Translations under genes and position numbers: made by a program
In this document: positions 1 to 64,000 of the stretch, piece by piece
Layout of the letters: each line of letters starts with the position of its first letter
Numbering within the stretch: the first letter of the stretch is position 1
Origin: Siculibacillus lacustris
Lineage (GTDB): Bacteria > Pseudomonadota > Alphaproteobacteria > Rhizobiales > Ancalomicrobiaceae
Direction: 5' to 3'
Assembly: GCF_004328075.1 (NCBI RefSeq)
Contig: NZ_SJFN01000026.1
Location: 787-64,786 of the forward strand
Length of the DNA stretch: 64,000 nucleotides
Notes under the pieces: model-generated
Databases searched by the model: none
What the model was told of the DNA's origin: nothing
Seen by the model: only the letters and a program-made list of their open reading frames with translations

Positions 1-497
1 ACTTCGATGTTGAAGCGTTCGAACAGGGCGCGCGGGCGGAACTCGGGGCGCTCGAGGGCGGCGGCGATCTTGTCGTAGATCCGGTCGGCGCTGTCGGCGG
101 AGAGGCGTTCGTCGATGCCGAACACCGTCTGGAAGGCGTGGTTGAGCCAGATCCACGACGGCGTGCCGCGATAGAGGTGGAAGTTCTCGGCCAAGATGCG
201 CCAGATCTTGCGCTTGTCGGTCTCGACCGGGCCGCCGTCGAGGCGGGGCACGCCGACCCGCTCCGGCCGGATGCCCTGGGAGTAGAGCATGCGGTGGACG
301 TAGTGGTCGGGGATCACGAACAGGCTGGCGGGGTCCGGGAAGGCGGCGTTCTCGGCGTACCAGGCGGGATCGGTGTGGCCGTGCGGGCTGACGATCGGCA
401 GACCGGCGACCGAGGCATAGAGCTCGCGGGCGATGGCGCGGGTGCCCGGATCGGCGGGCAGCAGACGGTCGGGGTGCAGGGCGTAGGGCTCGGCCAT
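1..497 (-). CDS. uxaC: Uronate (glucuronate) isomerase, N-terminal part, cut by window edge
   Basis: About 165 N-terminal residues are visible; the rest lies outside the window. UxaC is an amidohydrolase-superfamily isomerase converting D-glucuronate to D-fructuronate (or galacturonate to tagaturonate) in the cytoplasm. The family pattern is visible: an early metal-binding HGH at about residues 39-41 in SPHGHTDP, then DHYVHRM and a long helical region ending FGIDERLS. The start ATG (497-495) has GGAGG about 13 bases upstream. The gene is divergent from a GntR regulator and close to manD, so the two enzymes cover isomerisation and dehydration in hexuronate catabolism. Mannonate/fructuronate reductase (UxuB) is not in the window. 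The family call is fairly firm; glucuronate versus galacturonate preference is not decided. Confidence 0.82.
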   Translation of the reverse strand, partial: MAEPYALHPDRLLPADPGTRAIARELYASVAGLPIVSPHGHTDPAWYAENAAFPDPASLFVIPDHYVHRMLYSQGIRPERVGVPRLDGGPVETDKRKIWRILAENFHLYRGTPSWIWLNHAFQTVFGIDERLSADSADRIYDKIAAALERPEFRPRALFERFNIE

Positions 498-659
498 GGA
501 ACGCGTCACCTCCCTCGAGGGCCGGATCGGTGGATCCGATCTCGGAAGCGATCACGCCGGACCGTGACGGCGGCGCCGTCGGTCCCGGTGGCTGGCGGCG
601 TCCGCCGACGAGTCTGCCGGCGTCGGCATCGCCGATGCGCGTCGCAATTCCGCAGACTA

Positions 660-708
660 GTATGGTGGTTTCGCCTTCGCAACAGAAAATTCGTATGGTA
701 GTCTTACC
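660..708. promoter_or_regulatory. Putative GntR operator: GTATGGT direct repeats and GGTA/TACC inverted repeat
   Basis: GTATGGT occurs at 660-666 and again at 693-699, 33 bp (about three helical turns) apart. The second copy continues into an inverted repeat, GGTA at 697-700 and TACC at 705-708, ending three bases before the GntR start codon. Symmetric GT/AC half-sites are typical of FadR-subfamily operators. Location between divergent uxaC and the regulator suggests control of both, with autoregulation by blocking the regulator's own translation-start region. No binding evidence is available. Confidence 0.45.
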
Positions 709-711
709 GCC

Positions 712-1446
712 ATGAGCCCCTTCGTCGTCTCCGACCTCGCCACGTCTTCCGAACCGATTGCGCGCCGTCTGGTCGAACTCCTGCGTCACGCCGTCGTGAC
801 CATGCAGATCCGGCCGGGCGAACGCCTGTCGGAACAGGACATCGCGCGGCGGTTCGGGGTGTCGCGCCAACCGGTTCGCGAGGCCTTCATCAAGCTCGCC
901 GAGAGCGGGCTGGTGCGCATTCTGCCGCAGCGCGGCACGCTGGTGGTCAAGATCTCGCGCACCGCCGTCGAGGACGCCCGCTTCATCCGCGAGGCGATCG
1001 AATGTGCGGTGGTCCGCGAAGCGGCGATCCGCCGCGGCGGCGACCTGCTGCCCTCGCTCCACCTCTGCCTCGACGACATGGAACGCGCCTTCGAGCGCGG
1101 CGACGGCGCCCGCTTCTTCGCCCTCGACGACGACTTCCACGCCGGCCTCGCCGCCGCCGCCGGCCGACCCGCCGCTTGGCGCATCGTCGTCGACCTGAAG
1201 AGCCAGATGGACCGCGTCCGCTATCTCGACGTCGGCGAGGCGGTGCCGATGCACACCGTGCTCGCCCAGCACCGCGACATCCTCACCGCGGTCGAAGCCG
1301 GCGATCCGGTCGCCGCCGAACACGCCGTGCACGAGCACCTGATCGTCATCTTGACCAAGCTGCCGATGCTCGAGGCGCGCTGGCCCGACCTGTTCGAGAC
1401 CGAGGACGAGGCCGAACCCCCGGCGCGGGCCGCCGTCGGCGGCTGA
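712..1446 (+). CDS. GntR-family (FadR/FCD) regulator, likely hexuronate-responsive
   Basis: A 244-residue protein with an N-terminal winged helix (about 14-82; helices around [22 protein letters not shown]) and a C-terminal FCD ligand/metal domain (about 95-225). The FCD Asp and His ligands are visible in DDDFH and in the later QHRDIL and HEHL segments. It sits between divergent uxaC and co-directional manD, 79 bases upstream of the latter, which strongly suggests it controls hexuronate use in the manner of UxuR/ExuR. The C-terminus is acidic then Ala-rich. No strong Shine-Dalgarno is visible because the region upstream is occupied by the putative operator. The effector (glucuronate, fructuronate or mannonate) is inferred from context only. 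Confidence 0.88.
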
Positions 1447-1525
1447 TCGACGCGCCCCCCCTGAGAGACCACCGAAGCGGACGTCAGATCCGCGGACGAC
1501 CGAAGACAGCGACTGGGAGGAAGAC

Positions 1526-2734
1526 ATGAAGATCACGTCGGCGCGGGTCATCGTGACCTGTCCGGGACGCAATTTCGTCACCCTGAAGATCGAGACCGAC
1601 GAAGGCCTGACCGGGGTCGGCGACGCCACCTTGAACGGCCGCGAACTGGCGGTCGCTTCCTATCTGACCGACCACGTGATTCCCTGCCTGATCGGCCGCG
1701 ATCCCCACCGCATCGAAGACACCTGGCAGTATCTCTATCGCGGCGCCTATTGGCGGCGCGGTCCGGTGACCATGTCGGCGATCGCCGCGGTCGACACCGC
1801 GCTGTGGGACATCAAGGCCAAGGCCGCCGGCCTGCCGCTCTATCAGATGCTCGGCGGGCGCTCGCGCGACGGCGCCCTGGTCTATCCGCACGCCAACGGC
1901 GCCGACATCGAGGAGACCGTCGACCGGGTCGGCGACTTCCTCGCCAAGGGGTTCAAGGCGGTGCGGGCCCAGTGCGGCATCCCCGGCATCGCCACCACCT
2001 ACGGCGTCGCCCACGGCTCGAAGTTCTACGAGCCGGCGACCAAGGGCCTGCCCGAAGAGCAGATCTGGTCGACCGAACGCTATCTCGACTTCGTGCCCAA
2101 GCTGTTCGCGCGGCTGCGCGAGGTCTACGGCTTCGGCCCGCATTTCCTCCACGACGTCCACCACCGCCTGACCCCGATCGAGGCGGCGCGGCTCGGCAAG
2201 TCGCTCGAGCCCTATCGCCTGTTCTGGATGGAGGACCCGTCGCCGGCCGAAAATCAGGAGGCCTTCCGCCTGATCCGCCAGCACACGGTGACGCCGATCG
2301 CCGTCGGCGAGGTGTTCAATTCGATCCACGACTGCCGCGAGCTGATCCAGAACCAGTTGATCGACTACATCCGCACCACCGTGGTCCACGCCGGCGGCAT
2401 CACCCACCTGCGCCGCATCGCCGATCTCGCGTCGCTCTATCAGGTCCGCACCGGCTCCCACGGCGCCACCGACCTGTCGCCGATCTGCATGGGCGCCGCC
2501 CTGCACTTCGACGTCTGGGTGCCCAATTTCGGCATCCAGGAATACATGATCCACGCGCCCGTCACCGACGAGGTCTTCCCCCACGCCTACACCTTCCAGG
2601 ACGGCTACATGTTCCCCGGCGAGGTGCCCGGCCACGGCGTCGACATCGACGAGCGGCTCGCCGCCGAATACCCCTATGATCCCGCCTACCTGCCGGTCTG
2701 CCGGCTGGAGGACGGCACCTTGTGGAACTGGTGA
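1526..2734 (+). CDS. manD: D-mannonate dehydratase, ManD/RspA type (enolase superfamily)
   Basis: Dehydrates D-mannonate to 2-keto-3-deoxy-D-gluconate, downstream of uxaC in glucuronate catabolism. The 402-residue length equals that of characterised ManD enzymes. Metal ligands of the enolase superfamily fall at the expected places: Asp210 (in LHDVHH, with His212), Glu236 (in WMEDPSP) and Glu262 (in VGEVFNS). Arg147 and Tyr159 lie in the family's mobile loop region. The start ATG has GGGAGGAAG immediately upstream. It overlaps the next gene by 13 bases, implying translational coupling. ManD homologues vary widely in efficiency and some prefer gluconate, so the substrate is supported mainly by the neighbouring uxaC. 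Confidence 0.9.
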
Positions 2735-3702
2735 GGCCGATGGCGCAGGGCACGGGAACCGAGACCGCGGCCGATCCGCTCGACGCGGAGATGGCGGCGG
2801 TGGTCGCGGCGCTGGCGGCCGCCCCGGCGCCCGATCCGGATGCCCCGCTCGCGGTGCGCCGCCGGGCGGTCGACGACGCGGCCCGCGACTGGGTCGGCGC
2901 GGACACCGTCGCCTGCCCGACCCGCGATCTCACCGTGCCCGGCGGGGACGGCGAGCCCTGTCGCGCGCGGCTCCACGGCACGCTCGACGACGACGGGCCG
3001 GTGATCCTCCACCTCCACGGCGGCGGCTGGACCTTCGGCTCGATCGACAGCCACGACGACCTGACCCGACGGCTCGCCGTGGCGAGCGGCCGGCCGGTGC
3101 TGTCGCTCGACTATCGGCTCGCCCCCGAACATCCCTTTCCGGCGCCCCTCGACGACGCGCTGGCGGCGTTGGATTTCCTCGAGCGCGGTGGCCTCGGCCG
3201 GCCGATCGCCGCGCGCCGGCTGGTGGTCGCCGGTGATTCCGCCGGCGCCCACTTGGCGCTGGCCGCGCTCCTCGCCCGTCGCGACGCCGGGCGACCCGCG
3301 CTCGCCGCCGGGCTCCTGTTCTACGGCTGCCTCGCCCCCGACTTCGAGACGGCGAGCCAACGCGCCTTCGGCGCCGACGAGACCTTTCTGCTTTCGACCG
3401 AACGCATGCGCTGGTACTGGGCCAATCTGCTCGGCGCCATCCCGGCCGAAACCACCGGCCTCGCCGCGCCGCTGCGCGCCGACCTCGCCGGTCTGCCGCC
3501 CTTGTTCCTCGATGCCGCGAGCCACGATCCGCTGCGCGACGACACGCTGCGGCTCGCCGCCCGGCTCGCCGCCATCGGTGCGCCGCACCGGCTGCAGATC
3601 ACCGGCGGGGTGGTCCACGGTTACCTGCGCTTCGCCCGCGCCTTGGCGCCGGCCCGCGCCACCATCGAAGCCGCGGCCGCCTTCGCCGCCACGACCGCCT
3701 GA
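2722..3702 (+). CDS. Alpha/beta hydrolase, hormone-sensitive-lipase (family IV) type
   Basis: A 326-residue esterase/lactonase-type hydrolase. The HSL oxyanion-hole motif HGGGW is at about 99-103 and the nucleophile Ser173 in GDSAG; a late Asp (in DPLRDD) and His (in VHGYLRF) complete a plausible triad. The GTG start at 2722 has GGAGGA nine bases upstream and overlaps manD by 13 bases; an ATG at 2740 is an alternative. Co-transcription with manD suggests a role in sugar-acid metabolism, such as hydrolysis of a sugar lactone or acyl-sugar ester, but the physiological substrate is unknown. No signal peptide is seen, so it is probably cytoplasmic. Confidence 0.85.
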
Positions 3703-3749
3703 GGCGCAGCGAGCCGCGTCGCCCTACGGGTGAGATGCCGCGGCGCCGA

Positions 3750-4955
3750 TCAGGCGCCCGAGGAGACGGTCGCCAGATTTGGGGCTTCGGACGCGCTCGC
3801 CGCCGTAGGCGTCGCCCGCACGGCCGGTCGCGACAGCGCCGCTCCGAGTCCGATGAGCGCGGCGATCCCCACGGCGCAGGTGGCGAGCTGGACGCCGGGA
3901 TCGAATGCCGTCTCGATCATCACGATCTGGCCGGCGACCGCCAGGATCGTGCCGACCGCGAAGACCTCGAGCGAATGGCGCCCCGCCGCGGCCAGCCGGC
4001 GCGCCACCGGCCCGTCGAGCCGGCGGGCGGTCGGCGGCACGGCGCGCAGAAACAGCCAGGCGAGCGCCGCGAAATGGACGAGACGCGCCGGATCGAGGTT
4101 GGTCTTGTCGGCCCCGAATTCCATCGCCACCAGGGGCGCGAGCGCCGGCAGCGTCAGGACGCCCGCCTCGGCGAGCTTGACCGCGGCGGCGAACACCACC
4201 ACGGCAATCGCGAGCGCGTCGACCGCTCTCGCCGCCCGGCCGTGCGGCAAGGCCAGCCCGGCGCTCGCGGCGCGGCCGGCAACCACGCCGAAGGTGAAGA
4301 TCATCTGCCAGGCGAGCGGGTTGAAGAACCACTCTTCGTCACCGGCGGGCAGATCGATCTGGAAATGCGCCGCCGCCCGCCACAGCGCCGCCGACAGGAC
4401 GAGCGCCAGCAGCGGCGACCGGCAGACCAGGACGTGGATCAGCGGATAGGCGGCGAGCAGCACCAGATAGAGCGGCAGGATGTTGAGGTAGTTGGGCTGA
4501 TAGGTCAGCGTCAGCATCGCCACCGCCGCCCCGATCGTGTCGTCGAGCAGGGGATCGACGTCGATCGCATCGGAGTGCGCGGGATCGCCGGTCAGAGCCA
4601 TCGCTCCGGCGACCAGACACACCACCGCCAGGAACACGATCAGGTGCCAGACGTAGATCGTTCCGAGCCGCGCCAGGATCTTGCGGCCGCCGGCCCCCGG
4701 CCCGAGCCGATCGATGGTCCGCCCGAAGCCCCAGGCCGCCGACATCCCCGACAGGAACACGAACAGCTCCGCCGCGTCGCAGAAGCCCCAGGCGTGCGGC
4801 ATCACCGCGGCGACGAGATTGCCGGGCATGTGGTCGATGAAGATCACGATCAGCGCCAGACCGCGCATCACGTCGAGGCGTCGATCGCGGGGGATCGATG
4901 CGGCGGGCTCTCGCCCGATCGCCGCGCCGCCCGCCAGAAATCGCGCCCACGCCAT
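3750..4955 (-). CDS. opgC: OpgC-like membrane acyltransferase
   Basis: A 401-residue multi-pass inner-membrane protein starting MAWARFLAGG. After a basic N-terminus comes RDRRLDVMRGLALIVIFIDH, the typical opening of OpgC/acyltransferase-3 proteins, followed by about ten hydrophobic segments and the WHLIVFL and SLEVFAVG segments usual in the family. OpgC proteins succinylate periplasmic osmoregulated glucans; others acylate different surface glycans. A longer frame continues upstream, but its first 91 residues are Arg/Pro-rich and look non-coding, so the ATG at 4955 is preferred. It lies downstream of gldA on the same strand across 235 bases containing strong hairpins, so it is probably a separate unit. 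The stop faces the hydrolase gene convergently. Confidence 0.78.
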   Translation of the reverse strand: MAWARFLAGGAAIGREPAASIPRDRRLDVMRGLALIVIFIDHMPGNLVAAVMPHAWGFCDAAELFVFLSGMSAAWGFGRTIDRLGPGAGGRKILARLGTIYVWHLIVFLAVVCLVAGAMALTGDPAHSDAIDVDPLLDDTIGAAVAMLTLTYQPNYLNILPLYLVLLAAYPLIHVLVCRSPLLALVLSAALWRAAAHFQIDLPAGDEEWFFNPLAWQMIFTFGVVAGRAASAGLALPHGRAARAVDALAIAVVVFAAAVKLAEAGVLTLPALAPLVAMEFGADKTNLDPARLVHFAALAWLFLRAVPPTARRLDGPVARRLAAAGRHSLEVFAVGTILAVAGQIVMIETAFDPGVQLATCAVGIAALIGLGAALSRPAVRATPTAASASEAPNLATVSSGA

Positions 4956-5080
4956 CGTTCCGTTCCGCCGCCGACCGCCGTCCCCGGAGGGGCCCGGCGT
5001 CGGTCGTCGTCGAACGGGCCCCGGAAGAGACCGCGCGACGGGGCGAAAGGTTCGATCACGAGGTCGTGTGTCGGCGCTTC

Positions 5081-5130
5081 GGCGCGCCGGGCGGCGCGCC
5101 GACCGAGGCCCCGCGGGGCGGCGGGGCCTC
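5081..5130 (-). terminator. Tandem GC hairpins downstream of gldA
   Basis: Two perfect stems lie side by side: 8 bp (5081-5088 with 5093-5100, 4-base loop) and 10 bp (5105-5114 with 5121-5130, 6-base loop). They follow the gldA stop on the minus strand by about 60 bases. There is no T-tract, so this is either a weak intrinsic terminator or an RNA-stabilising structure. Confidence 0.4.
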
Positions 5131-5190
5131 CTCGCGCCGCGGCGCGGACCCGGGGGAACGGTGCGGATGCGCCCCCGGGTGGCCGTTCGA

Positions 5191-6291
5191 TCAGGCCGGA
5201 ACCAGCGCGAACCGCCGGCCATAGGCATCGGCAGCCTTGAGCGCCGCGAAGACCTGGGCCGGCGTGGTGTCCGACGGCACGTTGTGGATCGTCTCGCCGG
5301 CCGCGCAGGCGAGCTCGGCGACCTTCATCAGATCGGCGTCCGACGGCGAGTCGAGGCCGATGTCGGCGAGGGTGATCGGCAGCCCGACCGCGACGCAGAA
5401 GCGATAGACCTCGGTGATCACGGCGTTCGGCCGTCCGGTCAGGAACATCAGCGCCTGGGTCCCGATCGCCACCTTCTCGCCGTGCCAATAGTGATGGGTC
5501 GGCGCCAGCACGGTCAGACCGTTGTGAATGGCGTGTGCGCCCGACAACCCGCCGCTCTCGAAGCCGATGCCCGACAGGAGCGTGTTGGCCTCGATGATCC
5601 GTTCGACAGCCGCGTCGACCAGCCCCTCGGCCGCCTTGGCCTTGGCGGCGACGCCGTCGGCGCGCAGCGTGTCCCAGCACAGCCGGGCGAGCGCATGGAC
5701 GGTCATCGATCCGACCCGTCCGGTCATGTTGGTGGCGCCCGACTTGAAGCAGTCCTCGGCCTCGAACCAGGTGGCGAGCGCGTCGCCCATGCCCGACACC
5801 AGGAAGCGCACCGGCGCCTGGGCGATCACCGCCGAATCGACCAACACCACGTCGGGATTGCGCGGCAGCACCAGATAGCTCTCGAAGGCGCCGTCGGGCG
5901 TGTAGATCACCGACAGGGCCGAGCACGGCGCGTCGGTGGAGGCCAGCGTCGGCGCGATCACCACCGGCAGGCCGCGGTCGTGGGCGACCGCCTTGGCGGT
6001 GTCGAGGGCCTTGCCGCCGCCGATCCCGACGATCACCTGCGCGCCGGTGCGTTTCGCCACCGCCGACAGGCGATCGATCTCGAGACGGCAGCATTCGCGG
6101 CCGAAGATCTCCACGTCGAAGGCGACCTCGGCATTGGCGGCCAGCGCCGCGGCGACGGCGGCATTGGTGTGTGCGGTCGGACTGACGATCGCCAGGGCCC
6201 GTGACCCCAGGCGCGCGGTCTCCGACGCCAGCGTCGCGAAGGCGTCGGCGCCCTGCACGTAGCGGCTCGGAAAGATGGAGGTGCTGATCAT
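5191..6291 (-). CDS. gldA: Glycerol dehydrogenase (iron-containing ADH superfamily, GldA type)
   Basis: NAD-dependent oxidation of glycerol to dihydroxyacetone, or the reverse and related reactions on 1,2-diols. The 366 residues match the family length (about 367). The nucleotide-binding GIGGGKALDTAK is at about 89-100, and the metal ligands align with GldA: Asp170 (in GMGDALATWFEA), His253 (in GAHAIHNGL) and His270 (in HGEKVA). The start at 6291 is chosen because GGGGAAGGG lies just upstream and homologues begin there; an ATG at 6333 would add 14 basic residues. It is divergent from a PduS/PduT-like pair, which suggests a role in diol, triol or aldehyde chemistry with microcompartment-type proteins. 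Confidence 0.88.
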   Translation of the reverse strand: MISTSIFPSRYVQGADAFATLASETARLGSRALAIVSPTAHTNAAVAAALAANAEVAFDVEIFGRECCRLEIDRLSAVAKRTGAQVIVGIGGGKALDTAKAVAHDRGLPVVIAPTLASTDAPCSALSVIYTPDGAFESYLVLPRNPDVVLVDSAVIAQAPVRFLVSGMGDALATWFEAEDCFKSGATNMTGRVGSMTVHALARLCWDTLRADGVAAKAKAAEGLVDAAVERIIEANTLLSGIGFESGGLSGAHAIHNGLTVLAPTHHYWHGEKVAIGTQALMFLTGRPNAVITEVYRFCVAVGLPITLADIGLDSPSDADLMKVAELACAAGETIHNVPSDTTPAQVFAALKAADAYGRRFALVPA

Positions 6292-6664
6292 GACGCCCTT
6301 CCCCGTTGACGCCTGGCGTCGTCCGGCGACCACGCCGAACCCCGGCCGGGGCTCGCGTCGCTGCGCACCAGGCGCCGAACCCTAGGCGCCCTCCCGCCGG
6401 CCCGCCAATGCGCTAAGCGGGCGTAGTTGTTGTACGAACAGGTGGTTCTCGGGGCGGGGTGCCGCGCGGAAAGCCGAATAGTGTAAATCTTCGCGGGTTT
6501 TGAAAATGGCGCGGCCGGGGTCGGTGGACTTATGACTCCAGCGGACGGACGAGCCGCTGCGGAAGGTGCCGCATCCAGCCTCCGCAGATCGCTCCGACGT
6601 CGCGGCAGATCCGCGAATCCGGTCGGCATCGGCGGGCGGACGTCGACCAACGAGCGAGGGAGCC
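6292..6664. promoter_or_regulatory. Divergent control region gldA / pduS-like, with inverted repeat
   Basis: This 373-base gene-free stretch separates gldA from the pduS-like gene. It is locally AT-richer around 6420-6510, consistent with promoters. A short perfect inverted repeat, TGTT at 6428-6431 and AACA at 6437-6440 around a 5-base centre, is a candidate operator, perhaps for the downstream AraC-type response regulator. No confident -35/-10 pair could be assigned. Confidence 0.4.
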
Positions 6665-8002
6665 ATGGACAGGACGGCGTTTCTGGCGGCGGTCGAAGCG
6701 GCCGGCATCGTGGGCGAAGGGGGCGCCGGCTTTCCCTCGCACGTCAAATACGCCGCCACGGCGGACACGGTGATCGCCAACGGCTGCGAATGCGAGCCGC
6801 TGCTGCACACCGACCAGCACCTGTTGCTGCACCACGCCGACGAGATCGTGCGCGGGCTGAGCCTCGTCCAGGCGGCGACCGGCGCGGCGCGCGGCGTCGT
6901 CGCCCTGAAGCGCAAATACACGGAAGCCACCGACATCCTGCGGCGGGCGATCGGCGCGCGGCCGCTGGAGATCGCTCTGCTCGACAACTTCTATCCGGCC
7001 GGCGACGAGCAGATCCTGACCCGCGAAGTGACCGGCCGCTCGGTGCCGCCGCTCGGCCTGCCGCTGCACGTCGGTGTCGTGGTCGCCAACGTCGGCACCC
7101 TGGTCTCGGCGGCGGCCGCCGCCGACGGCGTGCCGCTCACCCACAAGTACCTGACGATCACCGGCGACGTCGCCCGGCCCGGCATCCTGCGGGTTCCGAC
7201 CGGTACGCCCCTCTCCGCCTGCCTCGCCGCGGCCGGCGGTGCGACCATCGCCGATCCGGTCTTTGTGCTCGGCGGACCGATGATGGGCCGGGTGGTCGAC
7301 GAGGCCGCGGCCTTCGCCCGCGAGGTCGTCACCAAGACCTCGGGCGGCCTGATCGTGATCCCGCGCGGCCACCACCTCCACGTCAACGCCACCACGCCGG
7401 CCTCGCACACCCGCGCCCGCGCCGCCGCCGCCTGCATCCAGTGCCGGATGTGCTCCGACCTCTGCCCTCGCCAACTGGTCGGCCAACCCTTCGAGACCCA
7501 CCGGGTGATGCGCGCCTTCGCCCACCACCGCGAGACCGAGGGCGCCGACGGCAAGCTGGCGCTGCTGTGCTGCGACTGCGGCGTCTGCGAGCATTTCGCC
7601 TGTCCCATGGGGCTGTTGCCGCGGCGGATCAATCAGTCGATCAAGACCCGCTTCCGCGCCGAGAAGATCGCCTACGACGGCCCGCGCACCATCGAGGAAA
7701 ACCGCGTCCATTGGCGCGAGTTCCGCAAGGTGCCGGTGCCGCGGCTGGCCTCGAAGATCGGCATCTCCCGCTACCTGGACCTGCCCTGCGACGATCTCGG
7801 CGAGTTGCAGCCGGAGCGGGTGGTGATTCCGCTCGCCCAGCACATCGGCGCGCCGGCTCGCGCCGTGGTCCGCCCCGGCGACGTGGTGCGCCGCGGCGAT
7901 CTGGTCGGGACGATTCCCGACGGGGCCCTCGGGGCGCGGATCCATACGGGCATCGACGGCACGGTCGAGAGCGTGGGTGCCACCGTGGTGGTCGCCCGCT
8001 GA
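6665..8002 (+). CDS. pduS: PduS-like cobalamin reductase / RnfC-type flavin-Fe-S protein
   Basis: A 445-residue protein of the RnfC/PduS family, which passes electrons from NADH through FMN and two [4Fe-4S] clusters; PduS reduces cobalamin inside propanediol-utilisation microcompartments. The order is family-typical: N-terminal GEGGAGFPSHVK (about 18-28), NGCECEP (39-45), a central SLBB-like region (about 160-200), then two ferredoxin motifs with Cys257/260/263/267 and Cys302/305/308/313, and a short C-terminal biotinyl-like segment. The ATG at 6665 is preferred because GAGGGAG lies just before it; the upstream extension looks non-coding. It is followed 55 bases later by a PduT-like shell gene, the same pairing as in pdu operons. 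No B12 enzyme is encoded in the window. Confidence 0.85.
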   Translation: MDRTAFLAAVEAAGIVGEGGAGFPSHVKYAATADTVIANGCECEPLLHTDQHLLLHHADEIVRGLSLVQAATGAARGVVALKRKYTEATDILRRAIGARPLEIALLDNFYPAGDEQILTREVTGRSVPPLGLPLHVGVVVANVGTLVSAAAAADGVPLTHKYLTITGDVARPGILRVPTGTPLSACLAAAGGATIADPVFVLGGPMMGRVVDEAAAFAREVVTKTSGGLIVIPRGHHLHVNATTPASHTRARAAAACIQCRMCSDLCPRQLVGQPFETHRVMRAFAHHRETEGADGKLALLCCDCGVCEHFACPMGLLPRRINQSIKTRFRAEKIAYDGPRTIEENRVHWREFRKVPVPRLASKIGISRYLDLPCDDLGELQPERVVIPLAQHIGAPARAVVRPGDVVRRGDLVGTIPDGALGARIHTGIDGTVESVGATVVVAR

Positions 8003-8057
8003 ACGTCACGTCGGAGTGGGGTCGGCCGACGCCGCCCCGACAGGAAGGAGAGACGCC

Positions 8058-8615
8058 GTGTCAGAGCTCTACGCCGCCGTCGGAATGGTGGAATTCACCA
8101 GCATCGCCGCGGGAATCGACGGCGCCGATCGGATGATCAAGTCGGCGCGTGTGCAGCCGATCTTCTTCAAGACGATCTGCCCCGGCAAGTTCGTCGCCGC
8201 CGTCACCGGCGACGTCGCCTCGGTGACCTCGGCGGTCGCGGCGGCGCGCGAGCGGCACCCCGACACGGTGGTCGACTGGTTCGTCATCGCCAACATCCAC
8301 CCGGAAGTGGTGCAGGGCCTCGCCGGCGTCTGCCCCGCCACCGATCGCAAGGCGCTGGGCATCATCGAGACCTTCTCGGCGATCTCGGTGGTGATGGCCG
8401 CCGATGCGGCGGTCAAGGCGGCCAACGTCCATCTCGTCGACGTGCGCATCGCCCTGGCGCTCGGCGGCAAGGGCTACATCCTGTTGACCGGCGACGTCAC
8501 CGCCTGCGAGGCGGCGGTCGAGGCCGGCGGCGCGGCGGTCGCCCGGCTCGGCCTGCTGGTCGGCAAGATCGTCATCGCCAATCCGTCCGAGGAGATCTTC
8601 GCCCAGCTCGGATGA
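8058..8615 (+). CDS. pduT: PduT-like tandem-BMC-domain shell protein (BMC-T)
   Basis: A 185-residue protein made of two BMC folds in tandem: domain 1 about 5-92 (GMVEFTSIAAGI, KTICPGKF, GDVASV) and domain 2 about 98-182 (ALGIIETFS, GGKGYILLTGDV). Such proteins form trimeric pseudo-hexamers in microcompartment shells. Overall similarity is closest to PduT, whose second domain carries the pore cysteine that binds a [4Fe-4S] cluster. Here the corresponding position (about 111, in ETFSAISVV) appears to be Val, while Cys41 in TICPGK is kept. The GTG start at 8058 has AAGGAG eight bases upstream. It is the only BMC-domain gene seen in the window. Confidence 0.88.
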   Translation: MSELYAAVGMVEFTSIAAGIDGADRMIKSARVQPIFFKTICPGKFVAAVTGDVASVTSAVAAARERHPDTVVDWFVIANIHPEVVQGLAGVCPATDRKALGIIETFSAISVVMAADAAVKAANVHLVDVRIALALGGKGYILLTGDVTACEAAVEAGGAAVARLGLLVGKIVIANPSEEIFAQLG

Positions 8616-8716
8616 TCCGCCCGGCCCGCGGCCTACCGTCGCGCGTCGGACTTCTCGCCACCGTTTCGCCCATTCGGGCGTGCCGGAATCGACCGCAAGA
8701 GACGAGGTGACCCGAA

Positions 8717-9487
8717 ATGCCGGCCCTTCTCGTGGTGGACGACACGCCGATCATCCGCTCGACGATCATCAACGTGGTCGAGAGCAGTGCCCTGGGGTTC
8801 TCCTCGGTCACCGAAGCCCGCAACGGCGCCGAGGCGATCGACTGCGCCCGGCGGTTGCCGCCCGACGTGGTGCTGATGGACATCCGCATGCCCGGCGTCG
8901 ACGGCCTGGAGGCGGCGACGGTGATCTGCGGCGAATGCCCCGACGTCCGCATGGTGTTCCTCACCGCCTATGACGAATTCGCCTATGTCCAGCGGGCGTT
9001 GAAGCTCGGCGCGGTCGATTATCTGTTGAAGCCGATCCGCCCGGCGATCCTCCACGACGTGCTCGCCCGTCTGGCCCGCGACGTCGCGCCCAAGCCCGCC
9101 GCGGCCGCGCCGCCGCCGATCCGCATCGCCGCCCGCACCCACGCCCGCGCCGATCCGATCGAGCGCGCCCAAGCCTACATCCGCCAGAACTTCCGCTCGC
9201 CGTCGATCTCGCTCGCCGAGGTCGCCGAGGCCGCCCATCTCAGCCCGTCCCATCTCGCCCACCGCTTCCGCAAGCAGGTCGGGGTCGGCTACCAGCAATA
9301 TGTCACCGGGTTGCGCATCGAAGCCGCCAAGACCCTGCTCGACACCAGCGATCTGCCGATCTCGACCATCGCCGAGGAGGTCGGCTATCCGAATCTGACC
9401 AATTTCTACCGGCTGTTCCAGCGCGAGGTCGGCCAGACCCCGGCCGCCTGCCGCCGGGCCCTGCACGCCGACCGCAAGACGGTCTGA
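8717..9487 (+). CDS. Response regulator, REC domain plus AraC-type HTH
   Basis: A 256-residue protein. The receiver domain (about 1-115) has the acidic pair Asp8/Asp9, phospho-acceptor Asp55 in LMDIRMPG, Thr83 and Lys105 in LKPI. A Pro/Ala linker (115-145) leads to an AraC/XylS double helix-turn-helix (about 150-250; ISLAEVAEAAHLSPSHLAHRF and ISTIAEEVGYPNLTNFYRLF). The architecture resembles YesN-type regulators. No histidine kinase is encoded nearby, so its partner lies elsewhere. Position 101 bases after the pduT-like gene and a strong terminator directly after it suggest it belongs to the same locus and may regulate it, perhaps at the divergent region before the pduS-like gene. Confidence 0.88.
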   Translation: MPALLVVDDTPIIRSTIINVVESSALGFSSVTEARNGAEAIDCARRLPPDVVLMDIRMPGVDGLEAATVICGECPDVRMVFLTAYDEFAYVQRALKLGAVDYLLKPIRPAILHDVLARLARDVAPKPAAAAPPPIRIAARTHARADPIERAQAYIRQNFRSPSISLAEVAEAAHLSPSHLAHRFRKQVGVGYQQYVTGLRIEAAKTLLDTSDLPISTIAEEVGYPNLTNFYRLFQREVGQTPAACRRALHADRKTV

Positions 9488-9500
9488 CCGAGGTCCTGCT

Positions 9501-9555
9501 CCGGCGTGATTGCCGACCCGAGTCCCTCGGATCGGCAATCACGCCGGATTTTTTT
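9501..9555 (+). terminator. Strong rho-independent terminator
   Basis: A perfect 16-bp stem (9501-9516 with 9532-9547, 15-base loop with its own small CGAG/CTCG pairing) is followed by ATTTTTTT at 9548-9555. It ends the plus-strand pduS-pduT-regulator unit 13 bases after the regulator stop. Confidence 0.92.
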
Positions 9556-9601
9556 CGGGCGGCGTCCGTCGATCGGGCGGGTTGGGCGGATCGGGCGAGG
9601 G

Positions 9602-10957
9602 TCACAGTCCGAGCGCGTAGGCGCCGGCGACCAGCAGCGACGAACAGACGAGCAGGAGCAGCGCGAAGCGCGCGTTCCACGACAACCCGACGACGTGCGA
9701 CGACACGCCCGTGAGCGACCCGGTGATCAGCGACATGGCGCTGATCGGCGACACCGCAATCGCCATCGCCCAACCGAGCGTCAGGGCCAGCGCCAGGGTC
9801 ATCGGGTGGCCGGCGCCGGTGGTGCCGTGGCCGAACAACTGCACCAGCAGCACCACGAAGATCGAATGGGGGATCATCAGCGCCCCGGCCAGCGGCACGA
9901 TCAGCAGGCACAGGCCGATGATCGCCAGATCCGGATAGGTGCCGTTCTGGACCGCGCCCCAGAACGCCTGTTCGCGCACGCAGATCGAGATCGCCGCGCC
10001 GATCACGTTGGCCGAGAGGAAGATCGCGCTCTCGCCGCGCATGTCGGTGAGCCCACGGAACATGCCGGCGAGATGGACGACGAGGGGCTTGGGCTCGGTC
10101 GCCGGTTCGAACATCACCCACACGATCGAGAACAGCGGGATCACCGCCGCCGTGGCGAGAATGAAGCTCATGCCCTGGAACTCGTGCAGCAGGATCGTCG
10201 CCGCCAGCAGCGCCGCGCTCACCGCCAGGATCGCCCATACCGGCTTCGAGGACTGGGGTGCGCCGTCGGCGCTCCGATCCTCCGATCCGTCGTCGGAGCG
10301 GCCGAACACGAAGCAGGTCAGCGCCAGGAGCAGGATCGCCGACAGGAACGACAGCACCAGGAAGCGCACCGGATCGAGCCGATCGATCCCGGTGGTGACG
10401 ATCGCAAAGCCCAGTCCCATCGGCGACCAGATGGTCATCAGCACCGTGCCGCGCATGCCGGCGAGCAGCAACTCCTGGCGCTGGCGCTTCGGCATCCGCG
10501 CCTTGTCGCCCGAGCCGAGCAATTCGCCGATCAGGGCGATGATGCCGACGTTGAACAACAGGCTGAGGAAATGGCTGCCGACGTTGACCGCCGCATAACG
10601 GCCGCGCCGCGGCACCGAGACCAGGAAGCGCGCCGCTCTCTGCGCGATCGCCGAATGGCGCACCGCGTGGCGCAGCACGCCGATGGTCGAGAGCAGCACC
10701 GCGAAGGCGACGCCCTGGATCAGCGCCGCATGGAGTTCGCCGATCCGCCGCGGAAACCACAGCGCCACCGCCGGCCCGAGGACCAGCGCCGCGACCACGA
10801 AGATCCGCGCCATCACCGGCACCGTGCGCCACTGCGCCAGGGTGGCGAGGATCGCCGCGCCGATCGCCACTTGCGTCGCCGCCGGGACATGGGCGGTCTG
10901 GCCGAAGATCAGCAGCAGGCCGGTCGCGAGCACGAGAAGGTTGGTCGATCTTGCCAT
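9602..10957 (-). CDS. Multi-pass inner-membrane protein, probable transporter, family not recognised
   Basis: A 451-residue protein with roughly 11-13 hydrophobic segments and little soluble sequence; one polar loop lies around residues 225-245. Conserved-looking stretches include SLLFNVGIIALIGELLG near the middle of the first half and SPISAMSLITGSL near the C-terminus. A repeated architecture with short glycine-containing hairpins resembles ion-transporter-superfamily carriers, but I cannot name the family. The ATG at 10957 is preferred over an upstream extension that looks non-coding. It lies 124 bases downstream of the AmaA-like oxidase on the same strand, so it may import or export that pathway's substrate. 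Confidence 0.7.
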   Translation of the reverse strand: MARSTNLLVLATGLLLIFGQTAHVPAATQVAIGAAILATLAQWRTVPVMARIFVVAALVLGPAVALWFPRRIGELHAALIQGVAFAVLLSTIGVLRHAVRHSAIAQRAARFLVSVPRRGRYAAVNVGSHFLSLLFNVGIIALIGELLGSGDKARMPKRQRQELLLAGMRGTVLMTIWSPMGLGFAIVTTGIDRLDPVRFLVLSFLSAILLLALTCFVFGRSDDGSEDRSADGAPQSSKPVWAILAVSAALLAATILLHEFQGMSFILATAAVIPLFSIVWVMFEPATEPKPLVVHLAGMFRGLTDMRGESAIFLSANVIGAAISICVREQAFWGAVQNGTYPDLAIIGLCLLIVPLAGALMIPHSIFVVLLVQLFGHGTTGAGHPMTLALALTLGWAMAIAVSPISAMSLITGSLTGVSSHVVGLSWNARFALLLLVCSSLLVAGAYALGL

Positions 10958-11055
10958 GATACCGGATGTGCGAGGAGACGTGCCGCTGCGCTCGGGCCGC
11001 GCCGCCGTCGCGGACGGACCCGCGACGGGAGGATTGCGGCGGGGCCTTCGCCGCC

Positions 11056-11075
11056 CCCGGCCGAGTCCGGCCGGG
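11056..11075 (-). terminator. GC hairpin just after the AmaA-like gene
   Basis: A perfect 8-bp CCCGGCCG/CGGCCGGG stem with a 4-base loop lies six bases past the oxidase stop on the minus strand. There is no T-tract, so read-through into the membrane-protein gene is likely. Confidence 0.3.
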
Positions 11076-11081
11076 CCGGGC

Positions 11082-12365
11082 TCACAATCTGGCATCGATC
11101 GTGTGCACGAGCTGCGCGCCCAGCTCATAGGCGAGCTCCATGGGTCGTCCAAAAGTGGGGGTCTCGGTGGCGGTGATCGGCAGCGGCATCTCGTAGGCGC
11201 CGATCTGTCCGGTGAGGTGGCGGGCGATGGTGCGGCCGAACACCGTGCCCGGCGCGATGCCGCGGCCGTTGTAGCCGGAGAAGCAGATCACATCGTCGGC
11301 GGGCCGATGCAGCCGCGGCAGATTGTCCTTGGTCATGCCGATCAGCCCGTACCAGGCCGATTCGAAGGCAACCCGCCCGAGCTGCGGGAACACCTTGCGC
11401 GCCGCCCGCTCGGCCCAGGCGCGATGCACCGCCATACCGGTGAGCCGCAGCGCCCCGACGCTGCCGAACACCAGCCGGCCGGCGCGGTCGAGGCGGAACG
11501 AGCTCAGCACCTGCTTGGTGTCCCAGCAGCCCTGATGCTCCGGCAGGATGGTGCGCAGCACCTCCGGCGCCAGCGGCGGCGTGGCGAAGTTGAAATAGGG
11601 CAGGTGCACCTGCTCGTCGCGCACCGCCGCCCAAGGTCCCTGGGAATAGGCGTCGGTCGCCACCACGATGCGATCGGCGGTGACCCGCCCACGTTCGGTG
11701 CGCACTTCCCACTGGGTGCGGCGCCGGTCGGCGGCGATCACCGGCGAACCGGTATGAATTCGCGCCCCGGCGGTGATCGCCGCGTGGGCCAGCCCGCGAG
11801 CATAGGCGAGCGGCTGGATGGTGCCGGCGCGGCGGTCGAGCAGCGCCCCGGCATAGGCGGTGGAGCCGACCTTGGCCTCGGCCTCGCGGGCGTCGAGCAG
11901 TTCGACCGGCGCCCCGCGCCGCCGCCACTGCCGCTCGCGCTCGGTGATTTCGACGAGCCCGGCCCGCCCGACCGCGCAGTGCAGCGTCCCGGCGTGCGAC
12001 GCCTCGCAGTCGATGCCCAGCCGCGCCACCAGATCGAAGACGTATTGCGGTGCATTGCCGAGGAGGTCGAGCAGGCGCTCGCCGTAGATCGGACCGAGCG
12101 TCGCCAGGAGGTCTTCCGGCTGCACCCACATCCCGGCGTTGACCAGACCGACGTTGCGGCCCGAGCCGCCGAAGCCGATCTCGACCGCCTCGAGCAGGAC
12201 CACGTCGACCCCCGCCTCGGCGAGATGCAGCGCCGTCGACAGGCCGGTGTAGCCGCCGCCGACCACCACCACGTCCGCCGAGACGTCGCCGATCAGCGCC
12301 GGCGTCACTGGTGCGGGCGGCGCGCTCTGTTCCCAGAGGCCATGGGTTCGAGTGTCGTTCTGCAT
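11082..12365 (-). CDS. amaA: FAD-dependent amine oxidase, AmaA (L-pipecolate oxidase)-like
   Basis: A 427-residue DAO-family flavoenzyme. The dinucleotide-binding GGGYTG is at about 36-41 and the family's GGSGRNVGLVNAGMW follows at about 65-80; LLDRRAGTI, SWYGLIGMT-like and GYNGRGIAPGT segments complete the fold. Both length and these motifs match Pseudomonas AmaA, which oxidises L-pipecolate to piperideine-6-carboxylate; the related PuuB oxidises gamma-glutamylputrescine. The call is helped by the nearby AmaB-type aldehyde dehydrogenase and a LysR gene, the same trio as in Pseudomonas. The start at 12365 has AAAAGGAT upstream. It is divergent from the LysR gene over about 200 bases. Substrate assignment is by analogy. 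Confidence 0.75.
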   Translation of the reverse strand: MQNDTRTHGLWEQSAPPAPVTPALIGDVSADVVVVGGGYTGLSTALHLAEAGVDVVLLEAVEIGFGGSGRNVGLVNAGMWVQPEDLLATLGPIYGERLLDLLGNAPQYVFDLVARLGIDCEASHAGTLHCAVGRAGLVEITERERQWRRRGAPVELLDAREAEAKVGSTAYAGALLDRRAGTIQPLAYARGLAHAAITAGARIHTGSPVIAADRRRTQWEVRTERGRVTADRIVVATDAYSQGPWAAVRDEQVHLPYFNFATPPLAPEVLRTILPEHQGCWDTKQVLSSFRLDRAGRLVFGSVGALRLTGMAVHRAWAERAARKVFPQLGRVAFESAWYGLIGMTKDNLPRLHRPADDVICFSGYNGRGIAPGTVFGRTIARHLTGQIGAYEMPLPITATETPTFGRPMELAYELGAQLVHTIDARL

Positions 12366-12566
12366 CGCGCGGGGATCCTTTTCATTCCGACCGAGACGCC
12401 GTATGGCTCGTAACCTGCCGAGGGTCATTCCGCCGGGCCGGGGATCGGCCGCGGAACGGATCCCCCGCAGACACGAAGACGGCGCGGAAATCCTCGGCAA
12501 TCTAGTCAGGGACCCGCGAATCGGCCATCGACGTTTGGTCAAGAGTTCATTCTGTCGGAGCATGAC

Positions 12567-13463
12567 ATGCAGAGCCCGCGCCGCTTTTTGCCTTCGCTGT
12601 CGCTGTTGTCGGCCTTCGAGGCGGCGGCGCGCACCGGCAGCATCACCGCGGCGGCCAAGGAACTGTCGCTGACCCAGAGCGCGGTCAGTCGTCAGATCAA
12701 GGCGCTGGAGGAGCAGCTCGAGGTCGAGCTGTTCCACCGCGAGCGCCAATCGATCCGCCTGACCGTCGGCGGCGATGCCTATGCCCGCGAGATCCGCGAC
12801 GCGCTGCGCAAGATCGGCGCCGCCTCGCTCAACCTGCGCGCCAACCCCTTCGGTGGCACGCTGACCTTGGCGATCCTGCCGACCTTCGGCACCCGCTGGC
12901 TGGCGCCGCGGCTGCCGAAGTTCCTGTCGCTGCATCCGGGAATCACCATCAACCTGCTGACGCGGCTGTCGCGTTTCGACTTCGGCCTGGAGCCGATCGA
13001 TGCGGCGATCCATTTCGGCGCGCCGGAATGGTCGGGGGCCGAGACGGCGCTGTTGCGTTTCGAGACGGTGGTGCCGACCTGCAGCCCGGATCTCAAGAGC
13101 CACTACGAGTTCGTCAAGCCGGGCGACATCCGCAAGGCGCCGCTGCTGCACCTCACCACCCGGCCCGACGCCTGGGAACAATGGATGACCCGCCACGCGG
13201 TGCCGGCCCAGGCCGTGCACGGCATGCTGTTCGACCAGTTCGCCACCGCCGCCCAGGCCGCGATCTCCGGGCTCGGGGTGGCGCTGCTGCCGGATTTCCT
13301 GATCGAGGACGAATTGCGTTCGGGCAAGCTGGTGCTGGCGCTGGACCTGCCGATGCGCAGCCCCGAGGCCTATCATCTGGTGTGGCCGCACGAGCGCGCG
13401 GCGCACCCCCCGTTGGTCGCCTTCCGCGACTGGCTCCTGGCCGAGACCGCGCCCGACCGTTGA
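12567..13463 (+). CDS. LysR-family regulator, GcvA-like
   Basis: A 298-residue protein with an N-terminal winged helix (about 5-65; SITAAAKELSLTQSAVSRQIKALEE core) and a substrate-binding-like effector domain (about 90-290). The RRFLPSLSLLSAFEAAARTGS opening is typical of the GcvA/AmpR branch. It is divergent from the AmaA-like oxidase and convergent, six bases apart, with the AmaB-like dehydrogenase. The 201-base intergenic region contains TTGGTCAAGAGTTCATT just upstream of its start, a possible T-N11-A LysR box. It probably activates the flanking oxidase gene; the effector might be pipecolate or aminoadipate semialdehyde. Confidence 0.87.
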   Translation: MQSPRRFLPSLSLLSAFEAAARTGSITAAAKELSLTQSAVSRQIKALEEQLEVELFHRERQSIRLTVGGDAYAREIRDALRKIGAASLNLRANPFGGTLTLAILPTFGTRWLAPRLPKFLSLHPGITINLLTRLSRFDFGLEPIDAAIHFGAPEWSGAETALLRFETVVPTCSPDLKSHYEFVKPGDIRKAPLLHLTTRPDAWEQWMTRHAVPAQAVHGMLFDQFATAAQAAISGLGVALLPDFLIEDELRSGKLVLALDLPMRSPEAYHLVWPHERAAHPPLVAFRDWLLAETAPDR

Positions 13464-13469
13464 AGCGCC

Positions 13470-15011
13470 TCACTCGACCTCGAACACCACCCCCTGGGCG
13501 AGCGGCAGGCTGCGCCCGTAGTTGATCGTGTTGGTCGCCCGCCGCATGTAGGCCTTCCAGGCGTCGGAGCCGGATTCGCGGCCGCCGCCGGTCTCCTTCT
13601 CGCCGCCGAAGGCCCCGCCGATCTCGGCGCCCGACGGGCCGATGTTGACGTTGGCGATGCCGCAGTCGGAGCCGCGCACCGACAGGAAGGTTTCCATCTC
13701 GCGCAGGTCGTTGGTGAAGATCGACGACGACAGGCCCTGCGGCACGGCGTTGTGCAGCTCCAGCACGGCATCGAAATCGTCGTATTTGATCACCCATAGG
13801 ATCGGCGCGAAGGTCTCGCGCTCGACCGTCGCGGTCTGCGCCGGCATTTCGACCAGCGCCGGGCGGACGTAGAAGGCCTCCGCCGCACCGTCGATCGCGA
13901 CCCGCTCTCCGCCGGTCACCGTGCCGCCGGCGGCGCGGGCCTCGTCGAGCGCCTTCTGCATCGCCGCATGGGCGCCGCCGTCGATCAGCGGCCCGACCAG
14001 CGTGCCGGTCTCCAGCGGATTGCCGACCCGGACCGAGCCATAGGCCTTCTTCAGCCGCGGCACCAAGGCGTCGTAGACGCTCGCATGGACGAACAGCCGG
14101 CGCAGCGTGGTGCAGCGTTGGCCCGCGGTGCCCATCGCCGCGAAGGCGACGCCGCGCAGGGTCAGGTCGAGATCGGCCGAGGGGGTGACGATCGCCGCGT
14201 TGTTGCCGCCGAGTTCGAGAATCGCCCGGGCGAAACGGCCGGCGAGCTTCGGCCCGACCTTGCGGCCCATGGCGGTCGAGCCGGTCGCCGAGACCAGCGG
14301 CACCTTCGGGTGGTCGACCAGCACCTCGCCGAGTTCGCGCCCGCCGATCAGCAGGGGCGCGAGACCGGCCGGCGCGGTGCCGCCGTCGGCGACGTAGCGG
14401 GCGACCGCCTTGTCGAAGATCGCCCGGGTGGCGAGCGCCGTCAGCGGCGTCTTCTCCGACGGCTTCCACACCGTGGCATTGCCGCAGACCAGTGCCAGCG
14501 CGGAGTTCCACGCCCACACCGCGACGGGAAAGTTGAAGGCCGAGATGATGCCGACGACGCCGAGCGGATGCCAGGTCTCCATCATCCGATGGTCCGGGCG
14601 CTCGGTGGCGATGGTCAGGCCGTAGAGCTGGCGCGACAGACCGACCGCGAAATCGCAGACGTCGATCATTTCCTGGACCTCGCCGAGGCCTTCCGAGACG
14701 ATCTTGCCGACCTCGATCGACACCAGCCGGCCGAGCATCGGCTTGGCCGCCCGCAGTTCCTCGCCGAACAGCCGGACCAGTTCGCCGCGCTTCGGCGCCG
14801 GCACCGAGCGCCAGACGAGGAACGCCGCCTGGGCCCGGGCGATCGCCGCCTTCGCCGCGTCGACGTCGTCCTCGGGCAGACGGCCGATCTCGCGGCCGTC
14901 GATCGGCGAGCGCACCACCAGGGTGCCGCCGGTGAAGCGGTCTTCGGCGACGCCGAGCGCCGTGAGGAGCGAGTGGACTTCGTGGGGGAGATCGAGGGCA
15001 GCGAGGGTCAT
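13470..15011 (-). CDS. amaB: Aldehyde dehydrogenase, ALDH7/AmaB type (aminoadipate-semialdehyde dehydrogenase)
   Basis: A 513-residue NAD(P)-dependent dehydrogenase. Catalytic Cys300 (in GQRCTT), Glu266 (in ILELGGNN) and Asn160 (in SAFNFP) are all present. The length, the N-terminal HEVHSLLTALGV and the C-terminal EKETGGGRESGSDAWKAYMRR with TNTINYG place it in ALDH7 (antiquitin/AmaB), which oxidises 2-aminoadipate-6-semialdehyde, the ring-opened product of piperideine-6-carboxylate. With the AmaA-like oxidase and the LysR gene it forms the pipecolate-to-aminoadipate branch of lysine catabolism. It is transcribed as its own minus-strand unit. Confidence 0.85.
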   Translation of the reverse strand: MTLAALDLPHEVHSLLTALGVAEDRFTGGTLVVRSPIDGREIGRLPEDDVDAAKAAIARAQAAFLVWRSVPAPKRGELVRLFGEELRAAKPMLGRLVSIEVGKIVSEGLGEVQEMIDVCDFAVGLSRQLYGLTIATERPDHRMMETWHPLGVVGIISAFNFPVAVWAWNSALALVCGNATVWKPSEKTPLTALATRAIFDKAVARYVADGGTAPAGLAPLLIGGRELGEVLVDHPKVPLVSATGSTAMGRKVGPKLAGRFARAILELGGNNAAIVTPSADLDLTLRGVAFAAMGTAGQRCTTLRRLFVHASVYDALVPRLKKAYGSVRVGNPLETGTLVGPLIDGGAHAAMQKALDEARAAGGTVTGGERVAIDGAAEAFYVRPALVEMPAQTATVERETFAPILWVIKYDDFDAVLELHNAVPQGLSSSIFTNDLREMETFLSVRGSDCGIANVNIGPSGAEIGGAFGGEKETGGGRESGSDAWKAYMRRATNTINYGRSLPLAQGVVFEVE

Positions 15012-15492
15012 GGCGGACTTTCCGGGACGGAGCGTTGCGGGGGCGTCCGGGCGAGGGCTGCGCGGGCGCCGGACGCGCGTCGCCGCGGCCTCGCCGGCCG
15101 GCTGTGGCGTCGGTTCTAGGGATCGAGCCCCCCCGCCGTAAAGTGACGATCGTGCAAAAGGTCATGCGGGGCCGGAATGCGCCGAGCGAAGGCCGCACGC
15201 GCCGGCGCTGCGCGCCGGGCCTCGGCCGGGGCGATCGAAGCGGCGACGCCGTCGCGCCGATTGCCGGATCGGCGCCGGGACCCTGTGCGACGTCCGGCAG
15301 TCGGGACCGTCGAGAATGACGAGTTCCATGGCCGTGATCTCGCCGGCGAAGAGCCTGCCGCGCGCCACCGAGGCAACCTCGACACGCCGAATTGCATCGG
15401 TGGGGACGGCGTCGCGACGGCGACCCGGCCCTCGGCGATACGAGATGTCGACACCCCTCGATATGTAGAAATCCGATCAAGCGGACATCGCA
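15012..15492. other. Gene-free interval between amaB and the ArsR operon
   Basis: I see no supported gene in this stretch. Short open frames exist on both strands but are Arg/Pro-rich with no start signal or recognisable motif. The end near 15490 leads into the ArsR promoter; the end near 15012 must hold the amaB promoter, which I could not place confidently. Confidence 0.5.
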
Positions 15493-15539
15493 TTGACTCC
15501 CGCCGGGAGCGAGACCAGATTATGCGCTGAAACGCATAA
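15493..15539 (+). promoter_or_regulatory. Promoter with overlapping ArsR/SmtB-type operator
   Basis: TTGACT (15493-15498) and a -10-like GATTAT (15518-15523) with a long 19-base spacer form a candidate promoter. Overlapping the -10 is a perfect inverted repeat, TTATGCG (15520-15526) and CGCATAA (15533-15539), around a 6-base centre. Repressor binding there would block transcription of the arsR-permease operon, whose first ATG is 13 bases on. Confidence 0.65.
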
Positions 15540-15551
15540 GCGGATGACCAC

Positions 15552-15848
15552 ATGATCAGCCCCGTCGACCTGATGTCGGCCCTCGCCGACCCGACCCGTC
15601 TCGCCGCCCTGCGCCTGCTGTGGGACGGGCGCGAGCACTGTGTCTGCGAACTGATGACCAAGCTCGGCGCCAGCCAGTCGCGGATGTCGCGGCACATGGG
15701 GGCGCTCAAGATCGCCGGCCTGCTCGTCGACCGGCGTGATGCCCAATGGGTGCGCTATCGCCGCAACCCCGACCTCGACCCCGCGGTCGCGGCGGTGATC
15801 GATGCGGTGATGGCCCTGCCCCTCGCGCAGAGGAAGGACGCCGCATGA
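15552..15848 (+). CDS. ArsR/SmtB-family metalloregulator
   Basis: A 98-residue winged-helix repressor. ALADPTRLAALRLL opens the fold, HCVCELM (Cys30, Cys32) is the classic alpha-3 thiol site used by ArsR/CadC proteins to sense As(III), Sb(III) or soft metals, and SQSRMSRHMGALKIAGLL is the recognition helix and turn. Its stop overlaps the next start (ATGA), indicating translational coupling with the permease. A perfect inverted repeat sits at its promoter, so autoregulation is likely. The inducing metal cannot be decided; arsenite is the first guess from the CVC motif. Confidence 0.9.
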   Translation: MISPVDLMSALADPTRLAALRLLWDGREHCVCELMTKLGASQSRMSRHMGALKIAGLLVDRRDAQWVRYRRNPDLDPAVAAVIDAVMALPLAQRKDAA

Positions 15849-16909
15849 CCACCTGTTGCCCCGCACCGATCGTCGCCCCGCCGGCGGTCCGCCATCCCGC
15901 GCCCTGGCTGATCGGCACCGCCGGTTGCCTGGTCGCTTGGTGCTTGGTCTATGCGGTCCTCGAACCGGCCGCGACCGGACTGGTCGCCCTGATGCCGATC
16001 GAGCCCGGCAGCCGCCTCGCCGGCGCCGTCGCCTTCTTCGTCTACGACACGCCGAAGGTCTTGATGCTGCTGACCCTGGTGGTCTTCGCCATGGGCGTCG
16101 TGCGCAGCTTCTTCTCCGCCGAACGCACCCGCGCCCTGCTCGCCGGCCGCCGCGAAGGCCTCGGCAACGTCGCCGCCGCCGCGCTCGGCATCGTCACGCC
16201 CTTCTGCTCCTGTTCGGCCGTGCCGCTGTTCATCGGCTTCGTCTCGGCCGGCGTGCCGCTCGGCGTCACCTTCTCGTTTCTGATCGCCGCGCCGATGGTC
16301 AACGAGATCGCCCTCGGCCTGCTCTTCGCCCTGGTCGGGTGGAAGGTGGCGCTCACCTATCTGGTCTTCGGGCTGGCCGTCGCCATCGTCTCCGGCTGGG
16401 TGATCGGCCGCCTGCATCTCGAAGGCTGGCTGCAGGACTGGGTCAGGACCGTCCGCGCCGGCGCGATCGATCTGCCGGACGAGACCATCACCCTGGTCGA
16501 CCGCATCCGCGCCGGTATCGACGCCGTGAAGGACATCGTCGGCAAGGTCTGGATGTGGGTCATCGCCGGCATCGCCCTCGGCGCCCTGATCCACGGCTAT
16601 GTGCCGGTCGATCTCGTCGCCGCGGTCATGGGGCGCGACGCCTGGTGGTCGGTGCCCGCCGCCGTGGTCATCGGCATCCCGATGTATTCGAACGCCGCCG
16701 GCATCCTTCCGGTGGTCGAGGCACTGCTCGACAAGGGCGCCGCGCTCGGCACCGTGCTGGCCTTCATGATGAGCGTGATCGCGCTCTCCGCCCCCGAAAT
16801 GATCATCCTGCGCAAGGTCCTGACCACTCGGCTGATCGTCGTGTTCGTCGCCGTCGTCGGCCTCGGCATCCTCGCCGTCGGTTGGATGTTCAACCTCCTC
16901 TTCGCCTGA
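15845..16909 (+). CDS. Permease of the ArsP/YraQ (DUF318) family
   Basis: A 354-residue protein with about eight to ten membrane segments. The diagnostic TPFCSCSAVPLFIGFV motif places Cys121 and Cys123 in a membrane helix, a thiol pair conserved in this family and implicated in handling metal or organoarsenical ions. A second conserved helix contains GIPMYSNAAGILP. ArsP members export trivalent methylarsenicals; others have been linked to copper/zinc or remain unassigned. The N-terminal MTTCCPAP adds an extra Cys pair. It overlaps the ArsR gene by four bases and precedes a ProC-like and a thioredoxin-like gene. Substrate unknown. Confidence 0.85.
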   Translation: MTTCCPAPIVAPPAVRHPAPWLIGTAGCLVAWCLVYAVLEPAATGLVALMPIEPGSRLAGAVAFFVYDTPKVLMLLTLVVFAMGVVRSFFSAERTRALLAGRREGLGNVAAAALGIVTPFCSCSAVPLFIGFVSAGVPLGVTFSFLIAAPMVNEIALGLLFALVGWKVALTYLVFGLAVAIVSGWVIGRLHLEGWLQDWVRTVRAGAIDLPDETITLVDRIRAGIDAVKDIVGKVWMWVIAGIALGALIHGYVPVDLVAAVMGRDAWWSVPAAVVIGIPMYSNAAGILPVVEALLDKGAALGTVLAFMMSVIALSAPEMIILRKVLTTRLIVVFVAVVGLGILAVGWMFNLLFA

Positions 16910-16974
16910 CTTCACTTTGTCCTACCGCCGACCGGGCCGAAACCCGCCGCGGCAACCCCCCAGGGAGACTGAAA

Positions 16975-17742
16975 ATGGACGGAATCGGGTTCGTCGGCGC
17001 CGGGCGCATCGCCCGGATCATGATCGACGGGTGGCGGCGCGCCGGGCGGTCGCCGGCGACCCTCGTCGCCTATGATGCCGATCCGGCGGTCCTCGACGCG
17101 CTGATCCGCGACCATCCGACGGTCCGGCGCGGCGATCCGGCGGCGGTGGCGTCGCAGGCGATCGTCGTCCTCGGCCTGCATCCGCCGGCCGCGGCGGAGG
17201 TGCTGCCGGCGATCGCGCCGAGGCTCGCCGCCGACGCCATCCTGCTGTCGCTCGCCCCGAAGCTGAAGTTCGAAGCGCTCCGCGCCCTCGCCGGGGGCTT
17301 CGCCCGCATCGCCCGGCAGAATCCCAACGCGCCGTCGATCGTCAATCGTGGCTTCAATCCGATCGCCTTCGCCGCAGGGCTCGATCCCGCCGGCCGGGCG
17401 CGGCTGCTCGATCTGCTGGCGCCGCTCGGCGACTGCCCGGAGGTCGACGAGGCGACCATCGAGGCCTATGCGCTGATCAGCGCCATGGGCCCGACCTATC
17501 TGTGGTTCCAGTTCCAACAGCTCCGCACGCTGGCGGTTCAGTTCGGCCTGTCCGACGCCGCCGCCCGCACCGCCGTCGCGCAGATGGTCCATGGCGCCGC
17601 CGCGACGCTCTTGGAGAGCGACCTGCCGGTCGAGCGTGTGCTCGATCTGGTGCCGGTCAAGCCGCTCGCCGGCGACGAGGCCATGATCGCCGATCTCTAC
17701 CGCGCCCGCCTCGAGCCCCTCTGGGCCCGCCTGACGGCCTGA
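16975..17742 (+). CDS. ProC-like NAD(P)-binding oxidoreductase in the metal operon
   Basis: A 255-residue protein of the pyrroline-5-carboxylate reductase/6-phosphogluconate-dehydrogenase-like fold. A Rossmann motif, GFVGAGRIARIM, is at about 5-16; NPNAPSIVNRGFN (about 119-131) and a helical C-terminal dimerisation half follow. The usual ProC signature region is only loosely matched (ALISAMGPTYLWFQFQ in place of AVTGSGPAY), so it is a divergent paralogue rather than a housekeeping ProC. AGGGAG precedes the ATG by eight bases. It sits between an ArsP/YraQ permease and a thioredoxin-like protein, which suggests a redox role in metal or metalloid detoxification rather than proline synthesis. Confidence 0.75.
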   Translation: MDGIGFVGAGRIARIMIDGWRRAGRSPATLVAYDADPAVLDALIRDHPTVRRGDPAAVASQAIVVLGLHPPAAAEVLPAIAPRLAADAILLSLAPKLKFEALRALAGGFARIARQNPNAPSIVNRGFNPIAFAAGLDPAGRARLLDLLAPLGDCPEVDEATIEAYALISAMGPTYLWFQFQQLRTLAVQFGLSDAAARTAVAQMVHGAAATLLESDLPVERVLDLVPVKPLAGDEAMIADLYRARLEPLWARLTA

Positions 17743-17777
17743 ACGAATGCGTGACCAAACCCTTGAAAGGACAGACG

Positions 17778-18011
17778 ATGAAACAGGTGAAGGTCCTCGG
17801 ACCCGGTTGCCGGCGCTGCCGGACGACCGCCGAGATGGTTCAAACCGAGGCCGATCGGCTCGGCATCGACATCACCATCGAGAAGGTGACCGATTATGCC
17901 GACATCGCCGGCTGGGGCATCGCCGCGACCCCGGGCATCGTGGTCGACGGCAAGGTCGTCCACGCCGGCGGGCTGCCGAAGGCCGAAGACATCGGCAAGT
18001 GGCTCGGCTGA
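17778..18011 (+). CDS. Small thioredoxin-like redox-active disulfide protein
   Basis: A 77-residue protein with a thioredoxin fold: MKQVKVLGPGCRRC places the redox pair at Cys11 and Cys14 (CxxC), and ATPGIVVDGKVV contains the cis-Pro typical of thioredoxins. This short family (MTH895-like, thioredoxin_3) is commonly encoded with ArsR regulators and DUF318 permeases, as here. It probably supplies reducing equivalents or shuttles metal thiolates to the Cys pair in the permease. GAAAGGACAG precedes the ATG. It ends the four-gene operon. Confidence 0.88.
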   Translation: MKQVKVLGPGCRRCRTTAEMVQTEADRLGIDITIEKVTDYADIAGWGIAATPGIVVDGKVVHAGGLPKAEDIGKWLG

Positions 18012-18074
18012 GCGGCCCGCCGCCCCCGCCCCCGCCGCCCGAAACGGCCCCGTACGGGGGGAGGAGGCCCATCC

Positions 18075-18104
18075 GCGGCGGTGGCGGCGCTTCGGCACCG
18101 CCGC
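18075..18104. terminator. Hairpin between convergent metal operons
   Basis: A perfect 9-bp GCGGCGGTG/CACCGCCGC stem with a 12-base loop lies 64 bases after the thioredoxin-like stop and 40 bases beyond the convergent ATPase stop. It has no T-tract on either strand. Confidence 0.35.
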
Positions 18105-18143
18105 GAAATCCTGCGGGTTCGTCCGAACGCCGCCGTCGGCCTT

Positions 18144-20432
18144 TCATAGGGCGGTTCCCTTCCACCGCAGCAGCCGCATGGCGTTGGCCGTGACCAGGAC
18201 CGTGGCGCCGGTGTCGGCGAGGATGGCCGGCCACAGCCCGGTGAGGCCGGTGATGGTCGTCACCAGGAACACCGCCTTGAGGCCGAGCGCGACGGCGATG
18301 TTCTGTCGGATGTTGGCCATCACGCGGCGCGACAGGGCGACCATGTCGGCGATGTCCATCACCCGGCCGTGGAGAACCGCTGCATCGGCGGTCTCGAGTG
18401 CGACGTCGGTGCCTCCGCCCATGGCGATGCCGACGTCGGCGGCGGCGAGCGCCGGCGCATCGTTGATGCCGTCACCGACCTTGGCGACGATCTCGCCCTG
18501 CCTCTGCATCTCGCGGACGATGTCCTGCTTGTCGCTCGGCATCAGCTCGGCGCGGGGCGTGATCCCGAGCAGCGTCGCCACCGCCTCGGCCGTGGCCCGG
18601 TTGTCGCCGGTCAACATCACCGGCTTCACGCCCGCCGCCTTCAACGCATCGAGGCCGCGCCGGGCATCGGCGCGCGGCTCGTCGCGCATGGCGATGGCGC
18701 CGATCGCCTCGCCGCTGCGCACCACCACCGACACCGACTTGCCTCCGGCGCTCAACGCCGCGATGCGCTCCGCGTCGATCGCCCCGATCGGCGCGAGGCC
18801 GCCGGCGGACGCGACCGAGCCGAAGAAGACCGCGTCGCCACCGACCACTCCCTCGACGCCCTTGCCCGGCACGGCCGCGGATCCGGCGCTCGCCGCGATC
18901 ACCACGGTTCTCGCAGCCGCTTCCGTGAGAACGGCGAGGGCGAGCGGATGGCTCGACCCGGCCTCCAGCGCCGCGGCGAGAGACAGGACGGTGTCCGGGG
19001 TCTCGCCGCCGAAGCCGATCACGTCGGTGACCCGCGGTCTGCCTTCGGTCAACGTGCCGGTCTTGTCGAAGGCGATCGCCGTGATGCGGCCGACCGTCTC
19101 GAGGATGGCGCCGCCCTTCATCAGGAGACCACGCCGGGCGCCGGCCGACAGACCGGCGGCGATCGCCGCCGGTGTCGAGATGACCAGAGCGCAGGGACAA
19201 CCGATCAACAGGATCGCCAGCCCCTTGTAGGTCCAGGCCGACCAGTCGCCGCCGAAGGCGAGCGGCGGGGCGAGCGCCACCAGGGCCGCGACGATCACCA
19301 CGCCGGGTGTGTACCAGCGCGAGAACCGATCGATGAAGCGCTCGGTCGGTGCCTTGCTCTCCTGGGCCTCCTCCACCAGCTTCACCACCCGGGCGATCGT
19401 GTTGTCGGCGGCGGCGGCGCTCACGCGAATGCGCAGCACGCCGTCGCCGTTGACCGCCCCGGCGAAGACCGTGTCGCCGACCGTCTTGCTCTTCGGCATG
19501 CTCTCGCCGGTGACGGGCGCTTCGTCGACGGCGCTCTCGCCTTCGGTGACGGCGCCGTCGGCCGGGATGCGATCGCCGGGGCGGACCACGACGATCGCAC
19601 CGACGGCGAGGCTTTCGGCCGCCACCTCCTCGATCACGCCGCCCCTCTCGAGGCGGGCGGTCTTCGGCACCAGGGCCGCCAGCCCCTGAATGCCGGCGCG
19701 GGCGCGGCTCGCGGCGACGCCTTCCAACAATTCGCCGACCAGGAACAGGAAGACCACGGTGGCGGCTTCCTCGGTCGCGCCGATGACGATCGCGCCGATC
19801 GCGGCGATGGTCATCAGCATCTCGATCGAAAACGGCGTGCCGGCGAGAGCCGCCATCAGCGCGCGCCGGGCGATCGGTACGAGGCCGACCGCGATGGCGG
19901 CGAGAAAGGCCCAGACTTCGAGTTTCGGCACGGCATGGCCGATGCCGTAGGCCGCCGCCAGCGCCACCCCGCTGGCGATGGTCGGCCGCGCCTTCGGCGA
20001 CCACCACCACGGCGCATCGTTCGGGCTCGGTCCGTCCGGGTGCGACCGCGGGGCGGCGTCGCTCGTCGGCGCGTCGTGATCATGACCGGCGTGGTCGTGG
20101 CCGCCGTGCTCATGGCCGACATGGGCATGAGCGCCGTCGTGATCATGGTCACGTCCGGTAGAGGCCGGCCCGTGAGCCGGATCCTCGGGGGTGCCCGGCG
20201 TCGCCGCGGCGCCGGCCAGTCGCGTGGTCGCGTATCCGAGGCCGGCGATCTTGCGGGCGAGCGCGTCGAGATCGACGTCGGGCCCATGGGTCACCGACAG
20301 GCTCCGACCGGTGACGGAGACCGAGACGTCCTGCACGCCGGGAACCCGCCGGGCGGTGGTGTCGATCTTGGTCGCGCAGGCGGCGCAATCCATGCCATCG
20401 ACGCGGAAGCGGGTCTTGGAAACGGTGCTCAT
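18144..20432 (-). CDS. zntA: Zn/Cd/Pb-translocating P1B-type ATPase
   Basis: A 762-residue efflux pump. An N-terminal HMA domain carries GMDCAAC (about 13-19), followed by a His/Asp-rich linker (about 94-120) with more than ten His residues, then eight membrane segments. The ion-path motif CPC is at about 412-414, the phosphorylated Asp456 is in DKTGT, SHPLA marks the HP motif, and GDGINDAPAL the hinge. CPC with HMA Cys and a His-rich linker fits Zn2+/Cd2+/Pb2+ rather than Cu+ export. The ATG at 20432 is preferred over 20450/20453 because AAGGACG lies just upstream. It is divergent from a ZntR/CadR-like activator. Confidence 0.92.
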   Translation of the reverse strand: MSTVSKTRFRVDGMDCAACATKIDTTARRVPGVQDVSVSVTGRSLSVTHGPDVDLDALARKIAGLGYATTRLAGAAATPGTPEDPAHGPASTGRDHDHDGAHAHVGHEHGGHDHAGHDHDAPTSDAAPRSHPDGPSPNDAPWWWSPKARPTIASGVALAAAYGIGHAVPKLEVWAFLAAIAVGLVPIARRALMAALAGTPFSIEMLMTIAAIGAIVIGATEEAATVVFLFLVGELLEGVAASRARAGIQGLAALVPKTARLERGGVIEEVAAESLAVGAIVVVRPGDRIPADGAVTEGESAVDEAPVTGESMPKSKTVGDTVFAGAVNGDGVLRIRVSAAAADNTIARVVKLVEEAQESKAPTERFIDRFSRWYTPGVVIVAALVALAPPLAFGGDWSAWTYKGLAILLIGCPCALVISTPAAIAAGLSAGARRGLLMKGGAILETVGRITAIAFDKTGTLTEGRPRVTDVIGFGGETPDTVLSLAAALEAGSSHPLALAVLTEAAARTVVIAASAGSAAVPGKGVEGVVGGDAVFFGSVASAGGLAPIGAIDAERIAALSAGGKSVSVVVRSGEAIGAIAMRDEPRADARRGLDALKAAGVKPVMLTGDNRATAEAVATLLGITPRAELMPSDKQDIVREMQRQGEIVAKVGDGINDAPALAAADVGIAMGGGTDVALETADAAVLHGRVMDIADMVALSRRVMANIRQNIAVALGLKAVFLVTTITGLTGLWPAILADTGATVLVTANAMRLLRWKGTAL

Positions 20433-20461
20433 GGGATCGTCCTTGTCCATCATCTCGGGCG

Positions 20462-20492
20462 AGCCTACATTCTCCAGCGACTAGAGGAGCAA
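20462..20492 (-). promoter_or_regulatory. MerR-type promoter with 19-bp spacer and dyad (zntA promoter)
   Basis: On the minus strand TTGCTC (20492-20487) and TAGGCT (20467-20462) are 19 bp apart, the over-long spacer characteristic of MerR-family activated promoters. The spacer holds an imperfect dyad, CTCCAG (20472-20477) and CTAGAG (20481-20486) around three bases, matching ZntR/PbrR-type operators in layout. Confidence 0.72.
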
Positions 20493-20500
20493 GCACCGAG

Positions 20501-20923
20501 ATGTCAGGCGTTCCGATCGGCGAGGCCGCGCGCGTCAGTGGAGTCAAGGTGCCGACCATCCGCTATTACGAAGAGGTCGGGCTGCTGCCGGAGCCGCCCC
20601 GCACCGCGGGCAACCGCCGCTTCTACGACGAGGCGCGGCTGCGACGGTTGACCTTCATCCGCCATGCCCGCGAGCTGGGTTTCGAGGTCGGCGCGATCCG
20701 CACCCTGCTCGATCTCCAGGACAATCCCGGCCAGTCGTGCTCGCCGGCCGATTCCATCGCGCGGCAACGGCTCCTCGACGTGGTCGCGCGCATCGACCGT
20801 CTGAAGGCGCTGCAGACCGAACTCGAGCGCATGATCGCCGGCTGCTCGCACGGGACCATCGCCACATGTCGGGTGATCGAGGTGCTGACCGATCACGGCC
20901 GGTGCGCGCATCCGAGCCACTGA
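20501..20923 (+). CDS. MerR-family metal-responsive activator, ZntR/CadR/PbrR type
   Basis: A 140-residue regulator. The winged helix (about 4-72) begins IGEAARVSGVKVPTIRYYEEVGLL, then comes a dimerisation helix. Metal-binding residues follow the ZntR/CadR layout: Cys80 (in SCSPAD), Cys115 and Cys123 in the loop CSHGTIATC, with further His/Cys in the tail (about 132-140). Separation of Cys80 and Cys115 by 35 residues equals that in CadR and ZntR. It is divergent from the P-type ATPase, and the shared promoter has the expected 19-bp spacer. It should activate the ATPase in response to Zn, Cd or Pb. Confidence 0.92.
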   Translation: MSGVPIGEAARVSGVKVPTIRYYEEVGLLPEPPRTAGNRRFYDEARLRRLTFIRHARELGFEVGAIRTLLDLQDNPGQSCSPADSIARQRLLDVVARIDRLKALQTELERMIAGCSHGTIATCRVIEVLTDHGRCAHPSH

Positions 20924-21364
20924 AGCGGTCGGCCCCCCGGGCGGAGCGCCTCTCCGTCTCCGCTCACGGGCGGGCGGGGCCGCGCCGGCGCGCTCGACCG
21001 GCTTCGCCCCGATCTCGCCGGCGAAGACCCCGGGTTGCGCGCGCCGGTGAGGGATGGGGCGCGGTTCGCCCCGAATTGAATTTTTTGCTCAAATATGTAC
21101 AATTCCTATGCATTTCATGGGAGAATTCGCCGCGACCAGCATTCCCGCCGGGGGTGCGTCGTTCCGGCGGCGCGCGCCCTGAGCTTGCTCTCGTGCGGGC
21201 GCGAGAGGGGATCGGGGCGACCGGTCCGGCCGACACCGACGACGACTCGGCCGCCCGCCGCGAGAACGCCGAACGCGGCGGCTCGAACGTCGCGCATCCC
21301 CATCCGAGACGCATCGCCGGCGGAGATCCCGCGCGATCGCCCGATTCGACAAGGAGATCCAACC
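20924..21364 (+). other. Long upstream region and leader of the ureohydrolase gene
   Basis: This 441-base stretch holds no supported gene. It includes an AT-rich promoter near 21076-21103 and a GC-rich leader of about 250 bases. An open frame reaches back through the leader, but its translation is Arg/Pro-rich and unlike any ureohydrolase. I looked for a guanidine riboswitch and did not see one. Confidence 0.5.
21074..21104 (+). promoter_or_regulatory. Promoter and 31-bp inverted element, site A
   Basis: TTGAAT (21076-21081) and TACAAT (21098-21103) with a 16-base spacer form a good sigma-70-type promoter. It is embedded in an inverted element with arms AATTG (21074-21078) and CAATT (21100-21104), 21 bases apart. 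The same arm spacing recurs at three other promoters of the island (25001, 36850, 40500). Confidence 0.5.
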
Positions 21365-22321
21365 GTGACGACCATGCTTCCCGTCGACTCCCTGACGCTG
21401 CCGCGCTTCTGCGGCGTGCCGACGTTCATGCGGCTCGAGCAGAACGGCAGCCTCGAAGGCATCGATGTCGCGATCCTCGGCATTCCTTCGGATTCCGGCG
21501 GCCCCTATCGCACCGGGGCGCGGTTCGCGCCGAACGCGATCCGCGCCATGTCGGTGATGCTTCGCCCGATCAACCCCTATCGCGGCGGCGTCAACATCTT
21601 CGAGACGCTCCGCGTCCGCGATGTCGGCGATTGCGGCGTCGTGCCCGGCTATCTGGAGGAGAGTTACCGGCTGATCGAAGAAGCGGTGACCGCGATCGCC
21701 GCCGCCGGGGTGGTGCCGATGTCGCTCGGTGGGGATCATTCGGTGACGCTGCCGCAGCTGCGCGCCCTCGCTCGCAGACACGGCCCCCTGGCCCTGGTGC
21801 ACTTCGATTCCCACAGCGACACCTGGGACAGCTACTTCGCGGGGCTGCGCTACAGCGCCGGCACACCGTTCCGCCGCGCGGTGGAGGAGGACATCGTCGA
21901 TGCCGCGCATTCGATTCAGATCGGCATGCGTGGCTCGCTGTTCTCGCCGACCGACGTCAGCCAGTCGGTCGAACTCGGCTACGAGGTCCTGACGACGGAC
22001 GACGTCTTCGCACTCGGCGCCGAAAAGCTCGCCGAGCGGATTCGGGCGCGCACCGCCGGGCGGCCGGTGTTCCTGACCTTCGACATGGATTTCGTCGATC
22101 CCTCGGCCGCACCCGGGGTGCAGACGCCGGAGGCGGGCGGCTTCTCGGCCCACGAGACGCTGACCATCCTGCGCAAGCTGAACGGCCTGAACCTCGTCGG
22201 CGGCGACGTCGTCGAGACCAATCCGCTCTACGACGGCCCCGGCCAGATCACCGCTCTGCTGGCGGCGACGATCCTGTCGGAACTCCTGGCGCTTCTGGCC
22301 GACGAGCGACGCGGGGCGTGA
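21365..22321 (+). CDS. Ureohydrolase, agmatinase/arginase family
   Basis: A 318-residue Mn-dependent (possibly Ni-dependent) ureohydrolase that removes urea from a guanidino compound. The metal ligands are complete: His125 in GGDHS, Asp148, His150 and Asp152 in DSHSDT, and Asp240/Asp242 in TFDMDFVDPS. The GTG start at 21365 has AAGGAG nine bases upstream. The family includes agmatinase, guanidinobutyrase, guanidinopropionase, proclavaminate amidinohydrolase and guanidine hydrolase, and sequence alone does not choose among them. It stands at the edge of the nitrogen-compound island, convergent with pxpBCA, and shares a promoter element with other island genes. Confidence 0.83.
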   Translation: MTTMLPVDSLTLPRFCGVPTFMRLEQNGSLEGIDVAILGIPSDSGGPYRTGARFAPNAIRAMSVMLRPINPYRGGVNIFETLRVRDVGDCGVVPGYLEESYRLIEEAVTAIAAAGVVPMSLGGDHSVTLPQLRALARRHGPLALVHFDSHSDTWDSYFAGLRYSAGTPFRRAVEEDIVDAAHSIQIGMRGSLFSPTDVSQSVELGYEVLTTDDVFALGAEKLAERIRARTAGRPVFLTFDMDFVDPSAAPGVQTPEAGGFSAHETLTILRKLNGLNLVGGDVVETNPLYDGPGQITALLAATILSELLALLADERRGA

Positions 22322-22411
22322 CCCCACCCGCCGACCGCCTCCGGCGCCGGCGTTCGGACCCGCGTCGGCGAGCCGGAGCGCCGCCGATCGCCCCTCCGTC
22401 TCGCCGATCCG

Positions 22412-23182
22412 TCAGGACGCGGCGCCCATCGGGCGGATGCGGTATCCGGCCGCTTCCAGGCGGGTGCGCACGGCGCGCGCCATGGCCACCGCGCCCGCCG
22501 TATCGCCGTGGACACAGACCGTGTCGGCGCGCACCGGAATGCGACGCCCGCCGACCGTGACGAGCTCGCCGGTCTCGACGATCCGCAGGATGCGTTCGGC
22601 CGCTTCGTCGGCATCGTGCAGCACCGCGCCGGGGAGCTTGCGCGAGGCGAGGTTGCCGTTGTCGGCATAGGCGCGGTCGGCGTAGATCTCGCGGGCCATC
22701 CGCAGGCCGAATTCCTCGCCGGCCCGCTCGGTCTCGAGCCCGGGCATGACGACGAGGATGAAGTCCGGATCGACCGACTTGACCGCACGGGCGACCGCGC
22801 GGGCGAGCTCGATGTCCTCGTGCGCGAGATTGCCGAGCGAGCCGTGCGTCTTGACGTGGGTGAGCTTCTGGCCGCCGGCGTGGGCGAGCGCCTGCAGAGC
22901 GCCGATCTGGTAGACCAGCTGCTTCTCGACGTCGTCGGGGCGCTCGCCGAGGATCGGCCGCCGGCCGAAACCCCACAGGTCGAAGAAGCTCGGGTGAGCG
23001 CCGGCGCCGACCCCGCGCGCGGCGGCGGCGGCGAGCGTCTTCGCCATCACCAGCGGGTCGCCGGCATGAAAGCCGCAGGCGATGTTGGCGGAGGAGACGA
23101 TGTCGAGCATGGCTTCGTCGTCGCCGAGCGTGTAGACGCCGAAACCCTCGCCCATGTCGCAGTTCAGATCGATGGTCTTCAT
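22412..23182 (-). CDS. pxpA: 5-Oxoprolinase subunit A (LamB/YcsF family)
   Basis: A 256-residue subunit of the bacterial ATP-dependent 5-oxoprolinase PxpABC, which opens pyroglutamate to glutamate. The opening MKTIDLNCDMGEGFG with Asp5, Asn7, Asp9 and Glu12, IACGFHAGD, GAHPSFFD, VKTHGSLGN and VHGDT segments are diagnostic. Its ATG overlaps the pxpC stop by four bases (ATGA), so the three subunits are translationally coupled in the order B-C-A. Related LamB/YcsF complexes may act on other lactams, so pyroglutamate is the default but not a certain substrate. Confidence 0.92.
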   Translation of the reverse strand: MKTIDLNCDMGEGFGVYTLGDDEAMLDIVSSANIACGFHAGDPLVMAKTLAAAAARGVGAGAHPSFFDLWGFGRRPILGERPDDVEKQLVYQIGALQALAHAGGQKLTHVKTHGSLGNLAHEDIELARAVARAVKSVDPDFILVVMPGLETERAGEEFGLRMAREIYADRAYADNGNLASRKLPGAVLHDADEAAERILRIVETGELVTVGGRRIPVRADTVCVHGDTAGAVAMARAVRTRLEAAGYRIRPMGAAS

Positions 23183-24222
23183 GTCGACTCCACAGGTTGT
23201 CCGTCGAGCGCCGAACAGACGCCGCCGATGAGATCGAGACCGAGGAGGAAGGCGGAATCGAGATCCTCGGCGGTGCGCGCGACTCGGCGCAGGCGTGTCA
23301 GGCGTCCGGTCGCGAGACGGTGGTGGTCGCGCACCGCAGTAGCCGCTTCCGCTGCGCCGATCGCAACGAAGCGGATCGTCTCGCCGGGGCGGCGCTGGGC
23401 GATCTTCGGCAGATCCGGCCCGATCACCGTGGCGATCTTGGGATAGCCGCCGGTGGTCTGGCGGTCGGCGAGCAGCACGATCGGCCGGCCGTTGCCCGGT
23501 ACCTGGATGCTGCCGTTGACGATCCCGTCCGAAACGATGTCGTGCCCGTCGGCGTGTTCGATCGCCGGCCCGTCGAGTTGTGCGCCCATGCGATCGGTGC
23601 GGGACGTGACGCGGAATCCGGCGCTCAGGAAGGTCGCGACGCCGGCGGCGGTGAAATGATCGTCCTGCGGTCCCAGAACCACGCGCACCGGGCCGTCGGA
23701 ACGGGGCCGATCGGCCTCCGGCAGACAGAGGTCCGGTCCTCGCGGCGCCCCGAGCAGCGGCAGCCGGTCGCCGGCGGCGAGCGCGCGACCGTGGAAGCCG
23801 CCGATGCCCGACCGCGAATGGGTCGACAGACTGCCGAGCGTCGGTTCGATCGCGAATCCGCCGGCAACCGCGAGATAGGCATACATGCCGTCCGAAATCG
23901 CACCGAAGTCGAGGCGCTCCCCTTCGGCGAGGTCGAAGGAGCGCCAACCGTCGACGCGGCGTCCCGCGACCGACATCGGCATGGCGGCACCGGCGACCGC
24001 CACGCGACAGGCGCCGCCGACGACGGTCGCGGCGAGGCCGGTCATCGACATCTCGATCACCGCGGTGTCCGGGGAATTGCCGACGAGGGCGTTGGCGATC
24101 CGCATCGCCACCGCATCCATGGCGCCGGATCCCGAGATGCCGAAGCGCTGACAGCCGAAACGTCCGACATCCTGGAGAGTCGAGGAGAGACCGCCCCTGT
24201 CGATCACGAGATGCAGGGTCAC
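23179..24222 (-). CDS. pxpC: 5-Oxoprolinase subunit C (KipA/biotin-dependent carboxyltransferase-like)
   Basis: A 347-residue subunit resembling the allophanate-hydrolase-2/KipA domain. RGGLSSTLQDVGRFGCQRFGIS near the N-terminus, then GAMD and NALVGN, and the later SDGIVNGSIQVPGNGRPIVLLADRQTTGGYPK region are family signatures. The GTG start overlaps the pxpB stop (GTGA). It should form the ATP-dependent lactam-activating complex with PxpB. Its C-terminus is longer than the core by about 30 residues. The longer open frame upstream is antisense to nothing real but overlaps pxpB out of frame and is rejected. Confidence 0.9.
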   Translation of the reverse strand: MTLHLVIDRGGLSSTLQDVGRFGCQRFGISGSGAMDAVAMRIANALVGNSPDTAVIEMSMTGLAATVVGGACRVAVAGAAMPMSVAGRRVDGWRSFDLAEGERLDFGAISDGMYAYLAVAGGFAIEPTLGSLSTHSRSGIGGFHGRALAAGDRLPLLGAPRGPDLCLPEADRPRSDGPVRVVLGPQDDHFTAAGVATFLSAGFRVTSRTDRMGAQLDGPAIEHADGHDIVSDGIVNGSIQVPGNGRPIVLLADRQTTGGYPKIATVIGPDLPKIAQRRPGETIRFVAIGAAEAATAVRDHHRLATGRLTRLRRVARTAEDLDSAFLLGLDLIGGVCSALDGQPVEST

Positions 24223-24959
24223 GGCATCATCTCCCGTTCGGCGACGATTTCGCCGGCTTCGGCCGCGCGGCACAGGCGCTCGTAGGTCGCACCGTCGATC
24301 GGTTCGAAGCGGATCGCGTCGCCGGCGGAAAACAGAAAGGGCTGAGACGTTCGATGCGGATCGTAGGAGCGAACCGGGGTCCGGCCGATCAGATGCCAGC
24401 CGCTCGGGACCTCGAGCGGGGAGGACACCGCCGTCTGGCGACCGCCGATCGACACGCTGCGGGCCGGCGTCTTCGGGCGCGGGTCGGTGCGGCGGCTGGT
24501 GTGGAGCGCCGTGGGCAGCCCGCCGAGATAGGCGAAGCCCGGCGCGAAACCGATCATGTGGACGCGATAGGTCGCGCCGGCGTGGAGCCGGACCACCTCG
24601 TCGGTGGCGAGGCCGTGACGGGCGGCGACGTCGTCGAGGTCGATGCCGCAGGCGCCGCCGTAACACACCGGAACCCGCCAGAGTCGGCGCTCGGCGTCCG
24701 ATGCCGGGCGCGGGGGCGGCAACGCGGCGACGATCGCCCGCAACCGTGCGGCCGGCAGCACCAGGGGATCGAACAGCACCAGCAAAGACCGGTAGGTCGG
24801 AACCACCTCGTGGAGGCCCGGCAGAGCCAGTGCCTCGATCGCCGCGGCGAGGGCCACGACGGTCGCGTTGAGGCGGTCGTCGATCGTCTCGCCGAGTTCG
24901 ATCACCAACCCGCCGTCACCGGCATCGAGTAGGCGCGGCGCAGGGGCGTCGCCGGTCAT
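24219..24959 (-). CDS. pxpB: 5-Oxoprolinase subunit B (KipI)
   Basis: A 246-residue KipI/allophanate-hydrolase-1 protein. VPTYRSLLVLFDP, VPVCYGG, HAGATYRVHMIGFAPGFAYLGGL and the C-terminal PSGWHLIGRTPVRSYDP segments are diagnostic. First gene of the pxpBCA unit; its start at 24959 lies 42 bases from a 31-bp inverted element (25001-25031) shared with other island promoters. In some bacteria KipI/KipA homologues regulate kinases, but the complete B-C-A set argues for the enzymatic complex. Confidence 0.9.
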   Translation of the reverse strand: MTGDAPAPRLLDAGDGGLVIELGETIDDRLNATVVALAAAIEALALPGLHEVVPTYRSLLVLFDPLVLPAARLRAIVAALPPPRPASDAERRLWRVPVCYGGACGIDLDDVAARHGLATDEVVRLHAGATYRVHMIGFAPGFAYLGGLPTALHTSRRTDPRPKTPARSVSIGGRQTAVSSPLEVPSGWHLIGRTPVRSYDPHRTSQPFLFSAGDAIRFEPIDGATYERLCRAAEAGEIVAEREMMP

Positions 24960-25336
24960 TCACGTCGTCTCCACCTCGTCGGTTCGAAGCTTGGAACAAG
25001 AATCGTACCAAGTCACGAAGATCGAACAATCGGCACCCGATCGCATCCCTGATTCCCCCGATCTCCCGGACGCACGGGCGTCCGCGTCGTCGCGCGCTTC
25101 CGCCGTTTCCGCGTCTCGGGGGGCTGCAACCGGCGACCGTCCCGGATCGATCGAGACCGAGCGCCACGGCCTCGAAAGCGCGACGAAAGGCGTAGATATC
25201 GCCCAGGAATCAGGCAGACCGTGCCAAAATATTCCTCTTGAACTCCACGGGTATACCAAGCACCATCATATGGTTATCTGATTAATGGCGAGTTCGGCGG
25301 CAGCCCTGCCCGCTGCGGGTAGACTCGGGGGGTACG
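24960..25336. promoter_or_regulatory. Divergent control region pxpB / DUF1989 with two candidate operators
   Basis: A 377-base gene-free region. Near pxpB is site D, arms AATCG (25001-25005) and CAATC (25027-25031), with the same 21-base spacing seen at three other island promoters. Near the DUF1989 gene is a different cluster: palindrome GGTATACC (25250-25257) and inverted repeat ACCAT/ATGGT (25262-25274), similar in style to FadR-subfamily operators. The region around 25220-25290 is unusually AT-rich and probably contains the rightward promoter. Confidence 0.45.
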
Positions 25337-25987
25337 ATGGCGGAATCGAGGTCCACGGCCGGCGACGTCGAACGTTCCGTCGTTCTGCCGGCAGGCTACG
25401 GCAAGGCGATCCGCCTGCAGGCCGGTCGTCGCCTGCGGCTCGTCAATCTGCACGGTGTGCAGGCCGTCGATCTCTGGGCGTTCGTCGACGGCGACCCCGG
25501 CGAATACCTTTCGATGGAGCATTTCCGCTCGGTCCACAGCGTCGTCTGGGCGACCACCGCCACGCCGCTCGTCAGCAATGCCCGGCGGGCCATCGTCACG
25601 ATCGTCGAAGACACCTCGTCCGGCCGTCACGACACCCTGCTCTGCCCCTGCAACGAGCCGCTCTACCGGCAGCTCGGCGCGCCGGCGGGCCACCGCAGTT
25701 GCGCCGACAATCTCCACGAGGGCCTCGCGGACCTCGGTCTCGCCGTCCCCTTCACGCCGGCCTCGCTCAACCTCTTCATGTGTGTCGAGGTCCGCGCCGA
25801 CGGGTCGATCGACCGCCGCCTGCCCTCGTCGTCGCCGGGATCCCATCTCGTGCTGCAGGCGGAGGTCGACGTGGTGCTCGCCTTCTCCTGCTGCCCGCAG
25901 GACATCACGCCGATCAACGGGCCCGAGCGCACCCCGCGCGACTGCCGGATCGACATTCTCGCGCCTCCCCCGGAGGATGCTCGATGA
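25337..25987 (+). CDS. DUF1989 (urea-carboxylase-associated) family protein
   Basis: A 216-residue protein of the DUF1989 family. Visible family features: QAVDLWAF (about 42-49), EYLSMEHFR (57-64), a Cys/His cluster HDTLLCPCN (98-106), SCADNLHEGL (121-130), NLFMCV (145-150), and the C-terminal ADVVLAFSCCPQDITPING type motif (about 178-195). Paired DUF1989 proteins (CgdA/CgdB) form carboxyguanidine deiminase in guanidine degradation; this one stands alone. It overlaps the ABC ATPase gene by four bases, so it is expressed with the transporter. It may act on an imported ureido or amidino substrate, or a product of the island; function is not established. Confidence 0.82.
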   Translation: MAESRSTAGDVERSVVLPAGYGKAIRLQAGRRLRLVNLHGVQAVDLWAFVDGDPGEYLSMEHFRSVHSVVWATTATPLVSNARRAIVTIVEDTSSGRHDTLLCPCNEPLYRQLGAPAGHRSCADNLHEGLADLGLAVPFTPASLNLFMCVEVRADGSIDRRLPSSSPGSHLVLQAEVDVVLAFSCCPQDITPINGPERTPRDCRIDILAPPPEDAR

Positions 25988-26829
25988 CCGCCGATAGGGA
26001 CGCGCTCATTCGCATTCGCGGGCTGCACAAATCCTACGGACCGATCGAAGTTCTGAAGGGCATCTCGCTCGACGTCCATCAGGGAGAGGTCGTTTCGATC
26101 ATCGGCGCCAGCGGGTCCGGCAAGAGCACGTTCCTGCGCTGCCTCAATGTGCTCGAGATGCCTCAGGCGGGGCGGCTGCGGTTCGAAGGGTTCGACTTCG
26201 ACTTCGACGAGAATTCCCGGCACCGTCCGACCGCTGCGGATCTGCGCCTGTTGCGGGCGCGCATCGGCATGGTGTTCCAGAGCTACAACCTCTGGCCGCA
26301 CATGACGGTGCTCGAGAACGTGATCGAGGCGCCGATCCGGGTCGCCGGCCAGCCCCTCCGCGAGGCCACCGCTAACGCCGAGGCGCTGCTCGCCCGGATC
26401 GGGCTGGTCGACAAGCGCCATTCCTATCCGACCCGCCTGTCGGGCGGGCAACAGCAGCGGGTAGCGATCGTTCGGGCCCTGGCGATGGCGCCGAAGGTGA
26501 TGCTGTTCGACGAGGTGACGTCGGCGCTCGATCCCGAACTGGTCGGCGAAGTGCTGTCGCTGGTGGCCTCGCTCGCCGAAGACGGCATGACCATGCTGCT
26601 GGTCACCCACGAGATCGGCTTCGCCCGCGAGGTCAGTACCCGCACGCTGTTCTTCGACCAGGGTCTGGTCGCCGAGGACGGGCCGCCGCGCGAGGTTCTC
26701 CAGGACCCCCGGAGCGATCGGTTGCGCCAATTCCTGAAGCGGGTTCTCCACACCGATGTCCGGCGGGATGCCGGTCACGCCGTCGATGGTTCGGCGGGCG
26801 CGCAGGCGATCGAGGGGAGCGCGCCATGA
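25984..26829 (+). CDS. Polar-amino-acid-type ABC transporter ATPase
   Basis: A 281-residue ATPase of the GlnQ/HisP family, somewhat longer than the usual 240-260 because of a C-terminal extension of about 25 residues. Walker A GASGSGKST is at about 38-46, the Q-loop in MVFQSYNLWPHM, signature LSGGQQQR, Walker B VMLFDEVTSALD and the H-loop in LVTHEIGF. The start overlaps the DUF1989 stop, and its own stop overlaps the permease start (both ATGA). It energises import of an amino-acid-like solute by the adjacent permease and binding protein. Confidence 0.93.
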   Translation: MTADRDALIRIRGLHKSYGPIEVLKGISLDVHQGEVVSIIGASGSGKSTFLRCLNVLEMPQAGRLRFEGFDFDFDENSRHRPTAADLRLLRARIGMVFQSYNLWPHMTVLENVIEAPIRVAGQPLREATANAEALLARIGLVDKRHSYPTRLSGGQQQRVAIVRALAMAPKVMLFDEVTSALDPELVGEVLSLVASLAEDGMTMLLVTHEIGFAREVSTRTLFFDQGLVAEDGPPREVLQDPRSDRLRQFLKRVLHTDVRRDAGHAVDGSAGAQAIEGSAP

Positions 26830-27485
26830 TCGCGACGTGGTGGGAAGGGTTCGAGCCCTATGTGGCGGGATTTCTCGACGCGAGTGTCGTCGTGCTGGTC
26901 CTGTCGATCTGCTCGATCCTGGTGAGTTGGATCTTCGGGCTCCTCGCCGCACTCGGCAAGGTCTCGCGCTTCCGGTTGCTGCGCTGGCTCAGCGACTTCT
27001 ACATCTGGTTCATCCGCGGCACGCCGACCCTGATCCAGATCTTCATCGTCTATTTCGGGCTGCCGCAATTCGGTCTGCGTCTGTCGCCCTTCGTCGCCGG
27101 CGTCATCGCGCTCGGCTTCAACGGCGGGGCCTATGTCGCGGAGATCATCCGCTCCGGTCTGTCGGCGATCCCGCGCGGCCAGACCGAATCGGCCGAAGCC
27201 CTCGGCATGGGGCGGTCCCTGTTGATGCGCCGAATCATCCTGCCTCAGGTCTTCCGCATCATTCTGCCGCCGCTCACCAACGAAGCGATCTCGATGCTGA
27301 AGAACACATCGCTTCTTTCGGTCATCACCGTGGTCGAGCTGACTCTCTACTCGCAGACGATCATCGCGACGACCTTCCGTCCGTTCGAGTTCTATATCGC
27401 GACCGCCCTCATCTATCTCGTGATGACATCGGTGATTTCGCAGATCGCGGCCTACCTCGAACGAAAATTCGCACGCTCTCTGTGA
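26826..27485 (+). CDS. Polar-amino-acid-type ABC transporter permease
   Basis: A 219-residue inner-membrane permease of the GlnP/HisM family with about five membrane helices. The FIRGTPTLIQIFIVYFGLP motif is family-specific, and the EAA loop (SAEALGMGRSLLMRRIILPQ) contacts the ATPase. Only one permease gene is present, so it most likely works as a homodimer. Overlaps the ATPase gene by four bases; the binding-protein gene follows after 189 bases that contain a small hairpin, which may allow separate expression levels. Confidence 0.92.
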   Translation: MIATWWEGFEPYVAGFLDASVVVLVLSICSILVSWIFGLLAALGKVSRFRLLRWLSDFYIWFIRGTPTLIQIFIVYFGLPQFGLRLSPFVAGVIALGFNGGAYVAEIIRSGLSAIPRGQTESAEALGMGRSLLMRRIILPQVFRIILPPLTNEAISMLKNTSLLSVITVVELTLYSQTIIATTFRPFEFYIATALIYLVMTSVISQIAAYLERKFARSL

Positions 27486-27556
27486 GCCGCGCCCCGCGAA
27501 CACCGCGGAAGTGATCTTCCCAGGGCGCCTCGCCCTCTCGTCAACGACCGGGGACC

Positions 27557-27574
27557 GGCCTGCCGGGTCAGGCC
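27557..27574 (+). other. Small GC hairpin between permease and binding-protein genes
   Basis: GGCCTG (27557-27562) pairs with CAGGCC (27569-27574) around a 6-base loop. It may stabilise the upstream transcript or attenuate read-through; it is too short to call a terminator. Confidence 0.25.
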
Positions 27575-27674
27575 CCCGCCGACACCAGACGCAACCGGTC
27601 GGTTTCGGCCGCAAATCCGAACCGTGTCGTTCGGCGCGCCCGCGTCGGAACGGACATCCAGAGGAGATCGACGC

Positions 27675-28460
27675 ATGCGCCTCAAGTTCCTGACCGTCGC
27701 CGCCGCCGTGGTCGGCGCTCTTCTCGCCGCTCCCGCCATGGCCGGAGACCTCGAGCTCCTCAAGCCCGGCAAGATTCTCGTCGCGACCGAAGGGACCTTC
27801 CCGCCCTTCAGCATGCGGTCGCCCGACGGCCAGCTCGACGGTCTGGAGATCCGGGTCGGCAAGGAGATCGCCCGTCGCCTCGGCCTCCAATACGAGCCGG
27901 TCATCATCAAGTGGGAGGCCCTGCTCGTCGGCCTCGCCGCCGATCAGTACGACTTCGCCTCCGACGCCATGGACATCACCGCCGAACGGCAGAAGCAGGT
28001 GACCTTCGCCGACGGCTGGCTCGAATCGGGCGGCCGCGTCGTGGTCAAGAAGGGCTCGGACATCAAGACTCCCGATGCCATCAAGGGACGGGTCGTCGGC
28101 GTCCAGGTCTCCTCGACCTGGCAGAAGCTCGCCGAGGAACGCGGCGCGAAGATCAAGACCTACAAGGCCGAATCCGATGCCATTCAGGATCTCGTCAACG
28201 GCAACGTCGACGCGGTGATCACCGACTCGGTCGCGGCGGCCTACGACATCGACAAGTCGAAGCTTCCCCTGGAACTGGTCGAGGGTTACGTCAGCCACAT
28301 CCAGAAGGGGTTCCCCTTCAAGAAGGGCAAGCCCAATCTGGTCGCGGCGGTCAACAAGGCCCTCGCCGAGATGATCGCCGACGGCACCTACGCCAAGCTG
28401 ACCTCGCCCCTGATCGGCTATTCCCCGGCGCCGAAGGAGCCCATTCGGTCGCTGTTCTGA
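27675..28460 (+). CDS. Periplasmic amino-acid-type solute-binding protein
   Basis: A 261-residue family-3 binding protein. A signal peptide of about 23 residues (MRLKF, hydrophobic core, cleavage after APAMA) precedes ATEGTFPPFSM, DGLEIRVGKEIARRLGL and SDAMDITAERQKQVTFA, the usual ligand-pocket and hinge segments. It should deliver ligand to the upstream permease and ATPase. The canonical binding Arg appears in TAERQ. Ligand class is amino acid or a close derivative; the island suggests a cyclic or N-substituted one. AGGAGATCG precedes the ATG. Confidence 0.92.
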   Translation: MRLKFLTVAAAVVGALLAAPAMAGDLELLKPGKILVATEGTFPPFSMRSPDGQLDGLEIRVGKEIARRLGLQYEPVIIKWEALLVGLAADQYDFASDAMDITAERQKQVTFADGWLESGGRVVVKKGSDIKTPDAIKGRVVGVQVSSTWQKLAEERGAKIKTYKAESDAIQDLVNGNVDAVITDSVAAAYDIDKSKLPLELVEGYVSHIQKGFPFKKGKPNLVAAVNKALAEMIADGTYAKLTSPLIGYSPAPKEPIRSLF

Positions 28461-28465
28461 TCGAC

Positions 28466-28522
28466 GGCGGCCGCGGACGATCCCGCGGCCGCCACAGCCC
28501 GAAGGGGTCTCCCGCCCTTCGG
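28466..28522 (+). terminator. Tandem perfect hairpins after the binding-protein gene
   Basis: An 11-bp stem (28466-28476 with 28483-28493, 6-base loop) and an 8-bp stem (28499-28506 with 28515-28522, 8-base loop) follow the stop directly. There is no T-tract, so partial termination or 3-prime-end protection of the transporter mRNA is as likely as full termination. Confidence 0.45.
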
Positions 28523-28555
28523 AGCGTTCGCCCCCCTTCCTCGAACGGAATCGCC

Positions 28556-29233
28556 ATGGTCACCAAGCCCAGATCCGTCTCAACCATCGGCGACGACGAC
28601 CGCGAGAAGAGTCTCGGCCAGACGGCCTACGATTCGATTCTCGATCGGCTCATCCGGCGCGAGATCCCGATCGGTTCGGTCCTCCAGGAACGCCGGATCG
28701 CCGAGATGCTGGCGATGTCCCGGACCCCGGTCCGCGACGCCCTGAACCGCCTCGAGAGCGAAGGCTTCGTGACGCGGCTGGTCGGCGGCATTCTCGTCGT
28801 CCGCGAATTCTCGACCCGCGAGCTGATCGAAACCCTGCACGTCCGCCAGATCCTGGAGATGGAGAGCGTTCGCCTCTCCACCGGGCGGATTCCGGCGAGC
28901 ACCCTCGACGAGATCGAGGGCGAGATCCACGAATTGCTCGCCACGCCCGGCGCCGACGCCGAACGCGACTGGGCCGTCGACAGCCGGCTCCACGGCACCA
29001 TCGCCGAGTACAGCGGCAGCGCCGTACTCGCCAAGCTGATCAACGATCTCCGCCTCAAGACGCACATGTTCAACATGAACCGTGTGCCCGAGCGCTTCGA
29101 GATCGGTCATCGCGAACACTGCGCGATCATCGAAGCGTTGAGACGCGGCGATGCGGCCACCGCCAGCGAAGGCATTCGACTCCACATCGAGAACGTCAAG
29201 ATCGGCATTCTCGAAAAGCTCCGTCTCATCTGA
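28556..29233 (+). CDS. GntR-family (FCD) regulator of the catabolic island
   Basis: A 225-residue regulator. The winged helix spans about 18-88 (QTAYDSILDRLIRREIPIGSVLQERRIAEMLAMSRTPVRDAL region) and the FCD effector domain about 95-220, with ligand-type residues in DSRLHGTIAEYSG and HREHCAIIEAL and a late His in IRLHIENV. It lies between the transporter and the DHDPS-type gene, seven bases before the latter, so it is likely co-transcribed with the catabolic genes. The dyads at 25250-25274 upstream of the transporter operon are candidate targets. Confidence 0.88.
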   Translation: MVTKPRSVSTIGDDDREKSLGQTAYDSILDRLIRREIPIGSVLQERRIAEMLAMSRTPVRDALNRLESEGFVTRLVGGILVVREFSTRELIETLHVRQILEMESVRLSTGRIPASTLDEIEGEIHELLATPGADAERDWAVDSRLHGTIAEYSGSAVLAKLINDLRLKTHMFNMNRVPERFEIGHREHCAIIEALRRGDAATASEGIRLHIENVKIGILEKLRLI

Positions 29234-29240
29234 GGGCGAC

Positions 29241-30179
29241 ATGACCGACAGGAAGATCGACGAAGGGACGCGCGGCGTCTTCATCATCGCGCCGACCCCG
29301 TTCACCGACCGCGGCGAAGTCGACGATCGCAGTACGGATGCGCTCGTCGACTTCTATCTGGAATGCGGCGTCACCGGGATGACCATCCTCGGGGTGCTCG
29401 GCGAGGCGCCCAAGCTGGCACCGAGCGAGGCCCATGCCTTCCTCGAGCGCGTCTCGAAGCGGGTCGACGGCCGCATCCCGATCGTCGTGGGGGCGAGCAA
29501 TCCCGGCACCGACAATCTGATCCGGTTCTCCCGCACGGCGATGGATCTCGGGGCGGCCGGGTTGATGATCGCGCCGCCGCCGCGGCTGCGGACCGACGAT
29601 CAGGTGTTCGCCTATTGGGACGAGGTCCTGTCGCGTCTCGGCCCGGACACGCCCGTCTGCTACCAGGACTACCCGCAGATCACCGACACCGTGACCTCGG
29701 TCTCGGTGCTGCACCGGCTGATCGATCGCTTCGCCAATCTGGTGATGCTGAAACACGAAGAGAGCCCGGGCCTGGGCAAGATCACGCAGCTGCGCCAGCG
29801 TTCCGATCGTCGCGAGGGACGGCGGGTGTCGATCCTGTGCGGCAACGGCGGCCTCCACCTGCCCCAGGAGCTGCGCCGCGGCGCCGACGGGGCCATGACC
29901 GGTTACGCCTATCCCGAGATGCTGGTCCGGGTGTGTGCGCTGTTCTTCGCCGGCGAAACGGAGGCGGCGGAGGATCTCTACGATCTCCATCTGCCGCTGT
30001 TGCGTCACGAGCAGCAACTCGGCTTCGGTCTCGCCCTGCGCAAGGAGGTGCTGCACCGGCGCGGCATCCTCGCCTCCGCGGTGACCCGCCATCCCGGCCC
30101 TCGGCTGACGGCCCGCGACCATGAGGAACTGGACCAGCTGTTGGCACGGTTGAACCGCAAGCTGCACGCAACGGAGTGA
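29241..30179 (+). CDS. DHDPS/NAL-family aldolase or dehydratase (first of two)
   Basis: A 312-residue TIM-barrel Schiff-base enzyme. The Schiff-base Lys is in VMLKHEESPG, the catalytic Tyr in VCYQDYPQ, and the loop GVLGEAPKL replaces the common GTTGE motif, so it is not a lysine-biosynthetic DapA. Family members act on pyruvate or 2-oxo acids, for example 2-keto-3-deoxy-sugar-acid or 4-hydroxy-2-oxoglutarate aldolases and related dehydratases or deaminases. It follows the GntR gene closely and is four bases from the SDR gene. Substrate unknown. Confidence 0.85.
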   Translation: MTDRKIDEGTRGVFIIAPTPFTDRGEVDDRSTDALVDFYLECGVTGMTILGVLGEAPKLAPSEAHAFLERVSKRVDGRIPIVVGASNPGTDNLIRFSRTAMDLGAAGLMIAPPPRLRTDDQVFAYWDEVLSRLGPDTPVCYQDYPQITDTVTSVSVLHRLIDRFANLVMLKHEESPGLGKITQLRQRSDRREGRRVSILCGNGGLHLPQELRRGADGAMTGYAYPEMLVRVCALFFAGETEAAEDLYDLHLPLLRHEQQLGFGLALRKEVLHRRGILASAVTRHPGPRLTARDHEELDQLLARLNRKLHATE

Positions 30180-30183
30180 GACG

Positions 30184-30963
30184 ATGGACCTCGGATTGAA
30201 GGGCCGCCGCGCCCTGGTGCTCGGCGCGAGCCGTGGTCTCGGCCGGGCGATCGCCGTCACCCTCGCCGCCGAAGGCGCCTCGGTCGTTCTCTGCGGCCGC
30301 AACCGGGAGGCGCTCGCCGAGGTGGCGGCGACGATCGCCGGCGCCGGCGGCGACGCTACGCCGCTGACCCTCGATCTCGCCGACCGGGCCGGTGTCGACG
30401 CCGCCCTCGCGACTCTCGGCGACGTCGGGATCGACATCCTGATCAACAACGGCGGCGGCCCGCCGCCCGGGCCGGTCGCCTCGGTCGAAAGCGACGTGTG
30501 GAGCCGGCAGTTCGAGGTGATGGTCAACGCGCTGTTCCGTGTGACGGCGCATGTCCTGCCGGGCATGCGGGCGCGGCAATGGGGGCGCATCGTCAACATC
30601 GTCTCTTCGGGCGTGGTCCAGCCGATTCCCAATCTCGGCATCTCCAACGCGCTGCGCGCCTCGGTCGTCGGCTGGGCCAAGACCCTCGCCGGCGAGGTCG
30701 CCGCCGACGGTGTCACGGTCAACTCGGTCCTGCCGGGACGCATCCACACCGAGCGCGTCGATTCGCTCGACGCCGCGGCGGCGACGCGTTCGGGCAAGAC
30801 GGTCGCGGAGATCGCCGCCGCCTCTCGCGCCACCATTCCCGCCGGGCGCTACGGCACCCCGCAGGAGTTCGCCGACGTGGTCGCCTTTCTGGCGTCCGAA
30901 CGCGCGAGCTACGTCACCGGTGCGCTGATGCGCGTCGACGGCGGCGCGATCCGCAGCATCTGA
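30184..30963 (+). CDS. Short-chain dehydrogenase/reductase with atypical active site
   Basis: A 259-residue SDR. The cofactor motif GASRGLG is at about 14-20, NNGGG at 88-92 in place of NNAG, and catalytic-type Ser141/Ser142 is present. The usual Tyr-x3-Lys is not: the equivalent positions read Ser154 and Arg158 in LGISNALRAS. The rest of the fold (GWAKTLAGEVAADGVTVNSVLPG and the C-terminal YVTGALMRVDGG) is intact. Either the chemistry differs from standard carbonyl reduction or other residues substitute. It lies four bases after the DHDPS-type gene and is part of the same operon. Confidence 0.85.
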   Translation: MDLGLKGRRALVLGASRGLGRAIAVTLAAEGASVVLCGRNREALAEVAATIAGAGGDATPLTLDLADRAGVDAALATLGDVGIDILINNGGGPPPGPVASVESDVWSRQFEVMVNALFRVTAHVLPGMRARQWGRIVNIVSSGVVQPIPNLGISNALRASVVGWAKTLAGEVAADGVTVNSVLPGRIHTERVDSLDAAAATRSGKTVAEIAAASRATIPAGRYGTPQEFADVVAFLASERASYVTGALMRVDGGAIRSI

Positions 30964-31031
30964 GACGGGCCGGTTCGAAGGGGCCGGCCCGACGATCGGT
31001 CGGCTCCGACCCGGCGACAGGACGCGATGTC

Positions 31032-31970
31032 ATGAAGTGCCTCTTGGTCCAGCCGATCCACGCCGATGGAATCGCGGTCCTGCGGACGGCGGGGATCGAC
31101 GTGATCGCCTGCCCCGCCGCCGACATGGAGACCGTCGCCCGCGCGCTCCCCGGCTGCGCCGCGGTGATCACCCGCAATGCCGGCCTGTCGGGGCCGGCGA
31201 TGCGGGCCGGCGACGCGCTCAGGGTCGTCGTCGTGCACGGCACCGGCTACGATCACGTCGACATGGCGGTGGCGGGCGAGCGCGGCGTGCTGGTCTGCAA
31301 CACGCCGGGGCTCAACGCCCGCTCGGTGGCGGAACTGGCCCTCGGTCTGGCCCTGGCGGCGGCGCGGCGCATTCCCGCCGCCGACCGCAGCGAACGGCGC
31401 GGCGAGACGGGATTTCGCGAGGCCGAGAGGTTCGTCGAACTCGGTGGCAAGACTGCCCTGGTGGTCGGCTGGGGAGCCGTCGGCTCGCGCCTCGGACGGA
31501 TGTTGGCGGCGGGCCTGGGGATGAAGGTCCTGGTCCATTCGCGCTCGGCCGGTGATTTCGAGCGCGTCGCGACCCTCGCCGAGGGGCTCGCCCGCGCCGA
31601 TCTGATCTCGCTCCACACGCCGCTGACGCCGCAGACCCGCGGCATGATCGGCGCCGAGGCGCTGGCTCGGGTCAGACCGGGCGCCCTGCTGGTCAACACG
31701 GCGCGCGCCGGGCTCGTCGACGAGGTGGCGCTGGCGGCCGCGATCGACAGCGGACGGATCGCCGCCGCGGCCCTCGACGACCATTCCCCGGGGGCGCCGA
31801 CCGGACCGCTCGCGACGTCAGGCCGCGTGATCTTCACGCCGCATCTCGGCGGGACCACCGAGGAGGCCCTGCGCCGCGTCGCGATCGAAGCCGCCCGCCA
31901 CGTCGTGACCGCGCTCTCGGGTGGGCGGCCCGCCACGGCCCTGAACGACCCCGGGAGTCTGCACCCATGA
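31032..31970 (+). CDS. D-isomer-specific 2-hydroxyacid dehydrogenase
   Basis: A 312-residue NAD-dependent dehydrogenase of the PGDH/glyoxylate-reductase family. The Rossmann motif GWGAVGSRLG is at about 144-153, catalytic-type Arg is in VNTARAGLVDE, and His in FTPHLGGTTEEA. The segment that usually contributes the catalytic Glu (DVFxxEP) reads DDHSPGAP, so that Glu may be missing. It lies 68 bases after the SDR gene and overlaps the M20 hydrolase start by four bases. It may reduce or oxidise a 2-hydroxy/2-oxo acid intermediate. Confidence 0.87.
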   Translation: MKCLLVQPIHADGIAVLRTAGIDVIACPAADMETVARALPGCAAVITRNAGLSGPAMRAGDALRVVVVHGTGYDHVDMAVAGERGVLVCNTPGLNARSVAELALGLALAAARRIPAADRSERRGETGFREAERFVELGGKTALVVGWGAVGSRLGRMLAAGLGMKVLVHSRSAGDFERVATLAEGLARADLISLHTPLTPQTRGMIGAEALARVRPGALLVNTARAGLVDEVALAAAIDSGRIAAAALDDHSPGAPTGPLATSGRVIFTPHLGGTTEEALRRVAIEAARHVVTALSGGRPATALNDPGSLHP

Positions 31971-33229
31971 CCTCGACGATCCGCGACACCATCGACCGAT
32001 TGTTCGATCGCATCGGCGCCCTTTCCGAGGCCGGCCCCGGCTACACCCGCCCGTCCTACGGGGCGTTGGAGAGCCGAGCCCATGCGGTCGTCGCCGATCA
32101 TGCCGCGACCCTCGGCCTCACGGTGACACGCGACGCCGCGCTCAATCTGTTCGCCCGCCTGCCCGGCGCGGACCGGGACGCACCGCCGCTCCACGTCGGC
32201 TCCCATCTCGACACGGTCGCCAACGGCGGTGCCTACGACGGGGTCGCCGGGGTGGTCGGCGCCGTGGCCCTCGCCGCCGACCTCGTCGCGCGCGGGGTCC
32301 GCCTGCCGTGCGATCTGGTCGTCACCGTCACCCGGGCCGAGGAGAGCGTGTGGTTTCCCGTCTCCTATGTCGGTTCGCGCGCCGCCCTCGGACGGCTCGG
32401 GGCCGACGATCTCCGGGCGAGGCGGAGCGACAGCGGCCGCACCCTCGCCGAACACCTGCGGGAGGAAGGCGGCGATCCCGACGCGATTCTGCGCGGCCCC
32501 GGGTTGGCGCCGGCGCGGTTCGTCGAGATGCACATCGAACAGGGGCCGGTGCTCGACGCGGCCGGCGAGGCCTTCGCCGTGGTCGACGCGGTGCGCGGCG
32601 GTCTGCGCTATCGCGACGCCCGCATCCAGGGCGTCTGGGCCCATTCCGGCGGCGCGCCGCGCGAATTGCGCTCCGACGCGGTCTTCGGTCTGGCCGATCT
32701 CGTGACCGCCATGGATAGGGGTTGGGCGCGGAGCCTCGCCGAGGGCGGCGATCTCGCCGTCACCTTCGGCCGCGTGGATGCGGCGACGCCCGAACACGCC
32801 TTCGCCAAAGTGCCGGGCCGTCTCGATTTCTGCGTCGATCTGCGCAGCGTCGACGATGGCGTTCTCGAGTCCACGGACGCGCTGCTGCGCGCCGAGATCG
32901 CCGCCATCGAACGGGCGCGCGGGCTGCGCTTCGATCTGGGGCCGCAATCGCGCAGCCGTCCGGCGCGGATGTCGCCCGCCCTCGTCGCGGCGCTGGTCGG
33001 CGCCGCCCGCGAACGCGGCGTCTCACCCCGGATCCTGGCGTCCGGCGGCGGCCACGACGCGGCCGCCTTCGCCCTCGCCGGCTGGGATGCGGCGATGATC
33101 TTTCTGCGCAACCAGAACGGCAGCCACAATCCCGACGAAGCGATGGATCTCGGCGATCTCGCCGAGGCCGTCGCCGTTCTCGCCGCGGCGATACCGGGGA
33201 TCGCCGCGACACCACGCTCCGCGGCGTGA
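31967..33229 (+). CDS. M20-family amidohydrolase, N-carbamoyl-L-amino-acid hydrolase / allantoate amidohydrolase type
   Basis: A 420-residue dinuclear-metal hydrolase. Ligands are visible: His80 in GSHLDT, Asp91 in GGAYDGVAG, Glu126 in TRAEESVWF and a later His in EMHIEQGP; ASGGGHDAAAF supplies the C-terminal His. This subgroup (hydantoinase/carbamoylase) hydrolyses N-carbamoyl or ureido groups. It is translationally coupled to the D-hydroxyacid dehydrogenase. Together with ATP-dependent lactamase PxpBCA it supports a pathway handling a cyclic amide or ureide. No dihydropyrimidinase-type hydantoinase is found in the window. Confidence 0.87.
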   Translation: MTSTIRDTIDRLFDRIGALSEAGPGYTRPSYGALESRAHAVVADHAATLGLTVTRDAALNLFARLPGADRDAPPLHVGSHLDTVANGGAYDGVAGVVGAVALAADLVARGVRLPCDLVVTVTRAEESVWFPVSYVGSRAALGRLGADDLRARRSDSGRTLAEHLREEGGDPDAILRGPGLAPARFVEMHIEQGPVLDAAGEAFAVVDAVRGGLRYRDARIQGVWAHSGGAPRELRSDAVFGLADLVTAMDRGWARSLAEGGDLAVTFGRVDAATPEHAFAKVPGRLDFCVDLRSVDDGVLESTDALLRAEIAAIERARGLRFDLGPQSRSRPARMSPALVAALVGAARERGVSPRILASGGGHDAAAFALAGWDAAMIFLRNQNGSHNPDEAMDLGDLAEAVAVLAAAIPGIAATPRSAA

Positions 33230-33282
33230 CGTCTCGGCCGCACCGTCGACCACCGCGAACGACACGAGGGTTCGAGAATCCC

Positions 33283-34449
33283 ATGGCAGCCAACGACATC
33301 CAGCCGGGCCGCGAGGCCGCGTTCCCCAGGGCCGAGTTCGCGCCGCGCATCGCCCGCGCCCAGGGCGCGATCGCGCGCGCCGGTCACGAGGCGCTGATCG
33401 TCACGTCCCCGGAGACGCTCTATTGGCTGAGCGGCCGGCAGACCGCCGGCTACTTCGCGTTCCAGGCGCTGATCGTCCCGGTGGAGGGCGACCCCACCCT
33501 GTTGGTCCGGCGGCTCGAGTTGCCCGGCGCCGTCGCCAACACCCACCTCGCCGACATCGTCGCCTACGACGACGGCGAGGATCCCGCCGCCGCCCTCGCC
33601 GCCGTGCTGCGGCGCCTGGGCATCACCCGCCCGGCGATGGAGCTGGGCGGATGGTTCGTCTCGCCGGTGCTGGCCGCCCGCATCGCCGCAGCGCTCGGCT
33701 TCGACGCCCTGACCGACGGCTCGGCGATCCTGCCGCCCCTCAGGATGGTCAAGTCGCCGGCCGAGATCGAGGCGATCGAGGCGGCCGGCCGCTATGCCGA
33801 AGCCGGCATGATCGCCGCGATCGAGGCCTGTCGCGCCGGGGTCGACGAGAACGCGGTCGCCGCCGCGATGCTCGCCGCGGCGACCGCGGCCGGGTCGGAG
33901 ACCATGGCGATGGAGCCCCTGGTGTCGTCGGGGCCGCGCAGCGGCCTGCCGCACATGACGTGGCGCCGCCGTCGACTCGAGCGCGGCGATCCGATCTTTC
34001 TCGAGCTCGCCGGCAGCCACGCCCGCTATCACGCCGCGCTGATGCGCAGCGTGTGGCTCGGGCCGCCGCCGACCGCCGCGCGCCGGATGATGGACTGCGC
34101 CCTGCGGGCGCTCGAGGTCGCGCTCGCGGCGATCCGGCCGGGGCAGCCCTGTTCGGCGCCGCACGCGGCGGCGCAGGCGGTGATCGACGCGGCCGGCTAC
34201 ACCGAGGCCTTCCGCAAGCGCATCGGCTATTCGATGGGCATCGCCTTCGCCCCCGATTGGGGGGAAGGCGGGCTCCTCAGTCTGTTCTCGGGCGTCGAGA
34301 CGATCCTCGAGCCGGGAATGGTCTTCCATCTGCCCGCCACGCTGCGCGACTTCGGCACCTGGACGGTCGGCGCCTCGGAGACTGTCGTCGTCACCGAGGA
34401 CGGCGCACGGCCCCTGTCGCGGTTGCCACGCGACATCACCATCCGCTGA
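33283..34449 (+). CDS. M24-family non-metallopeptidase hydrolase, DoeA/creatinase-like (first of a pair)
   Basis: A 388-residue pita-bread-fold protein with the N-terminal creatinase domain (about 20-155) and C-terminal M24 domain (about 165-385). The two metal-bridging Asp of true metallopeptidases are replaced: the aligned positions read Glu241 and Ala252 in FLELAGSHARYHAALMRSV. That pattern resembles ectoine hydrolase DoeA and creatinase, which cleave C-N bonds without metal. His224 (in GLPHMTW) and His250 may be catalytic. It lies 53 bases after the M20 gene and 76 bases before a second M24 gene. The substrate is probably a cyclic or N-substituted amidine or amide, not a peptide. Confidence 0.83.
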   Translation: MAANDIQPGREAAFPRAEFAPRIARAQGAIARAGHEALIVTSPETLYWLSGRQTAGYFAFQALIVPVEGDPTLLVRRLELPGAVANTHLADIVAYDDGEDPAAALAAVLRRLGITRPAMELGGWFVSPVLAARIAAALGFDALTDGSAILPPLRMVKSPAEIEAIEAAGRYAEAGMIAAIEACRAGVDENAVAAAMLAAATAAGSETMAMEPLVSSGPRSGLPHMTWRRRRLERGDPIFLELAGSHARYHAALMRSVWLGPPPTAARRMMDCALRALEVALAAIRPGQPCSAPHAAAQAVIDAAGYTEAFRKRIGYSMGIAFAPDWGEGGLLSLFSGVETILEPGMVFHLPATLRDFGTWTVGASETVVVTEDGARPLSRLPRDITIR

Positions 34450-34525
34450 CCGCTGCGCGCCGGGCCGCGAGGCCCGGGCGTGCGACGAGACGCCAACCCA
34501 GGCGGTGACCGCCGAAGGAGAGTCG

Positions 34526-35710
34526 ATGTTCGAGGGACGCTGGTTCAGGATCGAAGAATACGAGGCGCGGTGGGCGCGGGTGTTGGACGAGATGCGGGCG
34601 CGCGGCTTCGAGACCGCCGTGGTCTTCGGACGCGGCGGCGGCACCACCGACAACTGCGGCGACATCCTCTATCTTGCCAACCACTACGCGATCAGCGGCG
34701 GCACCGATTCACTGATCTGGTCCGCCCGCTCGTTCGCGGCGGTGATCCTCCAGCAGGGGCGCGAGCCGTTGCTGGTCATCGACGAACCGGAACCGCGACG
34801 CGACCTGGTGTCGATCGCCGACGTCCGCTGCGGCCACCATCCCTTCGCTCTGGTGGCGGAGGTGCTGGTGGAACGCGGCGTGAAGGGGCCGGTGGCGCTC
34901 GCCGGTACCCAGTTCATCCCGGTCAAATACCATCGCCAACTCGTCGTCGGCGCGCCCGAGGTCGAATGGGTCGACAACGACGACCTCGTGCGCAGCGTCC
35001 GCCGCCTCAAGAGCCCGGCCGAGCTCGACTGCTATCGCATCGCTGGCGAGGCCGCCACCGCGAGCCTCGACGTCCTGATGAAAGGGCTGGTCGGCGGCCT
35101 GTCCGAGCGCGACGCGGCGGCGGAAGCCGCGCGCGAGGTGGTCCGCCACGGCGGCCGCCTGCAGATGCTCGGCACCAATCACGGCGAGACGCTCGGTTTC
35201 GATCAACGCTTTCCCCTGACCGGATCGAGCGCCGACACCCCGCAACCGGGCGACATCGTCACCGGCACGCTCCATGCGGCGTTCTTCCAGGGCTATTATC
35301 TCGACCCCGGTCGAACCGGATGCCGGGGCACGCCGAACCCGGCCCGGCGTCGTCTGCTCGAGGCCGCCGCCGGCATCGTGCACCACCTGTCGGATAGGGT
35401 CCGCCCCGGCGCGCGGCTGCTCGACATCGCCGCCGAGGGCGACCGGCTGACCACCGCCTTCGGCGGAACGATCTCGCCGATCATGCAGAATTTCCCCTTC
35501 TACGGGCACGGCATCGGGCTCGGCTTCGAACAGCCGCGCATCTCGACCTGCATGTCCCTGCCCGACGACGTGGTCGAGGAGAACATGGTCTTCGGCGTCG
35601 AGATCTTCCTCGCCGACGAAGGTGTCGGCGCCGCCTTCTTCGAGGACAATATGATCATCGGTCGAGACGGCAACGAACTGCTGACCCGGACGCCCAGTGT
35701 CTGGTGGTGA
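34526..35710 (+). CDS. M24-family creatinase-like protein (second of a pair)
   Basis: A 394-residue protein, again with an N-terminal creatinase domain and C-terminal M24 fold. In the segment starting GDIVTGTLH (about 242) and ending GYYLDPGRTG, the first metal Asp is replaced (about Leu249) while Asp260 is kept. His in FYGHGIGLGFEQP and Glu in FGVEIFL are retained. It therefore differs from its neighbour in active-site make-up and may be a partner subunit or act on a different intermediate. GAAGGAG lies six bases before the ATG at 34526. Last gene of the rightward operon; it converges on a GntR gene 22 bases away. Confidence 0.8.
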   Translation: MFEGRWFRIEEYEARWARVLDEMRARGFETAVVFGRGGGTTDNCGDILYLANHYAISGGTDSLIWSARSFAAVILQQGREPLLVIDEPEPRRDLVSIADVRCGHHPFALVAEVLVERGVKGPVALAGTQFIPVKYHRQLVVGAPEVEWVDNDDLVRSVRRLKSPAELDCYRIAGEAATASLDVLMKGLVGGLSERDAAAEAAREVVRHGGRLQMLGTNHGETLGFDQRFPLTGSSADTPQPGDIVTGTLHAAFFQGYYLDPGRTGCRGTPNPARRRLLEAAAGIVHHLSDRVRPGARLLDIAAEGDRLTTAFGGTISPIMQNFPFYGHGIGLGFEQPRISTCMSLPDDVVEENMVFGVEIFLADEGVGAAFFEDNMIIGRDGNELLTRTPSVWW

Positions 35711-35732
35711 GCCGGGAGCGGCGCCGATCCGC

Positions 35733-36668
35733 TCAGACCTCGACTTCGGTGCCGTGCGGTCGGTCGTCCGACGGCATGGTCGGGGCGAGGCGCGGCGCGG
35801 CGTCGTGAGCGCGGCCGAGATGGGCCCGCATCGCCGCGGCGGCGGCGGTCAGATCACCGGCGCGAACCGCATCGATGATGGTCAGATGTTCGCGACACCA
35901 TTCGCGGATGCGGTGGCGATCACCGTAGCCGCTGAACTCCAGCAGGCGGCGCAGCCGGTTCTGTTGCTGGACGGCGCGAAACAGGAAGACGTTGCCGCTG
36001 AACTCGGCGAAGAGTTCGTGGAAGGCGGCGTCGGTGGCGAACAGATGGCGGTTGCCGACCGCGGCGATGTCGGGGTCGGCGACGAGATGGAGATGCTGCC
36101 GGCGCATCCGCTCGAGCGCGGCGGGATCGGCCCGGAAGGTCGGCAGGAGAAAGGCCGCGGGCTCGAGCACGATGCGGAAGTCGTAGCTCGCCTGCAACGA
36201 GACGGCCGTGTCGAGGGTCGAGCGGAACGTCCAGCCGCGGCCTTCGTTGCGCTCGACGAGACCATCCTCGGCGAGCCGGGCCAGGGTCCGCAGCATCACC
36301 ACGCGATCGACGTCGTAACGCCGTTCGATCTCGCTCTGGGTGACGGATTCGGGAATGATCCCGGCGATGCGGTCGTTGACCAGTCGCTCGTAGAGCCGCT
36401 GGTCGGCGCTGGAGGGAACCTCGATCTCGATCCGGTGCAACGCGTCGAAGGGACGGAGCAGGAAGAAGCCCTGGTTGCGGCGCGCCTCGACGACGCCGCG
36501 CTCGGCGAGCAGATCGAGGGCGCGCCGAATCGGCGTGCGCGAAACGCCGAAGAGATCGCCGAGTTGCTGTTCGCGCAGGTGACAGCCCTGTTCGAGGCGC
36601 GCCTCACGGACGAAATCGAGAATCTGATTGGCCAATCGATGCCGGCTCGAACTCGCCGAGTGCGCCAT
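35733..36668 (-). CDS. GntR-family regulator with duplicated winged helix
   Basis: A 311-residue regulator, about 80 longer than ordinary FCD proteins. A first GntR winged helix is at about 8-75 (GCHLREQQLGDLFGVSRTPIRRAL), and a second winged-helix-like unit at about 88-155 (RIAGIIPESVTQSEIERRYDVDRVVMLRTLARLAEDGLV). An FCD-like all-helical effector domain follows (about 160-290), with His in FHELFAEFSG and EHLTIIDAV. The start at 36668 is supported by GGAAGGAG nine bases upstream. It is divergent from the ArgE-type gene, whose promoter carries site B of the shared 31-bp element, so it is the best candidate to bind that element. Confidence 0.85.
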   Translation of the reverse strand: MAHSASSSRHRLANQILDFVREARLEQGCHLREQQLGDLFGVSRTPIRRALDLLAERGVVEARRNQGFFLLRPFDALHRIEIEVPSSADQRLYERLVNDRIAGIIPESVTQSEIERRYDVDRVVMLRTLARLAEDGLVERNEGRGWTFRSTLDTAVSLQASYDFRIVLEPAAFLLPTFRADPAALERMRRQHLHLVADPDIAAVGNRHLFATDAAFHELFAEFSGNVFLFRAVQQQNRLRRLLEFSGYGDRHRIREWCREHLTIIDAVRAGDLTAAAAAMRAHLGRAHDAAPRLAPTMPSDDRPHGTEVEV

Positions 36669-36831
36669 GACGCCATGCTCCTTCCAGACGCGAGCCGGCC
36701 GCGGCTCGGTCGTCCCGCGTCCCCTGTCGCCGAGGTCTGCGGCCTTCTTAGCCGCCCGATTCCATCGCGTCGAGACGCTCGGCGGGCCGGACCGCCGGGG
36801 CGACGTCGCGCGCCCCACCCGACCGGCCGGC

Positions 36832-36880
36832 TTGACCGGTGGCAGAGGCGATTGTACTATTTTTTCCATAAAGAGCAATT
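36832..36880 (+). promoter_or_regulatory. Sigma-70-type promoter overlapped by 31-bp inverted element, site B
   Basis: TTGACC (36832-36837) and TACTAT (36855-36860) are separated by 17 bases, a strong promoter for the ArgE-type gene. Arms GATTG (36850-36854) and CAATT (36876-36880), 21 bases apart, overlap the -10, the geometry expected of a repressor site. It lies in the 296-base divergent region with the GntR gene. Confidence 0.6.
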
Positions 36881-36964
36881 CTCGGCCGAGCGGCTCGCCG
36901 GATGCCGACGGCGTCCGGTCCGCCACCCGTGGGTCGCCTCTCGGTGCAGGAGTCCGACTTCGTC

Positions 36965-38128
36965 ATGACCACAAGTCCCGACTTCGCCCGTATGAAGCGC
37001 GATCTCGCCGGCCTCGTCGCGATCGACAGCCAGAACCCGCCGGGGCGCGAGCGCGAGACGGCCGAGCGCATCCGCGATCTGATCACGCCGGCCGGCTTCG
37101 ACGTCGACCTCTCCGACATCGCGGCCGGCCGTACCAACGTCGTGGCGCGTCTGGCCAACGGTCCCGGACCGGTGTTCGCCTTCAACACCCACATGGACGT
37201 GGTTCCGGTCGGCGAAGGCTGGACCAGCGATCCGCTGACCTTGCGCGAGGACACGGCGACGGGCCGGCTCTACGGGCGTGGGGCCTGCGACGCCAAGGGG
37301 CCGCTCGCCGCGATGCTCGAGGCGATGCGCCTGCTCGCCGCCGACCGGACGCGCTGGTCGGGCACGCTGCTCGGCATCTTCGTCGCCGACGAGGAGGTGG
37401 CGAGCGCCGGGGCCAAGGCGCTGGTGGCCGAGGGCGGACCGCGGGTCGACTTCGCCGTCGTCGGCGAGCCGACTTCCAACGCCACCTTCCGCGCCCACAA
37501 GGGCAGCCTCCGGCCGGTGGTGCGCGTGCACGGCGTCGCCGCCCACTCGGGGACCCCGCATCTCGGCGACAACGCGATCTACCGGGCCGGCGAACTGATC
37601 TCGCTGATCGCCCGCCACCACGACGACGTCGTCTGCCGCCGCCGTCACCCCCTCGTCGGGGCGGCGAGCCTCACGGTGACACGCATCCTGGGGGGGCACG
37701 CCGACAACGTGGTGCCCGAGGCCTGCGACCTGCTGCTCGATCGCCGGATGGTGCCGGGAGAGGACGAGAGCGAGGTCGCCGCCGAACTCGCCGCGCTGTT
37801 CGAAGGCGCCCGTCGGAACCAGGGCGTGCGGGCCGAGATCGTCGAGTTCAAGGCGACGACCGGTGGCGCGACGGAGACCCCCGCCTACGCGCCGATCGTC
37901 GGCGCCGCGCTCGCCGCCTGTCGTGACGCCGGCGTCGCCGATCCCGGCCCCTTCGGCTTCCAGGGCGGCTGCGATCTCGTGCATTTCCGCGCCCTGGGTG
38001 CCTCGGGCGTGGTGATCGGTCCGGGCGATCTCGCCGTCGCCCACAAGCCCGACGAATTCGTTCCGGTCGACGAGTTCTTCGCCGCCGCCGGCCTCTACCG
38101 CGACATTGCCGAGACGATGCTCGGGTGA
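36965..38128 (+). CDS. M20-family deacylase, ArgE/DapE type
   Basis: A 387-residue metallohydrolase. Ligands follow the ArgE/DapE/CPG2 scheme: His76 and Asp78 in NTHMDVVP, Asp109 in GRGACDAKG, Glu143/Glu144 in ADEEVAS, Glu in VGEPTS, and His in the late LAVAHKPDEFVP. Family members hydrolyse N-acetyl or N-succinyl amino acids. The start at 36965 is chosen over 36902 because it matches the family N-terminus; the ribosome site is weak (AGGAG 13 bases upstream). It heads a plus-strand unit with a DHDPS-type gene and may act on an N-acyl intermediate of the island's pathway. Confidence 0.85.
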   Translation: MTTSPDFARMKRDLAGLVAIDSQNPPGRERETAERIRDLITPAGFDVDLSDIAAGRTNVVARLANGPGPVFAFNTHMDVVPVGEGWTSDPLTLREDTATGRLYGRGACDAKGPLAAMLEAMRLLAADRTRWSGTLLGIFVADEEVASAGAKALVAEGGPRVDFAVVGEPTSNATFRAHKGSLRPVVRVHGVAAHSGTPHLGDNAIYRAGELISLIARHHDDVVCRRRHPLVGAASLTVTRILGGHADNVVPEACDLLLDRRMVPGEDESEVAAELAALFEGARRNQGVRAEIVEFKATTGGATETPAYAPIVGAALAACRDAGVADPGPFGFQGGCDLVHFRALGASGVVIGPGDLAVAHKPDEFVPVDEFFAAAGLYRDIAETMLG

Positions 38129-38251
38129 GGCCGACCGGCGTCCGGTCCGACCGCACGCCGGTTTCGCGCACCCCCGTCGCTCGCCGCGTCCGCCGCACCA
38201 CCGTCCCGACACTGTGGGCCCTTCGGCCCGCGGAACCCCAGAGGAACTTCC

Positions 38252-39172
38252 ATGAGAGACATCGACGAGTGCCGCGAACGGCTGCACGGCATCTTCAACA
38301 TCACCGTGACGCCGTTCACCGCCGACGGGGCCTTCGATTTCGCGGGGTTGGCGCGGTCGATCGAGCGGGTGATCGCACTCGGCTTCGACGGCATCCTGAT
38401 CGGCGGTACCTACGGCGAGTTCCCGGCCATGTCGGCGGAGGAACGGGTCGAGCTGTTCCGCCGGGTGATGGACGTGGTCGGCGACCGCGTCCCGGTGATG
38501 CTGTGCTCGGCGGCCTCCGACGTGCGTCTGGCCCGCGATCTGATCGCGCTCGCCGGCGATCTCGGCGGCCTGCCGATGGTCACCGCCCCCTTCGTCTCCG
38601 AGGTCACCGACGGCCAGATCGAGGCCTTCTTTCGCGACATCGCGCCGGTCTCGAAGACGGGCATCCTGGTCTACAACGCGCCCGGCATCGGCATCACCCT
38701 GTCGCCGCGCCTGCTCGAGCGGATCGCCGACATCGAGACCGTGGTCGGCGTCAAGCAGGGCGATCTGTCGCCGACGGCGATCGACGAGATCGGCAACCGT
38801 CTGGCCGGTCGGCTGCGGCTGTTCTGTGCCTCGGATCTCGCCTTCCTCGGGCCGATGGCCCTCGGTTTCGACGGCATCAGCTCCACCAACAGCGGCGCGC
38901 TGCCCGAACTGATCCTGGCCGCCTATCGCGCCATCGAGTCCGGGGACGGCGCCACCGCCCGCGATCTGCACCGCCTGTGGTTTCCGTTCCGCGAACTCGC
39001 ACGGCGGTTCGGGCAGCCGCAGACCACCAAGGCGGCGATGAACCTGCGCGGCTTCGACGGCGGCTCGGTCCGTCGGCCGCTGCTCGATCTCGGCACCGAG
39101 GAACGGGCCCGGGTCGCCGAGGTCCTGACCGCCTTCGCCGCCGATTCGCGCACCGGCGTCCGGCTCGCCTGA
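38252..39172 (+). CDS. DHDPS/NAL-family aldolase or dehydratase (second of two)
   Basis: A 306-residue Schiff-base TIM-barrel enzyme. Lys in VVGVKQGDLSP and Tyr in LVYNAPG are in place, and GGTYGEFPAMS is close to the canonical GTTGE loop. It differs considerably from the first copy at 29241, so the two are not a recent duplication and probably act at different steps. It follows the ArgE-type gene by 123 bases and ends at a strong bidirectional hairpin. Exact substrate unknown; a 2-oxo acid with pyruvate as product is the family default. Confidence 0.86.
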   Translation: MRDIDECRERLHGIFNITVTPFTADGAFDFAGLARSIERVIALGFDGILIGGTYGEFPAMSAEERVELFRRVMDVVGDRVPVMLCSAASDVRLARDLIALAGDLGGLPMVTAPFVSEVTDGQIEAFFRDIAPVSKTGILVYNAPGIGITLSPRLLERIADIETVVGVKQGDLSPTAIDEIGNRLAGRLRLFCASDLAFLGPMALGFDGISSTNSGALPELILAAYRAIESGDGATARDLHRLWFPFRELARRFGQPQTTKAAMNLRGFDGGSVRRPLLDLGTEERARVAEVLTAFAADSRTGVRLA

Positions 39173-39195
39173 GCCGAGCCGATCGACCGAACGAC

Positions 39196-39225
39196 GAGGC
39201 CGTGGATCACCCGATCCCCGGCCTC
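39196..39225. terminator. Bidirectional terminator hairpin
   Basis: A long stem: GAGGCCG (39196-39202) with CGGCCTC (39219-39225), one mismatch, then GGATC (39204-39208) with GATCC (39213-39217) around a 4-base loop. It lies between the convergent DHDPS-type and aminotransferase genes. Confidence 0.6.
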
Positions 39226-39250
39226 TCGGCGTTTCGACGTCGTTGCCGGA

Positions 39251-40474
39251 TCAGGCCGCGACCGTCGTCCGTCGCAGACGGGCGCAGGCGGCGGCGATGC
39301 GCGCCATCGCCTCGGCGAGCGTGTCCTCCTCGAGCGCGTAGGCGATGCGCAGATGCCCGGGCGCGCCGAAGGCCGAACCGTGGACCAAACCGACGTGGGC
39401 TTCCTCGAGCAGGTGTTCGGCGACGTCGAGATCGCCGGCGAGACGCGCGCCCGACGGCCGGCGGGCGCCGAGAAGGCCGGAGCAGTCGACCCAGACGTAG
39501 AAGGCGCCCTGGGGGACCTCGGCGCGCAGACCGTCGATGCGCGCGACCGCGTCGAGGACGAGGTCGCGGCGTCGGCGCAGCGTCTCCCGCCACCCGGCGA
39601 GGAAGCTTTGGTCGCCGTCGAGTGCCGCCACCGCGGCGGCCTGGGAGATCGAACTGGGATTGGACGTCGACTGCGACTGCAGCGTCTGCATCGCGGCGAC
39701 GAGCCAGGCCGGGCCGCCGGCGAAACCCAGCCGCCAGCCGGTCATCGAATGGCTCTTGGACACGCCGTTGATCGTCAGGATCCGATCGGCCAGACGCGGC
39801 TCGATCGCCGCCGGGGTGGCGAAGACCCCGGTGTAGACGAGATGTTCGTAGATGTCGTCGGCCATCACCAACACGCGGGGATGGCGCAGCAGCACCGCGC
39901 AGAGCGCGGCGATCTCGGCCGGGGAATAGACCGCGCCGGTCGGGTTGCCGGGCGAATTGAGGATCAGCCAGCGGGTGCGCGGGGTGATCGCCGCCTCGAG
40001 CGCGGCGGGCGTCAGCTTCCAGCCGTCGGCGGCGCCACACGCGACGATCCGGGGCTCGCCGTCGGCGAGCGCCACCATGTCCGGATAGGACACCCAGTAG
40101 GGGGCGGGAACCACGACCTCGTCGCCGGGGGCGACGGTCGCCAGCAGCGCATTGAACACCAGTTGCTTGGCGCCCGCGCCGGCGATCACCTCGTCGGGAC
40201 GGAAGGCGAGGCCGTTGTCGCGGTCGAACTTGGCGATGATCGCTCGCTTGAGCGCCGCCGTTCCGGCGACCGGCGTGTATTTGGTGTCGCCCGCTTCGAT
40301 GGCGGCGATGCCGGCGGCGCAGATGTGCGCGGGCGTGGCGAAATCGAGTTCGCCCTCGCCGAGATTGATCACCGCGTGGCCGGCCGCCGCGAGGGCGCGG
40401 ACCTTGTCGGAGATCGCCGCCGTCGGGGAGGGGCGCACGCGACGCATCCGCGGCGCCAAGTCGTGGTCGGACAT
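39251..40474 (-). CDS. Class I/II pyridoxal-phosphate aminotransferase (AspC-like)
   Basis: A 407-residue fold-type-I aminotransferase. INLGEGELDFATP opens the core, SPGNPTGAVYSP contains the substrate-carboxylate Asn-Pro motif, ADDIYEHLVY the cofactor Asp and Tyr, and NGVSKSHSMTGWRLGF the Schiff-base Lys. The ATG at 40474 has GGAGTCC upstream; the open frame extends 80 residues further but looks non-coding. It may transaminate an amino-acid product of the amidohydrolases to a 2-oxo acid that the DHDPS-type enzymes could cleave. Its promoter carries site C of the shared element. The amino donor is not predictable. Confidence 0.88.
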   Translation of the reverse strand: MSDHDLAPRMRRVRPSPTAAISDKVRALAAAGHAVINLGEGELDFATPAHICAAGIAAIEAGDTKYTPVAGTAALKRAIIAKFDRDNGLAFRPDEVIAGAGAKQLVFNALLATVAPGDEVVVPAPYWVSYPDMVALADGEPRIVACGAADGWKLTPAALEAAITPRTRWLILNSPGNPTGAVYSPAEIAALCAVLLRHPRVLVMADDIYEHLVYTGVFATPAAIEPRLADRILTINGVSKSHSMTGWRLGFAGGPAWLVAAMQTLQSQSTSNPSSISQAAAVAALDGDQSFLAGWRETLRRRRDLVLDAVARIDGLRAEVPQGAFYVWVDCSGLLGARRPSGARLAGDLDVAEHLLEEAHVGLVHGSAFGAPGHLRIAYALEEDTLAEAMARIAAACARLRRTTVAA

Positions 40475-40788
40475 CGAGGGGGACTCCGTTTCGATCCGGT
40501 ATCGTTTTCTATGTATCAAAAAATACAATCTTGTCGACACGGAATGCCGGCCGGGACATAGTATCTCTCGGCTGCGCGCCTCTCGCGTCCGCCGTCGTTT
40601 CGATTTCGAGCCCCCGCGGGTTCGGTCGCAGCGGCCACGACGGAGGGGCTCGTCCCTGGTCTCGGCGCCGTCCGAGGTGTCGACGCGGGCGTCTCCGGCC
40701 GGCGTGACCGACACGCGGCGCCGACCGCCGTCGTCACCCTGCCCGTGCCTCGGGCGATCCCGTTCTCTCCTGCGAGTGGCTCTTGAAG
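40475..40788. promoter_or_regulatory. Divergent control region aminotransferase / FAH-family gene, site C
   Basis: A 314-base gene-free stretch. Site C has arms TATCG (40500-40504) and CAATC (40526-40530), 21 bases apart, 26 bases from the aminotransferase start. Inside it the minus strand also reads TGTAT and ATACA around a 6-base centre. Minus-strand TCGACA and TACATA spaced about 16 bases give a weak promoter candidate. The remainder, about 40540-40788, is GC-rich and I see nothing in it. Confidence 0.45.
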
Positions 40789-41478
40789 ATGACCGAATTC
40801 GTCGTTGCTCCCCCTTCGATTTCCAGTGTCGCCGTGGTCGGTGGCGGGCGATTTCCGGTTCGTCGGATCTTCTGCGTCGGCCGCAACTACGCCGAGCACG
40901 CGCGCGAAATGGGGGGCGATCCCGATCGCGAACCGCCCTTCTTCTTCTCCAAGCCGGCCGATGCGATCGTCGTCGACGGCGCCGACATGCCCTATCCGCC
41001 GCTGACCTCGTCGTTGCACTTCGAGATCGAACTCGTCGTCGCGATCGGAAAGGGCGGTGTGGCCATTCCCGTCGCGGCGGCGACCGAGCACGTGTTCGGT
41101 TACGCCGTCGGTCTGGACATGACGCGCCGCGATCTCCAGGCCGAGGCGAAGAAGACCGGACGCCCGTGGGACATGGCCAAGGCCTTCGATCATTCGGCGC
41201 CGATCGGACCGATCCGGCGTGCCGACGAGATCGGCCATCCGACGCGCGGCGCCATCGTCTTGCGGGTCGACGGCACCACGCGCCAGAGCGGCGACCTCTC
41301 GGAGCTCATCTGGAGCATTCCGGAAATCGTCGCCCATCTCTCCACGGCCGTGCGCCTGGAACCCGGCGACCTGATCTTCACCGGCACGCCCGCCGGCGTC
41401 GGCGCCGTCTCGGTGGGCGACAAACTCGAAGGCTCGGTCGCCGGGGTCGGCGAAGTGACGACGACCATTCGTCGATGA
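40789..41478 (+). CDS. Fumarylacetoacetate-hydrolase-family protein (fumarylpyruvate hydrolase-like)
   Basis: A 229-residue single-domain FAH protein. [14 protein letters not shown] (about 32-45), [12 protein letters not shown] (about 52-63) and [15 protein letters not shown] (about 79-93, with the metal-binding Glu residues), followed by [13 protein letters not shown] and [10 protein letters not shown], are family signatures. Members are acylpyruvases, oxaloacetate decarboxylases or 2-hydrate hydrolases that cleave C-C bonds in 2,4-dioxo acids. The ATG at 40789 is used; the ribosome site is weak. It is the last gene of the island on the plus strand and could perform a terminal cleavage to pyruvate. 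Confidence 0.87.
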
Positions 41479-42033
41479 ACGGCCGCGATCCGGCCCGGAG
41501 GCAGGGTGTCGCGGCGTCGCCGACCGCATCCCGCACGTTCACCCACCCTCGTGCCGCGACGGCGGGCGGCTGATCCGACCGACACCGCTCGCCCGAACGT
41601 CCGGGCCGGCGGTCGGAAACACAGGGGCCGCGACGCGACGAGCGTCGCGGCCCTCGTCGTTCGATCGGCCGACCCGGGGCTCGGCGATGGCGATGCCGGC
41701 GAATGGCAACCACGCGCCCCGCGTGTGCCCGGCGCACGGCTCGATGCCCCGTCGACCGGCCTGCGGCGTCTGCCTTCGGTGCAGCTGGTGCGGTCGCCCG
41801 CGCGGCCGACGTCGCCGGCTTCGCCCCCGCCGGTGAAGCCGCTCGCGGCTTCGAACATGGGGCGTTCCTCGCCGCCTGTGAGGCGAACCTGTCGGAGGTT
41901 GCCGAAACCACTTTCGAGGCCGATCGCCTCGCCGTGGCGATCCGCGACATGGTCCGCGCCGAATACTCGACGGGATGGAACGGCACTGCTCCGCTTGGGG
42001 ACCTGTTGGTGACCCGGTGCCCGAAAACGACGA
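41479..42033. other. Interval without a confident gene
   Basis: After the FAH terminator (41625-41653) one plus-strand frame, about 41703-42030, has coding-like third-position bias and a plausible helical stretch (residues around FAPAGEAARGFEHGAFLAACE). It has no clear ribosome site and runs through the tRNA terminator into the tRNA gene, so it is at best a remnant. I recognise nothing in it. Confidence 0.3.
41625..41653 (+). terminator. Perfect 12-bp hairpin after the FAH gene
   Basis: GGGCCGCGACGC (41625-41636) pairs fully with 41642-41653 around a 5-base loop, 146 bases past the FAH stop. It is followed by a T-poor TCGTCGTT stretch. Confidence 0.55.
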
Positions 42034-42053
42034 AAGCCGCCTCGCGGCGGCTT
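42034..42053 (-). terminator. Terminator of tRNA-Arg
   Basis: On the minus strand AAGCCGCC and GGCGGCTT form a perfect 8-bp stem with a GCGA tetraloop, followed by TCGTCGTTTT. It lies 31 bases beyond the tRNA 3-prime end. Confidence 0.75.
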
Positions 42054-42083
42054 CAAAAAGTTTTGTGCATTCCAAGTGGTAGA

Positions 42084-42160
42084 TGGCGCGCCCGGAGCGA
42101 TTCGAACGCCCGACCCTCAGATTCGTAGTCTGATGCTCTATCCAGCTGAGCTACGGGCGC
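42084..42160 (-). tRNA. tRNA-Arg (anticodon ACG)
   Basis: Read on the minus strand, the cloverleaf is complete: acceptor GCGCCCG pairing with CGGGCGC, D-arm GCTC/GAGC, anticodon stem TCAGA/TCTGA with loop CTACGAA (anticodon ACG), and T-arm with TTCGAAT loop. The CCA end is encoded (42086-42084). ACG is normally deaminated to ICG, reading CGU, CGC and CGA. A terminator follows. No integrase or duplicated tRNA end was seen beside it. Confidence 0.97.
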
Positions 42161-42656
42161 CTGCCCTGACCGCCGGGACAGGTCCCTGCCGCGTCGGTGG
42201 CGTTCTCTATCCGGTTCGCCGGGCTCATGCAAGTCCCCCCGCGCCGTCGCCGTGGGAAATTTCGTGCCACCCACTCGCCCGCCCGCGCCTCAGCGCCGTC
42301 GACGGCGCCGTCCGGACCGGCTGCCGCGGCCGCGAGAGCGCGCATCTCCGGCGTCGCAGCCCGTCGAGGCGACGCCGGGCCGCCCGCCGCACCATCGCCG
42401 ACGCGGTCGTTCCGATCATCGGATCTGCGCGCCACGCAGAGCTCGCTCCGTCGAATATGCCGGCCGACCGTGGCGCCCCGGCGCCGCCCGCGCTACGGTG
42501 CCCGGCCCGCCGTGGCGCCGTCTCGGGGCGACGCGGCGGGCCGTCCGTCCTCTGCGATCGTCCGTCGCCGCATCGCCGCGCGGCCCCGTCCCCCTCCCGC
42601 CGAGGGGCGTTTCCCGTTCCCGATCGCTCGCCGATCCGACAGCTCCCGGTCCCCGC
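42161..42656. other. Gene-free interval upstream of the DMT permease
   Basis: A 496-base stretch, very GC-rich and Arg/Pro-coding in every open frame. I see no gene, repeat or clear promoter in it. The tRNA promoter must lie near 42161-42210. Confidence 0.45.
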
Positions 42657-43541
42657 GTGTCGCCCCTCCTCGGTCCCGCCTACAAGATCGCCTCGACGCT
42701 GACCTTCGCCGCGATGCTGGTGATGATCAAACTCCTCGGCACACGTGTGCCGCCGGGCGAAGTGGTGTTCTTCCGCTCCGCTCTGGCGTTGATTCCGGTG
42801 GTGGCGTGGGTGGCGTGGCGCGGCGAGTTGCGCACCGGGCTGCAGACCCGGCGGCCCTGGGGCCATCTGCTGCGCTCGGTGATCGGCGTCACGGCGATGG
42901 GCCTGTGGTTCACCGGCGTCCAGCGCCTGCCGCTCGCCGACGGCCTCGCCATCACCTATGCCGCACCGCTGGTCACCGTGTCGCTCGCGGCGATCCTGCT
43001 CGGCGAGACCGTGCGGCTGCAGCGCTGGGGGGCGGTGGTGGTCGGTTTCGTCGGGGTGCTGATCGTACTGGCGCCGCACATGAAGGACGTCGGCCACCTG
43101 ATGGAGGGTGGGGCCGCGACCGGAGCCGTCGCCTGCTTCTGCTCGGCCTTCTTCATGGCGCTCGCCCAGATCCAGGTCAGTCGCCTGACCGAGACCGAAC
43201 GCACCGGCGCGATCGTGGTCTATTTCTCTGGCGGCAGCGCCGTGCTGATGCTCGCCACCGCGCCCTTCGGCTGGGTGATGCCCGACGCTTCCGACGCGCT
43301 GCTGCTCGCCGGCTGCGGCCTGTTCGGCGGCTTCGGCCAGATCTTCCTGACCGAGGCCTTCCGTCATGCCGACGCTTCGGTGGTGGCGCCGCTCGAATAT
43401 ACCTCGATGCTGTGGGCGACCGCCGTCGGCTGGGCGCTGTTCGGCGAGATCCCGAGCGGCACGGTGATGCTCGGCGCCGGCGTGGTGATCGCCTCGGGCA
43501 TCGCCATCGTCCTGCACGAGCGCCGCGCCGTGGAGCACTGA
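42657..43541 (+). CDS. EamA/DMT-superfamily permease (RhaT/SAM-transporter-like)
   Basis: A 294-residue inner-membrane protein with about ten helices in two EamA repeats. Repeat 1 contains VFFRSALALIPVV and ITYAAPLVTVSLAAILLGETV, and repeat 2 contains ASVVAPLEYTSMLWATAVGWALFGEIPS, the standard EamA hairpins. The GTG at 42657 gives the usual family length; a longer frame upstream is Arg-rich and rejected. No strong ribosome site is visible. Substrate unknown; it converges on the MFS gene with 10 bases between stops. Confidence 0.87.
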   Translation: MSPLLGPAYKIASTLTFAAMLVMIKLLGTRVPPGEVVFFRSALALIPVVAWVAWRGELRTGLQTRRPWGHLLRSVIGVTAMGLWFTGVQRLPLADGLAITYAAPLVTVSLAAILLGETVRLQRWGAVVVGFVGVLIVLAPHMKDVGHLMEGGAATGAVACFCSAFFMALAQIQVSRLTETERTGAIVVYFSGGSAVLMLATAPFGWVMPDASDALLLAGCGLFGGFGQIFLTEAFRHADASVVAPLEYTSMLWATAVGWALFGEIPSGTVMLGAGVVIASGIAIVLHERRAVEH

Positions 43542-43551
43542 GGCCCGGGTC

Positions 43552-44961
43552 TCAGGCCGCGTCGGTATCCGTCGCCGGGGTGGGACGGCCGAGCAGGGCC
43601 TCGCCGGCCTCGGCGCCGAGCCGCCGGAACGACAGGAAGGCCAGCGCCGAAATCGCGCCCGCGATTGCCAACGCGATCGAGAAGTCGCCGGAACTCGGCA
43701 GCGCCCCGTCGGGCGACAGCAGGTGCAGGGTCATGGCGCCGAGCGCCACGCCCGAACTCAGCGACAGCTGCTGCACCATGCTCGACAGCGCCGTCGCCCG
43801 GCTCATCGCCTCGGCGTCGATGTCGGCGAAGGCGATGACGTTGATCGCCGTGAACTCCAGCGAACGCAGGAAGCCGCCGGCGAGCAGCAGGGTCATCACC
43901 ACCACCATCGGCGTCGACGCGCCGATCGCCCCGACCGCCCCGAGCAGCACCGACGCGGCGACTGCGTTGATCAGCAGCGTGCGGCGGAAGCCGAAGGCGC
44001 GCAGGATCCGCCCGGCGGTGGCCTTCATCAACAGCGCGCCCGCCGCGGCCACGAAGGTGGTCAGACCCGATTCCAGCGCCGAGCGGCCGAAGCCGACCTG
44101 GAGCTGCAAGGGCAGCAGGAAGGGCAGGGCGCCGACGCCGATGCGGAACAGCGAGCCGCCGATCACCGCCACCCGGAAGGTCGGGATGGCGAGGAGCTCG
44201 AGGTCGATCAGCGGCCGGGCGACGTCATGGGCGTGGCGCACGTAGACGACGATCAGGCCGATCCCGGCCGCCGCCGCAGCGACGCCGACGAGCGGCGACA
44301 CCACGTCGCGCCCCGCGGTCTCGAAGGCGAACACCAGGAAGGCCAGCCCGGTGGCGCTGGTGAGAAATCCGAGCCCGTCGAAGGGCGTGCGTTCGCGCTC
44401 GGCGATCGGCGGCAGCAGGGTCAGCGCCAGGGTCATCCCGGCGAGACCGATCGGCACGTTGATCCAGAAGATCCACCGCCAGGTCGTCGCCGTGGTGATG
44501 AAACCGCCGAGCGGCGGCCCCATCAGCGGCCCGAGCAGCGCCGGCATGGTGAACCACGCCATCGCCGAGATCATTTCGGCCTTCGGCACCGAGCGCAGCA
44601 GGATCAGCCGCCCGACCGGCACCATCATCGCCCCGCCGAGCCCCTGCAACAGTCGCCCGGCCACCAGAATCCCCAGCGACGGCGCGCTGCCGCAGACCAC
44701 CGAACCGGTCAGGAACAGGGCGATCGCCCCCACGAACACCCGCCGCGCCCCGACCCGGTCGGCGAGCCAGCCCGAGGCCGGGATGAACACCGCCATCGCC
44801 ACCATGTAGCTGGTGATCGCCAGATTGAGCCGCACCGGCGACAGGTCGAGATCGCGCGCCATCGCCGGCAGCGAGGTGGCGATCACCGTGGCATCGAGAT
44901 TTTCCATGAACAGCGCCGCGGCGACGATCAGCGGGACGGTGCGGGAGGCGGGCAGGGGCAT
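43552..44961 (-). CDS. MFS multidrug exporter, DHA2 (EmrB/QacA) type
   Basis: A 469-residue protein with 14 predicted membrane helices. FMENLDATVIATSLPAMA in helix 1, GWLADRVGARRVFV (motif A), GRLLQGLGGAMMVPVGR (motif B region) and LLGPLMGPPLGGFI (motif C, the antiporter motif) fit proton-coupled drug export. The first hydrophobic segment starts only a few residues after the ATG at 44961. No partner adaptor (EmrA) is nearby, so it likely acts alone in the inner membrane. Confidence 0.9.
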   Translation of the reverse strand: MPLPASRTVPLIVAAALFMENLDATVIATSLPAMARDLDLSPVRLNLAITSYMVAMAVFIPASGWLADRVGARRVFVGAIALFLTGSVVCGSAPSLGILVAGRLLQGLGGAMMVPVGRLILLRSVPKAEMISAMAWFTMPALLGPLMGPPLGGFITTATTWRWIFWINVPIGLAGMTLALTLLPPIAERERTPFDGLGFLTSATGLAFLVFAFETAGRDVVSPLVGVAAAAAGIGLIVVYVRHAHDVARPLIDLELLAIPTFRVAVIGGSLFRIGVGALPFLLPLQLQVGFGRSALESGLTTFVAAAGALLMKATAGRILRAFGFRRTLLINAVAASVLLGAVGAIGASTPMVVVMTLLLAGGFLRSLEFTAINVIAFADIDAEAMSRATALSSMVQQLSLSSGVALGAMTLHLLSPDGALPSSGDFSIALAIAGAISALAFLSFRRLGAEAGEALLGRPTPATDTDAA

Positions 44962-45098
44962 GAGCTGGGCGATACCGCTGAGGGGAGGGGGCCGGGACGG
45001 CGCCCGCGGCCCTCCCGAATAGGGCACCGTCGACCTTTCGGCCAGTCGTCGACTTGCAGGGCGGCCGCGCGGCGCCGATCACGTCCGCGCGAGGGGCC

Positions 45099-47231
45099 TC
45101 ACTCGACCCGCACCCGTACGCTCGCCGAGGCCCCGGTGGCGTCGATCACCGACAGCCGGGCAAAGCCCGCGCCTTCGGGCGTCCACAGGATGTCGCGGCG
45201 CGAATCGCTCTCGGCCACCGGCCGGCCGTCGACCAGCCAGGTCAGCGGCGGCACCCCGCCATGGGCCTTGAGCGCCACCGGCCCCGGCGCCGCCGGCAGG
45301 CCGGCGAGCCGCGGGAGCCCGAGCCCGAGATCGATCCTGGCGCCATCCGGCGGAAAGGCGATCTCGAGGCGCACCCGGGTGGTCGCCGCCAGGGTCTTCG
45401 GCACGTCGCGGCGCAGATGGCGCAAGGGCGGCGGCAGGCCGACGGTCGACGAGCGCAGCACGCCCGCGGGTGCGGCGATCGGTTCGCTGTCGAAACCGAG
45501 GCGCTGCAACGCGTCGAACAGGATCGGCGCCGCGGCGACCCGCCCGACCAGCCCCGGCACCGGCAGTCCGTCGGGTCGCCCGACCCACACCGCGATGGTC
45601 ACCCGCCGGTCGAAGCCGACCGCCCAGGCGTCGCGGAAACCGTAGGAGGTGCCGGTCTTGAAGGCCAGCCGGCCGGCCGGCGCATTGAGCGGCGGCGGCG
45701 CGCCGCGCAGGATGTCGGCGACGTACCACGCGGCGACCGGCTCGGTCAGGCGACGATGATCGCTCGCCGCCGCCGGCTCGCCGAGGCGGCGCACGATCGG
45801 CAGCGTCTCGCCGCCCCGCGCCAGCCCCGAATAGAGCCGGGCGAGATCGGAAAGTCGAATGCCGACGCCGCCGAGCCCGACCGCGAGACCGGTCGGCGCG
45901 CCCTCGGCCATCACCAGATCGGCGCCGGCGTTGCGCAGCCGCGACAAGAGCAGTTGCGGCCCGATCGCCTCCAACACCTCGACCGCCGGCATGTTCAGCG
46001 ACTGCTGCAGGGCGATCCGCGCCGTCACCGTGCCGCGGAAGCTCTGGTCGAAGTTCTCCGGCGCCCAGGCGCCCCAGCGCGCCGGCCGATCCTCCAGGAT
46101 CGTCTCGGGATGGGCGAGGCCGTTCTCGAAGGCCAGCGCATAGATGAAGGGTTTCAGCGCCGAACCCGGCGAGCGGATCGCCTGGGTCAGGTCGAGGGAG
46201 CCGGATCGTGAGGCGGCGAAATAGTCGGGCCCGCCGACCGAAGCCAGGAGCTCGCCCGAGGCGTTGTCGATCACCAAGAGCGCTGCCGACTGGGCCGCGG
46301 GCGAGGTTTCGGCGCGATCGCGCAACAGCCGCTCCAGGGTGGTCTGCAGGCGCAGGTCGATCGTCGCGCGATGGATCCGCGCCTCCGGCCGCTCGGCGAC
46401 CAGATCTTCGGCGAGATGCGGCGCGATCATCGGGAATGGCCGCCGGGTCGTCGGCACCGGCTCGCCGCGCGCCCGCGCCACCTCGTCGGCGCCGAGCACC
46501 CCGCTCGCCAACCCACGCTCCAGGACCCGGTCGCGGGCCCGCCGCGCGGCTTCGGGGAAGCGATCGGGCCGCCGCGTCTCCGGCGATTGCGGCAGCGCCA
46601 CCAGGAGCGCGGCTTCCGCCGCCGACAGCCGCTTCGGCTCTTTGCCGAACCAGGCGAGCGACGCCGCCCGCACGCCCTCGAGATTGCCGCCATAGGGGGC
46701 GAGGCCGAGATAGGCGTCGAGGATCTGGCGCTTCGACCAGCGCCGCTCGAGATCGAGGGCGCGCAGCACCTGGGCGCGTTTGGCGGCGAGGTCGCGGGTC
46801 TCGCGCGGCTCCATCAGCCGCGCCACCTGCATGGTCAGGGTCGAGGCGCCCGACACGAAGCGGCGGGCGAGGAGGCTCTGGCCGACGGCGCGGACGACCG
46901 CCCGCGGATCGACCCCGGCGTGATCGCGGAAGCGCGAATCCTCGAAAGCGACGAGCAGCGCCAGGAAGCGCGGATCGACGTCGTCGACCCCGACCGGCAG
47001 GCGCCAGCGCCCGTCGTCGGTGACGAAGGGCCGCAGCAGCCGCCCCTCGCGGTCGAGCACCACCGTCGAGCGCACCTCCGCCAGCCGCGGGTCGAGCGGC
47101 CCGAGCCGGTCGACCGCGCCGCTGAGCGCCCCGAGCCCCAGCCCGACGGCGATCAGCGCGCCGACCGCCGCGCAATAGGCGGCGAAGGCGTAGCGCCGCC
47201 ACCCTCGTCGTCGCGTAGCCTCCGCCGCCAT
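45099..47231 (-). CDS. pbpC: Penicillin-binding protein 1C
   Basis: A 710-residue bifunctional peptidoglycan synthase anchored by an N-terminal helix (about 14-38). The GT51 glycosyltransferase domain has Glu97 in AFEDSRFRDHAGVD and GASTLTMQ (128-135). The transpeptidase domain has the nucleophile Ser in SPGSALKP, SLN in QQSLNMPA and KTGTS. A C-terminal BiPBP_C domain (about 630-710; PPLTWLVDGRPV) is specific to PBP1C. It follows the alpha-2-macroglobulin gene by seven bases, the usual yfhM-pbpC pairing, where cell-wall repair is linked to protease trapping. Confidence 0.94.
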   Translation of the reverse strand: MAAEATRRRGWRRYAFAAYCAAVGALIAVGLGLGALSGAVDRLGPLDPRLAEVRSTVVLDREGRLLRPFVTDDGRWRLPVGVDDVDPRFLALLVAFEDSRFRDHAGVDPRAVVRAVGQSLLARRFVSGASTLTMQVARLMEPRETRDLAAKRAQVLRALDLERRWSKRQILDAYLGLAPYGGNLEGVRAASLAWFGKEPKRLSAAEAALLVALPQSPETRRPDRFPEAARRARDRVLERGLASGVLGADEVARARGEPVPTTRRPFPMIAPHLAEDLVAERPEARIHRATIDLRLQTTLERLLRDRAETSPAAQSAALLVIDNASGELLASVGGPDYFAASRSGSLDLTQAIRSPGSALKPFIYALAFENGLAHPETILEDRPARWGAWAPENFDQSFRGTVTARIALQQSLNMPAVEVLEAIGPQLLLSRLRNAGADLVMAEGAPTGLAVGLGGVGIRLSDLARLYSGLARGGETLPIVRRLGEPAAASDHRRLTEPVAAWYVADILRGAPPPLNAPAGRLAFKTGTSYGFRDAWAVGFDRRVTIAVWVGRPDGLPVPGLVGRVAAAPILFDALQRLGFDSEPIAAPAGVLRSSTVGLPPPLRHLRRDVPKTLAATTRVRLEIAFPPDGARIDLGLGLPRLAGLPAAPGPVALKAHGGVPPLTWLVDGRPVAESDSRRDILWTPEGAGFARLSVIDATGASASVRVRVE

Positions 47232-47238
47232 CCGCGCC

Positions 47239-50200
47239 TCACTTCGCCGGGGTCACCTCGACCGTCCCGAAGCCGGTGCGGCCGAAGCGTTCCGGCCGGT
47301 ACATGTCCTCGACCACCGCCGGCGGCAGGACGTAGCGGCCGGGGGTCACCGCGCGGATCGCATAGGCGACGTTGAAGAACGCCGACTGGCTGGCCTCGCG
47401 ATCGAAGGCCGCGACGAAGCGGTCGTCGAGGAACTCGCTGCGCACCGGCACGACGCTGCCCTCCAGCCACGAGAAGGCCTGGACCTCGCCGCCGTCGACC
47501 AGCTTGGGGTCGGCGATCTCGAAGCCCGCCGGCAGGCGGTCGACGAGCACGATGCGCGCCGCTTCCGCCTTGGCCTCGGTGACCTTGAGCACCACCACCA
47601 GCCGATCGGTCTGGCGCACCCGGCTCGGATCGACCTTGGTGCCGTCGGCCTTGTGGAAGGTCCGTTCTACCTGATAGCCGAACGACGCCGGCGGATCCTG
47701 GCCGATCGGCGCGCCGGCGGTGGTCACCACAACCCGGGCCGCCGTCTCGCCCTTGTTGGCGACGGTCACCGCATGGGCCTCCAGCTCCTCGCCGCGGAAG
47801 GTGCGGTAGTAGCTGCCGGCCTTGTCTTCCGGCGCGACGCCGTCGTCGACGGCGATCTTCTGCCGTTCGGCGTCCTTCGGCGTCGCCGCCGCCGCCAGCA
47901 CCATCCACGCCTGTTCCTGGGTCGACGTATAGCGCTGCGCGTCGCGGGCCTTTTCGACCGCCTCGCCGGCCTTGGCCCAGTCGATCGGCGGCCGACCGGA
48001 TTCGGCCATCAAGGTCATCACCGCCGCGCCGTCGCGCAGCGGCGAGCCGTAGTCGGCCCGCCACATGCGCTGGCCGGCGATCGCCGCGAGCCGTTCGAGC
48101 GCCCCGCGGAACACCGGTTCGGCGCGGTTGCGGTCGCCGAGCAGGGCGAGCCCGGCGGCGAGCTGGGCGCGCGACAAGGGCGAGGGGAACACGTCGATCT
48201 TCTGGTCGGTGAGATAGCGCAGGTCGCCCATCACCGGCCGGCCGTTGCGGGCGAGATCGTAGATCGCATAGGCCAGATCCGGGCCGTCGGCGGGCTTCGG
48301 CTCGGTGGTGTTGACGACGTGGTTGCGCAGCCGGTCGAGGGCCAGATCGAAGGCCTTCGGCGGCACCGCGAAGCCGCGTTCGCGCGCCCGGGTCAGGAAG
48401 TCGACGACATAGGAATCGAGCCACAGATCTTCGCCGCCGACCCCCCACAGGCCGAACGAGCCGTTGGCGTCCTGCCGGGTCAGCACCCGGTCGATCGCCG
48501 CGCGGATCCGCTCGTCGATGGCGGAATCGAGCGCCAACCGCGATTCCGCGGCGAGCTTGTTGACGTAGAGCAGCGGCAGCGCCCGGCTCACCACCTGTTC
48601 GGTGCAGCCGTAGGGGTAGCGGTCGAGCTCGCGCAACAGCGCCGGCACCTCGAGGGCGCTCCAGGTCGAGGCCGACACCGACACCGCGCCGGTGCCGGGC
48701 AGATAGTCGGCGAGCAGCTCCGGCCCGACGGTCAGCGAGGCCCCCGGTGCCAACGGCTTCACCGTGCGGCGATGGACCTCGCGGGTCGGCGGCTGCACGG
48801 CGAGCGACACCGTCTGGGTGGCGTCGATGCCGCCGCCGGTCAGCCGCACGGCGATCGAGGTGGGGCCGAGCCCGGCCGCGGTGACCGGCACGGTGATCAC
48901 GCCGCGGCCCTTGGCGGCCAGCGTCGCCTTGGCCGAGAAGGCCTCGGCCGGGATCACCAGCGGCCCGCGCACGTCGAGATCGACGCGGTAGTCGCCGGCC
49001 GGCCCGTCGACGTTGTCGAGCGCCAGCGTCAGGGTCGAGCGGTCGCCGAGCGCCAGGAAGCGCGGCACCGTCGGCTGGATCACCACCGCGTCGCGCACCA
49101 CCACGTCCCTTGCGCCGTGGCCGACCCGGGTCTTGGTCCAGGCCATCGCCATCACCCGCACCGTGCCGTTGAAGGCCGGCACGTCGAAGGCGATCTCGGC
49201 GGTGCCGTCGGCCCCGACCTCGACCACGCCCGAGTAGCGGGAGAACGGCGCCTCGCGCGGCGGCGCCGCGCCCATGTCGGCGCCGCCGTCGCCGCCGGCG
49301 GTGATCTTGCCGCGGGTGCCCTGCATGCCGTCGATCAGATAGCCGTAGAGATCGCGCAGATCGGTGGCGAGCAGGCGCTGGCCGAAGAACCAGCCGTCGG
49401 GATCGGGCGTCTCGTAGCGGGTCAGATTGAGGATACCGACGTCGACCGCCGCCACCACCACCCGCGCCGTCTCGCCGGCTGCTGCCCCTTGGATCTTCAC
49501 CGGGATCTTCAGCGTGCCGCGCGGCCGGATCATCTCCGGCACGGCGAGCCCGACCTGGAGCCGGTGGGCGGTCGGCTCGACCGCGAACCACGCCACCCCG
49601 ACCGCCCGGCCGGGCTGGCGATGGGCCTGGACGTCGAGCGGCCGATGGGCGATCGCCAGAGCATGCGCCCCCGCGCCCCAGGCCGGATCGACCGGGAAGG
49701 CCACGGTGGCGCCGTCGTTGCCGACCTCGACCACCTTCATCGCCTCGACCTTATCGGTGACGATCGCCACCGTCGCGGTGCCGGCGAAGCGCGGCTTGAC
49801 CCGCACCTGCACGCTCTCGCCGCGGCCATAGGCGGTCTTGTCCAGCGCCACGTCGAGTACGTCGGGGGCGTCGGCCTTGTCCGACCCGGCCCAGCCGACC
49901 GCGAAGGTCTTGGAGGTGTGGATCGCCCCGTCGGCCGAGCGCAGGTCGAGCCGGTAGCTGCCCCAGTCGACCGGCACGGCGAGACGTGCGGGACCGCTCG
50001 TGGCGAGATCGATCCGCCCGTCGGCGATCCGCCGCGTCGTCTTGATCGCCTCGAAGTCCCAGCGCCCGTCGCTGTTGAACCACTGGTGACGGGTGGTGAC
50101 CTCGAGCAATTGCCACGTGACGCCCTTGGCCTCGCGGCGCGTGCCGTCCGGCAAGGTCGAGACGACGTCGAATTCCGCCTTGGATCCGGCGGCGAGTGCC

Positions 50201-52482
50201 CCCGCGTCGAACAGCGGCTTGACCGCGATCACCGGCCCGGCCGGCAGGATCGGCAAGGTGATCACCCGCTCGACCGCGCGGCCGCCGCTCTCGGCGACGG
50301 CGACGTCGATCTTGGCCTGCAACGGCCGTGTCGAGACCGCCGGGGGGATCTCGACGGTCAGCCGGGCATGGCCCTTGGCGTCGGTGGTGCCGAGCTCTTC
50401 GAGCTCCTTCGACACCGCCTCGAAGCTCTCGTCGTCGAGGCCGACGGTGTAGCCGGCGAGCCCCGGAATCGGCGTGTCGTCGGCGAGCGACACCGCGACG
50501 TCGCCGCGCAGATCGAGCTCGGCGCCGGGCGCCCCGTAGAGGTGATCGGCCTGGACCTCGACCACCGCCGGTTCGCCGGCGGCGAGCCGCGGCTTGGGCG
50601 TGGTCAGGGTCACGTCGATGCGCTCGGGCACGTAATCGGCGACCAGGAAGCTGGTCTCGCCGATCGGCGGCTGCTTGGGGTCGGCATAGGCGCGGATCCG
50701 CCAGGTGCCGGTCTGCAGTCCGGAAATCAGCGCCAGCGACCACGCGCGGCCGCCGTCGCCCTGATCGGCGACCGCCTGCCGGCGATATTCGACGCCGTCG
50801 GGGCGCTGCGCCACCAGGGTCAGCGGCAGGTTGGGCACCGCCACACCGCGGGTGTCGCGCAAGAGCGCGGTGACGTCGACGGTCTCGCCGGTGCGGTAGA
50901 CGCCGCGCTCGGTGGCGACGAAGGCGTCGAGCCCCTTGGGCACCGCGCGGCCCTTGACGCCGCGATCACCGAGATCGAAGGCGGCCTGCGCGAGGTCGAG
51001 GAAACCGTAGTCGCCCTTGCCGTCGCCGGCCACCACCACACCCGGCGCGGCGCCGCCGCTGCCGCGGGTGAGCCCCGCTTCGAAGGTGGCGCGACCGGTG
51101 GCGTCGGTCTTCTTGGTCGCCAGGATGTCGTTGTTCTTGGCCAGCAGCCGGATCTCGGCCTCGGCGACCGGCTTGGCGTCGCCGAGCGAGCGCACCACCA
51201 CGTCGATGCCGTTCTCGCCCGAGAAGGCGGTGAGCCCGAGGTCGGACACCAGGAACCACTGGGTCGCCCGCGATTCGTAGGCGTCGGCCTCGTCGCCGTT
51301 CTCGTCTTTCGCGCTGGTGCCCGGCAGCTTGGCGGTCATCACATAGATGCCAGGCTCGAGCCGGCCGACCGCCTCCAGCACCGGGAAGGCGGTGACCGTG
51401 TCCTTGTTGAGCTCACTCGCCACCGCCAGCGTCCCGGTCCACATCAGCCGGCCGTCCTCCTCGGCGATCTTCTTGGCCTGACGGCCGTCGAGGCTCTTGA
51501 GGAAGGTCTCGCCGCGCAAGGTCGGCGCCAGCGAGCGGTCGCCGATCCGGTGCACCCGGATCTCCACCGACGGGGTGTTGACGGTGACCACCGGCAGGCC
51601 TTCCTGGCCGCTGCGCGGCAGCACGTAGTTGCGCCCGGTGAAGCGCACCTGCGGCGAGCGGTCGCGCACGTAGATGTCGTAGTCGGCGGCCTTGGTCAGG
51701 TCCTCGCCGACCGTCGACGGCAGGCCGGCGCGCAGCACGATGCCGTAGCGCTTGCCGTGTTCGAGCCCGTCGACGCAGATCTGCCGCGCCTCGACGGTGA
51801 TCGCCGGCGTGGCCAGACCCGACACCGCGACGAAGGGGGCGTAGTCGAACTTGCCCGAGGTCTTGAGATCGTCGGAGAAGGTGAAACAGGCGCGCGGGCT
51901 GGCGGCGTCGCTGTCGACCTTGTAGTCGGCGATCTTGAAGCCGAATTCCGGGCGCAGCCGCTCGTATTCGGCGCGGGCCTGGGGATTTTCACCGGTCTTC
52001 AAGGCCACCCGCAGGATCGCCAGGGCTTCGCGATTGTCCTCGGAGCGGACGTAGGTCCCGGCCAGCGTGGTCAACGCCGTCGCCTCGTCCTTCGGGGTCG
52101 TGGCCAACCGGTAGCCGGCATAGGCTGCGGCATGCGCCGCGCTGCGCAGCTTCCACCGCGCCGAATAGTCGGCGACGTCGACCTGGGCGGCGGCCGCGGC
52201 ATAGGCGGTCCACAACGACCAGTCCTTGGGCGCGAGAGCGATCGCCCGCCCGTAGATCTGCTCGGCCCCGGCGAAGTCGCGCTTGGCGAGTGCCGCCTCG
52301 CCGGCCTTGCGCAGTGGCTCGAGTTCGGCGGGCTTGGTCGCCGCGGCCTTGAACTGCGTCTCCAGCCGCACCGCGTCGCTGGCCAGCCCGTCCCGCGACA
52401 GGAGCTTGTCGGCGGCGGTCGCCGGAACCATGGCCGTCGCCAGCAGGACCGCCGTCGCCACGGCGCGGAGCAGGGTCTTCAT
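47239..52482 (-). CDS. Bacterial alpha-2-macroglobulin (YfhM type) with intact thioester
   Basis: A 1747-residue secreted protein. A signal peptide of about 24 residues (MKTLLRAV, hydrophobic core, cleavage after PATA) has no lipobox, so it is probably soluble in the periplasm rather than a lipoprotein like E. coli YfhM. MG1-type and several macroglobulin domains follow. The thioester motif CTEQ in YPYGCTEQ has its Cys at about 1293, inside the alpha-alpha toroid thioester domain. The bait region should lie around 850-900. GAGGAGACGACC precedes the ATG at 52482; a longer frame upstream is rejected. It is the first gene of the operon with pbpC. Confidence 0.93.
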   Translation of the reverse strand: MKTLLRAVATAVLLATAMVPATAADKLLSRDGLASDAVRLETQFKAAATKPAELEPLRKAGEAALAKRDFAGAEQIYGRAIALAPKDWSLWTAYAAAAAQVDVADYSARWKLRSAAHAAAYAGYRLATTPKDEATALTTLAGTYVRSEDNREALAILRVALKTGENPQARAEYERLRPEFGFKIADYKVDSDAASPRACFTFSDDLKTSGKFDYAPFVAVSGLATPAITVEARQICVDGLEHGKRYGIVLRAGLPSTVGEDLTKAADYDIYVRDRSPQVRFTGRNYVLPRSGQEGLPVVTVNTPSVEIRVHRIGDRSLAPTLRGETFLKSLDGRQAKKIAEEDGRLMWTGTLAVASELNKDTVTAFPVLEAVGRLEPGIYVMTAKLPGTSAKDENGDEADAYESRATQWFLVSDLGLTAFSGENGIDVVVRSLGDAKPVAEAEIRLLAKNNDILATKKTDATGRATFEAGLTRGSGGAAPGVVVAGDGKGDYGFLDLAQAAFDLGDRGVKGRAVPKGLDAFVATERGVYRTGETVDVTALLRDTRGVAVPNLPLTLVAQRPDGVEYRRQAVADQGDGGRAWSLALISGLQTGTWRIRAYADPKQPPIGETSFLVADYVPERIDVTLTTPKPRLAAGEPAVVEVQADHLYGAPGAELDLRGDVAVSLADDTPIPGLAGYTVGLDDESFEAVSKELEELGTTDAKGHARLTVEIPPAVSTRPLQAKIDVAVAESGGRAVERVITLPILPAGPVIAVKPLFDAGALAAGSKAEFDVVSTLPDGTRREAKGVTWQLLEVTTRHQWFNSDGRWDFEAIKTTRRIADGRIDLATSGPARLAVPVDWGSYRLDLRSADGAIHTSKTFAVGWAGSDKADAPDVLDVALDKTAYGRGESVQVRVKPRFAGTATVAIVTDKVEAMKVVEVGNDGATVAFPVDPAWGAGAHALAIAHRPLDVQAHRQPGRAVGVAWFAVEPTAHRLQVGLAVPEMIRPRGTLKIPVKIQGAAAGETARVVVAAVDVGILNLTRYETPDPDGWFFGQRLLATDLRDLYGYLIDGMQGTRGKITAGGDGGADMGAAPPREAPFSRYSGVVEVGADGTAEIAFDVPAFNGTVRVMAMAWTKTRVGHGARDVVVRDAVVIQPTVPRFLALGDRSTLTLALDNVDGPAGDYRVDLDVRGPLVIPAEAFSAKATLAAKGRGVITVPVTAAGLGPTSIAVRLTGGGIDATQTVSLAVQPPTREVHRRTVKPLAPGASLTVGPELLADYLPGTGAVSVSASTWSALEVPALLRELDRYPYGCTEQVVSRALPLLYVNKLAAESRLALDSAIDERIRAAIDRVLTRQDANGSFGLWGVGGEDLWLDSYVVDFLTRARERGFAVPPKAFDLALDRLRNHVVNTTEPKPADGPDLAYAIYDLARNGRPVMGDLRYLTDQKIDVFPSPLSRAQLAAGLALLGDRNRAEPVFRGALERLAAIAGQRMWRADYGSPLRDGAAVMTLMAESGRPPIDWAKAGEAVEKARDAQRYTSTQEQAWMVLAAAATPKDAERQKIAVDDGVAPEDKAGSYYRTFRGEELEAHAVTVANKGETAARVVVTTAGAPIGQDPPASFGYQVERTFHKADGTKVDPSRVRQTDRLVVVLKVTEAKAEAARIVLVDRLPAGFEIADPKLVDGGEVQAFSWLEGSVVPVRSEFLDDRFVAAFDREASQSAFFNVAYAIRAVTPGRYVLPPAVVEDMYRPERFGRTGFGTVEVTPAK

Positions 52483-52695
52483 GGTCGTCTCCTCGTGGGA
52501 CCGGCGCGCGCGGGAACGGAGGGTGGCGGCTCTGAAAAAGCGGATCCGGCGCGGCGGTCGCCGGGATCCTAGCACCACCGCGGCGCCCCCGTCAGGGCCG
52601 ATCGCCTCACACCTTGGGCCCTCTCGACGCCCGTCCCGACCTCTGCGAAACTCCCGCCGCCGCGACGTCATTTCGTCGCCCAGGGAGATCGAGCC

Positions 52696-54201
52696 ATGAC
52701 CGCCGAACCGGTTGCCGCCGACACCCGTCCGAGGCGTCGGGGCCTGCGCGCCGCCGTCGCGTGCCTCCTCCTCGGCGTCGCGGTTCTCGCGCCGCTCGGC
52801 GAGGCCGCCGCCCAGCCCGCGACGCCGCGCCCGACCGCGGCCCCCGCCCGTCCGGCCGCCGCGCCGGTGCCCGCGACCGCGCCGTCGCCGGCCTTCGAAG
52901 CGACCCGGCTCGCATGGGACGCGCTGCCGCTCGATCGGCGGATCGCCGTCCAGGACGCCCTGGTATGGAGCGGCGACTATACCGGTTCCCTCGACGGGAC
53001 CTTCGGCAAGATGACCTTCGAGGCGATCGCCGCCTTCCTCGGCCGCCGCAAGCTCGGCCCCGAGACGGTCGGCGGAGAGGTCGCGACCAAGGCGCTGGCA
53101 GAAGTTGCCGCCCAGAAGAAGGCCGCCGCCGGCTTCCAGATGATCGCCGACGCCGCCACCGGCACCTTCATCGGCATTCCCACCCGGCTGGTCGGCGCCG
53201 CCACCCGCACCGAAACCGGCAGCCGCTGGGCGGCCAAGGACGGACGCGTCGAGATTCTCGCCCATCGCCTGCCCGGGGTCGATCTCGCCGCCCTCTACGA
53301 CAGCCTCAAGGCCGATCGCCCCGGCCGCAAGGTGTCCTATGCGGTGCTGCGTCCCGACTGGTTCGTGATCGCCGACGACGAACCCGGCCGCCGCGGCTAC
53401 ACCCGCATGGTCCGCGGCGACGGCGAAGTCCGCGGCTTCGCCTTCTTCGTCGATCCGGCGCTCGGGCCCGAGGTCGACCGCGTGGTGATCGCCACCGCCG
53501 GCACCTTCCTGCCGTTCCCGCCGCCCCCGGGCCCGATCGTTCCGCCCTCGACCACCGCCGCCCCGGTCGCCACGGCCCCCGCCGCTTCCGCGACGCCCGC
53601 CACGCCTGCGGCACCGGCCACGCCCGCGGCCGCTCCCCCCGCCGCGGCGCCGCTCGCCTCCGGCCTCGTCGTCGCCGCCGGCAAGGTGGTGACCGCCGCG
53701 AGCGCGGTCGCCGACTGCAAGACGCTGACCGTCGCCGGCCGCCCGGCCAAGCCGCTGACCATCGATGCCGGCCGCGGTCTGGCGCTCCTCGCCGTCGATG
53801 GCCTCGCCGCGCCCAAACCCTGGCGCCCGGCCGCCGCCGCCCCCGCCGGTGGCCCGCTCGTCGCCTTGTCGGCGGGCGATGCCACCGGCCGGCTGGTGGT
53901 CACCTCGGGCTACGCCGCGCCGCTCGGCGCCCGCCTCGCGCTCCAGCGCGGCGGCCACGGCGCGGTGGTCGCCGATCTCTCCGGCGGCATCGTCGGGCTG
54001 GTCACCCGTCGCCCCGACGAGACCCGCCTCGTCGCCGGGCTGATCCCCGAGGCGACCTATCCGCTCGCCGGCGATCTCGCCGGTCTGACGGAAGCCGCCG
54101 GCCTCGCGGTCGATCGCACGCCGCCGCCGCCCGCCGGCTCCAGCGGCGCGGTGGTCGCCGATCTCGCGCCGCGGGTGGTCGCGGTCGCCTGCGGGCGCTG
54201 A
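52696..54201 (+). CDS. Exported protein: peptidoglycan-binding-like domain plus degenerate trypsin-like domain
   Basis: A 501-residue protein. An N-terminal signal anchor is at about 16-40, a Pro/Ala linker at 41-65, a peptidoglycan_binding_1-like helical unit at about 78-120 (DALVWSGDYTGSLDGTFGKMTFEAIAAF), an alpha/beta middle domain at about 140-275, a long Pro/Ala/Thr linker at 276-322, and a trypsin-like C-terminal domain. In the last, the catalytic positions look lost: TAASAV in place of TAAHCV (His to Ser), a GLALL stretch without its Asp, and GGHGAVV in place of GxSGxPV. It is divergent from the alpha-2-macroglobulin gene over 213 bases, suggesting an envelope role. Confidence 0.75.
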   Translation: MTAEPVAADTRPRRRGLRAAVACLLLGVAVLAPLGEAAAQPATPRPTAAPARPAAAPVPATAPSPAFEATRLAWDALPLDRRIAVQDALVWSGDYTGSLDGTFGKMTFEAIAAFLGRRKLGPETVGGEVATKALAEVAAQKKAAAGFQMIADAATGTFIGIPTRLVGAATRTETGSRWAAKDGRVEILAHRLPGVDLAALYDSLKADRPGRKVSYAVLRPDWFVIADDEPGRRGYTRMVRGDGEVRGFAFFVDPALGPEVDRVVIATAGTFLPFPPPPGPIVPPSTTAAPVATAPAASATPATPAAPATPAAAPPAAAPLASGLVVAAGKVVTAASAVADCKTLTVAGRPAKPLTIDAGRGLALLAVDGLAAPKPWRPAAAAPAGGPLVALSAGDATGRLVVTSGYAAPLGARLALQRGGHGAVVADLSGGIVGLVTRRPDETRLVAGLIPEATYPLAGDLAGLTEAAGLAVDRTPPPPAGSSGAVVADLAPRVVAVACGR

Positions 54202-54216
54202 TCGTCGCCGGACACA

Positions 54217-54242
54217 CGAAAGGGGGCTCGCGCCCCCTTTCG
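54217..54242. terminator. Bidirectional terminator hairpin
   Basis: A perfect 11-bp stem (54217-54227 with 54232-54242) with a TCGC loop lies between the convergent exported-protein gene and the acyl-CoA dehydrogenase gene, 15 and 26 bases from their stops. Confidence 0.7.
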
Positions 54243-54268
54243 ATCGTCTCGATGTGGCGGCGTCGCGG

Positions 54269-56056
54269 TCAGAACGCGTCGTCGGGGAACTCCATGATCG
54301 ACCGCCCGCCGGCCATCACCGCCGAGAACCGCGCCGAGCTCTCCGGCAACAGCCGATCCATGAAGAACCGCGCCGTGGCGATCTTGGCCTCGTAGAACGT
54401 GTCCGGGCCGTCGGCGTCGAGCCGGGCATAGGCGACCTCGGCCATCCGCGCCCATTGATGCGCCAGCGCGGTCAGACCGAACAGCTTCAGATAGTCGGTC
54501 GCCGCTGCGCCGGCTTCGTCGGGCCGGGCGAGGCCGGCGCGGGCCACTTGCGCGGTCGCCTGTTGCAGCCGCACGAAGGCCTTGGCCAGCGGCTGCACGA
54601 ACACGCCGAGCCGCTCGTCTTCGACCTTCGCCTCGATGAAGGCCTGGACCGGATGGAAGAACCGCCTGAGCGCCCGCCCGGCGTCGGCCGGCATCTTGCG
54701 CCCGACCAGATCGAGCGCCTGGACGCCGTTGGTGCCCTCGTAGATCTGGGTGATGCGGGCGTCGCGGACATATTGCTCCTGGCCCCATTCGCGGATGAAG
54801 CCGTGGCCGCCGTAGACCTGGACGCCGAGATTGGCGACCTCCGAGCCGAGGTCGGTCATCATCGCCTTGGCGATCGGCGTCATCAGCGCCACGTAGTCCT
54901 CGGCCGCCTGCCGCACCTTGGGATCGGGATGGCGCTGCGACACGTCGAGTTCGCGAGCGATCCCCGCGGCCAGCGCCCGGCAGCCCTCGGTATAGGCCCG
55001 CTGGGTCAGCAGCATCCGCCGCACGTCCGGATGGACGAGGATCGGATCGGCCGCCTTGTCCGGCGCCTTGGTCCCCGACAGCGAGCGCCCCTGGATCCGG
55101 TCGCGAGCATAGGCGACGGCGTTCTGGTAGGACACCTCGGCGATGCCGAGGCCCTGGATGGCGACGCCGAGCCGCGCGGTGTTCATCATCGTGAACATCG
55201 CCCGCATGCCCTTGTGGCGCTCGCCGATCAGCCAGCCGGTGGCGCCGTCGAAGTTCATCACGCAGGTCGACGACGCCTTGATCCCCATCTTGTGCTCGAT
55301 CGAGCCGCAGGTGACGCCGTTGGGGCCGCCCACCGCGCCGTCGTCGCCGACCGCGTATTTCGGCACCAGGAACAGCGAGATGCCCTTGATGCCCTTGGGC
55401 GCGCCGGGGGTACGGGCGAGCACCAGATGCAGGATGTTGTCGGTGAGGTCGTGGTCGCCGGCCGAGATGAAGATCTTGGTGCCGGTGACCGCCCACGAGC
55501 CGTCGTCCTTCGGTTCGGCGCGGGTGCGGATCAGGCCGAGGTCGGTGCCGCAATGCGGTTCGGTCAGGCACATCGTGCCGGCCCATTCGCCGGCCACCAG
55601 CTTCGGCAGCCACTTCTCCTTCAGCGCCTCGGTGCCGTGGCGGGCGAGTGCGTTGTAGGCGCCGTGCGACAGCCCCGGATACATCCCGAACGACAGGTTG
55701 GCCGAACAGATCATCTCCTCGACCAGGGTCGAGACGACGTTCGGAAAGCCCTGGCCGCCCCAGGCCGGATCGCAGGAGATCGACGTCCAGCCGCCGTCGC
55801 GGAAGCGGTCGTAGGCTTCCTTGAAGCCCTTGGGCGTGGAGACCACGCCGTTGGCCAGCGTGCAGCCCTCTTCGTCGCCGGAGCGGTTGAGGGGGAACAG
55901 CACCTGTTCGCAGAGCTTGGCGGCCTCGTCGAGCACCGGCTCGACCAGATCGCGGCCGAAGTCCTCGAAGCCCGGCAGCTCGGTCATCGCCTCGCCGCCG
56001 TGGAGTTCGTAGAGCACGAAGCGCATGTCGCGCAGGGGGGCCTTGTAGATCGGCAT
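54269..56056 (-). CDS. fadE: Acyl-CoA dehydrogenase, long FadE/DmdC type
   Basis: A 595-residue FAD-dependent acyl-CoA dehydrogenase performing the first step of beta-oxidation. The N-terminal MPIYKAPLRDMRFVLYEL is typical of the approximately 600-residue proteobacterial class. MCLTEPHCGTDLG and FISAGDHDLT line the flavin site, TGLIGERHKGMRAMF is in the middle, and the catalytic Glu is in QIYEGTNGVQALDLVGRK. Last gene of the thiolase-FadN-FadE operon, 16 bases after the bifunctional enzyme gene, comparable with fadNAE of Bacillus. DmdC, acting on methylmercaptopropionyl-CoA, is an alternative within the same class. Confidence 0.9.
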   Translation of the reverse strand: MPIYKAPLRDMRFVLYELHGGEAMTELPGFEDFGRDLVEPVLDEAAKLCEQVLFPLNRSGDEEGCTLANGVVSTPKGFKEAYDRFRDGGWTSISCDPAWGGQGFPNVVSTLVEEMICSANLSFGMYPGLSHGAYNALARHGTEALKEKWLPKLVAGEWAGTMCLTEPHCGTDLGLIRTRAEPKDDGSWAVTGTKIFISAGDHDLTDNILHLVLARTPGAPKGIKGISLFLVPKYAVGDDGAVGGPNGVTCGSIEHKMGIKASSTCVMNFDGATGWLIGERHKGMRAMFTMMNTARLGVAIQGLGIAEVSYQNAVAYARDRIQGRSLSGTKAPDKAADPILVHPDVRRMLLTQRAYTEGCRALAAGIARELDVSQRHPDPKVRQAAEDYVALMTPIAKAMMTDLGSEVANLGVQVYGGHGFIREWGQEQYVRDARITQIYEGTNGVQALDLVGRKMPADAGRALRRFFHPVQAFIEAKVEDERLGVFVQPLAKAFVRLQQATAQVARAGLARPDEAGAAATDYLKLFGLTALAHQWARMAEVAYARLDADGPDTFYEAKIATARFFMDRLLPESSARFSAVMAGGRSIMEFPDDAF

Positions 56057-56072
56057 GGTCTTCTCCTCGCCC

Positions 56073-58394
56073 TCAGTTGCGCAACGGTTTGCCGGTCATC
56101 AGCATGTGCTCGATGCGGTCGAGCGTGCCGGCGGACTTGACGAGACCGGCGAAGGCCGTCCGCTCGAGTTCGAGGACGTCGTCCTCGGAGAGTTCGGCGA
56201 TGACGTCGGTATCGCCGCCCGACAGCACCACGGCCAGCGCCGAGGACACCACCGCGTCGTAGGCCGTGGCCTTGCCGAGCCGGCGGAAGCCGTCGACCGC
56301 CATGTCCATGCCGACCTTGGCCGAGGGCCCGGGCAGCCGGAAGGTCGGCGGCGCCGGCGGCTGGTAGCCCTCGACCAGCGACAGCGCCTTGGCCTTGGCG
56401 TCGGCGAGCAGGCGGTAGCGGTTCATGGTGATGCCGTCCGACGGCCGCAGGAACAGCAGTTCCTTGGCCTCGGCCGCCGACTTGGCGACGGTCGCCGTCG
56501 AGATCGTCTCGAAGGCCTTGATCACCGGCGGCATCGGCCCGTTGGGCAGCCGCCCGAGGCTCTGCCAGCGCGCCAGCATCTCCTTGCAGCCGCCCCAGCC
56601 GGGGATCAGCCCGACCCCGACCTCGACCAGACCGACATAGGTCTCGGCATGGGCCTGGATCGCCGAGCAGTGCAGCAGGATCTCGCAGCCCCCGCCGAGC
56701 GCCATGCCCGAAGGCGCCCCGACCACCGGGAACTTGGCGTATTTCAGCGCCTTGTACACCGCCTGTCCCGAGGCGATCAGGTTCTCGATCTCGGCGAAGG
56801 CGGCGATGTTGGCGGCGAACAGCGCGAGCCCGAGATTGGCCCCGACCGAGAACTGCGAGCCTTCGTTGTAGATCACCAGGGCCTTGAACTCCTTGGCGAC
56901 CTTGCGGATCGATTTCTGCAGGAGATCGATGGTGTCGGGATCGAGCGAATTCATCTTGGAGGTGAATTCGAAACAGGCGACCCCGTCGCCGATGTCCCAC
57001 AGGCTCGCCGAGCCGTTCTTCAGCACCGGCTTGGCCGTCAGCTTGACGTCGGCGAGCATCAGCACGCCGTCGGGGCGCACCAGTTCGGCGTAGCCGCCGT
57101 CGAGCCGCAGCACCTCGCGGCGCCCCTCGACCACCCGGTAGAACGGCCGCCCGGCGGCGGCGGTGAGGATCGGCGCCACCGGCAGGCCGGACCGCTCCAG
57201 CGCCGCGACGAACCAGGCGACGCCGAGATCGTCGATCAGTTCGAACGGACCCTTCTTCCAATTGTAGCCGAGGCGCATCGCCTCATCGATCGCTTCGATC
57301 TCGTCGGCGGCGTCGCCGACCAGCAGCGCCGCATAGGCCAGCGTCCGACCCATCACCGCCCAGGCGTAACGTCCCGCCGCGCTGTCGTGCTCGAACAGCT
57401 TGCCGAGCGACCGGCCCGCCTCCTTGACCGCCTCGACGTCGGCCTTCTTCTGCGGTCGATAGGCGCCGGTCGTCAGATCGATCGCCTCCTTGGCCTTGCC
57501 CTCGGCGCGGTTCAGTCGGTAGAAGCCGCCCTTGCCCTTGCGACCGGTGTAGCCCTCGGCGATCATCTTCTCGATCAGCGGCGCCGGCCGATAGAGGTCG
57601 TGGAACATGTCGCCGGCCGGCAGCGAGCCGGCGAGGCTGGCGTTGACGTGCGGCATCAGATCGAGCCCGACCAGATCGAGCAGGCCGAACACCCCGGTCT
57701 TGGGGATCCCCATCGGCCGGCCGATGATCGCATCGGCGTCTTCGATGTCGATCGCCCGATCGAAGGCCTCGACCACCGCCGCCTGCAGCCAGGTGACGCC
57801 GAGCCGGTTGGCGATGAAGCCCGGGCGATCCTTGCAGCGTACCACGCCCTTGCCGAGCCGATGGTCGGCGAACTGCGACACCGTGGCGACCGCTTCCGGC
57901 CGCGTGGCCGCGCCCGCGACCACCTCCAACAGCCGCATGTAGCGCGGCGGATTGAAGAAATGGGTGATCAGGAAGTCGCCCGCGAAACGCTCGGGCAGGC
58001 CGCCGACCAGGGCGGCGAGCGGGATCGTCGAGGTGTTCGACGACACGATCGAGCCGTCCTTGCGCACCGCGTCGATCTTGGCATAGAGGCTCTGCTTGAG
58101 GTCGAGCCGCTCGACGATCGCCTCGATGATCAGATCGCAGTCGGCGAGGAGGCCGAGGTCGTCCTCGACGTTGCCGGGGGTCACCAGCCGCGCCGCCGCC
58201 TTCGACATGAAGGGCGCCGGATCGGCCTTGAGCAGACGCTCGATCGCCCCCTTGGCCACCGCCGAGCGATCGGCGGCGTCCTTCGGCACGATGTCGAGCA
58301 GGATCACGGGCACCCCCGCATTGGCGACATGGGCGGCGATGCCCGCCCCCATCACGCCGGCGCCGATCACGGCGACCTTGTTGATCTCGGCCAT
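56073..58394 (-). CDS. fadN: 3-Hydroxyacyl-CoA dehydrogenase / enoyl-CoA hydratase, FadN type
   Basis: A 773-residue bifunctional beta-oxidation enzyme with the dehydrogenase first. The NAD-binding GAGVMGAGIA is at about 11-20, catalytic-type His and Glu lie in ITHFFNPPRYMRLLEVV, a second 3HCDH C-terminal unit follows, and a crotonase domain is at about 450-650 with GMALGGGCEILL for the oxyanion hole. This domain order is the reverse of E. coli FadB/FadJ and matches FadN. The ATG at 58394 overlaps the thiolase stop by one base (TGATG). It acts with the adjacent thiolase and dehydrogenase. Confidence 0.92.
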   Translation of the reverse strand: MAEINKVAVIGAGVMGAGIAAHVANAGVPVILLDIVPKDAADRSAVAKGAIERLLKADPAPFMSKAAARLVTPGNVEDDLGLLADCDLIIEAIVERLDLKQSLYAKIDAVRKDGSIVSSNTSTIPLAALVGGLPERFAGDFLITHFFNPPRYMRLLEVVAGAATRPEAVATVSQFADHRLGKGVVRCKDRPGFIANRLGVTWLQAAVVEAFDRAIDIEDADAIIGRPMGIPKTGVFGLLDLVGLDLMPHVNASLAGSLPAGDMFHDLYRPAPLIEKMIAEGYTGRKGKGGFYRLNRAEGKAKEAIDLTTGAYRPQKKADVEAVKEAGRSLGKLFEHDSAAGRYAWAVMGRTLAYAALLVGDAADEIEAIDEAMRLGYNWKKGPFELIDDLGVAWFVAALERSGLPVAPILTAAAGRPFYRVVEGRREVLRLDGGYAELVRPDGVLMLADVKLTAKPVLKNGSASLWDIGDGVACFEFTSKMNSLDPDTIDLLQKSIRKVAKEFKALVIYNEGSQFSVGANLGLALFAANIAAFAEIENLIASGQAVYKALKYAKFPVVGAPSGMALGGGCEILLHCSAIQAHAETYVGLVEVGVGLIPGWGGCKEMLARWQSLGRLPNGPMPPVIKAFETISTATVAKSAAEAKELLFLRPSDGITMNRYRLLADAKAKALSLVEGYQPPAPPTFRLPGPSAKVGMDMAVDGFRRLGKATAYDAVVSSALAVVLSGGDTDVIAELSEDDVLELERTAFAGLVKSAGTLDRIEHMLMTGKPLRN

Positions 58395-59533
58395 CACAGC
58401 GCCTCCAGGATGGTGGCGATGCCCTGACCGCCGCCGATGCACTGGGTGGCCAGCGCGTAGCGGCCGCCCTCGCGCTTCAGGAGCGACGCCGCCTTGCCGA
58501 CGATGCGGGCGCCGGTGGCGCCGAGCGGATGGCCGAGCGCGATCGCCCCGCCGTCGAGATTGACCCGCGCCGGATCGAGCCCGAGGTCGCGGATGCAGGC
58601 CAGCGCCTGGGCCGCGAAGGCCTCGTTGAGCTCGACCACGTCGATCGCCCCGATCTCGATGCCGGCCCGCGCCGCGGCCTTGCGCGACGCGCCGACCGGA
58701 CCGATGCCCATGATCTCCGGATCGCAGCCCGAAACGGCGATCGAGCGGACGATCGCCAGCGGCTCCAATCCGTGCTTGGCGGCATAGTCGAGCGAGCAGA
58801 TCAGCACGGCGGAAGCGCCGTCGGTGAGCGGCGACGAGGTGCCGGCGGTGACCACGCCGTCGGCCTTGAACGCCGGCTTCAGCCCGGCCAGGGTCTCGAG
58901 GGTGGTGTCCGAACGGATGCAGCCGTCGACGGCGATCACCCGGCCCTTCTTGTCGGTGATCGGCACGATCTCGTCCGCGAGCCGGCCGCCGTCGCGGGCG
59001 GCGGTCGCCTTGGCCTGGGAAGCCACCGCGAAGGCTTCCTGATCGGCGCGGGAAATCTGCCAGCGCGCCGCGACGTTCTCGGCGGTGTCGCCCATGCCGA
59101 TGTAGGCGCCGGGCATCTCGACCGCGAAGGCCGGATCGGGCAGCGGGTTGAAGCCCATCATCGGCACCCGGCTCATGCTCTCGATGCCGGCGCAGACGAA
59201 GGCCTCGCCCGCCCCGAAGGCGATGGCGCCGGCCGCCGCATGGATCGACTGCATCGACGAGCCGCAGAAGCGGTTGATCGTGACCCCGGCCACCGAGCGC
59301 GGCAGCCCGGCCATCAGCCCGACCAGACGGGCGAGGTTGAGGCCCTGCTCGCCTTCCGGGAAGGCGCAGCCGAGCAGCAGATCCTCGAGATCGTCCGGCG
59401 CGACGCCGGTGCGTTCGACCAGCGCGGCGACCACCGCCGCGGCGAGCCGGTCGGGGCGCACCGCGGCGAGGTCGCCCTTCTTGGCCAGGGTGAAGGGCGA
59501 GCGGGCGTAGCCTGCGACGACGACAGTGTTCAT
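58394..59533 (-). CDS. fadA: Acetyl-CoA C-acyltransferase (thiolase)
   Basis: A 379-residue thiolase. The nucleophile Cys is in INRFCGSSMQSIHAAA at about position 90, ELNEAFAAQALA carries the Glu-Ala-Phe motif, GAIALGHPLGATGARI the catalytic His, and TQCIGGGQGIATIL the second Cys. It completes the beta-oxidation cycle with the downstream FadN-type enzyme and acyl-CoA dehydrogenase. It is the first enzyme gene of the operon, 88 bases after a MerR regulator on the same strand. Confidence 0.94.
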   Translation of the reverse strand: MNTVVVAGYARSPFTLAKKGDLAAVRPDRLAAAVVAALVERTGVAPDDLEDLLLGCAFPEGEQGLNLARLVGLMAGLPRSVAGVTINRFCGSSMQSIHAAAGAIAFGAGEAFVCAGIESMSRVPMMGFNPLPDPAFAVEMPGAYIGMGDTAENVAARWQISRADQEAFAVASQAKATAARDGGRLADEIVPITDKKGRVIAVDGCIRSDTTLETLAGLKPAFKADGVVTAGTSSPLTDGASAVLICSLDYAAKHGLEPLAIVRSIAVSGCDPEIMGIGPVGASRKAAARAGIEIGAIDVVELNEAFAAQALACIRDLGLDPARVNLDGGAIALGHPLGATGARIVGKAASLLKREGGRYALATQCIGGGQGIATILEAL

Positions 59534-59621
59534 CGACGTGTCTCCGTGAGAGAACTCTGGGTGAGGCGAGTTCCGTCGGAGACGTGCATCGACCGGGTGG
59601 GAACGCGAATGCGTCCGCCCG

Positions 59622-60017
59622 TCAGGCCGTCTCGACGGCGATACCGCGACTGGTGAGGGTGTCGAGGCTGACGCGCTCGATCTCCCGCAGTTCCGAAAGC
59701 GTGGTCTTGACCGCCTGCAACTGGCTCTCGAGCTGGGTGATGCGCTCGCGCGCCTTCTTCACCAGATGCTGCAGCTGCTCGGTCTGCGTCGTGTCGACGA
59801 CGTAGAGATCGAGATATTCCTTGATGTCGCGCAGCGAGAAGCCGAGCTGCTTGCCCCGCAGGATCAGGATCATCCGCGCCCGGTCGCGATGGGTGTAGAC
59901 CCGCGTGTTGCCGGCGCGTTGCGGCGAGATCAGCCCCTGGTCCTCGTAGAAGCGAATGGTTCTCGGCGTGATTCCGAGGTCTCGGGCCAGTTCGGTGACC
60001 GAGAAGATCTTTTCCAT
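59622..60017 (-). CDS. MerR-family regulator of the beta-oxidation operon (LiuR/AtuR-like)
   Basis: A 131-residue regulator. FSVTELARDLGITPRTIRFYEDQGLI begins the winged helix; a coiled-coil helix (about 80-115) follows. No Cys is present, so metal sensing is ruled out. MerR proteins of this type regulate branched-chain and fatty-acyl-CoA degradation, probably responding to an acyl-CoA. It is co-directional with and directly upstream of the thiolase-FadN-FadE genes. A 16-bp dyad-like motif at 60066-60081 lies 49 bases before its start and is repeated at the SCP2 promoter. Confidence 0.88.
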   Translation of the reverse strand: MEKIFSVTELARDLGITPRTIRFYEDQGLISPQRAGNTRVYTHRDRARMILILRGKQLGFSLRDIKEYLDLYVVDTTQTEQLQHLVKKARERITQLESQLQAVKTTLSELREIERVSLDTLTSRGIAVETA

Positions 60018-60065
60018 GACGGCAGGGCTCCGCGAGCTGCAGACGACGACAGCGAGGGCCGGATA

Positions 60066-60081
60066 TTGCCCTATACGTCAG
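60066..60081. promoter_or_regulatory. Putative MerR operator, copy 1
   Basis: TTGCCCTATACGTCAG, 49 bases before the MerR start. It agrees with the copy at 63770-63785 at 11 of 16 positions, including a shared ACGTCA, and partly follows the TTGACGT-type dyads bound by LiuR-like regulators. Confidence 0.4.
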
Positions 60082-60157
60082 TTTGATGTCACGCGAAATC
60101 GTCATGGCGGGGATCTCGGGGAGGACGTCGGGGGCTTCGGTCGACCGGCGGCGCGGG

Positions 60158-61864
60158 TCAGGCGGAGGTGTCGTCGTGCAATCGGTCGCCGACCGCCTCC
60201 GCGGTGTCGCGGGCGATCTCCTCGGCGATCAGTTCCTTCTTCGACAGCTTGCCGACCATGGTCTTGGGCAGGCTGTCGCGGATTTCGATCTCGCGCGGCA
60301 GTTCGATCTTCGAGACGTAACCGGCGAGGAAGACCTTGAGGTCTTCGGGCGTGGTCTCCGCCCCGTCGCGCAGCTTGACGAAGGCCTTGGGGGCCTGGCC
60401 GCGATAGCGGTCGGAGACCGCGATCACCGTCGCCTCCTCGACCGCCTCGTGCTGGTAGAGCGCTTCTTCGAGCACGCGCGGATAGACGTTGTAGCCACCG
60501 CAGATGATGATGTCCTTGATCCGGTCGACCAGGAACACGAAGCCGTCGGCGTCGCGGTAGCCGATGTCGCCGGTGCGCAGCAGGCCGTCGCGCAGCTGAT
60601 CGGCGGTGTCCTCGGGACGCCGCCAGTAGCCGAGCATCACCTGCGGCCCGCGCACGCAGATCTCGCCCCGCTCGCCGACCCCGAGGAGCTGAGTCGAGGT
60701 CACCGGGGTGCGCACTTCGACCGTGGTGCCGGCGACCGGCAGACCGATCGAGCCGACCTTGGTTTCGCCCGTGACCGGGTTGCAGGTGACCACCGGCGAG
60801 GCCTCGCTGAGGCCGTAGCCCTCGACCAGCCGGCAGCCGGTCAGGCTCTCGAAGCGGGTCTTGACGTCGAGCGGCAGCGGCGCGCCCCCGGAGATGCAGA
60901 ATTCGATCGACGACAGATCGCGCTTTCCCTTGGCCGCGGCGGCGTTCAGCGCCGTGTAGATGGTCGGTACACCGGGGAACAGGGTCGGCTTCTTGCGCTC
61001 GATGGTGTCGAGCACCTGGTCGAGCTCGAAGCGCGGCAGCAGGATCAGCTCCGCGCCCATCCTCAGGCCGAAGTTCATCACCACGGTCATCGCGAAGACG
61101 TGGAACAGCGGCAGCACGCCGAGCATCCGCGGCTGGCCGGCGGCGATCGCGCCGTCCGGGATCCACAGCCGGATCTGTTCGGCATTGGCGGTGAGGTTGG
61201 CATGGGTCAGCATCGCCCCCTTGGGCGTGCCGGTGGTGCCGCCGGTATATTGCAGCACCGCCACCTCGGTCGTCGGGTCGAAGGCCGGCGTCTCGATCGG
61301 CGTCGCTTCGGCGGTCAGCCGGGCGAAGGACACGTGATTGGCGTCCGACGTCCAGGGCGCCAAGTCGCCGCGCTTGAACAGACGGAACAGGAGAGCCTTG
61401 GAGAACGGCAGGATCGCCGCCATCGGGCACACCACCACGGTCTTCAGCGAGGTCCGGCCGAGCAGCCCCTGGACCTTGGGCAGCATCAGCTTCAGGTCCA
61501 TCGTCACCATCACCGTGGCGCCGCTGTCCCGGATCTGGTGCTCGATCTCGCGCTCGACATAGAGCGGGTTGAAGTTGACGACCGTGCCGCCGGCCTTCAG
61601 CACCGCGAAGTAGCAGATCACCGCATAGGGGGTGTTGGGCAGGCACAGGCCGACCCGCGTGTCGCGGGTCACACCGAGGCGGCGGAACCCCGCCGCGGCG
61701 CGCGTCACGAGATCGCCGATCTCGCGGTAGGTCCACTTGCGATCGAGGAAATCGATACAGGGCCGCTCGGGCCACTGCGCGACCGCCTCCTCGAACAGGG
61801 ACGTGAGGGATCGGGCGGGGAGCGGATATCCGCCCCCGCTGCCGTCGGTGGGATGTTCGGTCAC
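60158..61864 (-). CDS. fadD: Long-chain fatty acid-CoA ligase
   Basis: A 568-residue ANL-superfamily adenylate-forming enzyme. The P-loop YTGGTTGTPKGAMLTH is at about 215-230, YGLSEASPVV is the A5 motif, LLRTGDIGYRDADGFVFLVDRIKD the hinge with Asp, and the catalytic Lys is in SLPKTMVGKLSKK near the C-terminus. The GTG start at 61864 gives the family length and lies 14 bases after the FadL stop. Activates imported fatty acids to acyl-CoA for the beta-oxidation operon next door. Confidence 0.93.
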   Translation of the reverse strand: MTEHPTDGSGGGYPLPARSLTSLFEEAVAQWPERPCIDFLDRKWTYREIGDLVTRAAAGFRRLGVTRDTRVGLCLPNTPYAVICYFAVLKAGGTVVNFNPLYVEREIEHQIRDSGATVMVTMDLKLMLPKVQGLLGRTSLKTVVVCPMAAILPFSKALLFRLFKRGDLAPWTSDANHVSFARLTAEATPIETPAFDPTTEVAVLQYTGGTTGTPKGAMLTHANLTANAEQIRLWIPDGAIAAGQPRMLGVLPLFHVFAMTVVMNFGLRMGAELILLPRFELDQVLDTIERKKPTLFPGVPTIYTALNAAAAKGKRDLSSIEFCISGGAPLPLDVKTRFESLTGCRLVEGYGLSEASPVVTCNPVTGETKVGSIGLPVAGTTVEVRTPVTSTQLLGVGERGEICVRGPQVMLGYWRRPEDTADQLRDGLLRTGDIGYRDADGFVFLVDRIKDIIICGGYNVYPRVLEEALYQHEAVEEATVIAVSDRYRGQAPKAFVKLRDGAETTPEDLKVFLAGYVSKIELPREIEIRDSLPKTMVGKLSKKELIAEEIARDTAEAVGDRLHDDTSA

Positions 61865-61878
61865 GGGTGTCTGTCGCC

Positions 61879-63219
61879 TCAGAACTTGTAGACGAAGCTG
61901 GTCGAGACCATGTCGACCGAGCCGGAATAGCTGCCGGTGATCGTGCCGAGCTTGGGGTCGATCAGCTTGGTGTCGGACTTGGGCGAGAAGATGTGCGCAT
62001 AGCCCACGTTCCACTGGACGTCCTTGGAGACGTCCCAGGTATAGCCGGTCGACAGCCAATAGCGGTCGCTGTCGGGCACGCGCACCGAGCGTAGGGACGC
62101 CTTTTCGATGGCGCTCTGATCATAGGCGGTGCCGACATGGAGAGTATGGCCGGGCGCGAACTTGTAGTTGGCGCCGAGCGAGAAGAACCAGGTGTCGCGC
62201 CAATTCTCGATGGTCTCGGTGAGCACCTTGCCGGTGCTCTCGCCGACCACCGTCAGCGCCTTGAACGACGACCAGCCGGTCCACTGGATGTCGGCCATCA
62301 CCGCCCAGCGATCGTCGATCTGATGGAACACGCTGGCGGTGGCGGTCGCCGGCACGGTGAAGTCGGCGCGAACCTTCCGGTTCGGCGCGATCGAGGTCAT
62401 GTAGGCCTGGGAGAGCGAGCCGCTGGCCCAGGCGTCGCCCTTCAGGGTGTTCTGGATCTGCGAGCGATAGGCGATGCCGACGCGGGTCGAGGGCGAGAAC
62501 TCCCACAGCGCGCCGACGTTGTAGCCGACGCCGATATCGCTGCCCTGGAATCCGAGCTGGCCATCCGGCAGCAGGGTCGGATTGCCGGCGAGGATGGTGC
62601 CGCGGTACGGGCAGGCGAGGCTCGCCACGCACAGCGCGTTCTGGTTCATCTGCGAGGACAGCTTGGCGTTGATCCAGTCGAACTGGATGCCGCCGCCGAT
62701 CGACAGGTTGGAGTTCACCCGATAGGCGACGTTGGGATTGATGTTGATGTTGGTGACGGCGCTGTGGTTGGCGAAATAGCGCCCGGTCCAGTCGGCCGGA
62801 TAGTCGGACCGGAGCCCGAAGGGCGAGGTCACGGCGAGGCCGAACTTGAGGTCCTTGGAGAAGCTCCACATCGCGAAGGTGGCGCCGACCGCGGCGTCCA
62901 TGATCGCGTCGCCGCCGTTGCGGCTGCCGGTGGAATTGCCGAGCGCGGTGGTGCCGGTGCCCGAGAAGGTCGCCTTCGGGGCGATCCAGGTCACCGAGCC
63001 GGCGATCTGGTTGCCGTCCAGTAACGTCATGCCCGCCGGGTTGTACCAGATCGTCGCCGGCGTGGTCGCCTTGGCGGCCGAACCGGCGAAAGCGTTGCCG
63101 ATACCTTCGGAACTCTGTTCGCGAAGCTGAAAGCCGGCCGCGGAGACCTGCGTAGCGTTCGCCGCGGCGAAGAATACGAAAAGCCCGACGGCGGACCCGA
63201 TACGAACCATCGACGACAT
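61879..63219 (-). CDS. fadL: Outer-membrane long-chain fatty-acid porin, FadL/OmpP1 family
   Basis: A 446-residue protein. A signal peptide of about 23-25 residues ends ATQVSAA, and the mature start GFQLREQSSEGIGNAFAGSAA matches the FadL hatch region, with the WYNPAGMTLL (NPA) motif after it. The remainder alternates hydrophobic residues as in a 14-stranded barrel and ends in Phe (FVYKF), the outer-membrane insertion signal. The ATG at 63219 has GGGGGA six bases upstream; 63225 and 63285 are alternatives. It forms an operon with fadD. Confidence 0.92.
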   Translation of the reverse strand: MSSMVRIGSAVGLFVFFAAANATQVSAAGFQLREQSSEGIGNAFAGSAAKATTPATIWYNPAGMTLLDGNQIAGSVTWIAPKATFSGTGTTALGNSTGSRNGGDAIMDAAVGATFAMWSFSKDLKFGLAVTSPFGLRSDYPADWTGRYFANHSAVTNININPNVAYRVNSNLSIGGGIQFDWINAKLSSQMNQNALCVASLACPYRGTILAGNPTLLPDGQLGFQGSDIGVGYNVGALWEFSPSTRVGIAYRSQIQNTLKGDAWASGSLSQAYMTSIAPNRKVRADFTVPATATASVFHQIDDRWAVMADIQWTGWSSFKALTVVGESTGKVLTETIENWRDTWFFSLGANYKFAPGHTLHVGTAYDQSAIEKASLRSVRVPDSDRYWLSTGYTWDVSKDVQWNVGYAHIFSPKSDTKLIDPKLGTITGSYSGSVDMVSTSFVYKF

Positions 63220-63413
63220 GAACATTCCCCCCAGTACGCGTTTTCGCGTGTCTCGTCTTGTTTGTGCCTCGGGCAGACCGCCCAAGAAGAGTCGAGGCTA
63301 ATCGCCGTTCCGATCTGCGTCAACGGTCGTCGACGGATCTGTGGAAAGCCTCGGGCTCAAGAAATTTCACTTCGGATCATGTCGCGCGACAGTCGAAGCT
63401 CGGCTGTGAAGAT

Positions 63414-63716
63414 TCAACCGATCGCCCCGATCAACTTCATCGCGACCCCCAGAGATCCGACCACCTTGATCTTGCCGAGCGTGTAGCCGAGCATCGGATC
63501 GAGCTTGCCGTCGAGAAGTTTCGCCAGATTGTCCGACGAGATCTTGATCGTACAGTCCGGCGCGACGTCCTCGTCGGTGGTGAACCGGGCGGGACTCTCG
63601 CGCGCGTCGACGGTCGTCGACCCGTCGCTGCCGAGATCGAAGCGCACCACCGCCCTCAACTTGTCGAGGGCCGGCAATGTCGCCTGCAGGCGGTCTTCCA
63701 GGTCGTCGGCGTCCAC
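63414..63716 (-). CDS. SCP2 sterol/lipid-carrier domain protein
   Basis: A 100-residue single-domain SCP2 protein. VVRFDLGSDGSTTVDAR and DCTIKISSDNLAKLLDGKLDPMLGYTLGKIKVVGSLGVAMKL are typical of the fold, which binds fatty acyl-CoA or other lipids in a hydrophobic tunnel. It is transcribed separately, upstream of the fadL-fadD operon and in the same direction, with 194 bases between it and fadL. It may carry acyl-CoA for the pathway. A copy of the MerR-type motif lies 54 bases before its start. Confidence 0.9.
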   Translation of the reverse strand: MDADDLEDRLQATLPALDKLRAVVRFDLGSDGSTTVDARESPARFTTDEDVAPDCTIKISSDNLAKLLDGKLDPMLGYTLGKIKVVGSLGVAMKLIGAIG

Positions 63717-63769
63717 GGCGGCGATCCCCTCGCGTCTGTCCGGATCTTCTAAGTGATTTGTCTCATGCG

Positions 63770-63785
63770 CTGACCATTACGTCAA
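63770..63785. promoter_or_regulatory. Putative MerR operator, copy 2
   Basis: CTGACCATTACGTCAA; on the minus strand it reads TTGAC-6-GTCAG, a near-perfect dyad. It resembles the motif before the MerR gene (60066-60081) and lies in the SCP2 promoter region. Confidence 0.4.
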
Positions 63786-63952
63786 CTAGGTCCCTCTTCC
63801 GTCAAAAGGCGCAGAACCCCATCCGATCCGCCACGATCGGGGCCCCGCCCCGCGCCCACGGGGCTCGCCGCGCCGCCGCTTTCGCGCTACCTGTCGGCCG
63901 CCGCCGCGCCCTCCCGGGCGTCTCCCCGCCGCCCGTCCGGAGATCCGCCGTC

Positions 63953-64000
63953 GTGACCTCGATCCTCGCTGCGCCGGTCTCCGTCGCGGCCGTCGACCTC
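63953..64000 (+). CDS. Possible start of a gene cut by the window end
   Basis: A GTG at 63953 opens 16 codons (VTSILAAPVSVAAVDL) to the window edge, with CCGGAG about 11 bases upstream. Too short to identify; it could equally be non-coding. Confidence 0.25.
   Translation, partial: MTSILAAPVSVAAVDL

Follow-up and report, generated by a model that had tools for sequence, protein, structure and literature searches.

A locus of Siculibacillus lacustris that probably supplies a PduS-PduT-like redox pair in trans to a PDU-type microcompartment

We find that the window (the whole 64,000-nt stretch of Siculibacillus lacustris DNA analysed here) contains a locus that is probably a satellite, supplying a PduS-PduT redox pair in trans to a PDU-type compartment encoded on a different contig, C10, of the same genome. 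The evidence consists of the gene content and complementarity of the two loci, the conserved cysteines of the pair, the paralogy of two response regulators and the presence of the same spaced words in two control regions. The features of the locus are collected in Table 1.

Table 1. Features of the pduS-pduT-like locus, in window positions.
Feature	Position	Strand	Remarks
gldA-type gene for an iron-containing alcohol dehydrogenase of the glycerol dehydrogenase subfamily	5191..6291	-	Divergent from pduS; profile match
gldA/pduS intergenic control region	6292..6664		Rare words common to the adh/pduU intergenic region of contig C10
GTTGTTGT	6426..6433	+	Also at C10:16587-16594(-)
AGTGTAAA	6480..6487	+	Five copies genome-wide; one per control region
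pduS-like	6665..8002	+	FMN/NADH domain, SLBB, two 4Fe-4S tetracysteine motifs, RnfC_N
pduT-like, shell protein with tandem BMC domains	8058..8615	+	Pore cysteine C41
REC-AraC response regulator	8717..9487	+	Paralog of the C10 regulator
Intrinsic terminator, end of unit	9500..9556	+	z -7.12; 0/200 shuffles equally stable

The preliminary description had paired a PduS-type and a PduT-type gene with a REC-AraC regulator and a divergent gldA, in a unit closed by a terminator. This arrangement is borne out by domain profiles and by the folding of the terminator, in which a T run comes after a hairpin at about 9500-9548. A sigma-70 scan found no promoter-like site. A profile search of the longer pduS reading frame (6566-8002) identified Complex1_51K, SLBB, Fer4_17 and RnfC_N, that is, the 51-kDa, SLBB, 4Fe-4S dicluster and RnfC_N domains listed for PduS (PMC6325248), and the eight cluster cysteines are invariant in an alignment of six pairs. 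The PduT-like protein does not score poorly against the BMC profile (142.3 bits over two stretches, corresponding to tandem BMC domains), and we retain its earlier assignment to the shell. With TIGR02526 it reaches 115.5 bits, below the equivalog cut-off of 250.3 bits, which is why we name it 'PduT-like'; solved PduT-type chains match it at 131-155 bits, and its C41, which aligns with the cysteine of 3pac, is the conserved pore cysteine for a 4Fe-4S cluster. The gldA reading frame spans 5191-6333(-) with a probable start at 6291, and its product scores 488.7 bits with NF006941 (cut-off 336) and falls under the cut-offs of the propanediol/glycerol dehydrogenase and glycolaldehyde reductase equivalogs.

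The genome searched comprises 5.02 Mb in 99 contigs. On the window's contig, PF00936 matched only the two halves of PduT, PF03319 had no match, and the profile of BMC-type aldehyde dehydrogenases gave two matches (42.8 and 22.1 bits) far below its cut-off of 403; neither a diol dehydratase nor a glycyl-radical enzyme was found among the six genes scanned at 3750-11152. Over these ranges, the earlier claim that no other shell gene, compartment aldehyde dehydrogenase or signature enzyme lies near the pair holds. The other shell genes of the genome, five BMC-domain matches and one EutN gene, are on C10, in a PDU-type locus that contains BMC-H, BMC-T and EutN genes and has members of the PduU, V, A, B, C, D, E, G, L, N, O and P types. 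PduB, PduC, PduE and PduG each score above a cut-off, as do PduO and the PduU-type and PduD-type proteins, and PduP reaches 592.9 bits; the PduL-type and PduV-type matches are under cut-off. Full-length PduS or PduT was not found on C10, nor was a second full-length copy of either found elsewhere in the genome. As the C10 locus is without pduS and pduT, we regard the window pair as a complementary satellite and not as the redundant copy that the preliminary description had envisaged, and its expectation that a satellite would complement a main locus elsewhere is supported. The shell genes on C10 refute the other possibility it raised, a PduS-PduT unit in a genome with no shell.

The number of contigs could suggest that the separation is an assembly artefact and that the pair is really part of the C10 operon. 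However, pduS starts about 7.5 kb inside its contig (C19) and the C10 shell genes lie 16.8-26.6 kb inside a 93-kb contig, so that even joined contig ends would leave more than 20 kb between the pair and the shell genes, and two relatives assembled as one contig (G226 and G304) separate pair and main locus by 1.12 and 0.40 Mb. We therefore reject this explanation as scarcely credible. It is also very improbable, in our view, that PduS and PduT form a free redox complex outside the shell, for example one that re-oxidises NADH from the neighbouring GldA. The pair is indeed unlinked to shell genes and adjoined by the divergent gldA, but the genome holds a shell locus lacking exactly these two genes, PduT retains its tandem BMC fold signature and the pore cysteine, and of the 22 genomes from other phyla that were preselected and carry the pair, 21 have other BMC genes too.

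The regulators of the window and of C10 are identical at 174 of 249 residues (70%). The neighbours of the window regulator that were tested do not include an adjoining kinase gene. The intergenic region of gldA and pduS and that of adh and pduU, at C10:16253-16671, have GTTGTTGT and the rare AGTGTAAA in common, at a spacing of 54 nt in both; on C10 the shared words face adh, not pduU. By a same-diagonal word score this pair of regions ranks first of 300 intergenic pairs, with no shuffle out of 200 scoring as high, and the rarest shared 8-mer was equalled in none of 500 shuffles, both tests having been devised post hoc, when the words had already been seen. General comparisons of the two regions stayed within the range of 20 shuffles, both for 16- and 22-mers (best 13 and 16 matches against 12-14 and 15-17) and for a weighted local match (21.5 against 17.3-23.9). 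Taken together, the paralogous regulators and the spaced words support a tie between the two loci as one putatively co-regulated PDU system. The pair might instead be a disused relic of an earlier second compartment locus. It is optional among relatives (full-length PduT in one of 61 near relatives, a number that includes this genome), as a relic might be, but both reading frames are intact, the cysteines are conserved, the unit has its own regulator and a strong terminator, and its control words recur on C10, all of which makes a relic improbable.

For the proposed working of the satellite we draw on published PduS/PduT work. In Citrobacter, the only source for the FMN/NADH activity and PduT binding of PduS, the protein co-purifies with PduT, and NADH reduces its FMN and clusters (PMC2982820). 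By analogy, a PduT trimer would be inserted in the C10-encoded shell, its pore cysteines holding a [4Fe-4S] cluster, and PduS would dock on it from the inside, oxidising NADH via FMN and two [4Fe-4S] clusters. Electrons could then pass from PduS to cobalamin, with the C10-encoded PduO, keeping the diol dehydratase active, and/or could leave through PduT. The paralogous REC-AraC regulator would couple pduS-pduT expression to the main locus; it may answer to a PocR-domain sensor kinase on C10, and it may read a control sequence common to both loci. GldA could fall under the same control, with a substrate or product alcohol as its target. A larger part for GldA is conceivable, namely that the pair serves GldA-linked glycerol dissimilation and that the C10 dehydratase acts on glycerol rather than 1,2-propanediol. 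C10 carries a DhaK-type dihydroxyacetone kinase gene (5822-6814; 460.1 bits against a cut-off of 406), its dehydratase matches are to mixed propanediol/glycerol families, and gldA and pduS have a common control region; but the family scores do not separate the two diols, and a role in glycerol use is compatible with a satellite locus. We consider it possible, though rather unlikely.

Stand-alone pairs are found in other genomes. Five others in our sample of 397 genomes of the order hold the pair, all of them from one genus (g75) of another family, with a main compartment locus of the glycyl-radical type, not B12-dependent, and with the pair 0.40-1.12 Mb from that locus or on another contig. 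In a further genome of this genus (G184) the pair is absent beside a similar main locus. The neighbours differ in these five genomes, and the gldA-pduS-pduT-regulator synteny, which the preliminary description had suggested checking across the order, is not kept in them; nor does a third gene occupy a fixed position in the 21 loci of other groups, three of the five g75 loci and the window, a comparison in which the gene finder overlooked PduT in one of 25 loci. Among the 22 preselected genomes, 20 have the pair apart from other shell genes. Home-made shell profiles overlook some genes: by these L130 seemed stand-alone, but it has a BMC-T gene on the same contig. With these profiles another locus, L119, gave two BMC matches in its flank, on the opposite strand. 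Eight of the 14 BMC-bearing genomes searched are without the pair, which is thus not needed for every such compartment. The tree had 81 rows, of which 20 (L119 among these) were unlabelled; it was a quick tree that carried a program warning, and the branch of the window row in it is long, and for the AU test the window-plus-g75 group was named after the tree had been seen. A plasmid search matched 17 records, all below 60% identity. We tentatively suggest that pduS-pduT may be a portable electron gate independent of compartment type, kept as a stand-alone two-gene satellite in several phyla and able to plug into shells with different core enzymes (a B12 diol dehydratase here, a glycyl-radical enzyme in g75). 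Such a satellite may have become established at least twice independently within the order, and here the duplicated response regulator may allow the amount of the gate to be adjusted independently of the amount of the compartment.

The window pair resembles PduS-PduT of the Citrobacter freundii PDU (PMC2982820) in domain make-up, the order S then T, the pore cysteine and the tetracysteine motifs, but differs in being unlinked to a shell operon, in having its own regulator and in a PduT under the TIGR02526 cut-off. Satellite loci as such are already known (PMC4207490; PMC8217296) and likewise have too few genes to build a shell and are separate from a main locus that the genome also carries; the window differs in having a PduS-PduT redox pair in place of shell proteins alone or of enzyme modules like those of EUT. 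In the terms of PMC4207490, the shell complement is insufficient (one tandem BMC gene, no EutN on the contig) and the shell genes, here a single one, are contiguous, but a BMC-associated gene, pduS, adjoins pduT, for which that paper uses 'satellite-like'; according to PMC8217296, satellite loci may combine shell proteins with enzymes. In the literature text examined we came across no account of PduS-PduT as a redox satellite standing alone. Glycyl-radical compartments can have the same pair in a compartment of other chemistry, and the role of PduS/PduT in compartments without a B12 enzyme has been called an open question (PMC6325248); in g75, in contrast, the pair is remote from the main locus. 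An unlinked pair with its own regulator, sometimes absent, offers a natural test, as it can be removed or moved with the shell operon untouched. PDU1C main loci (PMC4207490) lack PduS as the C10 locus does, but here PduS is encoded elsewhere in the genome, and tallies of PduS/PduT-less loci made from main loci alone can overlook such satellites.

All genes named in the preliminary description are present in the window (table). The pduS product carries Complex1_51K, SLBB, Fer4_17 and RnfC_N domains. The BMC family matches PduT with 142.3 bits in two stretches, and solved PduT-type chains match it with 154.6 (3nwg), 137.7 (3pac) and 131.3 bits (3n79). Against TIGR02526 it scores 115.5 bits, below the equivalog cut-off of 250.3 bits, as do the other full-length PduT proteins of our order sample (112-117 bits). 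Six aligned pairs all keep C41, the PduT pore cysteine (in CPGK), as well as the eight cluster cysteines of PduS. None of 200 shuffles gave a hairpin as stable as that of the terminator.

Features of the window locus and of the main locus on contig C10 (main-locus genes numbered in order as called)
Feature	Location	Strand	Remark
gldA-type Fe-ADH	window 5191-6291	-	
Control region gldA/pduS	window 6292-6664		
pduS	window 6665-8002	+	ATG at 6665
pduT	window 8058-8615	+	GTG start
REC-AraC regulator	window 8717-9487	+	
Hairpin terminator with T run	window, about 9500-9548		fold z -7.12
Membrane-protein-like ORF, convergent to terminator	window 9602-11152	-	start possibly wrong; no Pfam/NCBIfam match as called
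Control region adh/pduU	C10:16253-16671		
1, EutS/PduU type			above cut-off
2, EutP/PduV type			below cut-off
3, BMC-H			
4, PduB			
5, PduC			967.2 bits, cut-off 788
6, PduD type			above cut-off
7, PduE type			above a subfamily cut-off
8, PduG			893.2 bits, cut-off 400
9, in PduH place			no family match
10, BMC-H, long tail	C10:23968-24786 (L010:3969-4784)		
11, PduL type			196.2 of 209 bits
12			weak flavoprotein-like match
13, EutN			
14, PduO fused to GlcG-like part			
15, PduP			592.9 bits, cut-off 403
Beyond PduP, transporter-like	C10:29288-30199		no NCBIfam match
Beyond PduP, PocR-domain protein, kinase-like end	C10:31433-32707		
Beyond PduP, REC-AraC regulator	C10		

The pair had been taken for a satellite locus, a kind that normally complements a main locus elsewhere, and such a main locus exists on C10, another contig of the same genome (the window is C19:787-64786). 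Of seven BMC-domain matches in the whole genome (5.02 Mb, 99 contigs), two are the halves of the window PduT and five lie on C10, which also holds the single EutN/CcmL gene. The main-locus series runs from the PduU type to PduP (C10:16672-29065), with a Zn-type ADH divergent to the pduU-type gene; a search of C10 for an Fe-type ADH, the class of PduQ, gave none. The PduS profile gives 693 bits for the window gene and otherwise just one match, of 31.5 bits, on contig C9.

Citrobacter PduS is described as holding FMN and two [4Fe-4S] clusters, being reduced by NADH and having corrin reductase activity; PduT co-purifies with it, and passage of electrons out of the compartment has been proposed (PMC2982820). 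Following this published work, we read the window locus as a putative redox gate, encoded in trans, for the C10 compartment, which would serve cobalamin repair, electron exit or both. For glycyl-radical compartments the role of PduS/PduT has been called open (PMC6325248). GldA may channel carbon from glycerol to the DhaK-type kinase of C10, or have propanediol or an aldehyde as its substrate, and its family scores do not decide between these possibilities.

The REC-AraC regulators of the window and of C10 are identical at 174 of 249 residues (70%), and HLSPSHLAHRFRK and PNLTNFYRLFQRE, which we take to be the stretches holding the AraC recognition helices, are the same in both. None of the neighbouring genes tested beside the window regulator encodes a kinase, so this regulator may use the C10 kinase, which we infer may be common to the two. 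Both control regions contain GTTGTTGT and AGTGTAAA on one strand, exactly 54 nt apart from start to start, and on C10 these words are oriented towards adh. AGTGTAAA has five sites in the genome, and the three outside the control regions have no partner word at that place. Scored by exact runs on one diagonal, the two control regions rank first among 300 pairs from 25 intergenic regions (24.9, the next being 21.7); their score was reached by 0 of 200 dinucleotide shuffles, and an equally rare shared 8-mer occurred in 0 of 500, both scores having been devised after the words had been seen. Counting against the link, along with the late choice of scores and the orientation on C10, the control regions stayed within shuffle range when compared by 16- and 22-mers or by weighted local matching. 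A pattern made from the two sites has exact genome matches solely at those two, and with one mismatch it finds three further sites, the reversed control pattern finding four.

Among 61 near genomes, that of S. lacustris counted, nine have any match and only S. lacustris has full-length PduT, as is also the case in a class sample of 385 (13 matches). An even order sample of 397 gave TIGR02526 matches in 41 and full-length PduT in six, namely S. lacustris and five genomes of g75, a genus of another family. In all five, pduS and pduT are adjacent; four have them on one contig with the main shell genes, at distances of 0.40, 0.46, 0.48 and 1.12 Mb, and G342 has them on a separate contig. Their main loci have one common layout of glycyl-radical type, with a glycyl-radical enzyme above cut-off in G245 and G277 and an activating enzyme and AldDH in that of G245. 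PduC of C10 has no blastp match in the fetched g75 main loci. A further g75 genome, G184, has a glycyl-radical-type main locus without full-length PduS or PduT. Fourteen BMC-bearing genomes were searched together: six have both proteins and eight neither, the main-locus type among these eight having been determined for G184.

Other genes of C10 have likenesses in g75. A g75 glycyl-radical locus encodes a long-tailed BMC-H (L077:9241-9855) like that of C10, both tails being acidic and rich in proline and alanine with a basic GRGRR-type stretch at the end. The transporter-like gene has counterparts, 61-65% identical, near the g75 and G184 main loci (L077:1838-2779), and may encode a substrate carrier that PDU and glycyl-radical loci have in common. 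Relatives of the PocR-domain kinase-like protein, about 35% identical, lie by the five g75 main loci (L077:17357-18766).

Beyond the order, we kept the best 80 of 262 relatives from a scan of named genomes as loci; by home-made profiles, the fetched flank contains a further shell gene in 37 and none in 43, many flanks ending at contig ends. A genome-wide PF00936 search of 22 of the 43 placed PduT apart from other BMC genes, on another contig or far along the same one, in 20, including G417 (31 kb) and G407, where a 24-residue BMC fragment adjoins PduT; these genomes were chosen for shell-free flanks, so that 20/22 is no frequency estimate. In G412 a BMC-T lies near PduT. The draft G414 (L141) yielded no other BMC gene by PF00936, and either is incomplete or has a shell-less pair. 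Because most of the 22 genomes are drafts, another contig does not prove distance. Full 10-kb flanks are available for 13, with other BMC genes elsewhere in 12 of them, and in the complete chromosome of Planctomycetales bacterium ZRK34 (L158) 2.14 Mb separate PduT from other BMC genes. The neighbours of the pairs differ by lineage. Six loci (L113, L126, L137, L142, L155, L160; Paraglaciecola, Marinobacter, Pseudomonas and a Wohlfahrtiimonas bin) have a PduB-like shell gene followed by pduS-pduT within about 2.5 kb, and, some 8 kb upstream, a PduP-like gene.

A tree of 81 rows, each joining PduS and PduT, places the window pair among shell-linked pairs, mostly of Bacillota, its exact place being unsure because of its long branch. 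The g75 pairs group with three others, two stand-alone ones from planctomycetes and a linked one from Melioribacter. At least six changes between linked and stand-alone are needed on the tree. A group of window and g75 pairs was rejected (AU p 0.00076), and so was the placing of all 26 labelled stand-alone pairs in a single clade. The stand-alone pair probably, though not certainly, arose twice separately within the order.

Satellite loci were defined in PMC4207490 and PMC8217296. In the former we found no description of a PduS-PduT satellite standing alone, and the main text of the latter mentions neither PduS nor PduT; the supplementary tables of both may list such loci. PDU1C loci are stated to lack PduS. 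We would class the locus described here as a new variety of satellite locus, in which a redox pair is accompanied by a paralogous regulator of its own; stand-alone relatives of the pair occur beside a glycyl-radical compartment.
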